43,114 nucleotides of DNA. Origin: a virus. The DNA lies in IMG/VR virus record IMGVR_UViG_3300037258_000073, positions 1 to 43,114 of that record. One strand, given 5' to 3'. Shown here piece by piece: positions 1 to 43,114 of this stretch; within the stretch, counting starts at the first letter, position 1, and the number at the start of each line of letters is the position of its first letter. A program made the position numbers and the translations under genes. The notes under the pieces were generated by a model. It had not been told where the DNA came from. It saw only the letters and a program-made list of their open reading frames with translations, and searched no databases.

Positions 1-5
1 ACTTA

Positions 6-44
6 GGGCGCCCAGAAGATTATCCCTGGACGCCCTTTTTGTTT
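6..44 (+). terminator. Rightward rho-independent terminator
   Basis: A 10-bp stem (GGGCGCCCAG at 6-15 with CTGGACGCCC at 26-35, one mismatch) is followed by TTTTTGTTT at 36-44. The T tract lies only on the plus strand, so it ends rightward transcription. No plus-strand gene lies to its left in this window. It makes sense as the end of the late operon if position 43,114 joins position 1. Confidence 0.8.
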
Positions 45-580
45 CAGTGCTCTTGGCGCCACTTCTCAATGGCGAGCTGGGCTTGCGCGAGAGCCCGCCA
101 CGCAACTGCCACGTCATGGAGGCAGTCATTGTCGTCATCCCAGTGACCACGATCCTTCATGTGCCGCATGATGCAATCAGCATGGTCGGTCGATTTCTCG
201 CGAGACCAATGCAGCGGCTCGCCGGCATTGTGCTTGTCGTTACCCTGCTTGCTGAGCCGGGCTACCGCCTCCAAGGCGTCCGGGAAATAGTCGAGCAGGC
301 CGGAGGCCATGGGTGCGTTCTTCCGGTCAGCGCTGCGCTTCTGTGCCGCCTGCACCTTTGGGTCCCTCCCGGTGTCGGGCTCTGTAGGTGGCGAAGCCCA
401 GGTTATATCCTCCCAGTATAGCTGGCCATCGGCTTGATAGGCGCGAAATATTTTGCCAGAAGCAACGAGGATGTAACCGACATGATAGAGCTTCGCACAT
501 ACCACGGGCTGGGAGGGAGACAGATCGATCCCATACGTGCGGCCGGAGCCGTCACATACCTCCTTCGGATATTCAGACAT
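44..580 (-). CDS. dATP/dGTP diphosphohydrolase-like protein (DUF5664/MazZ type)
   Basis: This is a 178-residue protein. Residues 88-172 resemble the phage dGTP/dATP diphosphohydrolase N-terminal domain (the family that includes MazZ): a helical all-alpha region with ADCIMRHM at about 134-141, an acidic run (WDDDND, 147-152) and LHDVAVAWRALAQ at 154-166, which would place metal-binding His and Asp residues. Residues 1-70 form a separate beta-rich segment that I do not recognise. Enzymes of this family remove pyrophosphate from purine dNTPs. It is the last gene of the leftward early operon. Its ATG overlaps the TGA of the deoxyribosyltransferase-like gene by one base (TGATG), so the two are probably translated together. 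The family call rests on motif resemblance; the substrate is unknown. Confidence 0.65.
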   Translation of the reverse strand: MSEYPKEVCDGSGRTYGIDLSPSQPVVCAKLYHVGYILVASGKIFRAYQADGQLYWEDITWASPPTEPDTGRDPKVQAAQKRSADRKNAPMASGLLDYFPDALEAVARLSKQGNDKHNAGEPLHWSREKSTDHADCIMRHMKDRGHWDDDNDCLHDVAVAWRALAQAQLAIEKWRQEH

Positions 581-1059
581 CAGATTGTTCCCTGGTTAGA
601 GAGTGAGTTGGGCAGCAGGATGGCCTTGGTGACGGCCAGCGCGGCGTCCAACGTGGGCAGGCGGTAGCCAATGGCTTCGCGCACCATCGGATGCTCGTGC
701 AGGTTTCCTTCTGCCTCCATGGCCACCACAACCGGCTTGCGGTAGGCGTCGGCCCAGCCCAACTCCATGATGGTGCCGATCGACAAGCGGTCCGCACCGA
801 GCAGGTTGACCAGGACCACGTCGCTCGTTTGCACGTCATACCGATCCCGCGTCATGATGCCGCGGTCGGTTGCCAGAGGGTTCGGATACGACCCGTCCAG
901 CACGCCGGCCTCCCGCAGGAAGTGCTTCTGGCGCAGAGGCGAGTAGCCATCAATGTGGCTAAACGACAGAATGCGCTTGGCATACTCCCGCCACTCCTGA
1001 CCGTCACTGTAGGTCAAGCCGGAGATCGGCCCGGCAAGATACACTTTGAACTTGTTCAT
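580..1059 (-). CDS. Nucleoside 2-deoxyribosyltransferase-like protein
   Basis: This 159-residue protein opens with FKVYLAGPISGL, the first strand and nucleotide-binding loop of the nucleoside 2-deoxyribosyltransferase/DUF4406 fold. It continues with a DVVLVNLL strand and GTIMELGWADAYRKPVV, where the Glu is the expected nucleophile. Such enzymes cleave or exchange the base of deoxynucleosides or dNMPs. I chose the ATG at 1059, not an upstream start, because CGGAGACTTAC precedes it and the fold begins there. It sits between a metallophosphoesterase and a dNTP pyrophosphohydrolase-like gene, which suggests nucleotide salvage or pool editing. Confidence 0.78.
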   Translation of the reverse strand: MNKFKVYLAGPISGLTYSDGQEWREYAKRILSFSHIDGYSPLRQKHFLREAGVLDGSYPNPLATDRGIMTRDRYDVQTSDVVLVNLLGADRLSIGTIMELGWADAYRKPVVVAMEAEGNLHEHPMVREAIGYRLPTLDAALAVTKAILLPNSLSNQGTI

Positions 1060-1076
1060 GTAAGTCTCCGTTGGGT

Positions 1077-2324
1077 TCAGCGTTGTTGGAACGTCAGCCA
1101 CTCCGGCTTTACATCGGCGTCCCGGAGCTTGTCGAGGTAGACTTGCCACGCCGCGGTAACTCCGTGGTCCGGATGGACGAACCACAGGGCTTGGCTTGGC
1201 CGGCTGTAAGGCACCCGCAAGCCGAGGCGGGCATACTCGTTGTAGCCGATCACGGAGCCGTTCACGATGACTGGCACCGCATCATTGGGGCCGATGTAGG
1301 TGTGGTAGTGGCCCATCAGCAGCGTATCAAAGTCGCGCCCAATCCTCGCTTCGGAACGTCCAACCTTCATTGTCCCACGGGCAATAGGGCCAATGGCACC
1401 GATGATCCCATCTCCCCCTTTGACACCGAGGTTGTCGCCATGGGTCAACAGGAAGCGGTGATTGTAGACCTTGAAATACGCATCGGTTTCGTTCGGGACA
1501 AGGAAGCGGAACCGGCGGTCCTTGGCGAACCACCGCTCCAGGTGGGTGTAGAGGTTCCACTCGTAGCTCATGTGGATTGCGCCCTTGTAGCGGGGCTTCA
1601 GCGTTCCTCGACCGTGGTTGCCGACGACGCATGGCACGAACACCTTTCCGAATGCGTCGGCCATATGCCCGAGCGCCGTGATCAACTCTTCCTCCACCTC
1701 CAGGAATTGCTCCTGCACGGTGCCCCAGTTGGTCGCCACCAGCTCGTCATGGATGGCGCCCGTGATCATGTCGCCGCCGAGGGCCACCACGATGCCAGGG
1801 TATTTCGGATTGACCATGTGGTCCTTGGCGAGGGATATGGTCTTGTCCACCAGGGTTCGGACCCGCCGCCGCGCCACTTCGGCATTGAACTCATTGGCTC
1901 CTCCTGTCTCCTGTCGGGATACAGTCTCGCCCCAGTGCCAATCCGACCAGATGGTCATCGGGACGCCGGGCGTCCGCAGCGTCTTGCTGTTGGCCGCGCC
2001 TGCCCGCACCATCCAAGCCGGCGGCTCGGGGGCGATCGAGGCCAGCCCATAGAGCTGCTCGCGCACTTGCTCTGCTTCAATCGCCTCGCGCCGGAGCCCC
2101 ACCACTTCGGCCTGAAGCCGGGCGTTGAGGGCGTTGGCCTTATCAAGCGGATCGACCACCTTGCTGGTGGCTTTCAGCCCGCGTGCCTTGGCATCGGCTA
2201 GCCGGTTGCGCAGGGTGCGGACGGAGATACCCAAAGCCCGGGCCGCCACGGCAGGGTCGGTCGGATTGAGTTGCACGGCTCCAAGAGTGTCAATGAGCTG
2301 GGCGTCGGTCAATCGGTTGTGCAT
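1077..2324 (-). CDS. Helix-turn-helix metallophosphoesterase
   Basis: This 415-residue protein has two parts. Residues 1-50 look like a helix-turn-helix (AARALGISVRTLRNRLADAK), followed by a short coiled helix at about 60-92. Residues 122-345 carry the calcineurin-like metallophosphoesterase signature in order: SDWHWG (127-132), GGD (183-185), GNHGR (235-239), THGD (294-297) and GHYHT (338-342). All metal ligands appear present. The family includes phosphatases, phosphodiesterases and nucleases such as SbcD/Mre11; the substrate cannot be told. Its ATG overlaps the stop of the nuclease gene (TGATG) and has a GAGGA site. The DNA-binding front end suggests action on, or regulation at, DNA. Confidence 0.85.
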   Translation of the reverse strand: MHNRLTDAQLIDTLGAVQLNPTDPAVAARALGISVRTLRNRLADAKARGLKATSKVVDPLDKANALNARLQAEVVGLRREAIEAEQVREQLYGLASIAPEPPAWMVRAGAANSKTLRTPGVPMTIWSDWHWGETVSRQETGGANEFNAEVARRRVRTLVDKTISLAKDHMVNPKYPGIVVALGGDMITGAIHDELVATNWGTVQEQFLEVEEELITALGHMADAFGKVFVPCVVGNHGRGTLKPRYKGAIHMSYEWNLYTHLERWFAKDRRFRFLVPNETDAYFKVYNHRFLLTHGDNLGVKGGDGIIGAIGPIARGTMKVGRSEARIGRDFDTLLMGHYHTYIGPNDAVPVIVNGSVIGYNEYARLGLRVPYSRPSQALWFVHPDHGVTAAWQVYLDKLRDADVKPEWLTFQQR

Positions 2325-2674
2325 CAGACTTTCCTCGCAAGAAGTTGTAGGTCCTGAACAAGCGCGATCAGGTCTTTTAGCGGCAGGATTGCCACCCAGT
2401 CTTTTCGGTTCCGCCGATGCGCGACCACGGGTATCTTTCCACTGCCGTCGCTATCCCGTTGCGCCTGCGCGAGCCACTCATAGATAGTGCCCGCGGACCG
2501 CTCTTCCACCCGCTTACATTCCAGGTGGATGCCGGTGAGATCGCATTTCACGTCAGGGCTGTCTGGAGAGCCCGAGCGCTGCTGGCCTCGGACGGCCGGC
2601 ACCCCGAGGTCACGCAGGAACTGGGCCAGCTCACGCTCACCCACTGCCCCCTTATCTCGGCTGTTGATTGGCAT
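2324..2674 (-). CDS. PD-(D/E)XK nuclease, Holliday-junction-resolvase/VRR-NUC-like
   Basis: This is a 116-residue protein. The sequence KGAVGERELAQFLRDLG, followed by SPDVKCD and a strand reading HLECKRVE, gives the D...ExK core of small PD-(D/E)XK nucleases such as Hjc and VRR-NUC. A later helix-strand (YEWLAQAQRD... KIPVVAHRR) is typical of resolvases. It may cut branched DNA during recombination or packaging. The chosen ATG has GGAGGG eight bases upstream; longer starts lack a site. It overlaps the preceding gene by 23 bases. Related nucleases often accompany family A polymerase, DUF2815 and SNF2 genes in phages, as here. Confidence 0.75.
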   Translation of the reverse strand: MPINSRDKGAVGERELAQFLRDLGVPAVRGQQRSGSPDSPDVKCDLTGIHLECKRVEERSAGTIYEWLAQAQRDSDGSGKIPVVAHRRNRKDWVAILPLKDLIALVQDLQLLARKV

Positions 2675-2843
2675 TGTATGCCCTCCACGCCTGAACCATG
2701 CCTTCCGCCAGGGTGTCAATGGCGCGCGTCACCACTAGGTCCTTCATACTGGCGACCGCCATAACATGGTTGGGCACCGACTGCCGGTAGTGCAGGGTGC
2801 GGCCGGAGCCGTCCTCGGGGTCTAAGACCACGCTGATTTTCAT
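2652..2843 (-). CDS. Small conserved-type phage protein, unknown
   Basis: This is a 63-residue soluble protein, MKISVVLDPEDGSGRTLHY and so on, with a beta-rich first half and a C-terminal helix. I do not recognise a family. The ATG has GGAGA nine bases upstream. A TTG start 75 bases earlier is possible but has no ribosome-binding site. It overlaps the nuclease gene by 23 bases. The 96 bases before it (2844-2939) hold no gene I can support and are an odd gap in an otherwise closely packed operon. Confidence 0.6.
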   Translation of the reverse strand: MKISVVLDPEDGSGRTLHYRQSVPNHVMAVASMKDLVVTRAIDTLAEGMVQAWRAYNANQQPR

Positions 2844-2939
2844 GTGCTTTCTCCAGTAAAGCCTGTTCTCGTTGGACACAGTTGTGACCAGGGCTACAAT
2901 CCGCTCGGCGGCATTCAACGCCGCTTGCCAAGGGGCATC

Positions 2940-3155
2940 TCATGTGCGCCTCACAACGCTGAACTTGAACACGTCGGCGTCCAAGGTGATGGTAATGGCT
3001 TCGCGGAACAGATCGACGAAAGCCTGCTTCACGATGGCCGGGCGATCCGGCGCATTGAAGAGTTGCTCGGGGTCCGAGAACTCAACTCGCGCATGGATTG
3101 GCTTGCCGTCAAAACCTGCGATCGTGACTTCGATAAACGGAATTGGGGTTGGCAT
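2940..3155 (-). CDS. Small hypothetical phage protein
   Basis: This is a 71-residue protein starting MPTPIPFIEVTIAGFDGKP, with alternating strands and no membrane segment or recognised motif. The start at 3155 is fixed by AGGAGACTGAC placed directly before ATG, the leader shared by many early genes here. That leader overlaps the end of the upstream gene (stop at 3157). Function unknown. Confidence 0.65.
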   Translation of the reverse strand: MPTPIPFIEVTIAGFDGKPIHARVEFSDPEQLFNAPDRPAIVKQAFVDLFREAITITLDADVFKFSVVRRT

Positions 3156-3156
3156 G

Positions 3157-3444
3157 TCAGTCTCCTGTTTGTCTGTCAAGACGTTCGATTTCTGCAACCA
3201 GTAGGGCCGCAGCCTTGATCAGGTTCCGGCGCGGGCCAGCAGGTTTCCACCATAGCTTATGCCACGGCCAACGCTGGCCGATATTAACAGGCCAAGCATA
3301 GCAAGAGGCAGCGCGCGGAAGTTCACCCTGCACCTGGGTATCATCGTGCCCTAGACCCCAGCCTTCACCGGTAATCTGCCGTGACCGCTCTTGAGCAATC
3401 TCACGGCAGATTAAGTCCGTGATATGCGGCACTTCATATGTCAC
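3157..3444 (-). CDS. Conserved phage protein of the EGW-HDD-WWKP type
   Basis: This 95-residue protein has a pattern I recognise from many phage and prophage proteins of unknown function: ERSRQITGEGW, then HDD, GELPRAASCYA, WPW..WWKP, RRNLIKAAALLVAEIERLDR. It is a compact, probably all-helical domain. The start is GTG at 3444, chosen because AAGGAGACTGACA stands directly upstream. That site lies just past the polymerase stop at 3457. Its role is unknown; similar genes usually sit in early nucleotide or replication clusters. Confidence 0.8.
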   Translation of the reverse strand: MTYEVPHITDLICREIAQERSRQITGEGWGLGHDDTQVQGELPRAASCYAWPVNIGQRWPWHKLWWKPAGPRRNLIKAAALLVAEIERLDRQTGD

Positions 3445-3456
3445 TGTCAGTCTCCT

Positions 3457-5490
3457 TTATTTTCTGTAACGATCTCCGACCCAGGTCTCCGCCTCGATCG
3501 GACAGCGCATGTCTATAGCCCACTGCGGGCGGTCTTCCATCATCTGTTTCAACATAGCATCGTCAGTGCGGTTTGCAAGCACGTCAGCAATAATCTCGTC
3601 GTGCACAGTGAGCACAATTGGATAGTTCTCTGCTCTGCACACCTTCATTGCGTGCACCATGATGTCGCGAGCCAGAGCTTGCACCACGTTCTCGGTCAGC
3701 AATCCACCGTAGGCGTTCACCGTTATCATGTGGCCCTTCTTGTAGGCCTGATAGGTGAACCCCTCACGGATGTCGTCTTGGTCCCAAGGCATGCGCCGCA
3801 ACACTGGCTTCGGGTTCCAATACCAGAGCTTACGGTCGCTCGGTAAGCGGGCCGTGAGCCAGCCGTCCTCCAAGGCGTAGCGGACGCCGAAGGCCTCGTG
3901 GGGCTTCCCGGTCCACACCGTCATGGTGGCGGCAGCCTCCAGCCCATACCACACCTTCGGCACGAGGGGTGCCCAGACTTTGCGGTAGGCATCGACGATC
4001 CCTTGGGCTGCCGACAGGGCGAGCTTCTCTTTCAGGGACAGCTTTCGCGCGCCCATCCCGAACCCGCAGCCAAGAACTCCTGGCTTTCCTGTGTTCTGTC
4101 GTTCGAGCGGGTTGTCCTTCTTAGTGATCACTCGCCCGAGGACCACTCCGGCGAAGTCACAGTAGGGGTCCATTCCTGCGGCGATGAGATCGCACTTGTC
4201 GTATTGTCCAGCAAGCGCGAGAACAATCCTTGCTTCAATTCCAGCGAAATCGCCAACAGCAAGGTTATTGCCAACAGAAGGAATAATGCAATGTCTGAGG
4301 CCAGACACCACGGCTTCCACTGGGCTGCCCAGAACTTCTTTGACATACTCGTGATCTCCTGTCATGATGGCATCAAACACAACCGTCCACTTGACGAGCT
4401 TGCCATCGTCGCCCTTCAAGGTGGGCCGCGGGAAGTTCTGCGGCTGAAACAATCTACCAGCCCATCGGCCGGGGCCGGCAGCATGGTATTGGAGCACACC
4501 TCGCGCCCGGCCATCTGCGCATAGGCAGGCCTGCATGCGGGGCAGTTTCTTGACGGAGGCAGAGCCGACTATCTGCCGTATCTTCAGGGCTTCCGCTACC
4601 TCCTCCGTCAGCGGGGGCGCGTCCCAGAGATCGCTGCCATCGTCGGCCAAGCTATCGTCGTCGTCGAGCCCGTCGATGTCTGAACCGAGCCACTCAGCCA
4701 CCGTCTCCTTCTGGAGGTTTGGTATGTGGCAACCGCGCTCCGCCATCCAGCCCTGGAACTTGGCAGTCTGGGTCGGGGTCAGGCCAGTGCCCTTTTTCCC
4801 GTAGCCCGCAGTCAGCGCAGCGAAGCGCTGAAGCAAAGGTCCGCCGCACCCAGTGACTATGCGTTGGGCATTGGCAATAAAGGCGCGGTCGAGCCGCACG
4901 CCGCGCTGATTGATCTCTTGGTCCATCAGCCATGTTTCTCTCTCCGTTGGTTCGAGCCAGCCAATGCGGCGGTGCAGGCCGAACTCCGATCGGTCGTCCT
5001 GGATGCAGTAGTCTACCACGCGCTGGATGGTGGCCGGCGATCGGTCCAAGTAGCCTGCCTTGTTGGGGTGGCTCAGCCCGATCGTGAACTTGCTGCCAAC
5101 CATGTCCTTTTCGTCCGGCAGCCCCAGGACGTGCAGCGCCTTCTCCAACTGAAGCGGTATGGCCTTGGCTGCGCAGACGGCCTGAGTGTCGTGCCAGCGG
5201 TCATCCGGGATGTCAGGTAGCCCGAACAGGGGCACCATGATCCGGCGCCATATGGCCTTCTCGAACCCGGCGTTGTGGGCCACCCAGATGACGTCGGGGT
5301 CCTCGGCCAGCTCAAGCAGCTCACCCAGGCCATCGCCGGGCACCCACCAGCCGTAAGTTCCATCCGGCCGGCGCCAGCAGAGGCATAGGACCTCGGTGTT
5401 GACGTCCTCGGCGTAGCGCCACGCCCCGCACAGCGGGAGGTCGCACGGGCTGGCCGTCTCGAAGTCTGCGACGATGTAGCGCTTGGCCAC
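3457..5490 (-). CDS. Family A DNA polymerase with 3'-5' exonuclease
   Basis: This 677-residue protein replicates the phage genome. The N-terminal exonuclease domain shows DFE (D9, E11), AHNAGFE (71-77) and YCIQD (161-165), the three DEDD-type Exo motifs. The polymerase domain shows GRWAGR (341-346), motif A GDFAGIEARI (413-422), motif B around K469 (RQNTGKPGVLGCGFGMG) and motif C VHDE (629-632). Catalytic residues look intact, so it should proofread. An acidic low-complexity insert lies at 271-287. The GTG start at 5490 follows the stop of a small membrane gene by one base and has only a weak site of its own, so coupling is likely. It is the branch of family A polymerase found with DUF2815 and DUF2800, not the T7 type. 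Confidence 0.96.
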   Translation of the reverse strand: MAKRYIVADFETASPCDLPLCGAWRYAEDVNTEVLCLCWRRPDGTYGWWVPGDGLGELLELAEDPDVIWVAHNAGFEKAIWRRIMVPLFGLPDIPDDRWHDTQAVCAAKAIPLQLEKALHVLGLPDEKDMVGSKFTIGLSHPNKAGYLDRSPATIQRVVDYCIQDDRSEFGLHRRIGWLEPTERETWLMDQEINQRGVRLDRAFIANAQRIVTGCGGPLLQRFAALTAGYGKKGTGLTPTQTAKFQGWMAERGCHIPNLQKETVAEWLGSDIDGLDDDDSLADDGSDLWDAPPLTEEVAEALKIRQIVGSASVKKLPRMQACLCADGRARGVLQYHAAGPGRWAGRLFQPQNFPRPTLKGDDGKLVKWTVVFDAIMTGDHEYVKEVLGSPVEAVVSGLRHCIIPSVGNNLAVGDFAGIEARIVLALAGQYDKCDLIAAGMDPYCDFAGVVLGRVITKKDNPLERQNTGKPGVLGCGFGMGARKLSLKEKLALSAAQGIVDAYRKVWAPLVPKVWYGLEAAATMTVWTGKPHEAFGVRYALEDGWLTARLPSDRKLWYWNPKPVLRRMPWDQDDIREGFTYQAYKKGHMITVNAYGGLLTENVVQALARDIMVHAMKVCRAENYPIVLTVHDEIIADVLANRTDDAMLKQMMEDRPQWAIDMRCPIEAETWVGDRYRK

Positions 5491-5491
5491 G

Positions 5492-5626
5492 TCAGACCGT
5501 CACAAAGAAGGCAATCGCGACGCACGCCAGCCAATACCCGCCGCGACGCCAATCGCCTTCGCAGAAGGACACCGCTGCCGACCCGAGCGAAAGGGCAGCA
5601 CCGAGCGCAGGGAATAGGTATCTCAT
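5492..5626 (-). CDS. Small membrane protein upstream of polymerase
   Basis: This 44-residue peptide, MRYLFPALGAALSLGSAAV then FCEGDWRRGGYWLACVAIAFFVTV, has two hydrophobic stretches joined by a charged turn, predicting a two-pass inner-membrane hairpin. GGGAGA precedes the ATG. Its TGA ends one base before the polymerase GTG, which suggests that it carries ribosomes to the polymerase start. Its own function is unknown. Confidence 0.6.
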   Translation of the reverse strand: MRYLFPALGAALSLGSAAVSFCEGDWRRGGYWLACVAIAFFVTV

Positions 5627-5644
5627 GATATCTCCCAAAGACTT

Positions 5645-5685
5645 GCCGGCGGGACTAGGGCTGATGCCTTTACCTACCCGCCGGC
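5645..5685 (-). promoter_or_regulatory. Strong hairpin in the leader of the polymerase pair
   Basis: GCCGGCGGG and CCCGCCGGC form a perfect 9-bp stem. The 23-base loop can pair further (TAGG with CCTA, GGC with GCC). On the minus strand it ends 18 bases before the small membrane gene ATG and is followed by AAGTCTTTGGGAGA, with no T run. It could protect the RNA end, attenuate transcription or hide the ribosome site. Confidence 0.55.
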
Positions 5686-5723
5686 ACACTGTTCCAGCTT
5701 ATCAGCCGCCTACGGCAGCCTGC

Positions 5724-6395
5724 TTAGAACGGTATCTCGTCTTTGCCGACCACGCTCTCCGGGGTGGCCCGGCCGGCGTAGCCTTTGAACGTGCTGGCAG
5801 CACTGCGCACTTCGCCAATCATCTTACCGCCGCCGGTCACCATGACTTCGGAGAGACGACAGGAGACACCATCGCGCCCGCCGTCACCGACAGCATCGTA
5901 AGCGATGAAGGCAACCTTGACGAGCGCCTCGGCACCCGAGAAGAACTTCGCCTTGTTGGCACGGCGAGCTAGATCGTCCGGCAAGTCGATACCCTCGTTC
6001 CGCTGCTTGTCCCAGTAGGCTAGCATCGGAGGATACTCCTGGCCCGAGCGTGCTGTCAGCACTTCGAGCCCGCGCAGGTAGTCTTTCAAGCGAGCCTTGG
6101 GTTTCTGCGCCGCCACCTCGGACGCCGCTTTGTCCGCCAGCTCATCGCCCCGTTTGAACGGGAACTTCAGCGTAGAAAAATCTACGCCTTCGCCAAACTT
6201 GGCGCGTGCCAGCCGGGCGCAGAGCTGCTTCATTGGGATGGTATCCGGGTGGCCCAGTCGAAAGCCGAGCTGTGACGAGAACTTCGGGTCACCTTTGTCC
6301 TGGTAAGCCCGCGGTGTGACCAGCGTCGGGCCGATCAGAATGCAGGGCATGGTGAGTTCAAAGTTCTCACCGGTAAATTCGCGTTTTTCGGTCAT
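5724..6395 (-). CDS. DUF2815 single-stranded DNA-binding protein
   Basis: This 223-residue protein matches the DUF2815 phage ssDNA-binding family: an N-terminal LTMPCILIGPTLVTPRAYQ region, then KFGEGVDF, GLEVLTARSGQEYPPML, FFSGAEALVKVAFIAYD and a Gly-rich C-terminal turn. It ends in DEIPF, closely like the DDDIPF tip by which bacterial SSB recruits RecQ, PriA, RecO and other partners. It should coat ssDNA for the neighbouring polymerase and helicase. GAGGA stands upstream of the ATG, which overlaps the preceding small ORF as ATGA. Confidence 0.88.
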   Translation of the reverse strand: MTEKREFTGENFELTMPCILIGPTLVTPRAYQDKGDPKFSSQLGFRLGHPDTIPMKQLCARLARAKFGEGVDFSTLKFPFKRGDELADKAASEVAAQKPKARLKDYLRGLEVLTARSGQEYPPMLAYWDKQRNEGIDLPDDLARRANKAKFFSGAEALVKVAFIAYDAVGDGGRDGVSCRLSEVMVTGGGKMIGEVRSAASTFKGYAGRATPESVVGKDEIPF

Positions 6396-6574
6396 CGGGT
6401 TGTTCCTCGGGTTGTTACAGGTTGAGCGGAAATGGCCTCCCGCGAGACGGATTGCAAGGCCAGAAGTTTAGTCCGGCCCTGAAGTTTCTTGAGGGAGGGC
6501 GGATGCCGCGGATGGTAGCGCGGGTCCAGCTTTATCTGCCGGCGGCGCCTCGCACAGGTTGCTGCTACGGTCAT
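6392..6574 (-). CDS. Possible small basic protein
   Basis: This 60-residue ORF is very basic (CARRRRQ, RYHPRH, SLKKLQGR) with no recognised domain. It has no clear ribosome-binding site. It is, however, linked at both ends by stop-start overlaps: TGATG from the 21-residue peptide before it and ATGA into the DUF2815 gene after it. Those links are the main support. It may serve mainly to carry ribosomes to the ssDNA-binding protein. Confidence 0.4.
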   Translation of the reverse strand: MTVAATCARRRRQIKLDPRYHPRHPPSLKKLQGRTKLLALQSVSREAISAQPVTTRGTTR

Positions 6575-6639
6575 CAGAACAGCAACGCTGCTACGATGGC
6601 GGCCAAGAGACAGATAATGATTGGTTCACAACCTCGCAT
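6574..6639 (-). CDS. 21-residue single-pass membrane peptide
   Basis: This very short ORF reads MRGCEPIIICLLAAIVAALLF: a polar N-terminus and one hydrophobic helix reaching the last residue. GAGGGAGGG lies five bases before the ATG, one of the strongest sites in the operon. The ATG overlaps the stop of the MazG-like gene as TGATG, and its own TGA overlaps the next ATG in the same way. The site and linkage argue that it is translated. Function is unknown. Confidence 0.55.
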   Translation of the reverse strand: MRGCEPIIICLLAAIVAALLF

Positions 6640-6896
6640 CAGACCCTCCCTCGGCCGGCATCCAACATCTCCATGAACTTGACCGCCATGGCCGCAAGTT
6701 GGCCGGCCTCCTTGCGCATGGCATCCAGATCGCGGAGCCCCTGCTTCATCCAGACGTGCGCTTTCAGCTCATCAAACTCCTCGTTGATGATAGCAAAGCC
6801 CTCATGCGCGGAGTGGAAAGGAGGGTAATGCCGGTTGGCGCGCTCCAGTTCGGCGTGCACGTCACCGAACGCGCCGTTCAATTCTACCATAGCCAT
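6639..6896 (-). CDS. MazG-like helical phage protein
   Basis: This 85-residue all-helical protein has HEGFAIINEEFDELKAHVW (with an ExxxE-like acidic helix) and MRKEAGQLAAMAVKFM, a pattern seen in small phage proteins annotated as MazG-like nucleotide pyrophosphohydrolases. It is shorter than full MazG and may lack part of the metal site, so activity is uncertain. I place the start at the ATG at 6896 (TGATG overlap with the DUF2800 stop, AGGAGACTGA upstream); a GTG one codon earlier is possible. Confidence 0.6.
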   Translation of the reverse strand: MAMVELNGAFGDVHAELERANRHYPPFHSAHEGFAIINEEFDELKAHVWMKQGLRDLDAMRKEAGQLAAMAVKFMEMLDAGRGRV

Positions 6897-8077
6897 CACT
6901 CAGTCTCCTGTTGTGTCATAGCCGCTTGGAAAGTGCGAGACGGCGAGGGCGGCTTAACCTCAATCCGCTTGGTCGAGCGCGGGACCACAGTGAGCCCGGT
7001 GTGCGGGGTGTATGCCCACTCGCGCGTTAGCTTCTTGGCGTCGGGACCGAGCTTCTCCATTTCGGCTGGCGACCGCATGGCGGGGTCTCTGAAGGCCTTG
7101 GTGCCAAACTGGGCGGTGAACCGATCGCGCGACCCGTCCTTCCAGATACGGTCGGCCTGCTTCTCCACCAGCTTGGCGTCCGCAAACCGACTGCCAGTCA
7201 TCATGCGCCGATACAGCTCGCCCTCGATCGCCCGCTTATGGTGCATGACGGCGTCGATCATGGTGTAATCCCGGTTCAGCGCTTCATCGGTGAAGGGCTC
7301 CAGGTCCAGGTCCAGCGAGGACCGCTCGGCAATCGCGGCGAACAGGCTGCGCTGTGCCGGGCAGATGAGCTTCGCTGGACAGAACCGGCAGTGGTCCCCC
7401 ACCATGAGGCCTTCCTCGGCGTCCGCCCGGCGCATGGCCGGCAGCAGTTCCGTCCCGGCCCACTCCAGGATGTGATCCTTGCTGGTCACCCACTGGCGCA
7501 CCTTGCCGGCCGGATTGAAATCATTCGGCTGCACTATGGTCAGACGAACGGTGTCTATGTTAGCATACAACTCTGGCTGCTCCCGCTCCAGCTTGTCGAG
7601 CACGAGCCGGGCGTAATACATTTCCTGCGGGTTCTCAACGACGTCCACCGATATGCCAGCACCGTTTTTGTAGTCCACTATCTCAAGCACCATGCACCCC
7701 GGATGGAGCACCACGGCGGCAAAGTCGGTCGTCCCGAACATCGCCGGATGCAGATGGGGCGCCGCCATGCCGGTCTCAATCATGCACAGGTGGGCGTTCT
7801 CCTGGAGCGGGCGGCACACGTCCAGATATGTCTGCACGCCGACCGCCATGTCGCCCCTCAGGGCCATGCCCTCGAACTCGCGCCCCACTACCTCCCAGGC
7901 GTCCGCACCGGTCTGGAGGCACTCGGCAGCCGCGGCGTGGGCACAGCTACCTTCGATCCTGTAGGCCGGCTCCTCCTCTTCCTGTGGCAGGCCGAGCACC
8001 CGGATCAGCGTGGTCGAGCCGGCGCAGTGCATCCAACGTTCGGCACCACTCGCCCCGAGGTGGCTATGCTTAGTCAT
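6896..8077 (-). CDS. DUF2800 PD-(D/E)XK nuclease (Cas4/RecB-like)
   Basis: This 393-residue protein matches the phage DUF2800 family. Near the N-terminus is SGAERWMHCAGS. The nuclease core includes EGSCAHAAAAECL (the conserved helix with His), FGTTDFAAVV and VLEIVDYKNG, where D..DYK supplies the D-ExK-like site. CRFCPAKLICPA is the C-terminal cysteine cluster that in Cas4/AddB relatives holds an iron-sulfur cluster. It probably acts in recombination or end processing with the ssDNA-binding protein. The start at 8077 has GGAGTATACGGA upstream and overlaps the preceding stop as ATGA. Confidence 0.85.
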   Translation of the reverse strand: MTKHSHLGASGAERWMHCAGSTTLIRVLGLPQEEEEPAYRIEGSCAHAAAAECLQTGADAWEVVGREFEGMALRGDMAVGVQTYLDVCRPLQENAHLCMIETGMAAPHLHPAMFGTTDFAAVVLHPGCMVLEIVDYKNGAGISVDVVENPQEMYYARLVLDKLEREQPELYANIDTVRLTIVQPNDFNPAGKVRQWVTSKDHILEWAGTELLPAMRRADAEEGLMVGDHCRFCPAKLICPAQRSLFAAIAERSSLDLDLEPFTDEALNRDYTMIDAVMHHKRAIEGELYRRMMTGSRFADAKLVEKQADRIWKDGSRDRFTAQFGTKAFRDPAMRSPAEMEKLGPDAKKLTREWAYTPHTGLTVVPRSTKRIEVKPPSPSRTFQAAMTQQETE

Positions 8078-8244
8078 TCCGTATACTCCAATAAGGTCAT
8101 GTTCAAGGAGCCGTCCTTGTAAACATCGTTCAATTCCCAATACACTTCCTTTTCCCAGGTCTGGGCCACGACCGGTCGTTCTGCCAGCTCGGGGTGAGCT
8201 TGAGCCACATCTCGCAGCCGGCGGATCAGTTCAGTTAGTGTCAT
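8074..8244 (-). CDS. Small phage protein, MTLTELI type
   Basis: This is a 56-residue acidic protein, MTLTELIRRLRDVAQAHPEL, then RPVVAQTWEKEVYWELNDVY and LLEYTE. Short phage proteins beginning MTLxELIxxL with a following PV strand are common and of unknown function. GGAGGAGAAAACTG precedes the ATG. The stop overlaps the DUF2800 start (ATGA), and the start lies inside the end of the preceding gene. Confidence 0.65.
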   Translation of the reverse strand: MTLTELIRRLRDVAQAHPELAERPVVAQTWEKEVYWELNDVYKDGSLNMTLLEYTE

Positions 8245-8410
8245 CAGTTTTCTCCTCCGCAATGTATTCATCGTGAACCCACGTCCCGCCGGGAAACAGC
8301 TTCTCGATGTATCTGCACAGGCATTGTATTTGGTGAGCGACCTCTTCCTGCTCTCGCTCATGCCGGAGGCGATATTGTTCCCGGGGATCAGTAATCGTCG
8401 TAGTCGCCAT
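8231..8410 (-). CDS. Small charged helical protein
   Basis: This 59-residue protein has a strongly charged helix (DPREQYRLRHEREQEEVAHQ), then CLCRYIEKLFPGGTWVHDEY. No family is recognised. GGAGGACGACG stands upstream of the ATG. It overlaps the next gene by 14 bases and starts inside the 38-residue membrane peptide gene, in another frame. Confidence 0.6.
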   Translation of the reverse strand: MATTTITDPREQYRLRHEREQEEVAHQIQCLCRYIEKLFPGGTWVHDEYIAEEKTDDTN

Positions 8411-8504
8411 CGTCGTCCTCCCAATCACACATAAATAACCGGCCGAGAACCCAGGCCAGGGCGCAAGCGCCCAAGCCATAGGCCAAACATACGAGGTAGT
8501 TCAT
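8388..8504 (-). CDS. 38-residue membrane peptide with acidic tail
   Basis: The ORF encodes MNYLVCLAYGLGACALAWVL, GRLFM, then an acidic tail CDWEDDDGDYDDY. One hydrophobic helix covers residues 3-25. Its ATG overlaps the upstream stop as ATGA and AAGG lies six bases before it. It overlaps the start of the 59-residue gene by 23 bases in a different frame. The linkage and a clear helix-plus-tail design support expression. Function is unknown. Confidence 0.55.
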   Translation of the reverse strand: MNYLVCLAYGLGACALAWVLGRLFMCDWEDDDGDYDDY

Positions 8505-9301
8505 GATACCTTGATTGCTTTCAAGTCGTCGATGAACTTCTGCCGCTGGTTCTGCGGAATGTCGCTCGTGCGCTTGCCGGGTGGCACGAACTTGCCGACT
8601 AGGTCATGGATGCTGCGCGTGACTAGCGTAGCGTCTTTGTCCTTGTTGGCCTCCAGCAGCTCGTGGTTGCGCAGCGCACAGGCGTCACGCAAGTCTTTGT
8701 CCGTGATCTCACGCACCGCGCCCCAATCTTCCTGCGCACCACTCAGCGGGTCACCGCCTCCGGAAGCGGCACTCACTGCGGCTGGCGCACCGACAGCAGA
8801 AGTTGTCCCAGAAGACGCATTCGGTGCTAAAGGGTCAGATGACGGGCCACCTCCAGCTACCGTCGAGGTTGAAGCGGCTGGCGCCGATGTCCCAAGGCCG
8901 GGGGCCAAAGGGTCACCCACCGCAATGGTTGCAGGCGCAGAACTTGCAACCTGGATGCCAGTCGCAGCGACAACCAAAGGGTCAGGTGACGTCCCAACTG
9001 TGGGCGCGATCGAAGGCTGTGCGAGCGTAAGCTGCACAGAGCTTTGGGACAAAGGGCTGTCGCTCACAGGCAGCTCCTTGCTGATCGGCGGCCCGGCGTC
9101 AGCTTTCCGCGTGCGGGGCTTCGGCTCCGGCTTCAGGCCAAGCATCTCGTAGACCTTGGCTTTGGCCGTGTCGCCAGCCTCGTCGATCAGCTCGCCTGTC
9201 GAGAAGCTGATCTCAGCCTTCGCCTCGGCGTGCTCGTAATCCCCGGTCTTCACCCGGCGGAGGTAGCTGATGCTACCCCCTGTGATGCGTGCTTCGTCCA
9301 T
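8501..9301 (-). CDS. Two-domain early protein with DPL-repeat linker
   Basis: This is a 266-residue protein. Residues 1-55 form a domain of the kind GDYEHAEAKAEISFSTGEL seen in phage proteins of unknown function. Residues 70-190 are a disordered Ala/Pro/Ser/Gly linker. It carries DPL at 107, 130, 156 and 184, about 25 residues apart, twice extended to DPLAP. Residues 197-266 form a helical domain (ITDKDLRDACALRNHEL, IHDLVGKFVP, QNQRQKFIDDL). AGGAGAGTAAC precedes the ATG, within the end of the upstream gene. It sits between nuclease and helicase genes, so a DNA-metabolism adaptor is possible, but no function is known. Confidence 0.75.
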   Translation of the reverse strand: MDEARITGGSISYLRRVKTGDYEHAEAKAEISFSTGELIDEAGDTAKAKVYEMLGLKPEPKPRTRKADAGPPISKELPVSDSPLSQSSVQLTLAQPSIAPTVGTSPDPLVVAATGIQVASSAPATIAVGDPLAPGLGTSAPAASTSTVAGGGPSSDPLAPNASSGTTSAVGAPAAVSAASGGGDPLSGAQEDWGAVREITDKDLRDACALRNHELLEANKDKDATLVTRSIHDLVGKFVPPGKRTSDIPQNQRQKFIDDLKAIKVS

Positions 9302-9302
9302 G

Positions 9303-9878
9303 TTACTCTCCTGGGTTGCGGCGGGCTACGTCCGCCTGGATGGCCTCAACGTCGGTCTGATCCAGCACGACCACGAGCCCGTTGGCCGAGGCGCCGATCT
9401 CACCGCGCACTTGCTCCGCTTCTGGCCACACGGCCAGCACGTCTTCATACGTGGAGCTGCCGCGGATCAACTTGGCGTAGGGCCGCTTGCGCTCTTCCAG
9501 CTCAAGCGCAATCCGGCTCTGCAACTGTTCGTGAGCTGCATACAGCAGCTCCACCTCGGCGCTGGTCGAATGGACCGCGCAGAACCGGCTCGGCTGCCAG
9601 GGTATCGGGCTGTTGATCATGTCCGTCCGGAGCTTCAGTTGAACAATCCGACCGTGATCCAGCGATATGCGGATGCAGTCGTCTCGGCGGCCATGGTCAT
9701 ACTTCTGCAAGATAGCCATTTCGGCCGGCGGATAGATGGCCCGCATGTGCTTCTTCATGGCGGCATCCAGCTCCAGGGCCAACAGTTCAAGGTCGGCCTC
9801 CCGGTCAACGGTGACCAGTTTATCCACGAGCCCGCTCAACACCGTGCGGCGGGCTTCATTCAATCTCGTCTTTACCAT
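9303..9878 (-). CDS. Nmad5-like early protein
   Basis: This is a 191-residue protein. It starts MVKTRLNEARRTVLSGLVDK and near the end has STYEDVLAVWPEAEQV, both features that recall the nucleotide-modification-associated domain 5 family of phages. The middle holds a beta segment (IRISLDHGRIVQLKL) and a long charged helix. The family name comes from genomic association with base-modification genes, not from a proven activity. GGAGACTTTACA precedes the ATG. Assignment is tentative. Confidence 0.5.
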   Translation of the reverse strand: MVKTRLNEARRTVLSGLVDKLVTVDREADLELLALELDAAMKKHMRAIYPPAEMAILQKYDHGRRDDCIRISLDHGRIVQLKLRTDMINSPIPWQPSRFCAVHSTSAEVELLYAAHEQLQSRIALELEERKRPYAKLIRGSSTYEDVLAVWPEAEQVRGEIGASANGLVVVLDQTDVEAIQADVARRNPGE

Positions 9879-9926
9879 TGTAAAGTCTCCAGTTTGTTAC
9901 GAGGGGTTCGAGAGCAAGTGGGTAGT

Positions 9927-11546
9927 TCACCATTGAGTATCAAGGGCTTTCGTAGTGATATCGAGTTTGCGTATGGCCGCGGCCAAGATACGTTCTGCGA
10001 ACGAGTTCTGAGCTACCATGATATCGCACTGCACCGTGCGCGTTTGTCCTGTGCGGTTCAATCGATCGAAGGCCTGTATGTTGTTGCCAGGAACCCAGTC
10101 GGGCTCTGCGATTAGTGCGTGGTTGCAGACGTGTTGTAGACCGTCAACGCCCGTGCCAAGGGACAAGAGGTTCCCAATGATCACCTTGCACGAGCGGTCC
10201 CGTATGAACTTGTTGATATTCAATTCGCGCTGCTTGGCTGTGGTCGAGCCGTCAACGCGCACTACTCCGGACTTTTGCAGCCCCGCTTGCAGGATGTCAA
10301 GCACTTCTGTATGCCACCCAAAGACCACAAGTTTATCCTCGCCGCCGTCCAGTAGCATGCGGACGTAATCGACAGCAGCCGGCGCCATCGCCACCCCCAT
10401 CTGTCTTCGGACAACAGAAATGTGGCCGAGAAGAAGAGCATCAGCCCCAGTGAGCTGGTCTGGGTCAATTCCAAGCAGGTTCTCAGCAGCCAAAGCCTGA
10501 CGTATCGCACTGCTTTCCTCCGCATAGACCAAGTCATAGACAGGCAGTTTAAGTTGGGGCGCCACGTCGCGCTTCAAGTGCCGCACCATGAAGTTGGCGC
10601 GCAGCCGGTTCTGCAACTCGGCATGTCGGCCGGTTCGCTCGTCCACATAAAGCATCTGACCTTGATCGTCGTATCGCGTCATGCTTGGGTTGAACCGCTC
10701 GGAGAACCGGGCTTCTGACATCCAGTCGATGCTCTCAAAGCAGAGCGATCGAGCGAGCGTATATGCTTCTCTTGGTCGGTTAGGCAAAGGGGTGCCTGTG
10801 AGAGCCAGAACGCGAGAGCACTGCTCCATAATTGGCTCGAACTGGCGGTCGTCTCCTCCGCCGCAGATTGCTCGGGTTCGTTTGCTGTCGATGGTTTTAA
10901 GGGCGTGGGCTTCGTCGAGAATAAGGACATCGTATTTGTTCGCGGCAAGAGCTTTGCCGAGCCCCTCGGTTCGTGCTAGGTCATAGCTGATGATAGTAAA
11001 GTTAGCGGTCGGATGGATACCGTGCCGTCCATTAAGCACACAGTGCACGCTCCGTGTCCATGGAGTAGTGCTCCACTCAGACACGTATCGAGCCCACTGC
11101 AATCGGATGGCAGCGGGACAGATGATAAGGACCCTATCGGCTTCAACCTCGTTGCAGTAGACCAGGGCCATGGGGCTCTTGCCCAGACCGGGCTCGTCTC
11201 CAATGAGGCAGTGAGATCGATCAAGCGCATACTCCAGAGTTCCCTTCTGGTAGTCCCACAGCTCTTTGTCCTTAGGCATACGAAACCTGCGACCGCTGTC
11301 AGCCTTCCAGGAGAGCGAAATTTGATCCGCCAATCCCTTCAGCATTTGCTTGGCCGCGGGTGTCGCATACTTAAAGAAAGTCACAGCAGCGTAGGGTTCC
11401 CGCGTGAACAGGACTGCCTCCGCTGCTGTGCTGTCGGAGGTAGACAGGTCAAGACCATGCTCCATCATGAGGGGGCGTATGTCTGCCTCCCCGCGCGGAA
11501 CCCGCAGCACGAAGGCCTTGGACCCGTCTACATAGTCGAGTATCAT
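9927..11546 (-). CDS. SNF2-family DNA helicase/translocase
   Basis: This 539-residue superfamily 2 ATPase has motif I GDEPGLGKS (116-124), motif II DEAH (211-214), motif III LTGTPLPN, and in the second RecA fold VVFGWHTEVLDIL, VDGSTTAKQRE, LSLGTGVDGLQ and motif VI QAFDRLNRTGQ with its arginine fingers. This is the SMARCAL1-like phage type, which remodels or anneals DNA at forks rather than unwinding like DnaB. It should work with the polymerase and ssDNA-binding protein. The ATG overlaps the stop of the 57-residue gene (ATGA). Confidence 0.93.
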   Translation of the reverse strand: MILDYVDGSKAFVLRVPRGEADIRPLMMEHGLDLSTSDSTAAEAVLFTREPYAAVTFFKYATPAAKQMLKGLADQISLSWKADSGRRFRMPKDKELWDYQKGTLEYALDRSHCLIGDEPGLGKSPMALVYCNEVEADRVLIICPAAIRLQWARYVSEWSTTPWTRSVHCVLNGRHGIHPTANFTIISYDLARTEGLGKALAANKYDVLILDEAHALKTIDSKRTRAICGGGDDRQFEPIMEQCSRVLALTGTPLPNRPREAYTLARSLCFESIDWMSEARFSERFNPSMTRYDDQGQMLYVDERTGRHAELQNRLRANFMVRHLKRDVAPQLKLPVYDLVYAEESSAIRQALAAENLLGIDPDQLTGADALLLGHISVVRRQMGVAMAPAAVDYVRMLLDGGEDKLVVFGWHTEVLDILQAGLQKSGVVRVDGSTTAKQRELNINKFIRDRSCKVIIGNLLSLGTGVDGLQHVCNHALIAEPDWVPGNNIQAFDRLNRTGQTRTVQCDIMVAQNSFAERILAAAIRKLDITTKALDTQW

Positions 11547-11716
11547 TTATCGCTCATTTCATTTCTGATCATGCCTTCGAGCAGGCGCTGCGCCATGATG
11601 CTGTCATCATACGCTCGACCGCCGGCAATCGTCTCCAGATCGTATTGGCCGTTCTCCCGAGTGCTGTCGAGTGCCGCGGCAGCCCGCGCCAAAGCCTCTA
11701 CCAGGAAGATGTTCAT
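11543..11716 (-). CDS. 57-residue helical protein
   Basis: This short ORF begins MNIFLVEALARAAAALDST and ends in MIRNEMSDK, two amphipathic helices around a polar centre (YDLETIAGGRAYDDSIM). GGGAGGAT lies seven bases before the ATG, a strong site. Its TGA overlaps the helicase ATG as ATGA. No family is recognised. It may bind the helicase or simply couple its translation. Confidence 0.6.
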   Translation of the reverse strand: MNIFLVEALARAAAALDSTRENGQYDLETIAGGRAYDDSIMAQRLLEGMIRNEMSDK

Positions 11717-11730
11717 ACTGGCATCCTCCC

Positions 11731-12024
11731 TTAGCCATGACCTACCGGACCGCCGTATTGGCCGACCGGCACACGGATCACGCCGCCGGCTGGATTGGCT
11801 TCTTGGAGCTCCTGCATGAAGGTGTAAGCTGCCTCGCTGCTCACTGTCTCACAGGTGATACCGGCGTTCGCAGACGGCGTTGCGCAGATTGCATCCGCCA
11901 CTTCCCGCGGGAACGGCCCGAGAAATGCGGCAGCCACATCCTTCGCTTCATCAGCGTCAGTCGGCGTCATGCGAACAAAGAACAGCTCAGTCACCGGATT
12001 GGTTTCGTCATCTTGAGATGGCAT
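11731..12024 (-). CDS. First gene of the main leftward operon, unknown
   Basis: This is a 97-residue protein, MPSQDDETNPVTELFFVRM followed by TPTDADEAKDVAAAFLGPFP and a Gly-rich tail ending YGGPVGHG. It is acidic at the N-terminus and soluble. I do not recognise it. The start is set by ATGGAGACTGACA directly before ATG. It is the promoter-proximal gene, about 33 bases after the predicted start of transcription, so it is probably among the first proteins made. Confidence 0.65.
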   Translation of the reverse strand: MPSQDDETNPVTELFFVRMTPTDADEAKDVAAAFLGPFPREVADAICATPSANAGITCETVSSEAAYTFMQELQEANPAGGVIRVPVGQYGGPVGHG

Positions 12025-12063
12025 TGTCAGTCTCCATGTTGATTGATGATTGGCTCGGACAGC

Positions 12064-12092
12064 AACGTAAGCGGCCAGCCGTTGCGTGTCAA
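12064..12092 (-). promoter_or_regulatory. Leftward sigma70-type early promoter
   Basis: On the minus strand a perfect -35 TTGACA (12087-12092) is separated by 17 bases from TACGTT (12064-12069), a 3 of 6 match to TATAAT. It points into the operon beginning at 12024. Host RNA polymerase would be expected to use it. Confidence 0.55.
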
Positions 12093-12158
12093 GAGGTATT
12101 GCATGAACGGAACGGCGACACCATTCATAGCTCTCGCGTTTAACCCAGGAGACTGCGC

Positions 12159-14066
12159 GTGTCCACATTAAAAGACGCAGCGCTCGCATACGCCCGACGT
12201 GGTATACCAGTTTTCCCGTGTCGGGCCGGGACAAAAAAGCCCGCTACAGAGAATGGCTTCCATGATGCGACTACCGATGAATGGACCATAGAGGAATGGT
12301 GGAACGAGGACCCCAATTATAATATCGCGTTCACTCCACACTCCATGGGATGGGGGATCGTGGATACAGACCCACCGGATGGCGAGGCGACTTGGACCGC
12401 TCTATGCGCGGCGAACGGGGAGCCGGCGCCCACCTGGACAGTGCTCACTCCGCGGGGCGGCAAGCATCGCTATTTCGCCGGAGAGCTACCCACCTACGTC
12501 GGCAAGGGAGAGCTGGCCCACGTCGATACGCGCGGCCGGGGATCATACGCCCTACTGCCACCGAGCCGGACCGCGGACGGCACCTACAGCGTGGCGGACC
12601 CAGTTGCGGTGGCACCTCTGCCCGACTGGTTCCTGGCCCGCATAGAGGCCAGCAAGACGAAGCCGACGCGCCTCGCAGGGGACGCCACAGTGGAGCTGGA
12701 CAGGCCGCAAGCAGTGCGCCGCGGAGAAGACTACCTGCGCACCCTGGCCCCGATAGCCGAGCGTGCGGGGGCCGACGAGGCAACCTATGCTGCTGCCTGC
12801 CACTTGCGGGACCTAGGCATCAGCCACGGGCTGGCAGAAAACATGATGCTGGAGATGCTACAGATCGCTCCGTGGGACGCCGATCGCACTCCAGACTTCA
12901 TCCGGTTTAAGACAGAGAACGCCTACCGCTATGCCACCAATGATGCCGGTGTGCGGGCACCGCCCCAATGGGAGAAGGTTATGCGCAGCCTGCCCGTGGA
13001 GCCAACCCCAGAGGAGAAAGCGGAGACCCGGAAGAAGTCCCGGTTCTGGCCGCGGGACGAGCGAGAGATGGACAGCCTGGGCGATCCCACCTGGATGATC
13101 CCCGAGCTGATGCCGGACATCTGCACCATGCTGATGTTGGGCGAGAGCGGCAGCCTCAAGAGCTTCCTGGCCCTAGATATCGCCATGGCCATAGCGGCGG
13201 GCGTCCCATCGTGCTTCGGCATGCCAGTGCGGCCAGGACCGGTGTTCTACGGGGCGTTGGAAGGGCTGTGGCCTCTGGCTACCCTGCGGCGCAAGGCGTG
13301 GCGGGCGAGCCATGCAGGCGTCTCGGTGCCCGACTTCTTTGTGATGCCCGGCCCTCTGCTCGCGCAGCCCGACGACGTCGAGGAGTTTGGCTCCATGATC
13401 GACTGGAAGTTGGGGCCGGCCCGGCGCTGCTCGCTGATCGTGATCGACACTACGGCCAGAGCCATGAGTGGGCTCGACGAGAACAGCGCCAAGGACGTCG
13501 GGATCATGGTGCAAGCCGTAGACAGCCTGCGGGACGCATTCCAGTGCCCAGTGCTCCTGCTGCACCATCTCGGCAAGGACAAGCACAAGATGGGCCGCGG
13601 CAGTGGTGCACTCTACGGCGCCATGGATACCGTGGTGTCGGTTGACAGGCCCAATGAGTTCCTGCCCGTCGTCAGCATGAAGGTTAAGAAGCAGAAGGAC
13701 GCCGAGGAGCGGAGCAAGCCGTGGTATCTGGAGGGCACCAAGATCGCCGGCAGCCTCGCCATGAAACCTCTGGACGTGGCAGCATGGGAGACGCTCACGT
13801 CGCCAGTGAAGCAATTCGACAGGCTGACAGTGGGTCGGGCGTTGCGCCTGCTTGAGGCGTTCTCCGGCACGCGCACCGTGACAACGATGGTGCTGGCATT
13901 GGAGGTGATGATCAAGATCGAGGGAGAACCGGCTGAAGCCCGGCTGAAGCGTGCGGAAGACGCCTGCCGAGCGCTCACTAAGCTGGCCAGGGACCATTCT
14001 TCACAGGGTCTCTCTGCATATTACGTGGGTGACAATGCGTGGGCGGTGCCTCCTCTACCCACCTAG
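12159..14066 (+). CDS. Prim-pol primase fused to RepA-like helicase
   Basis: This is a 635-residue two-domain replication protein. Residues 1-165 are a bifunctional primase-polymerase domain: ALAYARRGIPVFPC, then GIVDTDPPDG with the D69-x-D71 metal pair, and TPRGGKHRYF with H103. Residues about 315-560 are an AAA_25/RepA hexameric helicase fold: GESGSLKS (328-335) as Walker A, SLIVIDTTARA as Walker B and LLLHHLGKD. Leu replaces the usual Gly before the Walker Lys, a change tolerated in relatives that have Phe there. It should prime and unwind for the polymerase. It is the only early gene on the plus strand. The GTG start has AGGAGACTGCGC before it. Confidence 0.9.
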   Translation: MSTLKDAALAYARRGIPVFPCRAGTKKPATENGFHDATTDEWTIEEWWNEDPNYNIAFTPHSMGWGIVDTDPPDGEATWTALCAANGEPAPTWTVLTPRGGKHRYFAGELPTYVGKGELAHVDTRGRGSYALLPPSRTADGTYSVADPVAVAPLPDWFLARIEASKTKPTRLAGDATVELDRPQAVRRGEDYLRTLAPIAERAGADEATYAAACHLRDLGISHGLAENMMLEMLQIAPWDADRTPDFIRFKTENAYRYATNDAGVRAPPQWEKVMRSLPVEPTPEEKAETRKKSRFWPRDEREMDSLGDPTWMIPELMPDICTMLMLGESGSLKSFLALDIAMAIAAGVPSCFGMPVRPGPVFYGALEGLWPLATLRRKAWRASHAGVSVPDFFVMPGPLLAQPDDVEEFGSMIDWKLGPARRCSLIVIDTTARAMSGLDENSAKDVGIMVQAVDSLRDAFQCPVLLLHHLGKDKHKMGRGSGALYGAMDTVVSVDRPNEFLPVVSMKVKKQKDAEERSKPWYLEGTKIAGSLAMKPLDVAAWETLTSPVKQFDRLTVGRALRLLEAFSGTRTVTTMVLALEVMIKIEGEPAEARLKRAEDACRALTKLARDHSSQGLSAYYVGDNAWAVPPLPT

Positions 14067-14075
14067 CCGTCAATA

Positions 14076-14114
14076 GCCAGGGACGATAGCCCTTTGGGGA
14101 CCACCGTTCCTGGC
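14076..14114. terminator. Hairpin between converging genes
   Basis: GCCAGGGACG pairs with CGTTCCTGGC through ten positions (one G-T), with further partial pairing around a TTT loop. It fills the 50-bp gap between the primase stop (14066) and the converging minus-strand gene (stop at 14117). Neither side has a T run, so it may be a weak two-way terminator. Confidence 0.4.
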
Positions 14115-14116
14115 CT

Positions 14117-14239
14117 TCACGCAACCAGATTAGCGGCAACCGACAGTGATCCGTGGTCACTGTCCAGCCATTTGGTATCATCGTTGTCTAGCAACCATTG
14201 CACCGCCTGACGATAGCTCCTAGGACGCCTGCGGGCCAT
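14117..14239 (-). CDS. 40-residue small phage protein
   Basis: The ORF encodes MARRRPRSYRQAVQWLLDND, then DTKWLDSDHGSLSVAANLVA. The order AVQWLLDNDDT followed by a short strand and AANLVA resembles a common family of tiny phage proteins with an AVEWI..ND core. Its ATG overlaps the upstream stop as TAATG, and GGGAGG lies about eight bases before it. It ends the second leftward operon. Confidence 0.6.
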   Translation of the reverse strand: MARRRPRSYRQAVQWLLDNDDTKWLDSDHGSLSVAANLVA

Positions 14240-14742
14240 TAGGATGGGTCCTCCCTAGGAGGAAATAGGAAGGCGTCCAGTGCTTTCATAAATGTCCGCT
14301 CTGGTTCGGTCAGGCTGGTATAGCGCTGTGCCATTCCCGCAAACACTTCACGCAGCGCGGCGTCCGTTGACCATTTGGTCGTATTGGCAGCCGGACTAGG
14401 TGGTATGGGCGGCGGGGGCACATACCATAGCCGCTCGTATTGTGGAGCACCGGAGAAGCGGTTCGGCTTGGTGGACAGCCGGCGCTCACACATGAACGTC
14501 AGCTCTTTACCTACTTTGGACCAATCGAGCACGCGGCGGATTAACCACTGCTTGGCCTTGGTCGGCTTCTGCCCTTCAGGCTCTGGGATGAGCAAGTCGA
14601 TTAGGAGGTTGGTCGATATCGTAGTCTGGACGCCGCCTCGGGCAGCGTAGTCGGACAGCGCGTTGTGAACTTCCTGGCGAACAATCGGCACGGCCTGCTG
14701 CCAGGGTAGCTCCCGCACGGTGTCCCAATCTTGGGATGACAT
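14239..14742 (-). CDS. Hypothetical early protein, possible winged helix
   Basis: This is a 167-residue protein. Residues 15-95 are mostly helical and end in LTFMCERRLSTKP, a layout compatible with a winged-helix DNA-binding domain. A proline-rich linker (PPPPIPPSP) follows at about 110-118, then a helical C-terminus. AGGAGAGACTTAGCA precedes the ATG. A 195-base non-coding stretch lies upstream. I do not recognise a family, and the DNA-binding idea is inference from shape only. Confidence 0.6.
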   Translation of the reverse strand: MSSQDWDTVRELPWQQAVPIVRQEVHNALSDYAARGGVQTTISTNLLIDLLIPEPEGQKPTKAKQWLIRRVLDWSKVGKELTFMCERRLSTKPNRFSGAPQYERLWYVPPPPIPPSPAANTTKWSTDAALREVFAGMAQRYTSLTEPERTFMKALDAFLFPPREDPS

Positions 14743-14900
14743 TGCTAAGTCTCTCCTTTGGTTCGGGTGGGGTGTAGCCTTAATACCCTAGGTGGCTCGT
14801 CCCGTGTCGGCGCCTGGGCCTGGGTCCAGTCCGGCGAACATCGGGCAGCAACACCGTAGGGTTAAGTGCCTCCCCAACCCGTCGAAATCAAGTGGTAGAA

Positions 14901-14930
14901 GCCAGAAGGAAGGTTAATTCTGCTTCTGGC
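14901..14930 (-). terminator. Leftward hairpin after the metalloprotease-like gene
   Basis: GCCAGAAG and CTTCTGGC form a perfect 8-bp stem with a 14-base loop. On the minus strand it begins seven bases after the stop at 14938 and is followed by TTCTACCACTTGATTTC, a T-rich but broken tail. It may end or weaken transcription. The rest of 14743-14937 holds no gene I can support. Confidence 0.5.
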
Positions 14931-14937
14931 ATAGCCG

Positions 14938-15267
14938 TCATGCATAGGATGCAAGGCCGTCCAGCCATACTTGGTCCATGGCCTCGGTCACCGTGCCCCC
15001 GTTCCGTATGATGGCATTGCGTGCCCATTGGCTGGCGGCAGCCTCGATTTCCAGGACGGAAGTCCCGAGCCGCTCTAGGTGGAGCGTGGTGGCTAGATGC
15101 CCGCATTCGTGGGCGAATACCGCCAGAGTTACGTCGTCATGTGGTGGGGTCGCTTCAACAATTCCCACTTGGGGAAAAGAGCGGGCTTTTCTCCAGTTGT
15201 AGATAGGCAGCAGGCGTTCCAAGCCGGCGTCCCTGGCAATCGCTTTGGTTATCGCAGTGTAGTCCAT
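14938..15267 (-). CDS. HExxH metalloprotease-like protein
   Basis: This 109-residue protein has VFAHECGHLATTLHLERLG, a zinc-protease-like HExxH motif (HECGH) on a helix, after a short N-terminal region (NWRKARSFPQVGIVEATPP). A later helix with AASQWARNAII could provide a third ligand (E or D), as in small gluzincin-like or ImmA/IrrE-like proteins. The protein is short, and activity is not certain. AGGAGACACCA precedes the ATG. Possible roles include cleaving a host regulator; nothing in the sequence names a target. Confidence 0.6.
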   Translation of the reverse strand: MDYTAITKAIARDAGLERLLPIYNWRKARSFPQVGIVEATPPHDDVTLAVFAHECGHLATTLHLERLGTSVLEIEAAASQWARNAIIRNGGTVTEAMDQVWLDGLASYA

Positions 15268-15284
15268 TGGTGTCTCCTTTGGGG

Positions 15285-15926
15285 TTAAAACGGTATTTCG
15301 TCAGGCACGCCCAGATAGGGCACACAAGGCGCTTCGGCAGGCATAGGCCAGCCCTTGGGCACGATGCAGTCTAGATGCACGCGGGAGACGCTATCGGCGT
15401 CCTGGAAGGTGCCATAGGTGCCAGCTACGTCCTGGCACCACCCGTCCCACAGCTCCTGCGCTCGGCCGCCGGTTTCCCGCAGATACCACGCCAGCCGGCG
15501 GGCTTGCGCGCGGGGGGATAGGTCTTTGCGAATGCGGGTTGCATTTATGTCGATGCGTTCCCGCTGTATGTTGCGGGTATCTAGGCAACCCACATCAAAG
15601 CCCATGAATTGCAGGATGAAGCCCGCTTTCACCATGCCTAGGCCAGGGATGCGCAGCAAGACATGCATGGCATCCACAGGCTCTAGGCACGCGACTACGT
15701 CCCGCCACAGCTCCTCCTTATGGTCTTGGAGGTAGGCATAGGCGTGGCCTTTGTTCCCCCACAGGAAGCGGGAATAGGCACCATTCTGGGCTACATCCTC
15801 CATCTGCGCTTTAACAGTGGTGAACTGAGTTTGTATGCTGAGCACGGCAAAGGTCACTCCGCGCGCAAAGGCTTCTACGTCTTGGCGCATGCTCGCATTG
15901 ATAACTCGAACGTGGTCAGCATACAT
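15285..15926 (-). CDS. HhH-GPD DNA glycosylase-like protein with SSB-type tail
   Basis: This is a 213-residue protein. LSIQTQFTTVKAQM (29-42) and LLRIPGLGMVKAGFIL (90-105), followed by GCLDTRNIQR (113-122), match the order of the endonuclease III/HhH-GPD fold: helix-hairpin-helix, then the Asp (D116) that is catalytic in the family. The Lys of bifunctional enzymes is not obvious. The last five residues are DEIPF, the same as the phage ssDNA-binding protein and close to the bacterial SSB tip. It may repair or edit bases, or act on modified DNA. The site before its ATG is weak (AAGGG, inside the preceding stop). Confidence 0.65.
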   Translation of the reverse strand: MYADHVRVINASMRQDVEAFARGVTFAVLSIQTQFTTVKAQMEDVAQNGAYSRFLWGNKGHAYAYLQDHKEELWRDVVACLEPVDAMHVLLRIPGLGMVKAGFILQFMGFDVGCLDTRNIQRERIDINATRIRKDLSPRAQARRLAWYLRETGGRAQELWDGWCQDVAGTYGTFQDADSVSRVHLDCIVPKGWPMPAEAPCVPYLGVPDEIPF

Positions 15927-15938
15927 TGGTGTCAGCCC

Positions 15939-16259
15939 TTAAAAGCCTCTATCGACAAACTCGACTTCGCCGTCTGGCATCCGCACATAGACGGTAATCT
16001 GGTCAGCCCGCCCGCAGGCTTGCCGAGCTATCGTGCGAAGGTTCTCCCGGTTGACGAGGGTATCCTCCATCGCGATTGTGTAGAGCGTGCTTTCGTCACG
16101 GTAAACCTTGTTGGTAGCAGGGTCTTTCCACGCGCCCTTGATGGCTGACGTCGAATAACCTCCGAACGCCAGCATAAGCTCGGGCTGGACGAACGAACGG
16201 CTTACTTCCTGGCCGCGCGTGTCCACCACGTTGGGCAGGATCATTGTCGCTTCTCTCAT
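15939..16259 (-). CDS. Conserved-type phage protein, unknown
   Basis: This is a 106-residue protein: MILPNVVDTRGQEVSRSFVQ near the start, ELMLAFGGYSTSAIKGAW, and VYVRMPDGEVEFVDRGF at the end. The pattern suggests a small alpha/beta fold, similar in feel to uncharacterised phage and plasmid proteins. I use the ATG at 16259 because TGGAGACTAGAACA precedes it; a start five codons upstream lies inside that site. A terminator-like hairpin stands between it and the gene before, so its expression may be partly separate. Confidence 0.6.
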   Translation of the reverse strand: MREATMILPNVVDTRGQEVSRSFVQPELMLAFGGYSTSAIKGAWKDPATNKVYRDESTLYTIAMEDTLVNRENLRTIARQACGRADQITVYVRMPDGEVEFVDRGF

Positions 16260-16302
16260 TGTTCTAGTCTCCATGTTCTCCGGTTAGGTCCCATTGACCA
16301 AA

Positions 16303-16327
16303 GAAGCTACCGCTTGGCAGTAGCTTC
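16303..16327 (-). terminator. Leftward terminator-like hairpin
   Basis: GAAGCTAC and GTAGCTTC form a perfect 8-bp stem around a nine-base loop, followed on the minus strand by TTTGG. It lies seven bases after the stop at 16334. The T tract is short, so it may be partial. The stem also contains the CTAC/GTAG sequence found in the control regions. Confidence 0.55.
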
Positions 16328-16333
16328 CTTCGT

Positions 16334-16504
16334 TTATGGAAGTGTGATGTAGCCAGCTCGCACAAACTCCATGGCTGTGCGACCATAATGGCCTTGCAGT
16401 TCCCATGCAATCCCAGAATTAACCAGCTCCTGGAAGAGCGCGATTGTGTCGTCCAGGTCCAGCTCACCATTTTCGTAGGCTAGTATCCGCGTGAATGACG
16501 TCAT
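16334..16504 (-). CDS. Small phage protein, YENGELD..LFQELV type
   Basis: The ORF encodes 56 residues, MTSFTRILAYENGELDLDDT, then IALFQELVNSGIAWELQGHY and GRTAMEFVRAGYITLP. This matches a widespread family of tiny phage proteins with the core AYENGELD...LFQxLVxxGxAWxLQGHYGR. Their role is not known. Its ATG overlaps the upstream stop as ATGA. The family match makes it more certain than its length suggests. Confidence 0.8.
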   Translation of the reverse strand: MTSFTRILAYENGELDLDDTIALFQELVNSGIAWELQGHYGRTAMEFVRAGYITLP

Positions 16505-16659
16505 GGTTCACTCGCCTTCAGAAAGCGCAGATAGTCAAAGCGCGGGTTATCTCGGGACAGAACTAGGCCGAAGGCGCGTATGAGTGCACGCCTGTCGGTT
16601 ACCTTCAGCAAGGCGTCCCGAAGGACGCCCGCTATCATCTCATAGTGTCGTTTGGTCAT
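16501..16659 (-). CDS. Small phage protein, DNPRFDYLRFL type
   Basis: The ORF encodes 52 residues, MTKRHYEMIAGVLRDALLKV, then TDRRALIRAFGLVLSRDNPR and FDYLRFLKASEP. The ending NPRFDxxRFLxA is typical of a very common family of short phage proteins of unknown function. AAAGGAGAATAA directly precedes the ATG. It overlaps the genes on both sides as ATGA. Confidence 0.8.
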   Translation of the reverse strand: MTKRHYEMIAGVLRDALLKVTDRRALIRAFGLVLSRDNPRFDYLRFLKASEP

Positions 16660-16838
16660 TTATTCTCCTTTGGCAATATCTCGGTCAGCAGCAGGATTGC
16701 TGCGCCAATAAACAGTAAGCCCATGGACGCAGTCTCCAAGCGCACTAAGGCACACAGTGCGCCTCCAAGCTCACAGCCATGCCCTACCACACCGTGGTGG
16801 TGTGAGACACGTTTGCAGCACAGGATTAGGTTTTTCAT
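16656..16838 (-). CDS. Small membrane protein
   Basis: This 60-residue ORF ends in a hydrophobic helix, MGLLFIGAAILLLTEIL, then PKENK. The first half is Cys/His-rich (LCCKRVSHHHGVVGHGCEL). Its ATG overlaps the upstream stop as ATGA, with GCAGG close by. A shorter version starting at the internal Met before the helix (22 residues) cannot be excluded. Function is unknown. Confidence 0.5.
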   Translation of the reverse strand: MKNLILCCKRVSHHHGVVGHGCELGGALCALVRLETASMGLLFIGAAILLLTEILPKENK

Positions 16839-17248
16839 GCCTGCGGCCCCCCACAGATAGCGTCATCACCGAAGTTATCGGCAATGATTTGTTGCTCCAT
16901 GTAAGGTAGCCACCGCAGCATGGCTTGCTCACCAAAGCGAGCGGCTACCATGGCTTCCTGTGCGTGGACTACCGCACATTCCCCCTCCAAGGTGAAGGGT
17001 TGGCCTAGGGCAATGTGCGTCCAGTCATGCCATGCCCGCCACGCGTGGAAAGTCTCGATGCTGTCAAACACATGCTCTGTTGCCGGAGCATTGGTGACGC
17101 ACAGCCGGCCAGTTTGTGCTTTGGCCAGCAGTAGCGCCTCGTATGTGTTTGGCGCGTGTGGGGATACATCGAAGCCCGCGGGCATGAGTGAGGTGGCGAT
17201 GGCGCGCACCGCGTGACAAAAGCCCGGGTCAGTAGGGAAGTCAGCCAT
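16835..17248 (-). CDS. Hypothetical early protein
   Basis: This 137-residue protein has HAWRAWHDWTHIALGQPFTL followed by EGECAVVHAQEAM. The His, Asp and Glu residues in this order could bind a metal, but I do not recognise a family. I take the second ATG (17248) because GGGGGAAT is properly spaced for it and too close to the ATG at 17254. It overlaps the preceding gene by eight bases. Confidence 0.6.
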   Translation of the reverse strand: MADFPTDPGFCHAVRAIATSLMPAGFDVSPHAPNTYEALLLAKAQTGRLCVTNAPATEHVFDSIETFHAWRAWHDWTHIALGQPFTLEGECAVVHAQEAMVAARFGEQAMLRWLPYMEQQIIADNFGDDAICGGPQA

Positions 17249-17408
17249 TGTCATATTCCCCCTGGAACGCGTATGAGGCCTCGATTAGCGCCATATCGGC
17301 TGGCGTTGCTTCACCCTGTGTCAGCTCGGGTGAAAGGTGCCACGTCTTGCGGCGTTCCTTGGCTTTACGGGCATCCCTGCGGGCTTGCTCGGTAGAGGTA
17401 GATTGCAC
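17241..17408 (-). CDS. First gene of the second leftward operon, small basic protein
   Basis: This 55-residue protein begins STEQARRDARKAKERRKTWH, a highly basic helix that could bind nucleic acid, and ends with an acidic helix (ALIEASYAFQGEYDNG). The start is GTG at 17408, fixed by AAGGAGACTTAGCC just upstream; an ATG 36 bases earlier has no site. It is nearest to the control region and probably made very early. Confidence 0.55.
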   Translation of the reverse strand: MQSTSTEQARRDARKAKERRKTWHLSPELTQGEATPADMALIEASYAFQGEYDNG

Positions 17409-17478
17409 GGCTAAGTCTCCTTCATCGTGGAGCGGTTGTGTCAACCTCAGATGCTGGCCTCATGAACACACTCTAATT

Positions 17479-17494
17479 GCTACTGACCAGTAGC
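17479..17494. repeat. Palindrome GCTACTG-AC-CAGTAGC
   Basis: A perfect 7+2+7 inverted repeat. It lies over the start point of the possible leftward promoter TTGCCA/TACAAG, where a bound protein would repress. Confidence 0.65.
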
Positions 17495-17612
17495 TTTCGC
17501 TTGTATTCGTCGGCTAGCACCGGCTGGCAACACGCATAGACCACGGATAATAGCCATTCGTCTATCAACCCCAGATTGTAATTGGTTAACATTCGTCCAC
17601 ATTCGCAAACTT

Positions 17613-17681
17613 CTACTCATGAGTAGCAGGCTACTGGGTAGTAGCTTTTGCCTATTGGGATATTCTACTACCCGGTAGTAG
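17613..17681. repeat. Cluster of three CTAC/GTAG palindromes
   Basis: CTACTCATGAGTAG (17613-17626) is a perfect 14-bp palindrome. GCTACTGGGTAGTAGC (17630-17645) is nearly perfect. CTACTACC-C-GGTAGTAG (17665-17681) is a perfect 8+1+8 repeat. Related sequences recur inside two late promoters. Three related sites in 69 bases point to binding of a dimeric regulator. Confidence 0.7.
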
Positions 17682-17783
17682 CATGTGGTTTTCGCCCGCC
17701 AACGGTTGCAAGACCGAAAAGACCGGGGTGGGTGCCGGCCTACCCCCTAGATCGCGCTCGGGATGGTGATGCCATGAAACCGG

Positions 17784-17814
17784 CTGACGCGCGGAGGCTA
17801 AGTCAGACTATTAT
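17784..17814 (+). promoter_or_regulatory. Possible rightward promoter before terS
   Basis: CTGACG (17784-17789) and TATTAT (17809-17814, 5 of 6 to TATAAT) are 19 bases apart, slightly long. It would start transcription before the short leader ORF. A second candidate, TTGACG (17854-17859) with TAAATC 17 bases on, would give an almost leaderless terS message. Confidence 0.35.
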
Positions 17815-17829
17815 CTAAATAAAGAGACA

Positions 17830-17895
17830 ATGATGTTATGCAGGCGCGGCCCCTTGACGGCGAGGCGACCCGATGCTAAATCCGGCGGACCATGA
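17830..17895 (+). CDS. Possible 21-residue leader peptide
   Basis: The ORF MMLCRRGPLTARRPDAKSGG-P has AAAGAGAC before the ATG and its TGA overlaps the terS ATG as ATGA. It is short and Arg/Pro-rich. It may only deliver ribosomes to terS, whose own site (GGCGGACC) is poor. Confidence 0.3.
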   Translation: MMLCRRGPLTARRPDAKSGGP

Positions 17896-18488
17896 AATCT
17901 AAAGATCACACCACCGATCGCTTAGCAAGCCGCACCGAAATTGAGGAGGTGTTGCTAGGTGACGCGACGCTCTCCAAGGAGATGCGAGCGCTGACCCCCA
18001 AACAGCGCGCGTTCGTGCTGGCGCTGGTCGAGCTGGGTGGTGCAACCGACGAGAGCCACAGGGCCGCAGCCATTGCTGGCTACACCGGCAGCAAGGGTGT
18101 GCTCCAGGTGACGGCGTCCCGGCTGGCGGCAGACGATCGGGTGCAGCACGCCCTGGTCGAGGAAGCCAAACGCATGGCGAAGACGGCCAGCCTGGAGGCG
18201 GTCTGCAACACCATCCAGATTATGCGAGACCCGCTGGCGACCGCGAACGCCCGGCTCAATGCGGCGGCCCGCGTCATGACGATCGCCGGGATGGACCCCG
18301 CGCAGAAGATCGACGTGACCAAGACGATCGAGGTCACCTTGACCCGCAAGCAGCAGATCGAACAAATCCACTCTCTGGCCGCGGAGATCGGCATCGATCC
18401 CCGCAAGCTGCTCGGGCAGGCTGGAGTGACGCAAGACGCTGAGTTCGAGATCATTGGCGACACAACTGGGTTGGAGGACATCCTGTGA
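17892..18488 (+). CDS. terS: Terminase small subunit
   Basis: This 198-residue protein has LTPKQRAFVLALVELGGA followed by AAAIAGYTGSKGVLQVTASR and LVEEAKRMA, the helix-turn-helix DNA-recognition domain of phage small terminases. A helical oligomerisation region follows (LTRKQQIEQIHSLAAEIG), with an acidic tail. It recognises phage DNA and presents it to the large subunit, encoded three small genes later. It opens the late operon. Confidence 0.85.
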   Translation: MKSKDHTTDRLASRTEIEEVLLGDATLSKEMRALTPKQRAFVLALVELGGATDESHRAAAIAGYTGSKGVLQVTASRLAADDRVQHALVEEAKRMAKTASLEAVCNTIQIMRDPLATANARLNAAARVMTIAGMDPAQKIDVTKTIEVTLTRKQQIEQIHSLAAEIGIDPRKLLGQAGVTQDAEFEIIGDTTGLEDIL

Positions 18489-18730
18489 ACAGCGACAGCA
18501 AAGACGATACCCGCGGCGTGGCCGAGGCGATGGAGGACACGTTCGATCAGAACGTTTGGTCTGCGGACGGCGCGGGCGGTTCCAAGTTCGAGGTGCTCCG
18601 GCGGTCCCGCAGTGGGAACGTGGTGTTCAGCTTCGTGCCCCCGGGCGAGAGCATGCCGGCCTTCGGGTTCGAGGTGCCGCGGGATGTCATGGGCGACTTG
18701 CTGGACTTCATCACCCCGAGGCAGTCGTGA
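18485..18730 (+). CDS. Small hypothetical protein in packaging cluster
   Basis: This is an 81-residue protein with an acidic N-terminus (SDSKDDTRGVAEAMEDTFDQ) and a beta-rich second half (FEVLRRSRSGNVVFSFVPPG). No family is recognised. The GTG start overlaps the terS stop as GTGA, so it is translated by coupling. Position suggests a link to packaging or a virion accessory role. Confidence 0.65.
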   Translation: MNSDSKDDTRGVAEAMEDTFDQNVWSADGAGGSKFEVLRRSRSGNVVFSFVPPGESMPAFGFEVPRDVMGDLLDFITPRQS

Positions 18731-18960
18731 GCCGGCTCTGGACCGATCGGTTGCGGACCGAGGCGGCCATTCAATCCGGAGACAACCGCAAGACGCTCCT
18801 CGATCTGGCCGCGCGGATTGAGACGGCGACCGCCGGGTTCATCACTGCCCGCACGCCGGCTCTCGCGAACCAGCACCTCACGGAGCTGAACAAGGCGTGG
18901 AAGGAGAGCATCACGCAGCAGGCTCGCATCGCGGGCAGCCGGCCCACGGTGAAGGTATGA
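18727..18960 (+). CDS. Small helical protein in packaging cluster
   Basis: This is a 77-residue, mostly helical, basic protein (LWTDRLRTEAAIQSGDNRKT, then IETATAGFITARTPAL). The GTG start at 18727 overlaps the previous stop as GTGA; an ORF running further upstream in the same frame has no site and overlaps two genes. Function is unknown. Confidence 0.6.
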   Translation: MSRLWTDRLRTEAAIQSGDNRKTLLDLAARIETATAGFITARTPALANQHLTELNKAWKESITQQARIAGSRPTVKV

Positions 18961-19208
18961 GCGGTCGCACGTTCCAGACCGAGCGCGGGGAGGAGCTGAA
19001 GGTGAAGCTCTACCGGGCCGGCGACGCCACGATCACGGTCACCCAGCCGGGTGTCGGGCACGTGACCGCATTCTTGTCGGCTGAAGCGATGGTCGGGTTG
19101 CGCGATTGGCTGGCCTCGGAGGTTGGCAAGCCTGAACCGGCGTTCGTCGCGCCGACCCAGGAGTTCAATCCCTGGCCGAGCGGAGTAGTGCGGGATGACC
19201 CAGAGTAG
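18957..19208 (+). CDS. Small beta-rich protein before terL
   Basis: This is an 83-residue protein, MSGRTFQTERGEELKVKLYR, then AGDATITVTQPGVGHVTAFL and a Pro-rich C-terminus. Alternating strands suggest a small beta fold. The ATG overlaps the previous stop as ATGA, and its end overlaps terL by 14 bases. Its second half resembles that of the 18485 protein in layout (a strand, then a short helix), so the two may be distant paralogues. Function is unknown. Confidence 0.65.
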   Translation: MSGRTFQTERGEELKVKLYRAGDATITVTQPGVGHVTAFLSAEAMVGLRDWLASEVGKPEPAFVAPTQEFNPWPSGVVRDDPE

Positions 19209-20682
19209 GGAAGAGCTGGACCGCATCATCAAGGCGCTTGAGTTCACGAAGCAGGAGAAGCAGTTCCACCGCCTCGCCTTCTTCAAGCCCTATGCGAAGC
19301 AGAAGCGGTTCATGGACCTGGGGTCGCAGTTCCGGCAGCGCCTCTTGATCGCGGCCAACCAAGTCGGCAAGTCCTTTGTGGGCGCCGCGGAGCTGGCCAC
19401 GCACCTTACCGGGGAGTATCCCGAGACGTGGTTCGGCCGGCGGTGGGAGCGGCCCGTCCGTGCATGGGCGGCCGGCGAGAGCGGACAGGTCGTGCGCGAC
19501 GTCAGCCAGAAGCTGCTGTGCGGCGACCCGAAGATCACTGATAGTCTCGGCACCGGAATGATCCCTCGCGACGCGTTCGTCGGCAAACCGACGATGTCAC
19601 GCGGAGTGGCCGACGCATTCGACAGTGTAGAAATCAAGCATTTAGCACCAGACCAAGCCAGTTACGATGGTGTGAGCACGCTGCAATTTAAGTCCTACGA
19701 GCAGGGCTATAAGAAAATGCAAGGTGACACCATCGATATTGGGTGGTGCGATGAAGAGCCGGACGAAGCAGTATACGCGGAAATCTTAACGCGTATCTCT
19801 GCTACCGACGGTATGGTCTATCTGACCTTCACGCCGTTGAAGGGCATGTCGCAGGTTGTGCGCAAGTTCCTGTCGGAGCAATCCGCGGACCGCATCTTCG
19901 TCAACATGACGATCGAGGACGCCGAGCACATCGCCCCGGATAAACGGGCAGCCATCATCGCCGGCTATCCGGAGCACATGCGGGAGGCCAAAGCCCGCGG
20001 CGTGCCGATGCAGGGCGAGGGCGTCGTCTTCCCCTACTCACAGACCTCCATTTCCGAGCCGGCGATCCCGTTCGAGTTCGTGCCCCAGCACTGGGCCAAG
20101 CTCTGGGCGATCGACTTCGGGATCGCTCACAACTTCGCCGCGGTGCTCCTGGCCTGGGACAAAGACGCCGATGTGGTGCACGTCCTGCACACCATCCGCA
20201 TGGGCGGGGCCGAGGGCTCGGTCATCACCCCGCTCCAGCACTCGGCAGCTATAAAGGCGGTCGGCAGCAACATACCGGTGGCTTGGCCGCACGACGGCGG
20301 GAACCGCGAGAAGTCCTCCGGCGAGACGCTGATCACGGCCTACAAGAAGGAGCCGAACAACCTGCTCGTTCTGCCGACCCACGCCCAGTGGCCGGACGGC
20401 GGATACAGCTTCGAGGCTGGCATCATGGAGATGCAGACCCGGATGGAGGCCGGCAAGCTAAAGGTCGCCAGCCACCTGATGGACTGGTTCGAGGAGTGCC
20501 GAAACTACCACCGCGAGAAGGGGCTGGTGATCAAGGTGCACGACGATATCATGTCGGCCACCCGGATCGGGATCATGGCCAAGCGCTACGGTAAGACCGG
20601 TCCTATCCTCGGGGGCGCCCGACCCAAGCGCCGGCCGGGCGAGGTCGAGATCGCCAAGGACGTTGACTTTTCCCTCTTCTGA
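19195..20682 (+). CDS. terL: Terminase large subunit
   Basis: This 495-residue ATPase-nuclease packages DNA into the prohead. The ATPase half has AANQVGKS (53-60) as Walker A, IDIGWCDEEP (180-189) as Walker B with the catalytic Glu, and YLTFTP (209-214) as the coupling motif. The RNase H-like nuclease half begins at AIDFGIAHN with D307, and a late HDD (near residue 450) gives another metal ligand. GGAG stands upstream of the ATG. Codons from about 19621 to 19800 (residues 143-202, including Walker B) are distinctly poorer in GC than the rest, a possible recombination patch. Confidence 0.95.
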   Translation: MTQSREELDRIIKALEFTKQEKQFHRLAFFKPYAKQKRFMDLGSQFRQRLLIAANQVGKSFVGAAELATHLTGEYPETWFGRRWERPVRAWAAGESGQVVRDVSQKLLCGDPKITDSLGTGMIPRDAFVGKPTMSRGVADAFDSVEIKHLAPDQASYDGVSTLQFKSYEQGYKKMQGDTIDIGWCDEEPDEAVYAEILTRISATDGMVYLTFTPLKGMSQVVRKFLSEQSADRIFVNMTIEDAEHIAPDKRAAIIAGYPEHMREAKARGVPMQGEGVVFPYSQTSISEPAIPFEFVPQHWAKLWAIDFGIAHNFAAVLLAWDKDADVVHVLHTIRMGGAEGSVITPLQHSAAIKAVGSNIPVAWPHDGGNREKSSGETLITAYKKEPNNLLVLPTHAQWPDGGYSFEAGIMEMQTRMEAGKLKVASHLMDWFEECRNYHREKGLVIKVHDDIMSATRIGIMAKRYGKTGPILGGARPKRRPGEVEIAKDVDFSLF

Positions 20683-20712
20683 GCCCAAGTTACCCGCGAG
20701 TAGGAGTGCCCC

Positions 20713-20943
20713 ATGGCCAGCATGTCAGCCAAGAATTTGCTCGCGCCTGCGAACCCGGACGCCGGGAGCGCGGGGTTCAACGGTATCATGCCTAGCCTGT
20801 CCCAGCAACTGCTGGACGAGGAAGAGGACCGCATGAACCAGATGAAGCAGCAGCGGAGCCAGACTACCGCTATGACTGGTGGCGGTTCGCTCAACATGCC
20901 CAGCCTCGGCCTGTTTGGTGCCGGGCACAGTCTTTTGGGGTAA
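20713..20943 (+). CDS. Small hypothetical protein between terL and portal
   Basis: This is a 76-residue low-complexity protein: a Gly/Ala/Pro start, a charged helix (LLDEEEDRMNQMKQQRSQTT) and a Gly-rich end (MPSLGLFGAGHSLLG). TAGGAGTGCCCC precedes the ATG. It ends three bases before the portal gene. Similar short proteins sit at this place in other podoviruses, but I know of no function. Confidence 0.65.
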   Translation: MASMSAKNLLAPANPDAGSAGFNGIMPSLSQQLLDEEEDRMNQMKQQRSQTTAMTGGGSLNMPSLGLFGAGHSLLG

Positions 20944-20946
20944 ACC

Positions 20947-22740
20947 ATGGCGATCTCCAAAGAGGAAGCCGAGCGCCAATATATCGCCCAGCTCCAGAGC
21001 CCGCAGTCCCAGCGCGACGATGACATCGTGGCCGACACGCTGCGCGAGTTCTCTCAGCTCCAGCTCTTCCGCAACACGTTCGCCGCCCAGTGGGAGGAGA
21101 CGGCCGAGCTGATCTGGCCGGAATACCGGAACACGTTCTTCTACGGGAACTACAACTGGCCGGGCCAGAAGAAGACCGATCGGCAGATCGACAGCACTGG
21201 CGCCCTGGCGCTGAACCGGTTCGCGGCCATCTGCGACAGCCTGCTCACGCCGCGCAACATGACGTGGCACGGGCTGGCGGCCAGCGATCCCAACCTCATG
21301 AAGAACCGGGACGTCCGGCTCTATTTCGAGGCGGTCACCCGGGTTCTGTTCAAGGAGCGCTACTCGCCGTTCGCCAACTTCGCCGCGCAGAACCACCAGA
21401 GTTGGAAAGGCCTCGGCGCTTTCGGCACGCAGGCGATATTCGTGGACGAGCTGGACAACTGGTTCGGCGCCAAGCGCGGCTTGCGCTACAAGGACATCCC
21501 GCTGGGGGAACTGTTCCTCCGCGAAAACCATCAGGGGTTGGTCGATGGCTTCATTCGGTGGTTCCGCCTCACAGCCCGTCAGGCTTGGCAGCGCTGGGGC
21601 AAAACCGGTCGCTTCCCGCCCAGTCTCCTCCCTGCCCTTGAGGGCGACAGCGAGACACCGTTCGACTTCCTCCACCGGGTTGTCCCCCGGGACGACTGGG
21701 ACCCAGATCGTTTGGACGCTCGTGGAAAGCCCTTCGCATCGTATTATGTGGGCATGGCGGATCGCACCCTCATCACCGAAGGCGGGTATCATACCTTCCC
21801 GATCGCCGCTTCCCGTTATGAACAGGCTCCCCAAGAAACGTATGGTCGCGGCCCTGCCCAAATGGTCCTCCCCTCACTCAAAACCCTCAACGCGGAAAAG
21901 CGGGTCTTCCTCAAGCAAGGCCACCGTGCTGGCGACCCCGTCCTCCTCACCGCCGACGACGGCATCGTTGACGTCTCCCTCCGCCCCGGTGCCCTCAACA
22001 AAGGCGGCATGACGGCGGACGGCAAGCCGTTGGTCGGCGTCCTGCCCACTGGAAATATCCAGATCACCGAGCAGATGATGGCCGAGGAGAAGAACCTGAT
22101 CAACGACGCGTTCCTGGTGAACCTGTTTCAAATCCTCACCGAGAGCCCGCAGATGACGGCGACCGAGGTCATCGAGCGGACGAACGAGAAAGGTATCCTT
22201 CTGGCCCCGACCATGGGGCGCCAGCAGTCGGAGAAGCTCGGCCCGCTGATCGACCGAGAGATCGACGTCCTGGCCCGCCTCGGTAAGCTACCCCCGATGC
22301 CGAAGCTGCTGAAGGAAGCCAAGGGCGCGTATGAGGTGGTCTATACCTCGCCCATGTCGAAAGCCATGCGCGCCCAGGAGGCGGCCGGCTTCATGCGGAC
22401 CCTGGAGACGGTGAAGGAGCTGGTGCAGATTACCGGCGATACCAGCTTGCTGGACCCCTTCGCGTTCGAGCGGGCGGTGCCAGAGATCGCGGACATCCAA
22501 TCGGTCCCCGAGAGCTGGATGTCGAGCCCCGAGGAGATGAAGGCGAAAGCGCAGAACCGGGCGGCCGAGACGAAGCGGCAGCAGGCTATCCAAGCGGCGC
22601 CAGCGCAGGCGGCCATGATGAAGGCCCAAGCGGTCGCCGCGAAGGCCGGCACTGCGCCGCAGCAACAGCAGCCGCCCATGCAGCCAAGCCCTGGACAAGA
22701 GCAAGCGGTGCCCCCAAATGCGCCGCTGACCCAACAGTAG
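20947..22740 (+). CDS. Portal (head-tail connector) protein
   Basis: This 597-residue protein resembles the T7 gp8/podovirus head-to-tail connector family: LFRNTFAAQWEETAELIWPE near the start, STGALALNRFAAICDSLLTP, and RNMTWHGL, then a long wing/stem region with NAEKRVFLKQGH and ATEVIERTNEKG. The C-terminus is a Gln/Ala/Pro-rich tail. Twelve copies form the ring through which DNA is pumped and to which the tail attaches. The order terL-portal-scaffold-capsid that follows is the standard head module. Confidence 0.93.
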   Translation: MAISKEEAERQYIAQLQSPQSQRDDDIVADTLREFSQLQLFRNTFAAQWEETAELIWPEYRNTFFYGNYNWPGQKKTDRQIDSTGALALNRFAAICDSLLTPRNMTWHGLAASDPNLMKNRDVRLYFEAVTRVLFKERYSPFANFAAQNHQSWKGLGAFGTQAIFVDELDNWFGAKRGLRYKDIPLGELFLRENHQGLVDGFIRWFRLTARQAWQRWGKTGRFPPSLLPALEGDSETPFDFLHRVVPRDDWDPDRLDARGKPFASYYVGMADRTLITEGGYHTFPIAASRYEQAPQETYGRGPAQMVLPSLKTLNAEKRVFLKQGHRAGDPVLLTADDGIVDVSLRPGALNKGGMTADGKPLVGVLPTGNIQITEQMMAEEKNLINDAFLVNLFQILTESPQMTATEVIERTNEKGILLAPTMGRQQSEKLGPLIDREIDVLARLGKLPPMPKLLKEAKGAYEVVYTSPMSKAMRAQEAAGFMRTLETVKELVQITGDTSLLDPFAFERAVPEIADIQSVPESWMSSPEEMKAKAQNRAAETKRQQAIQAAPAQAAMMKAQAVAAKAGTAPQQQQPPMQPSPGQEQAVPPNAPLTQQ

Positions 22741-22746
22741 GTTCTC

Positions 22747-23022
22747 ATGCCTAACGTCTATGCCTCTTGGTCGAAAGTGCTCTCATTCTTCCAGCTTCGG
22801 AAGAAGGCCTACTGCGCCATCCCGCGGCCTGTGCTTGCGGACTTAGCGGAGTTCTGCCGGGCCGATCGGTCGTGCTGGCACCCTGATCCCCGCGTGCACG
22901 CCGTGCTGGAAGGCCGCCGTGAAGTGTGGTTGCGCATCCAGCGCTACATCAATCTGCCCGCCGAGCAATTGGTGCCGTTAGTGAAAGAGGCACAGATACC
23001 CATGGAGGATACCAATGGTTGA
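22747..23022 (+). CDS. Bbp19-like small phage protein
   Basis: This 91-residue protein has LADLAEFCRADRSCWHPDPR followed by LEGRREVWLRIQRYINL, the pattern of the short phage family named after Bordetella phage BPP-1 Bbp19. It is usually found between portal and capsid genes and has no proven role. It overlaps the scaffold gene by eight bases. Confidence 0.65.
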   Translation: MPNVYASWSKVLSFFQLRKKAYCAIPRPVLADLAEFCRADRSCWHPDPRVHAVLEGRREVWLRIQRYINLPAEQLVPLVKEAQIPMEDTNG

Positions 23023-23911
23023 TACACCCACTACCCCGGTCACCGGCCAATTCCAGAACCCCGCCAACGGTCAGGGCGGCGGTAACGCTGGAGACGTGAC
23101 ACCCCCGGCATGGCATGCCTCGGTTGACGCCGAGACGCGCGGCCATTGGCAGTCGCAGCAATGGGACATGAGCGATCCCGTTCGTCTGGCTGCTGCCGCC
23201 ACTAAGGCGCACCGTGAAGCGGTCCAAGCCGCGGGTGGCCCGATCGATCGGCTCCTCCGGCTGCCAGAACCTACCGACACGGCTGCCATGCGCGGCGTGT
23301 GGGAGCGCCTCGGGGCACCAAAGGAGGCTGCCGGCTACGAGTTTACTGGCATCAAGTTCAGCGATGGCTCCGACCTCGGCCCCGAGTTCGAGACCTCAAT
23401 GAAGGCCTCCTTTCATCAGGCGGGTGTTCCGAAGGAAGCGGCTGCGGCTCTCACCCGTGACTTCGTCAAGTTCATGGAACAGAGCGAGGCGGCCGAGAAA
23501 GCCGAGTTGCAGACTAAGCTCCAGGCGCAGACCGCCGAGCTGCAACGGAACTGGGGGCCGAACTTTGAAGCCAATCGCTTCATCGCGAAGCAGGCCGCCA
23601 AAGCGCTGGGCGTGGACGAAGGCATGCTGGACACCCTGGAAACCCAGCTCGGCTACAGCAAGGTCATGGAGATGTTCCGCTCGATCGGGACGAAGATCGG
23701 GGAGGACAAGTTCGTGGCCAGTGGTGGCGGTGGCTCCGGCAACGGGGGCGTTATGACGCGCGACCAAGCGGCGGCCCGCATCGCGGACCTTCGCAAGGAC
23801 ACCGCGTGGGTCAAGGCCTACCTCAACGGCGGCTCGAAGGAGAAGTCCGAGATGCACGCCCTTCAGGTCATGATCCACGGCGACGATACGAACAGTAGCC
23901 GCGGCTTCTGA
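23015..23911 (+). CDS. Scaffold protein
   Basis: This 298-residue acidic, helical protein has a disordered N-terminus (Gly/Asn/Pro-rich), a central KASFHQAGVPKEAAAALTRD region, a long coiled-coil-like helix at about 145-180 (EQSEAAEKAELQTKLQAQTA) and a Gly-rich hinge before a C-terminal helix. Its composition, size and place between portal and capsid fit the scaffold that shapes the prohead and then leaves. GGAGGATACCA precedes the ATG. Confidence 0.8.
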   Translation: MVDTPTTPVTGQFQNPANGQGGGNAGDVTPPAWHASVDAETRGHWQSQQWDMSDPVRLAAAATKAHREAVQAAGGPIDRLLRLPEPTDTAAMRGVWERLGAPKEAAGYEFTGIKFSDGSDLGPEFETSMKASFHQAGVPKEAAAALTRDFVKFMEQSEAAEKAELQTKLQAQTAELQRNWGPNFEANRFIAKQAAKALGVDEGMLDTLETQLGYSKVMEMFRSIGTKIGEDKFVASGGGGSGNGGVMTRDQAAARIADLRKDTAWVKAYLNGGSKEKSEMHALQVMIHGDDTNSSRGF

Positions 23912-24090
23912 TGCCGAGTGTATCCCAAGCCCAGCACGGCTTCGCCGCGATGTCTACCTCCGAGGTGGGCCGGGCGAAGCTGCGTCGGGCTGGGAAGAAG
24001 CCTATGCCGGGCGCCGTGGCGCACGAGTTTCTCCATGCCGACAGCGGTCGTAAGATCAGCACCCTGGCCAAACACGCGAGGAAGAAGTGA
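23911..24090 (+). CDS. Small basic phage protein
   Basis: This 59-residue protein, MPSVSQAQHGFAAMSTSEVG, then RAKLRRAGKKPMPGAVAHEF and LHADSGRKISTLAKHARKK, resembles short basic phage proteins with the pattern AVAxEFxxADxGxK. It is linked to the scaffold stop and to the next start by TGATG overlaps. It may be a minor head component or assembly factor. Confidence 0.65.
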   Translation: MPSVSQAQHGFAAMSTSEVGRAKLRRAGKKPMPGAVAHEFLHADSGRKISTLAKHARKK

Positions 24091-24272
24091 TGCCGATGTC
24101 CTCCAACTTTGCTGGCTACGCGCGGTCAACGTCGCGGAATGCCCCCGACGAAGACCCGGACCTAGAGAAGAAGCCGGAGAACATGGACGCCGAGACGCAC
24201 GACGTGGTCAGCGATCGGTCACGCCTCATGGGCGCCAAGGGTCTCACCTACCTGAAGTCGAGGAGCACCTGA
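24090..24272 (+). CDS. Small hypothetical head-region protein
   Basis: This is a 60-residue polar protein, MPMSSNFAGYARSTSRNAPD, then a charged stretch (EDPDLEKKPENMDAETHD) and RSRLMGAKGLTYLKSRST. It is probably disordered. The ATG overlaps the previous stop (TGATG). Function is unknown. Confidence 0.55.
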   Translation: MPMSSNFAGYARSTSRNAPDEDPDLEKKPENMDAETHDVVSDRSRLMGAKGLTYLKSRST

Positions 24273-24273
24273 C

Positions 24274-24447
24274 ATGGCCAAGCATTGGATTGCGAGCGCG
24301 ATCAAACACCCGGGCGCCCTGACGAAAAAGGCGACAGCCGCGGGTGAGAGCCCGATGCAATATGCCCGCCAGCACGAGGGCGACAAGGGAACAACCGGCA
24401 AGCAGAGCCGTCTGGCAATCACGCTCCGCAAGATGCACAAGAAGTAG
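24274..24447 (+). CDS. Small basic phage protein, MAKxWIxxAIKHPGAL type
   Basis: The 57-residue product starts MAKHWIASAIKHPGALTKKA and ends LAITLRKMHKK. Many phages encode such short proteins near their portal and capsid genes, with the same WI..AI..PGAL opening and a basic C-terminus. Their role is unknown; a minor DNA-binding head protein is possible. The start lies one base after the previous stop. Confidence 0.75.
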   Translation: MAKHWIASAIKHPGALTKKATAAGESPMQYARQHEGDKGTTGKQSRLAITLRKMHKK

Positions 24448-24450
24448 CTC

Positions 24451-24479
24451 TTGACGATCCTACTACTCGGTAGCATATC
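24451..24479 (+). promoter_or_regulatory. Capsid-gene promoter with embedded inverted repeat
   Basis: TTGACG (24451-24456) and CATATC (24474-24479) are exactly 17 bases apart, and the spacer ends with CTACTACTCGGTAG (24460-24473), a CTAC/GTAG repeat like those at 17.6 kb. It would give the capsid gene its own strong transcript. The rest of 24480-24573 is untranslated leader, with a short hairpin (GGCC...GGCC). Confidence 0.6.
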
Positions 24480-24573
24480 GCTGCAATCGGTAAGGCCATC
24501 CTCCAGGCCTAAGGCTGCCGGCAAGAGCTGGTATTCACCGACCCATTAAACACCTTGCGAAAGGTCGCGCGCT

Positions 24574-25494
24574 GTGTCTGAAAACCTCTACAAACTCTTC
24601 ACCGAGGAGTTTTCGACCAACCTGGAGCTGCTGCTCCAGCAGATGGGCAGCCTGCTGCGCGGCAAAGTTCGCGAGGGGTTTCACGTCGGCAAGATGGCCT
24701 CCCCGATCAACCAGATCGGCGCCATCCAGCTCAAGACGCCAGAAGGACGCTTCGCCCCGATCGGGCGCGTTGACGCGAACTTCGTCCGGCGTTGGGTGTT
24801 CCCCCAGGACGGCGATCTTCCCCAGTTGATCGACAGCTTTGACGAGCTGAAGACCATTGTGGACCCGAAGTCCATGTATGTCGAGAACGCGTCGATGGCC
24901 GTTGGCCGCGCGTGGGATGACTGCATTATCCAGGCGGCCCTCGGCACGGCGCAGATCGGCACCGACGCCAACAGCCTGTCTTCGGAGACGTGGGCGAGCT
25001 TCAACTCGGCCTACACCGTTCCGCACGATTTCGGCGCCTCGGCCACCACGGGTCTCTCGGTCGCCAAGCTGATCGAGGTGAAGCGCATCTTCCGGCACAA
25101 CCATGTTGACCTGGACCGCGACCCGGCCTGCATCGTGATTGGCTCGCAGCAAGAGAGCGACCTGTTGAAACAGGCCCAGGTTGTGTCCACCGACTTCTCG
25201 GACAAGCCGGTCCTGGTCGATGGCAAGATCACCCGCTTCATGGGCTTCGATTTTGTCGTGTCCGAGCGTTTGCAGGTCACCTCCAGCGATCGCTACTGCT
25301 TCGCGTTCGTGCGGTCGGGCCTGTATCTCGGCATGTGGCGCGACATGACCAACCGGGTGACCATCCGCGACGACTTGTCGAGCCAGCCGTATCAGCTCTA
25401 CACCATGACGTCCTTTGGTGCCTCGCGGCTCCAGCCGGGCAAAGTCATCGAGGTGCTCTGCAACGATACGACCGGAGCCGATATCACCCCGTAA
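24574..25494 (+). CDS. Major capsid protein
   Basis: This 306-residue protein is of the phage capsid type found in many podo- and siphoviruses: LLLQQMGSLLRGKVREG, APIGRVDANFVRRWVFPQDG, then AWDDCIIQAALGTA, IGSQQESDLL and FMGFDFVVSERL. The ordered alternation of helices and strands fits an HK97 fold. It forms the icosahedral shell. The start is GTG with AAAGG nine bases upstream. It has a private promoter before it and a stem-loop after it, as expected for the most abundant protein. Confidence 0.88.
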   Translation: MSENLYKLFTEEFSTNLELLLQQMGSLLRGKVREGFHVGKMASPINQIGAIQLKTPEGRFAPIGRVDANFVRRWVFPQDGDLPQLIDSFDELKTIVDPKSMYVENASMAVGRAWDDCIIQAALGTAQIGTDANSLSSETWASFNSAYTVPHDFGASATTGLSVAKLIEVKRIFRHNHVDLDRDPACIVIGSQQESDLLKQAQVVSTDFSDKPVLVDGKITRFMGFDFVVSERLQVTSSDRYCFAFVRSGLYLGMWRDMTNRVTIRDDLSSQPYQLYTMTSFGASRLQPGKVIEVLCNDTTGADITP

Positions 25495-25509
25495 CCTGAC
25501 GTGACAATC

Positions 25510-25536
25510 GGAGGGCTGAATAACCTTCAGCTCTCC
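25510..25536 (+). terminator. Stem-loop after the capsid gene
   Basis: GGAGGGCTGAA and TTCAGCTCTCC pair through eleven positions (one G-T) around TAACC. The downstream sequence ACAGGGAGTTTCTACT has no clean T run, so termination is probably partial, reducing flow from capsid into minor genes or protecting the capsid message. Confidence 0.6.
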
Positions 25537-25552
25537 ACAGGGAGTTTCTACT

Positions 25553-26116
25553 ATGTCTCAAGTTTCTCACCTCAAGTCCACTGGGCTGACCAACCTGGAT
25601 GCTATCCCCCGGGTTGCCAACTCGCCGGGCCAGGGCGGACCGAACTTCCTGTTCTCGGTTGACGGGTGGACGACCGCGCTCGCGGCTGACAGCGCGGGCA
25701 CCACGTATCAGCTCGCGCGAGTTCCCTCCAACGCCATCATGAAGCGCCTGCGGTTCGAGAGTGAAGCGCAGGGTGCGGGCGCCGTGGAGCTGGGCGCTTA
25801 CTACTCCACCAGCACGACCGATGGCACGGCGGCCAACAACCAGAACTCGGACGGCACCCCCAAGGTTGCCGGCTCTGGCAACGAGGCCTTCTTCGCCGCG
25901 CACTTCTCGATTGCCTCGGCGGTCGCCGGAGAGTATATCCGCGGCAACGGCAACACCACGCTGAACACCATCAACCTGTCGCAGGAGCCCCTTTGGCAGG
26001 CCCTCGGCTTGGCGAGTGACCCGGGCGGCTATCTGGATATTGTCGCCACGGTCAACACGACCGCGATCACCACCGGCACTGGGCGTGTCTATGCTCAGGT
26101 CGATTACACGATCTAA
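25553..26116 (+). CDS. Virion-region protein, possible head decoration
   Basis: This is a 187-residue protein rich in Ala, Thr, Ser, Gly and Asn with many short strands (LELGAYYSTST-like segments, TGRVYAQVDYTI at the end). Similar-sized beta proteins follow the capsid gene in many phages and some decorate heads. No motif proves this. AGGGAGTTTCTACT precedes the ATG. Confidence 0.6.
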   Translation: MSQVSHLKSTGLTNLDAIPRVANSPGQGGPNFLFSVDGWTTALAADSAGTTYQLARVPSNAIMKRLRFESEAQGAGAVELGAYYSTSTTDGTAANNQNSDGTPKVAGSGNEAFFAAHFSIASAVAGEYIRGNGNTTLNTINLSQEPLWQALGLASDPGGYLDIVATVNTTAITTGTGRVYAQVDYTI

Positions 26117-26121
26117 GCCCG

Positions 26122-26595
26122 ATGGCTCGCTTTTCGCTCTCCCTGAAGGCCCGGCCGAACGTTACTCCGGTCGGGTCTCCGATTGCCCAGGCGGTCTTCA
26201 CTCCGGCCATGGGCGCGGCTGACGCCGGCACTCAGGCTGGAACGGTCAACACTGACGTCGCGACGGTTTCTACGGACGGCACCACAGTTGCCACGGACAT
26301 AGCCGCCATCAAGACGTCGCTCAATACCCTGATTTCAACGATCGGTGCTGGCACCGGCTCCGCGCAAGCGCAGGCGCTGCTCACTCTGGTCAACACCGGC
26401 TCGACAGATGTCGTCACCCTACAGGCTGACATTGCCGTGGCGGTCACGGCAGCCGGCTCACTCAACACCGCCGGCAACCAAGACCTTGTGGTGTCGGTCA
26501 ACGCTGCCAATATCCCGAGCGTTACGGCGCTCCAGCGGGCATTCGATGCGTGCATCGGCCTCGCCAAGGGTGGCGTCGGCGGTCTGACCAAGTAG
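26122..26595 (+). CDS. Repetitive Ala/Thr-rich virion-region protein
   Basis: This 157-residue protein has repeated short Thr/Val/Ala units such as TVNTDVATVSTDGTTVATDI and later VNTGSTDVVTLQADIAVAVT. The spacing suggests a long helix or beta-helix-like rod. It starts six bases after the previous stop, with no site of its own, so coupling is likely. It may be a minor head or fibre-related protein. Confidence 0.55.
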   Translation: MARFSLSLKARPNVTPVGSPIAQAVFTPAMGAADAGTQAGTVNTDVATVSTDGTTVATDIAAIKTSLNTLISTIGAGTGSAQAQALLTLVNTGSTDVVTLQADIAVAVTAAGSLNTAGNQDLVVSVNAANIPSVTALQRAFDACIGLAKGGVGGLTK

Positions 26596-26604
26596 GAGTT
26601 TTCC

Positions 26605-26811
26605 ATGGCGAGCCTCTTCATCGGCCTCAACCGAGGCGCCCAGGACCAAGGTCCGGACGAAGTCACGGTCGGCACCAGCACCGGTAGCACGGATGTCGAG
26701 CTGCGCATGGACGAGACCAAGAGCCTGACCCGGATGGACATCCTGCTCATCACGGAAGCCCTGCTTCGCTACATCAACGACGGGCGGCTGGACACGGCCT
26801 TCCCGCTTTAA
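26605..26811 (+). CDS. Small hypothetical virion-region protein
   Basis: This is a 68-residue acidic protein, MASLFIGLNRGAQDQGPDEV, then STGSTDVELRMDETKSLTRM and a helix ending LDTAFPL. TAGGAGTTTTCC precedes the ATG. Proteins of this type occur near capsid genes; function is unknown. Confidence 0.6.
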   Translation: MASLFIGLNRGAQDQGPDEVTVGTSTGSTDVELRMDETKSLTRMDILLITEALLRYINDGRLDTAFPL

Positions 26812-26823
26812 GGAGGCCCTCCC

Positions 26824-27111
26824 ATGGCTATGTCAGGCGGCGAGGCCATTCGGCAATCTGCCACAGGCACCGCGACCCCCACGTTCAATATCGAAGGCGG
26901 CATCTACCAGATGGCTGCCGCGGGGAACTTCAACTCGGCCACCGTCATCCTGAATGAGCTGGGGCCGGACGGCACGAGCTTCATTACGACTGGCAACACG
27001 CTGTCGGCCGCCGGGGTGCTCGGCCCGCTGTATCTGCCCCCCGGGCAGTATCAGCTCAACTTCGGTTCGGTGACCGCGGTATCGGTCGGCCTCGTTCGCA
27101 TCCAAATCTAA
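26824..27111 (+). CDS. Small beta-rich virion-region protein
   Basis: This 95-residue protein is rich in Gly, Ala, Thr and Asn with successive strands (TFNIEGGIYQMAAAGNFNSA, then LYLPPGQYQLNFG and VGLVRIQI). It has the look of a small jelly-roll or beta-sandwich. TAAGGAGGCCCTCCC precedes the ATG. Role unknown; a head-completion or decoration protein is possible. Confidence 0.6.
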   Translation: MAMSGGEAIRQSATGTATPTFNIEGGIYQMAAAGNFNSATVILNELGPDGTSFITTGNTLSAAGVLGPLYLPPGQYQLNFGSVTAVSVGLVRIQI

Positions 27112-27121
27112 GGAGCGCGAC

Positions 27122-28402
27122 ATGGCTGGCAGCGGCTTTAACACCCCGGTTGACATCTGCAATCAGGCGCTGCAACTGTGCGGCGTCCGGCGGATCACCA
27201 CGTTCTCGGACGGCACTGTCAACTCGAACGCCGTGGCCAACGCCTATGACAACTGCCGCCGGTTCGAGTTGCGCCGGAACGTGTGGGGGCATTCGGTCCG
27301 CCGCGCTGTGCTGCGCCCCGTGAGCCTGGAAAGTCTCCTGTTCGCGCCGACCGCATGGGACGTCGGCACAACCTATCCGCTCGGGCAGCTCGTGACGAAC
27401 ACCTACGGCACCGGCACCGCCATTTGGCAATCTACCGTTGCTGGCAACGTCGGGAACGAGCCGAGCGAGACCAGCATCCAGTGGGGGCTCTACTTTGGGC
27501 CGGTGAACTACGAGCCCTACGACAGCTCCTTGGGCTACTATGCCGGGGACGTCACTTACATCCCGGCGACCTGGGCGAGCGGCACTACCTACGCGGCGGG
27601 CGCCGTGGTGACCTACAACTCGCTACCCTATCTGTCGTTGGTAGGCTCGAACCTCAACCACGAGCCGGATACCAACCCGACCGACTGGGCGGTGCAGAAG
27701 TGGCCCTTGGTCTATTCGTCCACGCTCGCGCAGTGGAACGCCAACACGTTCTACAACGTCGGCTTGTTCGTCCAATTCGGCGGAGGCATTTACTATGCGC
27801 TTCAGGCGACCACAGGCAACATACCTTCAACGTCTCCGACGTTTTGGGCGCTGGTGGTGCAGCAGGGGCCAGTCGCCTATGTCTCTCTCGCCTCGAACAA
27901 TTCCTCGGTCCCGGCGGCCGACACCAATTGGTTGCAGTTGTCCGGGACGCTTACGGCATACGCACCGCTGTATCCGGTAGGCGCGGGGCCGCAGAATGAC
28001 AGCTCCACGCGGAACGTGTTTCTGCTGCCGGAGGGCTACCTGAACGAGGCACCGCAGGACCCCAAGGCCGGCTCAACCAACTATCTCGGCGCTCCGACCG
28101 GCCGGTTCTACTCAGACTGGGAGATCGAGAACGACATGATCGTATCCCGCGATCCGTCTCCGATCATCCTCCGGTTCGCGGCCGACGTCGTCAACGTGTC
28201 GAAATTTGACAGTCTGTTCTGCATGGGGCTGGCAGCGAGCATTGCGGAGATCATCTGCGAGGAGGTGACGCAGTCGGTTGCCAAGCTCCAGTCGATCAGG
28301 GCGGAGTATGGGCGCCGGATGACGGAGGCCCGGGTGATCAACGGTATCGAACAAGGCCCTACTGAACCGCCGCTTGACGACTATATTACGTGCAGGATTT
28401 AA
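27122..28402 (+). CDS. Tail tubular protein A with carbohydrate-binding-like inserts
   Basis: This is a 426-residue protein. Residues 5-60 (PVDICNQALQLCGVRRITTF and then YDNCRRFELRRNVWGHSVRR) and the C-terminal third (LCMGLAASIAEIICEEVTQS) match the podovirus gp11-like gatekeeper that sits below the portal. Between them are three modules at 79-121, 151-189 and 205-242, each shaped W-x3-T-x-Y/F-x2-G-x2-V, an aromatic pair, N-x-P and a final W. This is the pattern of chitinase-type CBM5/12 domains. The protein is about twice T7 gp11 in length because of them. TAAGGAGCGCGAC precedes the ATG. Confidence 0.88.
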   Translation: MAGSGFNTPVDICNQALQLCGVRRITTFSDGTVNSNAVANAYDNCRRFELRRNVWGHSVRRAVLRPVSLESLLFAPTAWDVGTTYPLGQLVTNTYGTGTAIWQSTVAGNVGNEPSETSIQWGLYFGPVNYEPYDSSLGYYAGDVTYIPATWASGTTYAAGAVVTYNSLPYLSLVGSNLNHEPDTNPTDWAVQKWPLVYSSTLAQWNANTFYNVGLFVQFGGGIYYALQATTGNIPSTSPTFWALVVQQGPVAYVSLASNNSSVPAADTNWLQLSGTLTAYAPLYPVGAGPQNDSSTRNVFLLPEGYLNEAPQDPKAGSTNYLGAPTGRFYSDWEIENDMIVSRDPSPIILRFAADVVNVSKFDSLFCMGLAASIAEIICEEVTQSVAKLQSIRAEYGRRMTEARVINGIEQGPTEPPLDDYITCRI

Positions 28403-28417
28403 TTCGGCGGGTGCTCC

Positions 28418-31400
28418 ATGGCTGCTTCCTCCCACATGCAACCGTCCTTCTTGGGCGGGGAATGGTCGGCCGAGTATCAGGGCCGGACGGACGACCCGCA
28501 TTACAAGATCGCCATGAACATCAGCGTCAACGGGTTCCCCATGGCGCAGGGTGCATGGAAGAAGCGGTCTGGCTTCCGGCGGATCGCTGCCACCTATGAC
28601 GGTAATCCGGCGCGCACCTACCCGTTCAATTTCGGGGAGGACTTCCCATTCCTGACCGAATGGTCGGAGGGCAAGCTGCGTATCTACTCCGGCGATCAGC
28701 CCGTGCTGGACAGCACCGCCAATCTGATCTCGGTCGGCGCGGTCACCCCGATGACGATCTTTGTGGACGCGGGTGGCACCGACTGGGCAACCGGCGATCA
28801 AGTTGTGCTCATCCCGGGCGCCGGGTTCGGCAACGCCTTTGGCAGCCTGCCCAATCAGCAGTTCGTCCTGACGGCGCTCGGCAGCAACTCGTTCTCTCTC
28901 ACCGACCCGCAGACTGGTGCCGACATCGACGGCAGCCAGATCGACCTTACCGGTGGCAACCCAACGGCGACGATCGGGCACATCCTGACCTTCACCACTC
29001 CCTACGTGAACGGCGACTGGTATGACGTCTTCCCGGTCATGTTTGACAATCAGATGTTCCTGTTCCACGGCGGTTACTATCCGTATGTTATCACGGCAAC
29101 CGACCTTGTTGGCGACAGCCCTCACCTGTCCTCATTCACGTTCGACCCGGCGCAACCCTTTTTCGATGATGGCCCCTACTTCGATCCGGTAGTAGGCCAG
29201 ACGGCTACCGTGTCTGGCATCTCGGGCACGGTGACAATGACGCTGACCGGCGGCTTCGGTCCGAACCAGTCTGTGCCAACGGCGGCCGACGTCGGGCGCA
29301 TGGTTCGCCTCTATAACACCCCGGATGCCTGGGACGCCGGCACGCAGTATTCTGGGTCATCCTTTGTGTTCTTCAACGGCTTGGCTTACGGGGCGACCGT
29401 GGTGGCGCCCACCATTGGCCTGCCGCCCGATCAGAACCCGGCGCAGTGGGCGCCCAACCCGAGCGCGGTTGCCTGGGGCTGGGGCTTCATTACCGCGGTG
29501 CTGAGCGACACGGAGCTGAGTGTGCGGCTGGCCTACAACATTTTCTACGCGAACACCATCACCATATGGCGCCTCGGCGTGGTCGGAGACCCGCTGCATG
29601 GCAACCCGACTTGCGGCGCTGCCCATGAGGGCCGGCTCTGGATGTTCCGCCAGAACGAGCTGTATGGCTCACAGAGCGCGGCCATCGCATCTCTGGCCCA
29701 GAGCACGACCCAGTCGGTTGCCAACATGTGGGCACCCACTGTGATCGACGGCACGGTCACCGACGCCAACGGGATCACCTACGTCCTGCAATCCGGGGAC
29801 GAGGACGCCAACAACACGCAATGGGGCATCACCAGCGCCAGCGGCATGGTGCTCGGGACGACGGCCGGAGAGTGGGTGGTCAAGGCCAGTCAGCTCGACG
29901 ACCCTATCACGCCGACCAGTATCCAGGCTCGGCGGGTGACCCGCTATAGGGTCTACAAGGCCAAGCCGGTTCAAGCGCCTCTGGCGCTGATCTTCATCCA
30001 GAAATATCAACGCAAGACCATGGAGTTCCTGGCCGATGTATTCACCGGACGATACGTCGCTCCTGACCTGTCTGTCGCGGCGAACCATGTCTCGCTACAC
30101 GGTCTCGAAGAAGTTGTCTACCAGGAAGAGACCAGTCCCTGCGTGTGGACCCGGGACCTGGAGGGCAACCTTGCTGGGTGCACTTACCGCCGGACGAGCG
30201 CCTTCGTCACCGAGGCCCCCGCGTTCGTAGGCTGGCACCGGCACACGCACGGCCAGACTGCCCGCAGCTTCAGCTCGATCGCCATAAACCCGAGCCCGAA
30301 TGGCGGCGTGCTGGACAGCCTCTACGTAGTCACCATGGAAGCCGGCGTCGATCACACCTCCCAGATCGAGCGCATGACCAAGACGTTCGAGCTGAGCGAC
30401 ACCCTGTTCAGCGCGTGGTTTCTGGATAATGCCCAGTGCCCGTCCGCTATCTTTGATGAAGGCACTGGTATCAAGCTCTACGGGTTCTACGATAAGGCCG
30501 GCTTGGTCGTGCAGGCATGGCTCGGCGGTCAGTTCCTCGGGGACTACACCGTGGACGCCCAAGGCGCCATCGTGGTTCCCTACACGAGCACGTTCACGCC
30601 AACCTTCATCCAGAACATTGGCGACCAGAACTTCGGGGAGGCTGGCACCACGGCGCGCTTCGCAGTCTCCACCACGCCGGCCCGGTCACCCAACCCGCAG
30701 ACCATGGGTAACTTCGCCGGCTCGATGACGCCGGCCGGCGGCTCCTTCGGCGTAGGCAAGTTGGCGCCGTTCTACGCCGGCAATGCGCTGTTCACGATCG
30801 CTGGGTCTGACAACACCAGCACCGCCAACTACAGCGTCAACTCCTACAACGCGAGCGCTCGTAGCCAGACATCAACGACCACCGGGGACACCTTTGGCTT
30901 TGGCAACACGGCGGGCGCCCTGCAATACGGTTGCTTCATCACGGACCCCTCGGGCAACATTCTCATCGCGCTGGACAGCTCGCACCAGGGCGAACTCATG
31001 AAGGTGGACCCCTCGGACATGAGTGTCATCAGCTCGTTCGGGGTCTATAACGCCGATACCGATCAGGACTTCGCCAATGCAGCGCCCCTGTTCAATGGCA
31101 CGGCCACCATTGGCTGTGCGGCCGGCGAGTTCTTGGTGACGACCGGCGGGATCGAAACGCTAACCTGTAACATGGACGTCATCGACACCGGCAACATGAA
31201 GTGGACGCAGGCCGCCGCGCCGACGATCGCCTGGAATGCTGCCTTTTGCCGCGGCCGATCGGGCTTGAGCGGGAGTGTGCTGGTGGCGGAACCCAGCGGC
31301 AGCAACCTGATCATGAAGGAAGTGGTGATCGCCGCGGGCGCCGGGGACGTGTTCTATGACTTCATCCTGGCGCTTCAGTCCTGGAGCAGCGGAGCTACCT

Positions 31401-32431
31401 ACCAAACCGGGGACGAAGTCCAGCACAACAACTTCGGCTGGAAGTCCACGATCGACAGCAACACGGATCAAGAGCCAGGAACCAATAGCGACTGGACCTA
31501 CATCACGAACCCCGACATCTCCCTGGAGACGCACGGCACTGTGCACCCCGCGGACGTCGATCCGACCTGGACGACGATGCAGACCGGCTCTATCGATCTC
31601 GGGTTTGACCAAACGGACGGCAACGCAATCCTGTGGGTCAGCACCGCCGACACCGTCACCAACAAGCAATACCTGATCAAGGTGAACGGGGTGGACGCTG
31701 CGGTGATGTGGGCGATCCCGGTCGCCGGGACGTCGGTCATACTCGGGCTCGGCGGCAGCCGGATCGTTGGCGGCCAACTCGGCTGGGGCAGCTCGACCGG
31801 TGTTCTCTACTCCATCAACACGCTCGCGGGCACGATCACCAGCACATTCTCTCCATCCGGCATCGGGCTGAGCGCGGCGTCCCTGCAATCGTATGACGCG
31901 ATAACCGGCGTTCTCTATGCGTTCTATAACTACAATGCCGGCACGAGCGGGGCGCCCACGCAACTCTCCGGCACGCCGAGCACGTTCGACGAGATTGGCG
32001 TCTACACCCCCGGCACGTCGATCATCGGCAACACATTCACGCTCACCGAGTATCCCTTCCCGGCGGTAGTCGGCTTCAGCTACGAGGCCCAAGGCCAGCT
32101 CCTGCGGGACCTCGATCCTGGCCCTGGTTCTAGCGGCGCACAGCTCGGCCCGGCCCTCGGCAAGAAGCGCCGCACGGCAACCTATGCCATGCTGCTGAGC
32201 CAGACACAGGTGCTTCAGGTTGGGACCGACTTCACCCACCTCTACCCAGTGCCGTTCGGAACAGTGCCGGGTGGAACGGAAATACCGCTCACCCAGTTGT
32301 TTTCCGGCGTTGTCAGGGACACATTGGGCGATGATAGTTCGTTTGACGGCATGTTGTGCTGGGCGTCTACGCAGCCTTACCCGGTCACCGTTGTCGCCGC
32401 TCAGACCTTCATCGACACCTCGGATCAGTAA
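28418..32431 (+). CDS. Large tail tubular protein B (nozzle/stabilisation protein)
   Basis: This 1337-residue protein starts QPSFLGGEWSAEYQGRTDDP and has ISVNGFPMAQGAWKKRSGFR, the opening of podovirus gp12-like nozzle proteins. T7 gp12 is about 800 residues, so this one is much longer. It carries two CBM-like modules at 305-344 and 989-1026. A middle region resembles the usual nozzle beta-propeller (MWAPTVIDGTVTDANGITYV). A C-terminal section of Gly/Asn/Thr-rich repeats, around 760-960, looks like another propeller. It should form the tail tip that touches the cell surface. Confidence 0.87.
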   Translation: MAASSHMQPSFLGGEWSAEYQGRTDDPHYKIAMNISVNGFPMAQGAWKKRSGFRRIAATYDGNPARTYPFNFGEDFPFLTEWSEGKLRIYSGDQPVLDSTANLISVGAVTPMTIFVDAGGTDWATGDQVVLIPGAGFGNAFGSLPNQQFVLTALGSNSFSLTDPQTGADIDGSQIDLTGGNPTATIGHILTFTTPYVNGDWYDVFPVMFDNQMFLFHGGYYPYVITATDLVGDSPHLSSFTFDPAQPFFDDGPYFDPVVGQTATVSGISGTVTMTLTGGFGPNQSVPTAADVGRMVRLYNTPDAWDAGTQYSGSSFVFFNGLAYGATVVAPTIGLPPDQNPAQWAPNPSAVAWGWGFITAVLSDTELSVRLAYNIFYANTITIWRLGVVGDPLHGNPTCGAAHEGRLWMFRQNELYGSQSAAIASLAQSTTQSVANMWAPTVIDGTVTDANGITYVLQSGDEDANNTQWGITSASGMVLGTTAGEWVVKASQLDDPITPTSIQARRVTRYRVYKAKPVQAPLALIFIQKYQRKTMEFLADVFTGRYVAPDLSVAANHVSLHGLEEVVYQEETSPCVWTRDLEGNLAGCTYRRTSAFVTEAPAFVGWHRHTHGQTARSFSSIAINPSPNGGVLDSLYVVTMEAGVDHTSQIERMTKTFELSDTLFSAWFLDNAQCPSAIFDEGTGIKLYGFYDKAGLVVQAWLGGQFLGDYTVDAQGAIVVPYTSTFTPTFIQNIGDQNFGEAGTTARFAVSTTPARSPNPQTMGNFAGSMTPAGGSFGVGKLAPFYAGNALFTIAGSDNTSTANYSVNSYNASARSQTSTTTGDTFGFGNTAGALQYGCFITDPSGNILIALDSSHQGELMKVDPSDMSVISSFGVYNADTDQDFANAAPLFNGTATIGCAAGEFLVTTGGIETLTCNMDVIDTGNMKWTQAAAPTIAWNAAFCRGRSGLSGSVLVAEPSGSNLIMKEVVIAAGAGDVFYDFILALQSWSSGATYQTGDEVQHNNFGWKSTIDSNTDQEPGTNSDWTYITNPDISLETHGTVHPADVDPTWTTMQTGSIDLGFDQTDGNAILWVSTADTVTNKQYLIKVNGVDAAVMWAIPVAGTSVILGLGGSRIVGGQLGWGSSTGVLYSINTLAGTITSTFSPSGIGLSAASLQSYDAITGVLYAFYNYNAGTSGAPTQLSGTPSTFDEIGVYTPGTSIIGNTFTLTEYPFPAVVGFSYEAQGQLLRDLDPGPGSSGAQLGPALGKKRRTATYAMLLSQTQVLQVGTDFTHLYPVPFGTVPGGTEIPLTQLFSGVVRDTLGDDSSFDGMLCWASTQPYPVTVVAAQTFIDTSDQ

Positions 32432-32433
32432 TC

Positions 32434-33009
32434 ATGCCGAACATTCCAACCGATGACTTCGTAGACAGCGGCACCTGGGACGCCCCGCCGAGCAGCAGTG
32501 GCTCTACCGGAGGAGGCGGCTCCAGCTTTGCGATGAGTGGGTCCTCCGCCACGAGCATAAGTGGCGCGATTGGCGACTTCGGCACGGCTATTGGCGACTT
32601 CATGTCGATTGGGTCCGATAACGCGTCGGCCGCCTCGTATGATCGCGCTGCGGCCATCGCCGGAGAGAACGTTGGGATAACTGAGGCGTCCACCTTGGTC
32701 CAGGGTTACCAACAAACCCGGGAACTCCAGAAGACACTGGGAGCACAAGGCGCATCGGTCGCCGCCAATGGGTTCACCAACAGTGGGTCCGCCCTGGACA
32801 TTGCTCGGGCGAGCGCGGAGCAAGGGGCTCTGGCGCACAGCTTGATTGTCAGCCAGGGGCAGATCACGGAAAACGCTTACCGGCAGCAGCAAAATTCCGA
32901 CTTGTCCATGGCGGCAGCCGAGCGGGCGAAAGCTCAAGGCGCTATGATCGGCGGGATCACTAGCACGCTGCAAGGCGTGGCCAGCATCGCTACTATGGCC
33001 GCGGCATAA
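32434..33009 (+). CDS. Internal virion protein, small
   Basis: This is a 191-residue protein. A Ser/Gly-rich disordered start (about 1-45) is followed by a long Ala/Gln-rich helical region (RELQKTLGAQGASVAANGFT, SAEQGALAHSLIVSQGQITE) and a hydrophobic end, GMIGGITSTLQGVASIATMA-like. This is the layout of T7 gp14-type ejection proteins. It begins three bases after the nozzle stop without a clear site, so coupling is likely. It probably helps form the channel through which DNA enters. Confidence 0.7.
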   Translation: MPNIPTDDFVDSGTWDAPPSSSGSTGGGGSSFAMSGSSATSISGAIGDFGTAIGDFMSIGSDNASAASYDRAAAIAGENVGITEASTLVQGYQQTRELQKTLGAQGASVAANGFTNSGSALDIARASAEQGALAHSLIVSQGQITENAYRQQQNSDLSMAAAERAKAQGAMIGGITSTLQGVASIATMAAA

Positions 33010-33019
33010 GGAGGGTTTG

Positions 33020-35062
33020 ATGCCCGTCATAAAAGAATACACGTCCCCAATCTCGGAACTTCATCCATCCGATCTCGGGGAGGTGTCGGCGGTCCGGTCC
33101 GCGCGCGTTGTGGACGAGCTGGGCAATGAGACGGCACACGAGGTTGGCCACGCCATCGGCAGCCTTGGCAGCATCGTCCAGAGCTACGGCGAGTTCTCAG
33201 AGAAGCACTTCGGCCTGCAAGAGATCGTGAACGGGGCGGCCACAGCAGCCACCCTGCACGCCTCCCACCAAGCATACGCCGACGCCCTGTTCCGCGATCC
33301 GGCCAACCTGAACAACCCGAACGTCGGCAACATGGCCTTGGCGAATGCCGGGCCGGACTACGAGAAGTTCATCAACAGCTTCCAGACCGATACGGGCCGG
33401 CGCTGGGCGCAAGAGCAGGTGATCCGGGACAAAGAGAACCTTGTCAACCATGTGGTCGCCGGGCAGAGCGCGCTCCAGGGCGAGGCCATCCAGAACAACC
33501 TGCACAACTGGCTCACGACCACGAGTGACGCCGTCTACCGGAACCCGACCAGTATGGCTTCGGCGTTGGCCGGCGTCGATCCGCTCGTGAACAGCATGAT
33601 CGATAACATGCCCGGCCTGTCGGTCGAGCAGCAAATTCGGTTCCGCGCTCTGGGTGACGAGGCCAAGAAAAAAATCCAGGAGGCATCCCTCTACGGGATG
33701 GCCGACAAGAACCCGGGCGCCGCGCAGCGCATATTCGAGGCCAACCCTCAGGCTTACGACAAGGTAGACGGCGTCGAGGTGCACCGCATGTTCGACTTCA
33801 TGCAGCGCCGGGACCGCCAAGAGCAGATGGCGATGAGGGCCGACCAGCGCTTCCAGCAAGAGGATAACGACCGGAACTGGCAAATAAAGTTCTTCCAGAC
33901 CGGCACTCTGAACGACGCGGGCGGCTTCACTCCGCAACCCGGCTTCATCAGCAACGCCATCCGATCGGGCGCCGGCCCCGCGGCGATCCGGAGCATGCTG
34001 GACTTCGCGGACCGAGCGGCGGCCCCGCACTCCACGCCCGGGTTCGAGCATGAGATGATCACCGGGCTTATCTCTGGGCGCTACACCACCGCCGATCTTC
34101 TCAACGCGGTCGGCCGCACGGATGGCCCGTCTCTGTCGAAATCCGATGCCATTGGCATCATGACCCTGACGAACGGCATGGACAGCGATGAGAAGCGCTT
34201 GATGGCTGGGCTCCAGAACGAAGCCAAGGCGAACCTCGCTCCGGCGCGAGACATTCTCGGCAACGTCGATCCGGTCGGCGCGCACAATCTGTCCAAGTTC
34301 ACCGCCTGGGAGATGGACGCGCTCAAGACCGGACTGGCGCAGGGCAAAACTCGCGGCCAGCTCCTGGACCCGCGGAGCCCGGACTACATCCTGAAGAACG
34401 TTCCGTGGTCCTACTTCCAGGGCTCAATGACGGATGCCGTGAACGACGCCATTCAAAACGAAGGACCGAACCCGGCGGCCAACCGAACTCTGGCTCAGCT
34501 CGCTGGCGCCGTCCCGCCGCCCTCGGGCGACCAAGCGCACCGCGACAGCTTCGTCGAGCGCATCATGCGCTTCGGAGAACACAGTCAGCCCGGTGCGACC
34601 GCGGTCAGTCCCGCTGGGGCAACCGGCGAGATGCAGGTTATGCCGAGAACGGCAGCCAACCCCGGCATGGGTATCCGGCCTTCAGATGGCACTCCCGCGG
34701 ACACCGCGCGCGTGGGGCGCGAATATGCGACCGCACTCTGGGACAAATACAGCGGCGGCTCGGTTGCAGCGCGTGAGGTGTTGGCGTCGGCCGCCTACAA
34801 TGCCGGACCGGCCCAAGTAGACGCGTGGTTGAAGACGATCGGGGACCCGCGCTCGGGTGCTATCACACCGCAGGAGTTCATCAATCGCATTCCGCTGGCA
34901 GAAACTCGCGCATACGCGCAACGTGTCACTGGTATTGGCGGGGCCAATGAGCCACTTACCGGGGAGCAGCTTCGCGAACGCCTGCGCACTATGACGCCGG
35001 CAGAGCGAGCTCGTTACTTCCTGTTCGGCCCGGGGGCCGGCAGCGCTCCATCGCCTCCGTAG
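33020..35062 (+). CDS. Internal virion protein with lytic transglycosylase domain
   Basis: This is a 680-residue ejection protein. Residues 1-500 are helical. Residues about 510-600 form an SLT-type peptidoglycan transglycosylase: FGEHS with Glu520 as likely catalyst, AVSPAGATGEMQVMPRTA, and AYN (592-594). The usual E-S pair is E-H-S here and the usual GLMQ is GEMQ. It should open the cell wall locally during DNA entry, the job done in T7 by gp16. AAGGAGGGTTTG precedes the ATG; a TTG one codon earlier is less likely. Confidence 0.85.
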   Translation: MPVIKEYTSPISELHPSDLGEVSAVRSARVVDELGNETAHEVGHAIGSLGSIVQSYGEFSEKHFGLQEIVNGAATAATLHASHQAYADALFRDPANLNNPNVGNMALANAGPDYEKFINSFQTDTGRRWAQEQVIRDKENLVNHVVAGQSALQGEAIQNNLHNWLTTTSDAVYRNPTSMASALAGVDPLVNSMIDNMPGLSVEQQIRFRALGDEAKKKIQEASLYGMADKNPGAAQRIFEANPQAYDKVDGVEVHRMFDFMQRRDRQEQMAMRADQRFQQEDNDRNWQIKFFQTGTLNDAGGFTPQPGFISNAIRSGAGPAAIRSMLDFADRAAAPHSTPGFEHEMITGLISGRYTTADLLNAVGRTDGPSLSKSDAIGIMTLTNGMDSDEKRLMAGLQNEAKANLAPARDILGNVDPVGAHNLSKFTAWEMDALKTGLAQGKTRGQLLDPRSPDYILKNVPWSYFQGSMTDAVNDAIQNEGPNPAANRTLAQLAGAVPPPSGDQAHRDSFVERIMRFGEHSQPGATAVSPAGATGEMQVMPRTAANPGMGIRPSDGTPADTARVGREYATALWDKYSGGSVAAREVLASAAYNAGPAQVDAWLKTIGDPRSGAITPQEFINRIPLAETRAYAQRVTGIGGANEPLTGEQLRERLRTMTPAERARYFLFGPGAGSAPSPP

Positions 35063-35071
35063 TAGGGTATC

Positions 35072-38000
35072 ATGTCTGATCAACCGAACGAACTGGCCGG
35101 CATCGGCACCACAACCCAGATGAACGCCGACTTGTCGCACTGGCAAGATCGCGTTGGCCTCGCCCGACAGTCCGGGGCATCTTGGGATGACATCCGCAAT
35201 GCCATCATCCAGCGCCGGTCTGAAGCCGCCGCCATGGGCATACCCGACGCGGACATCAACCACGCTATGGGCGTGCGGGACGCCGAGGACCTCATGACCC
35301 GGCTGTCGGATCAAGCGCAGGGCCGGCTGGAGGCAGCACAGCCCCCGACGCCAGTGGGCGCGGACCCCGCGATGAACTCCATAGCGCAGCCGATCCGGGA
35401 CTTCGCGCACGAGTTCGCGGACGGCCTCCGCACCAGCTCGGGCGGTCTCATCCTCGGGACCAAGTCGCAAATCCTGCCACAAGATGCTGGCTTCGCGGCG
35501 CGGCTGGCGTTCCACGCCGGGGAGAACGTTGGCGACATCCCGGCCATGGTCGTTGGCGGCGCTCTGGGACGGGCTGGAGGCGCCATGCTTGCTACGGCTG
35601 TAGCTGGTCCGGAGGCGGCCCCCATGGGCGCGGTGCTCGGCCAAGGGGCCGGCGCCATGGCTCTCCCGGAGTTCATCAAGCAAGAGTATGCGACGTCGAT
35701 GACGAATGGCGAGGTGTCTGGCCCCGGGGACTTCGCCTCCCGGCAGATGGCCGTCCTGTGGAACACCGCCAAGCAAGGCCTCGTCGGGGCGCTTACGGGC
35801 GGAGCAGGTAAGCTCGCCAAGTCTGGGATGCAGACCATGGGCGCGTCGGAACTGTCGCAGCTCCTGACCAAGACGAGCGCCGAGCTGGCGACCCTGACGA
35901 CCGCCGGCAAGGCAGTGGAGGGGCAGTTGCCAAACTGGCAAGACCTCATCGACGGTGCCGTCCTCCTGGCCGCCATGCATGGGGCCGCACACGTCGTGAG
36001 CAGCGCCAGCACCGCCTCGACGAACTTGCTGGACAACTGGGCCAAGACCGGGCAGCAGCCCGTGGAGGCTGTCTGGCAGGCCGCCAACGACCCGGTAGTG
36101 CGGCAGCGCCTTACCCTCCCCTTCCCTCCGGAGCCCCCGCCAGGGTCCAGCGAGGTGCCAACGCCGACCGGTTCTGCGGTGTTCCCCCATAGCCCAGAGC
36201 TGGCCCCCAAGGGTGAGATCGAACTACCGGCCAGCAAACCGGCCAACCCTGCTATGACTGGCGGGCTGGACGAGCACGGAAACCCGCGCGTGGTGGGTCA
36301 AGTCGGCAACGGACCGGAAGCGGCCAACCAACCGGTCACGCCGCCAGATATCTGGGAAGGAGCTAGTGGCCGCTGGGCGGTCGAAACCCAGCCCAGTTTT
36401 ATACAGCGCATGAAGACCAACGCCTGGAGCGTATATCAAGACTTGTTCAACAAGTCGTTCCCTGTCAATCAATTGCAGCAGCTCTTGATCGATAAGAAGG
36501 TTAGCATACCGGACGCCCTTAACCCAAAAGTCCTGTTCCGCATTGCAGAGTTGTCGAGCACCACGTCTACCTACATGGTAGAGAAGGGCATGATCAACGG
36601 CGATCGTAATACGGTCGGCCCATCGCTCAATGAAATAGTCAAGCCTTTTGACAAAGAGACCGGCAACCGCACGTTCTGGAATTACGCCCTGGCTCGCGTA
36701 GCGCTGTCCGACGCCACCAAGGATACCGGGCTGGACCTTGGTCAGGCCGCCGCCATGGTGAAGGATGGCGACACAGACTACAGCGCTGCCTTCGATCGGT
36801 TGGTCGAGTGGCGCAATGGCACGCTGCGCTATGCTCGGGACCACGGCACTGTCTCTGATGAAGACTACCAGCGGGTTGTTGCCAACGCAGAGGCTGGCCT
36901 CCCGGTTCGCCGCCAGGAGCTTGAGGGCGCGTGGGAGCACGCCAACGGGCCGAAGGGGAAGATGGCGGCACAGAACATTGGGGAGCGCGAGGGCTCGGAG
37001 CTGCCCATCCTGAACATGCGAGCCCAACTTATGCAGGACGCCTTCGTGCGAGTTGGCCGGGCGGACGCCAATCGTGCTGTTCGGGCTGCCGCCGATCTCG
37101 CGTCGCAAGTTGGTCTGGCCGAGCGCGTCTCGACGGAGCTGGCCCCAAAGGAGCCGACCGAGGAAACCAGCAACATCGGCTGGACCACGGAGAGCGATCT
37201 CGTATCGGTCTGGCGCGATGGCCAGAAAGAGACGTGGCGCTTTGCCGACCCGGCGATCACGAACTTCATTCGCACCATGAACGAAGGGTCTGACAACAGC
37301 ACGACCGAGCGCGTCACAGCGTGGCTGGCCAACATCCAGCGCCAGGGTATCACCCTCAATCCACTGTTCCCGCTTCGCCTACTGACCTATGACGTGCCGT
37401 GGCAGTTCATCACGAAGCCAGGGTTTCAGAACACCATCTCCCAGGTTGCTACCGGGGTGCGAGCGCTCATCTTCGGCGCAGCTCCAGAAGGCCATGGCTA
37501 CGATGAATGGCTGCGCAGCGGTGGAGCGGAGCGAGTGTTCAAGCGGTTCGCGGTGAACGATTACGTGACCGACATCTTGAAGGACAAAGCTGACCCATCG
37601 TTCACCGACAGTATCATGGGCGCGGTCAAAGCGCCGTTCAACGCGTTGCAGAACTGGTCGCACACCATCACGCAGTTCCAACGGGTAGGCAAGTTCGTGC
37701 AAGAGCGGCAGGGCGGCGCCAGCATGGAGAAGGCCGGCGCACTGTCAACCGATGCGTCCTTCCACCGTCCCGGCTTCGGCGGCGCGCTGGGACGAGACAT
37801 CAACTCCATCCATCCCTTCTTCGCGGCCTACCTCAATGGTCTGGAGCAGACGGCAAAGAGCTTACTTGGCATTGGCAAAACCCTGGACGATCGCACGATC
37901 AACCCGATGCAGACGATCTTGAAGGCCAGCATTGTGATCACCGCCCCGGTCATGTGGAGCTACTCGCAATACAAAGACGAGGAATGGTATAAGGCGGTGC

Positions 38001-39073
38001 CAGAATGGCAGAAGGACGCCGGCTTCTTCCTTCGGCAAGGCGTGTTCATTCCGTTGCCTCCGGTGCTGAACTTTGTGTTCGGCGCCATACCTCGGCGTCT
38101 CACGGAAGCGTTCATAGACGACAACCCGAACGCGGCCAAGCATCTGCTCGCCGGGCTCGGCGCCAGCTTTGCGCCCCCGATGAGTTCCCTCCTGGCCGCC
38201 AACATAGCGGCGCCCATCCTGGAGAAGATCGGGGAGAAGGCGTTCGTCCGCGGGGAGCCCGAGAAGGAAACCGACAAGCGCTTGCCGGCCGACCGGTGGG
38301 GACCGTATACGACTGAGACCGCCAAAGGCATGGCGAAGTTCCTGTCCGACGTGCCGCTCATCAAGGGCGCCGAGCTAACCCCCTACCAGATTGACAATTT
38401 CATCCAGGCATGGTCTGGCTCCTTGGGCATGGCTGCCGTGAAGTATGGGGAGATGGCGCTGCAACAGGCCGGCGTCATAAAGCCGAACGCGCCTGCGCTG
38501 CGCGCCTCTGACTTCCCATTGCTCAGCTCGTGGACTACGCGCTATCCGACCGCCAACGCGCAGCCAATCCTGGACTATGAAGACCGCATGCGCAAGAGTG
38601 AAGAGCTGCACGGCTCTCTCCACCAGCTCCTGCAAACGGGCGACGTCGATCGGTTTCTTCAGTTGGTCCAGGAGAACCCGGCCAGCACTTTGTTGCACGC
38701 CAGGGCGCCCTTGGGCCGCAATGTCATCCCCGGTGCCAATGACACGGGACCGGAGACCGACGCCCTCAAGCAGGCCGCCAGCCCGGAGAACTTGGCCAAG
38801 CTGCGGCCCGATCTGGAGATCGTGCTCCAGGTGTCCAAAGGCATGACGGCAGCCCGCACGTTTGCCCAGGACATCGGCCAACTGCCGGTGGGCCAGTCGC
38901 TGAAGCCGGCGGAGCAAAGGACCCTGGACGAGATCGTGCAGCAGATCGGCGGCAAATCGAAGCCCGAGCTGTCGGCCAACGACAAGCGGCAGCTTCTGGA
39001 CCAGACTTACTCCATCATGCAGATGATGGCGGAGCGAGGGCTCAAGTCGATGGACCGGCTCCATATGGAGTAG
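35072..39073 (+). CDS. Large internal virion (ejection) protein
   Basis: This is a 1333-residue protein. Residues about 155-210 are Gly/Ala-rich and hydrophobic (MVVGGALGRAGGAMLATAVA), possibly membrane-inserting. A Pro-rich linker lies near 345-400. Residues about 790-1000 include ALQNWSHTITQFQRVGKFVQ and SIHPFFAAYLNGLEQTAKSL (P915), which resemble the large-polyvalent-protein domain LPD38. A helical C-terminus follows. By size and position it corresponds to the T7 gp15/gp16 class that is injected with the DNA. The promoter of the lysis cassette begins five bases after its stop. Confidence 0.8.
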   Translation: MSDQPNELAGIGTTTQMNADLSHWQDRVGLARQSGASWDDIRNAIIQRRSEAAAMGIPDADINHAMGVRDAEDLMTRLSDQAQGRLEAAQPPTPVGADPAMNSIAQPIRDFAHEFADGLRTSSGGLILGTKSQILPQDAGFAARLAFHAGENVGDIPAMVVGGALGRAGGAMLATAVAGPEAAPMGAVLGQGAGAMALPEFIKQEYATSMTNGEVSGPGDFASRQMAVLWNTAKQGLVGALTGGAGKLAKSGMQTMGASELSQLLTKTSAELATLTTAGKAVEGQLPNWQDLIDGAVLLAAMHGAAHVVSSASTASTNLLDNWAKTGQQPVEAVWQAANDPVVRQRLTLPFPPEPPPGSSEVPTPTGSAVFPHSPELAPKGEIELPASKPANPAMTGGLDEHGNPRVVGQVGNGPEAANQPVTPPDIWEGASGRWAVETQPSFIQRMKTNAWSVYQDLFNKSFPVNQLQQLLIDKKVSIPDALNPKVLFRIAELSSTTSTYMVEKGMINGDRNTVGPSLNEIVKPFDKETGNRTFWNYALARVALSDATKDTGLDLGQAAAMVKDGDTDYSAAFDRLVEWRNGTLRYARDHGTVSDEDYQRVVANAEAGLPVRRQELEGAWEHANGPKGKMAAQNIGEREGSELPILNMRAQLMQDAFVRVGRADANRAVRAAADLASQVGLAERVSTELAPKEPTEETSNIGWTTESDLVSVWRDGQKETWRFADPAITNFIRTMNEGSDNSTTERVTAWLANIQRQGITLNPLFPLRLLTYDVPWQFITKPGFQNTISQVATGVRALIFGAAPEGHGYDEWLRSGGAERVFKRFAVNDYVTDILKDKADPSFTDSIMGAVKAPFNALQNWSHTITQFQRVGKFVQERQGGASMEKAGALSTDASFHRPGFGGALGRDINSIHPFFAAYLNGLEQTAKSLLGIGKTLDDRTINPMQTILKASIVITAPVMWSYSQYKDEEWYKAVPEWQKDAGFFLRQGVFIPLPPVLNFVFGAIPRRLTEAFIDDNPNAAKHLLAGLGASFAPPMSSLLAANIAAPILEKIGEKAFVRGEPEKETDKRLPADRWGPYTTETAKGMAKFLSDVPLIKGAELTPYQIDNFIQAWSGSLGMAAVKYGEMALQQAGVIKPNAPALRASDFPLLSSWTTRYPTANAQPILDYEDRMRKSEELHGSLHQLLQTGDVDRFLQLVQENPASTLLHARAPLGRNVIPGANDTGPETDALKQAASPENLAKLRPDLEIVLQVSKGMTAARTFAQDIGQLPVGQSLKPAEQRTLDEIVQQIGGKSKPELSANDKRQLLDQTYSIMQMMAERGLKSMDRLHME

Positions 39074-39077
39074 GGCA

Positions 39078-39105
39078 TTGACCCTACCGGCGGGTAGCCT
39101 ATCTT
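39078..39105 (+). promoter_or_regulatory. Lysis-cassette promoter with embedded inverted repeat
   Basis: TTGACC (39078-39083) and TATCTT (39100-39105) are 16 bases apart. The spacer starts with CTACC-GGCG-GGTAG (39084-39097), a perfect 5+4+5 inverted repeat. It lies 45 bases before the acidic-protein ATG. It has the same build as the capsid promoter at 24451. Confidence 0.6.
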
Positions 39106-39150
39106 ACTGGGAGCAGGCCGAGCTAGGCCAACCAAACAGGAGCTATCCCC

Positions 39151-39441
39151 ATGGAATACGTTGTGCATGTGCCCGGCGACGAAGATTTTGTCGTAGAAGC
39201 AAGCGATTACCAGATCGACGAGGACGACGGATCGCTGGTGTTCGTGGATGATGAGAACAGTGAAGTCGGCCACATCGTGGGCTGGGTTGAGCTGGTAGGT
39301 GCCAGCGTGTTCCCGCACGTGGAAGACGACGAGGTCGAGGATGATGACGAAGTCCGCGACGAGATGATCGAAGTTATCGTGGAGCTGACCGAAGCGCTTC
39401 TGGAAGCGGAAGACGAACTGAACGCCTACGACGGCGAGTAA
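39151..39441 (+). CDS. Very acidic small protein
   Basis: This 96-residue protein is about one third Asp and Glu, with a beta-rich first half (YVVHVPGDEDFVVEASDY) and a run VEDDEVEDDDEVRDEMIEV leading to an acidic helix. No family is recognised. Acidity alone is compatible with a DNA mimic, a metal buffer or a chaperone. It heads the lysis transcript, with ACAGGAGCTATCCCC before the ATG. Confidence 0.7.
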   Translation: MEYVVHVPGDEDFVVEASDYQIDEDDGSLVFVDDENSEVGHIVGWVELVGASVFPHVEDDEVEDDDEVRDEMIEVIVELTEALLEAEDELNAYDGE

Positions 39442-39464
39442 ACCACTGCGCTGGAGGGCGCCTC

Positions 39465-39719
39465 GTGAACGAGGACAAGGCCATGCATCACTTGACTTGG
39501 CCCATTGACGGCGTCGCCCTTGGCGCTGTAGTGGCCTCCATCACGGGCGCCCTCACGCAGTATGCCACGCTGCTGGCGACCCTACTGGCGGTTGTATGGT
39601 ATCTGACCCAGCTCTGGGTTTTCTTTTCGGACAGGCGCCGGCAGCGCCGCAAGGAGGACTACGATGCCAACCGTGCAGAACATCGGGACCGAGGTCCCGG
39701 GCTTGATCAAAACAGTTGA
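39465..39719 (+). CDS. Holin-like membrane protein
   Basis: This 84-residue protein has a hydrophobic stretch at about 17-53 (VALGAVVASITGALTQYATL, then LATLLAVVWYLTQLWVFF), long enough for one or two membrane helices. It ends in the basic tail SDRRRQRRKED. Size, charge and place before the endolysin fit a holin. The GTG start has GGAGGG upstream. It overlaps the next gene by 56 bases. Confidence 0.7.
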   Translation: MNEDKAMHHLTWPIDGVALGAVVASITGALTQYATLLATLLAVVWYLTQLWVFFSDRRRQRRKEDYDANRAEHRDRGPGLDQNS

Positions 39720-39945
39720 GACCCTGGACCCGGAGCTGGCCGCCGAAGGCAAGTCCGCCCTGGAGAGTAAGACCCTCGGCGCCATGGCGGCTATCGCTGT
39801 GGGCTGGGCGGTAGCGCACTGGGGCTTCAACTGGGATGCCGATACCGTCAACGCGGTAGCCGGCTTGCTCGCACTCGGGGCGGCCACCGGGCTGCGCCTG
39901 ATCACCACAACCCCCATCACCAGCGTCCTGCCGGTGAAGAAGTAA
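39664..39945 (+). CDS. Second small membrane protein, holin or antiholin
   Basis: This 93-residue protein has two likely membrane helices, TLGAMAAIAVGWAVAHWGF (about 37-55) and VNAVAGLLALGAATGLRLI (about 62-80), with a polar N-terminus. AAGGAGGACTACG precedes the ATG, inside the end of the first holin-like gene. Two overlapping membrane genes before an endolysin often form a holin/antiholin pair, but either could be the holin. Confidence 0.65.
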   Translation: MPTVQNIGTEVPGLIKTVETLDPELAAEGKSALESKTLGAMAAIAVGWAVAHWGFNWDADTVNAVAGLLALGAATGLRLITTTPITSVLPVKK

Positions 39946-39958
39946 GGATACCGAAGTT

Positions 39959-40366
39959 ATGAAAAAGTTTCTAGTAATCGGTGGCGTGCTCCTGCTCGCC
40001 GGCTGTAGCGCTGCTCCAGTTGCCGGCGGCTCGATCCTCGGCGCCCTGGCCACAACCCTGAACATCGTGGGCTCTGCGGTGCAGACCGGGCAGGAAGTGT
40101 GCGCGGTGGGCCAGACCCTGGTCGCGCTGACCGACGCCACGAACGGAGACGCTCCCGTGCTGGTGACCGGCAAGCCGGCATCCGACGTGGCCAAGGCGTG
40201 TGCCTTGATCAACGGCATCGTGGTGTCCCCGCCGGCTGCCGGTGTGAACGTCCCGAGCGTGTCGATCGTGCCACCGGTTGTGACCGTGTCGGCCGCAGGC
40301 GTGACTACGTCGGGCGGCACGAAGGTAACCATCACGCCGGCTGACCCGGCCGCAGTGAGCAAGTAA
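39959..40366 (+). CDS. Lipoprotein of the lysis cassette
   Basis: This 135-residue protein has a signal peptide MKKFLVIGGVLLLAGC with a lipobox (LAGC, Cys16), so it should be lipidated and sorted to the outer membrane or inner membrane. The rest is Ala/Val/Thr-rich with Pro-Pro near 219-equivalent turns and no C-terminal membrane helix, so it is not a one-piece spanin. Between holins and endolysin it could be an outer-membrane spanin-like protein. AAGGA precedes the ATG. Confidence 0.65.
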   Translation: MKKFLVIGGVLLLAGCSAAPVAGGSILGALATTLNIVGSAVQTGQEVCAVGQTLVALTDATNGDAPVLVTGKPASDVAKACALINGIVVSPPAAGVNVPSVSIVPPVVTVSAAGVTTSGGTKVTITPADPAAVSK

Positions 40367-40367
40367 C

Positions 40368-40880
40368 GTGGACGCGAACTTTGACGCTTGCCTCGCCTTC
40401 ACTCTCAAGGAGGAAGGCGGGTTCGTCAACGACCCGGACGACCCGGGCGGCGCCACAAACATGGGCATTACGCTGGCGACGCTTCGGGCTTCCCGAAGCA
40501 ACCCAGCCCTCGGTGTGCTGGCCATCAAAGCTCTGACCCAGACCGAGACCAGCACGATCTATCGGCAATCCTACTGGGGGCCGTGCTCCAAGCTGCCAGC
40601 AGGCGTCGATCTCATGGTGTTCGATATGGCTGTCAACGCCGGGCCGGCTCGCGCGGCCAAGCAGCTCCAGGCTGTGCTGGGCGTGGACGAGGACGGCGTC
40701 ATCGGCAATGATACCCTGTCGGCCCTCCAGCGCTGGCGCAGCTCGGACTTGGTGACCGATTTGGCCAATGCGCAGGCTGCCTACTACCGCGGTCTGAGCA
40801 CCTTCTGGAAGTTTGGCAAGGGCTGGCTGGCGCGGGTCAATCGCCGGCACGACACTGCCTTCAGCATGGCGATTGCCTAA
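40368..40880 (+). CDS. GH108 endolysin
   Basis: This 170-residue protein matches the glycosyl hydrolase 108 family: LAFTLKEEGGFVNDPDDPGG with the EEGG motif and catalytic Glu, then ATNMGIT, YWGPCSKLP, DMAVNAGPARAAKQLQ and a C-terminal peptidoglycan-binding region (GVDEDGVIGNDTLSAL, YYRGL, GWLARVNRR). It cuts the wall to release phage. No signal peptide is seen, so it needs a holin. The start is GTG, two bases after the lipoprotein stop. Confidence 0.93.
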   Translation: MDANFDACLAFTLKEEGGFVNDPDDPGGATNMGITLATLRASRSNPALGVLAIKALTQTETSTIYRQSYWGPCSKLPAGVDLMVFDMAVNAGPARAAKQLQAVLGVDEDGVIGNDTLSALQRWRSSDLVTDLANAQAAYYRGLSTFWKFGKGWLARVNRRHDTAFSMAIA

Positions 40881-40889
40881 GGGGCCGAC

Positions 40890-43094
40890 ATGGCTGGCCC
40901 GCCCGCAATATCCATTCGCGGCATACGGCAGACGATACCGTCAGGGCACTTGCTTGGCCGTGTCTCCACCGGGGACGGACCGGCCGAACTGATCCCGCTG
41001 AAGGGGTTTGCCGCGACGATCGGCGGCTACCTCGGCCCGACGTTCACGCTAGTTACCGCGGGGAACGGGATCACCAACACCAGCAACACGCTGACCGTCG
41101 AATGGAACGCTGGCACCGTCGATACCCTGGGCGCCGGGCTCAACCTCAATGGCGGTCATACGCTCTCGACCGGCTGGCAAGCGGGCACGGTCACAGCCAT
41201 CGGGGCCAACCTGACTATCTCCGGGGGCACGCTCTCCGCGATCGTCCAGCCGCAGCAGTGGAGCGCGGGCACCGTCACAGCCTTGGGCACGTCGGCAGCC
41301 GGGACACTCTCGATCTCTGGCACCACGCTCAGCGCGACCTACAACAACCCGTGGCAGGCCGGCACGGTGACCGCCATAGGCCAGAACCTGCTGCTGAACC
41401 TGGGCACCCTGGACAGCCTCGGGCCGTTCGCAAGCTGGAGTGTGACGGACTTCGCGGTAGGCGGCACCTACAACCCACCCACGATCACAAACCAGAACCG
41501 GACCATCGTGCAGTCGGGCGGTGCTGGCAACCAGATCACCGTCGATCGGGCGACCATCCCGCAGACCACCGGTAAGTGGTATGTCGAGGAGACGATGGGG
41601 GCCAACGTCGGGAACGGCGGCATCGTGCGCCTTGGGATCATGCAGAACTCGGCCACGATCGCGCTGCCCTCTGGCGGCTCCTCGGGCGCCTTGCTGTGGG
41701 ATAGCAGCGGCACGGTCTACGTGAATGGCACATCGATCACCGTGATCAACTCCTACACTGCGGCCGACGTTCTCTCCATGGCCGTGGACATGACCAACAC
41801 CGGCTTCTATGGCAGGGTCAACGGCGGCAACTGGAACAACGCCGGGACCGCCGACCCTGCCAACAACATCGGCAGCATCTCGTTCGCGGCGCTCACTGGC
41901 GCCATCAACCTCGTCTTCTACGCCCAACCCTTCAGCCACGCGCAGGCCTCCATCACGCTGAACTCAGGGGCCAGTGGCATGGTGCACACGGTGCCCAGCG
42001 GCTATGCCCCTGGCTGGCCCTACGCAGGCCTCATAGGGGGCGCAGGCGCGGTCGGCCCCACTGGTCCCACTGTCTGGAACGCCGGCTCTGTGTCGGCCAT
42101 CCACGCCGGCCTGACCATCACCAGCCAGACCCTGATACCTGACTGGCAAGCTGGGACCGTCACCACACTGCATTCGGGGATCACTCTGGCGTCGAGCACG
42201 CTGGTCCCGGACTGGCAAGCTGGCGTTGTCTCTTCGCTGCACTCCGGCCTCACACTCGCGGCGGGCTCGCTCGCCTCGGACTGGCAGACGGGCACCGTCT
42301 CTTCCCTGCACGCTGGGTTGACGCTGACGGCCGGAGCGCTGGCGACCGATTGGCAGAGCGGCACGGTGACCACGATCGGGCCGACCCTGGCACTTTCCAG
42401 CAGCACCCTGAACGCAGTTGGCTTGGCCACGGGGTCCTTGCCGGCGGCCGGAGCGATCGGGGAGCTGATCACCGCGAAGGTGACCGAGGCCACGTCAACC
42501 GTCACGCTGACCTTGGGATCGCCCGGCACGGTTAACTGGACGGCGCACGGGCTGTCTGCGCTCAGCGCGGTGCAGTTCAGCACGACCGGCTCGTTGCCAA
42601 CAGGTCTGGCCACCGTGACGACCTACTACGTGACCGCCGGGGCGTCCCTGACCACCAATGCGTTCCGGGTTTCCACCACGATCAACAACGCCATCGCCGG
42701 CACATCGATCAACTTCACCGGCAGCCAGACGGGCACGCAATCGGCCTTCAATCAGGCTGCCGTATTCAACTCCACCAACACCGACTTGGTAGCCATCCAG
42801 GTTCCGGCCGGCGTGTGGGATATCTATGGCGTCTTCCACACCGCGGACGGATCGAGCGCCACCATGACCTCGGTTGCAATTTGGGTGAACAATGTCTCGG
42901 TGACGCAGCCGGCGGCAGTTCTGGGCGGCGGCAACACTATGCCAGGAGTGAGCGCGAACCAAGCAATCATCCTGGACACCGGCACCTCGCCGCGCGTGTT
43001 GTCCACGTTGACCACCTTCTTCCTGACGTGTCAGGTTCTGACGTCAACTGCGATCGGCGTGGGGGGCGCCATATGGGCGCGGAGGGTAGGTTGA
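40890..43094 (+). CDS. Tail fibre with tandem repeats and a SPRY-like domain
   Basis: This is a 734-residue fibre. Residues about 70-185 have four imperfect repeats with a W-x-A-G-T-V core. Residues about 190-370 look like a SPRY/concanavalin lectin domain (TGKWYVEETMG, ADVLSMAVDMTN, GFYGRVNGGNW, ADPANNIGSISFAA). Residues about 396-510 hold five 23-residue repeats of the form DWQAGTVTTLHSGITLAS. A C-terminal beta domain (about 590-734) is compact and may bind the receptor. AAGGGGCCGAC precedes the ATG. It is the last gene of the late operon. Confidence 0.85.
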   Translation: MAGPPAISIRGIRQTIPSGHLLGRVSTGDGPAELIPLKGFAATIGGYLGPTFTLVTAGNGITNTSNTLTVEWNAGTVDTLGAGLNLNGGHTLSTGWQAGTVTAIGANLTISGGTLSAIVQPQQWSAGTVTALGTSAAGTLSISGTTLSATYNNPWQAGTVTAIGQNLLLNLGTLDSLGPFASWSVTDFAVGGTYNPPTITNQNRTIVQSGGAGNQITVDRATIPQTTGKWYVEETMGANVGNGGIVRLGIMQNSATIALPSGGSSGALLWDSSGTVYVNGTSITVINSYTAADVLSMAVDMTNTGFYGRVNGGNWNNAGTADPANNIGSISFAALTGAINLVFYAQPFSHAQASITLNSGASGMVHTVPSGYAPGWPYAGLIGGAGAVGPTGPTVWNAGSVSAIHAGLTITSQTLIPDWQAGTVTTLHSGITLASSTLVPDWQAGVVSSLHSGLTLAAGSLASDWQTGTVSSLHAGLTLTAGALATDWQSGTVTTIGPTLALSSSTLNAVGLATGSLPAAGAIGELITAKVTEATSTVTLTLGSPGTVNWTAHGLSALSAVQFSTTGSLPTGLATVTTYYVTAGASLTTNAFRVSTTINNAIAGTSINFTGSQTGTQSAFNQAAVFNSTNTDLVAIQVPAGVWDIYGVFHTADGSSATMTSVAIWVNNVSVTQPAAVLGGGNTMPGVSANQAIILDTGTSPRVLSTLTTFFLTCQVLTSTAIGVGGAIWARRVG
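42075..42419 (+). repeat. Five 69-bp coding repeats in the fibre gene
   Basis: The Trp codon recurs at 42075, 42144, 42213, 42282 and 42351, exactly 69 bases apart. Each unit encodes W-x-[AST]-G-x-V-x-x-[LI] followed by a Leu/Ser/Thr stretch. Units are similar but not identical. An earlier block has W at 41103, 41175, 41259 and 41352 with looser spacing. Confidence 0.9.
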
Positions 43095-43097
43095 TCC

Positions 43098-43113
43098 GGT
43101 AGCCTGGGCTACC
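43098..43113. repeat. GGTAGCC-TG-GGCTACC palindrome at the window end
   Basis: A perfect 7+2+7 inverted repeat four bases after the fibre stop. If the ends join, it stands 8 bases before the terminator at 6-44. A TTGATC seven bases upstream gives a weak likeness to the late promoters, but the arms are in the opposite order (GTAG then CTAC). Confidence 0.6.
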
Positions 43114-43114
43114 A

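Follow-up and report, generated by a model that had tools for sequence, protein, structure and literature searches.

Intergenic CTAC-N6-GTAG palindromes in the control region and late promoters of a phage genome, probable operators whose word differs among relatives

The DNA analysed here, called the window throughout, is a linear virus record of 43,114 bp from IMG/VR. Its leftward replication arm encodes exonucleases, a DNA polymerase, a Gp2.5-like single-strand binding protein and a helicase, with a primase gene on the + strand, and its rightward structural arm carries terS (17892), terL (19195), the portal gene (20947) and the capsid gene (24574). A megablast search with a 20-kb query from the middle of the window returned no match among 50,697 phage records. 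The region at 17.4–17.8 kb holds several palindromes, flanked on one side by the first leftward early genes and on the other by a G+C-rich element, matched by eye in the terS upstream regions of relatives and probably the packaging (cos/pac) element. The features are collected in Table 1.

Table 1 Coordinates of genes, predicted promoters and palindromes in the window
Feature	Position	Strand	Remarks
Winged-helix-like early protein, 167 aa	14242..14742	-	Diverged homologues in 6-7 relatives, beside replication genes
Operator-like palindrome CTACTGACCAGTAG	17480..17493		Matrix score 23.8; intergenic
Operator-like palindrome CTACTCATGAGTAG	17613..17626		Matrix score 22.8
Operator-like palindrome CTACTGGGTAGTAG	17631..17644		Matrix score 23.4
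Weak promoter-like pair TTGGGA-N18-TAGCAT	17655	+	Consensus match only; spacer contains palindrome 17665..17681
17-bp palindrome CTACTACCCGGTAGTAG	17665..17681		Odd centre; two overlapping registers, 17665 and 17668; matrix scores 22.4 and 22.9
Element AAAAGACCGGGGTGGGTGCCGGCCTACCCCC	17717..17748	+	Common to terS upstream regions of relatives, compared by eye
terS promoter-like TTGACG-N17-TAAATC	17854..17882	+	Spacer without palindrome
terS, terminase small subunit, 198 aa	17892..18488	+	PHROG 51, E=2.7e-6; Pfam Terminase_2 match below Pfam cut-off
Tentative extra site TTACCCGCGAGTAG	20690..20703		One mismatch; terL-portal gap, intergenic; matrix score 16.0
Major capsid gene promoter TTGACG-N17-CATATC	24451..24479	+	Sigma70 by consensus
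Operator-like palindrome CTACTACTCGGTAG	24460..24473		In capsid promoter spacer; matrix score 24.7, top of window
Major capsid protein gene	24574..25494	+	PHROG 3437, E=4e-56
Promoter TTGACC-N16-TATCTT	39078..39105	+	Sigma70-type by consensus; ahead of 39151-40880 cassette
Operator-like palindrome CTACCGGCGGGTAG	39084..39097		In lysis-cassette promoter spacer; matrix score 16.9, lowest among exact sites
Small-gene cassette	39151-40880		Acidic 96-aa protein, small membrane/lipoprotein genes, lysozyme-like protein (by eye)

The word CTAC-N6-GTAG occurs seven times in the window, at six places and nowhere else (17480, 17613, 17631, 17665/17668, 24460 and 39084). The first copy forms the core of a 16-bp palindrome, GCTACTGACCAGTAGC, at 17479–17494, and the third has G..C flanks from 17630 and lies 18 bp, centre to centre, from the palindrome at 17613. 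The initial annotation had placed four palindromes in the control region (17479, 17613, 17630 and 17665), with related repeats inside the spacers of promoters at 24451 and 39078; all four were recovered at or within 1 nt of these positions, and the related repeats were located at 24460 and 39084.

Among all 4- and 5-mer dyads with gaps of 0–12, CTAC-N6-GTAG was the top dyad of the window, with 7 copies observed versus 0.45 expected (p = 5e-7). In 100 dinucleotide shuffles of the window, the best dyad reached a p of only 2e-5 and none (0/100) was as significant as the real sequence, the word itself occurring a mean of 0.15 times per shuffle with a maximum of 2. For the 800 bp upstream of terS, the p for this dyad was 4e-13. 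All the sites are intergenic, compared to the 5.7% of the window that is intergenic DNA. The nine best matches in a weight-matrix scan of the window are likewise all intergenic, the best in-gene match scoring 11.6, where the matrix was derived from the sites themselves and only the eighth (20690) and ninth (16307) matches are independent of it; equal numbers of sites inside genes, the pattern that had been named as speaking against a control element, were not seen. The window contains a symmetric word that is repeated above chance and confined to intergenic DNA, one of the features expected of operators read by one dimeric regulator.

The ninth matrix match was discounted as an operator site, as it is part of a terminator-like hairpin. 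At 16307–16320, between early genes, the - strand has a stem bearing CTAC..GTAG with T-rich DNA behind it, an arrangement that mimics an operator. The resemblance of this site to a real terminator raises the possibility that the other palindromes also act as RNA hairpins, and those at 17479–17494 and 17665–17681 were indeed rated terminator-like, with three G-C pairs each and weak T tails. However, three terminator-like sites compare to 1.7 expected in the scanned stretch, the letters are conserved beyond what pairing alone requires, transcription is expected to start downstream of the palindromes at 24460 and 39084, and no Rfam match was found. We disfavour this explanation and regard it as extremely improbable.

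The two distant palindromes both lie between the -35 and -10 boxes of TTGAC-type promoters predicted by consensus, within spacers of 17 nt (24460) and 16 nt (39084). The capsid start codon lies 95 nt beyond the end of the capsid promoter's -10 box. Next to the 17480–17681 array, the promoter scan recognised no strong leftward early promoter.

The nearest relative, L010 (78% identity in the major capsid protein, MCP), has its best matrix match in the homologous capsid-promoter spacer, a copy with one mismatch that scores 19.1 versus a maximum of 18.6 in 260 control chunks from other relatives; a second copy follows in tandem, 17 bp on. In more distant capsid relatives CTAC-N6-GTAG occurs at chance level only (2 exact copies in 56 loci; 6 of 30 contigs), and conservation of the word across all relatives was rejected on this ground. 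The proposal of a single regulator-site family thus held for the window, where the sites are only intergenic and are found both in the divergent control region and within two or more late promoters, but not for distant relatives, in which the word is absent above chance. Conservation in related phages, which had been put forward as a check, extends to the spacer of L010, while farther relatives carry different palindromes at the same place. Examples of the latter are CATAGTTTCGACTATG (L020), ATCACGAAAACGTGAT (L130), AATCCTAGGCAGGATT (L118), CACCCGTAATTTTCGGGTG (L014) and GCGCAATAATCTTGCGC (L050).

Across 54 dereplicated capsid promoters of relatives, the spacer dyad score was 4.14; neighbouring windows gave 3.55 ± 0.17 and shuffled spacers 3.45 ± 0.13, with 0/300 shuffles reaching the real value. 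The score is raised locally at the spacer centre, the rise being modest and similar values occurring at other single offsets. With a stricter promoter set, z was 4.1 for capsid promoters, 0 for terS promoters (9 promoters) and 1.7 for other promoters. A clear spacer palindrome is present in only about one third of the relatives, and the word differs between phages with 60–75% capsid identity. As a group, the capsid-promoter spacers of the relatives are enriched in palindromes of many different sequences. Our literature search returned nothing relevant on an operator in the capsid promoter of this type of phage. In most relatives (for example L031, L050 and L023) a hairpin-like sequence, GGCCCCCGGTTNCGGATACGGCC, is found 40–60 nt upstream of the capsid start codon. 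It is possibly a structured RNA; an Rfam search with this capsid-leader hairpin gave no family match.

These data bear on the idea that the control-region copies are replication-origin iterons or partition sites. The repeats are clustered in a non-coding region between divergent modules, as such sites might be. However, iterons would explain neither the copies in the capsid and lysis promoter spacers nor the excess of spacer palindromes at the relatives' capsid promoters, and no ParA/ParB or iteron-binding initiator was recognised in the window. We consider this reading very improbable.

Several relatives also carry palindromes upstream of terS. The commonest operator word, CGCAAYAATNTTGCG (the CGCAA word), is found five times in G031, four copies being upstream of terS and one in the capsid promoter, and three times upstream of terS in G032, which has variants at the terL-portal gap and at the capsid promoter (the latter one-sided). 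It occurs several times in L057 and G016, as well as in G001, G035 and G044; in both G016 and G031 it is found at the capsid promoter as well as ahead of terS. Of the TAGG-N8-CCTA copies in G021, three precede terS, one lies in the gap that follows terL and one belongs to the capsid promoter; the terS upstream regions of G034 and G027 contain ATCAC-N6-GTGAT and TTAC-N4-GTAA, respectively. In a permutation test on 23 phages, recurrence of the capsid-spacer word upstream of the phage's own terS scored 10.5 for own and 10.3 for permuted pairings (p = 0.13), and recurrence was clear only in the window, G031, G032 and (tied) G021. We therefore rejected own-word recurrence as a general law; as the test is not significant and the signal comes from these four phages, the shared-word plan applies to a subset and not to the whole clade.

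Other repeats were seen in the same survey. Four copies of TTGGCACNNTTCTTGCA occupy 15521–15628 on the - strand of the L031 contig (G008), immediately ahead of the presumed packaging element and terS; three of these copies fit the sigma54 -24/-12 consensus TGGCACG-N4-TTGC. In the L055 contig (G021), about eight tandem repeats of roughly 20 bp each, (T)TGCCTCGGCTAGCA, lie upstream of terS at ~17.7–17.9 kb, beside the TAGG-N8-CCTA sites. Spread over the whole length of their contigs are GTTTAAAC in L036 (G011; 11 copies, 0.04 expected) and CTTTAAAG in L015 (G027; 10 copies, 0.06 expected), with a density of about 1 per 1.4–1.9 kb, some copies being right before start codons and some within genes.

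In the window and several relatives the array immediately precedes the presumed packaging element and terS, a location consistent with recognition of the sites by TerS itself, a DNA-binding protein present throughout the structural module. The palindromes would then be cosB-like packaging sites and the promoter copies would serve TerS-mediated feedback. However, some copies are in promoter spacers at distances of 6 and 21 kb, and the operator word and the presumed TerS recognition region do not sort together: the same CGCAA word is found with different TerS helices, and similar helices are found without the word. TerS was therefore rejected as the reader, and we judge packaging recognition to be an improbable account of the sites.

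We searched for the regulator among the early proteins of the window. The initial annotation had recognised no repressor or activator, and this was borne out, as no known regulator family, including HTH and ribbon-helix-helix, matched any of the scanned early proteins. For the ribbon-helix-helix family, no match at E <= 1 was obtained in the ten early proteins scanned, a search that very small or diverged proteins and some small ORFs can escape. There was also no repressor or integrase match among the scanned window proteins. A weak candidate is the winged-helix-like protein encoded at 14242–14742, for which the AlphaFold model has a moderate mean pLDDT of 71.6; solved structures gave no significant match to it in fold or sequence, and a scan of viral contigs yielded no close relative. 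Capsid relatives were sought in 84,980 prokaryote genomes and none was found, the sensitivity being bounded by the peptide patterns used. As no relative was found in these genomes, classical lysogeny, and with it a lysogeny repressor, is unlikely.

The word may instead be read by a host transcription factor, the relatives differing since their hosts differ. Consistent with this possibility, no phage protein family tracks CGCAAYAATNTTGCG across the relatives, and G001 has this word, yet the replication proteins of the window find no homologue in G001. TTGAC promoters with CTAC-N6-GTAG spacers are present in unrelated low-GC viral contigs as well, such as L196. These contig matches were selected by pattern, however, and their number (more than 118 across all viral contigs) is about that expected by a rough chance estimate, many being copies of one low-GC promoter. 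Nor was a host regulon of this form visible: a scan of the 84,980 prokaryote genomes for TTGAC promoters containing the CGCAA word yielded just 8 scattered matches, in unrelated phyla and close to chance. The change of word between phages as similar as 60–75% in their capsids also argues against a host reader. On balance we regard a host factor as unlikely, if the most credible of the alternatives. No small regulator-like protein common to the window and the contigs with CTAC-spacer promoters was found, and no such promoters were found in cultured phages. The L196 contig itself has CTAC-N6-GTAG at 5407, 6748 and 6981, three copies in 12 kb, two of which fall within spacers of early-gene TTGACC..TTAT promoters.

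On this evidence, a single dimeric regulator with sequence-specific binding probably uses the palindromes as its operators. It would most likely repress late promoters, and its specificity appears to turn over fast while the position of its site is kept. Binding and repression are inferred here. The near-consensus -35 boxes of the capsid promoters would fit repression better than activation. Bound between the -35 and -10 boxes of the capsid or lysis promoter, within the spacer, the regulator would sterically exclude RNA polymerase, and these strong-looking late promoters might stay closed until the regulator has been consumed, removed or titrated by an excess of replicated phage DNA. The cluster at 17480–17681 would bind the same regulator, both controlling the early/late divide and acting as a sink. 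The regulator may be encoded by the phage. From one phage lineage to the next, the word that it reads would change quickly but keep its place in the capsid promoter.

More tentatively, a large and apparently strictly lytic clade may keep an operator in its major capsid promoter spacer while the word turns over between lineages. Such a system might be a fast-diverging timer of late genes or a superinfection code, read by a regulator of an unrecognised class; we consider this broader reading possible rather than probable. In phages without their own RNA polymerase or a recognised regulator, it is often unclear how capsid and lysis genes are restrained. Here, the DNA half of such a switch may be seen in one genome and, spelled differently, in a sizeable share of its relatives. 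The operator word could be used as bait for the regulator, and the differing words would provide natural specificity variants.

Several known systems resemble parts of this arrangement. In phage lambda, the R elements of cosB are bound by the terminase small subunit; the window repeats similarly adjoin a presumed packaging site that precedes terS. Unlike in cosB, the window word is also found in distant promoter spacers and the TerS sequence does not track it. The Arc operator of phage P22 lies between the -10 and -35 boxes of the ant promoter and has TAGA-type half-sites. The window shares with it an operator-like site between the two boxes of a phage promoter, but the word differs, several promoters share one site and no Arc-like ribbon-helix-helix protein was recognised among the ten early proteins scanned. 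In Cluster A mycobacteriophages (L5, Bxb1), the phage-specific stoperator word diverges together with the immunity repressor; these stoperators are asymmetric 13-bp sites of temperate phages, with up to ~30 in a genome, aligned with the direction of transcription and mostly outside promoters (PMC6550527). By contrast, the window sites are few (6 to 7 per genome), symmetric and located in promoter spacers and a control array, and, unlike the temperate Cluster A phages, the window yielded no capsid relative in the 84,980 genomes and no repressor or integrase match among its scanned proteins. Neither the Cluster A stoperators nor the P22 Arc operator fits fully. What the window has in common with Cluster A is a short word, specific to the phage and recurring along its genome, with related but distinct words in related phages.
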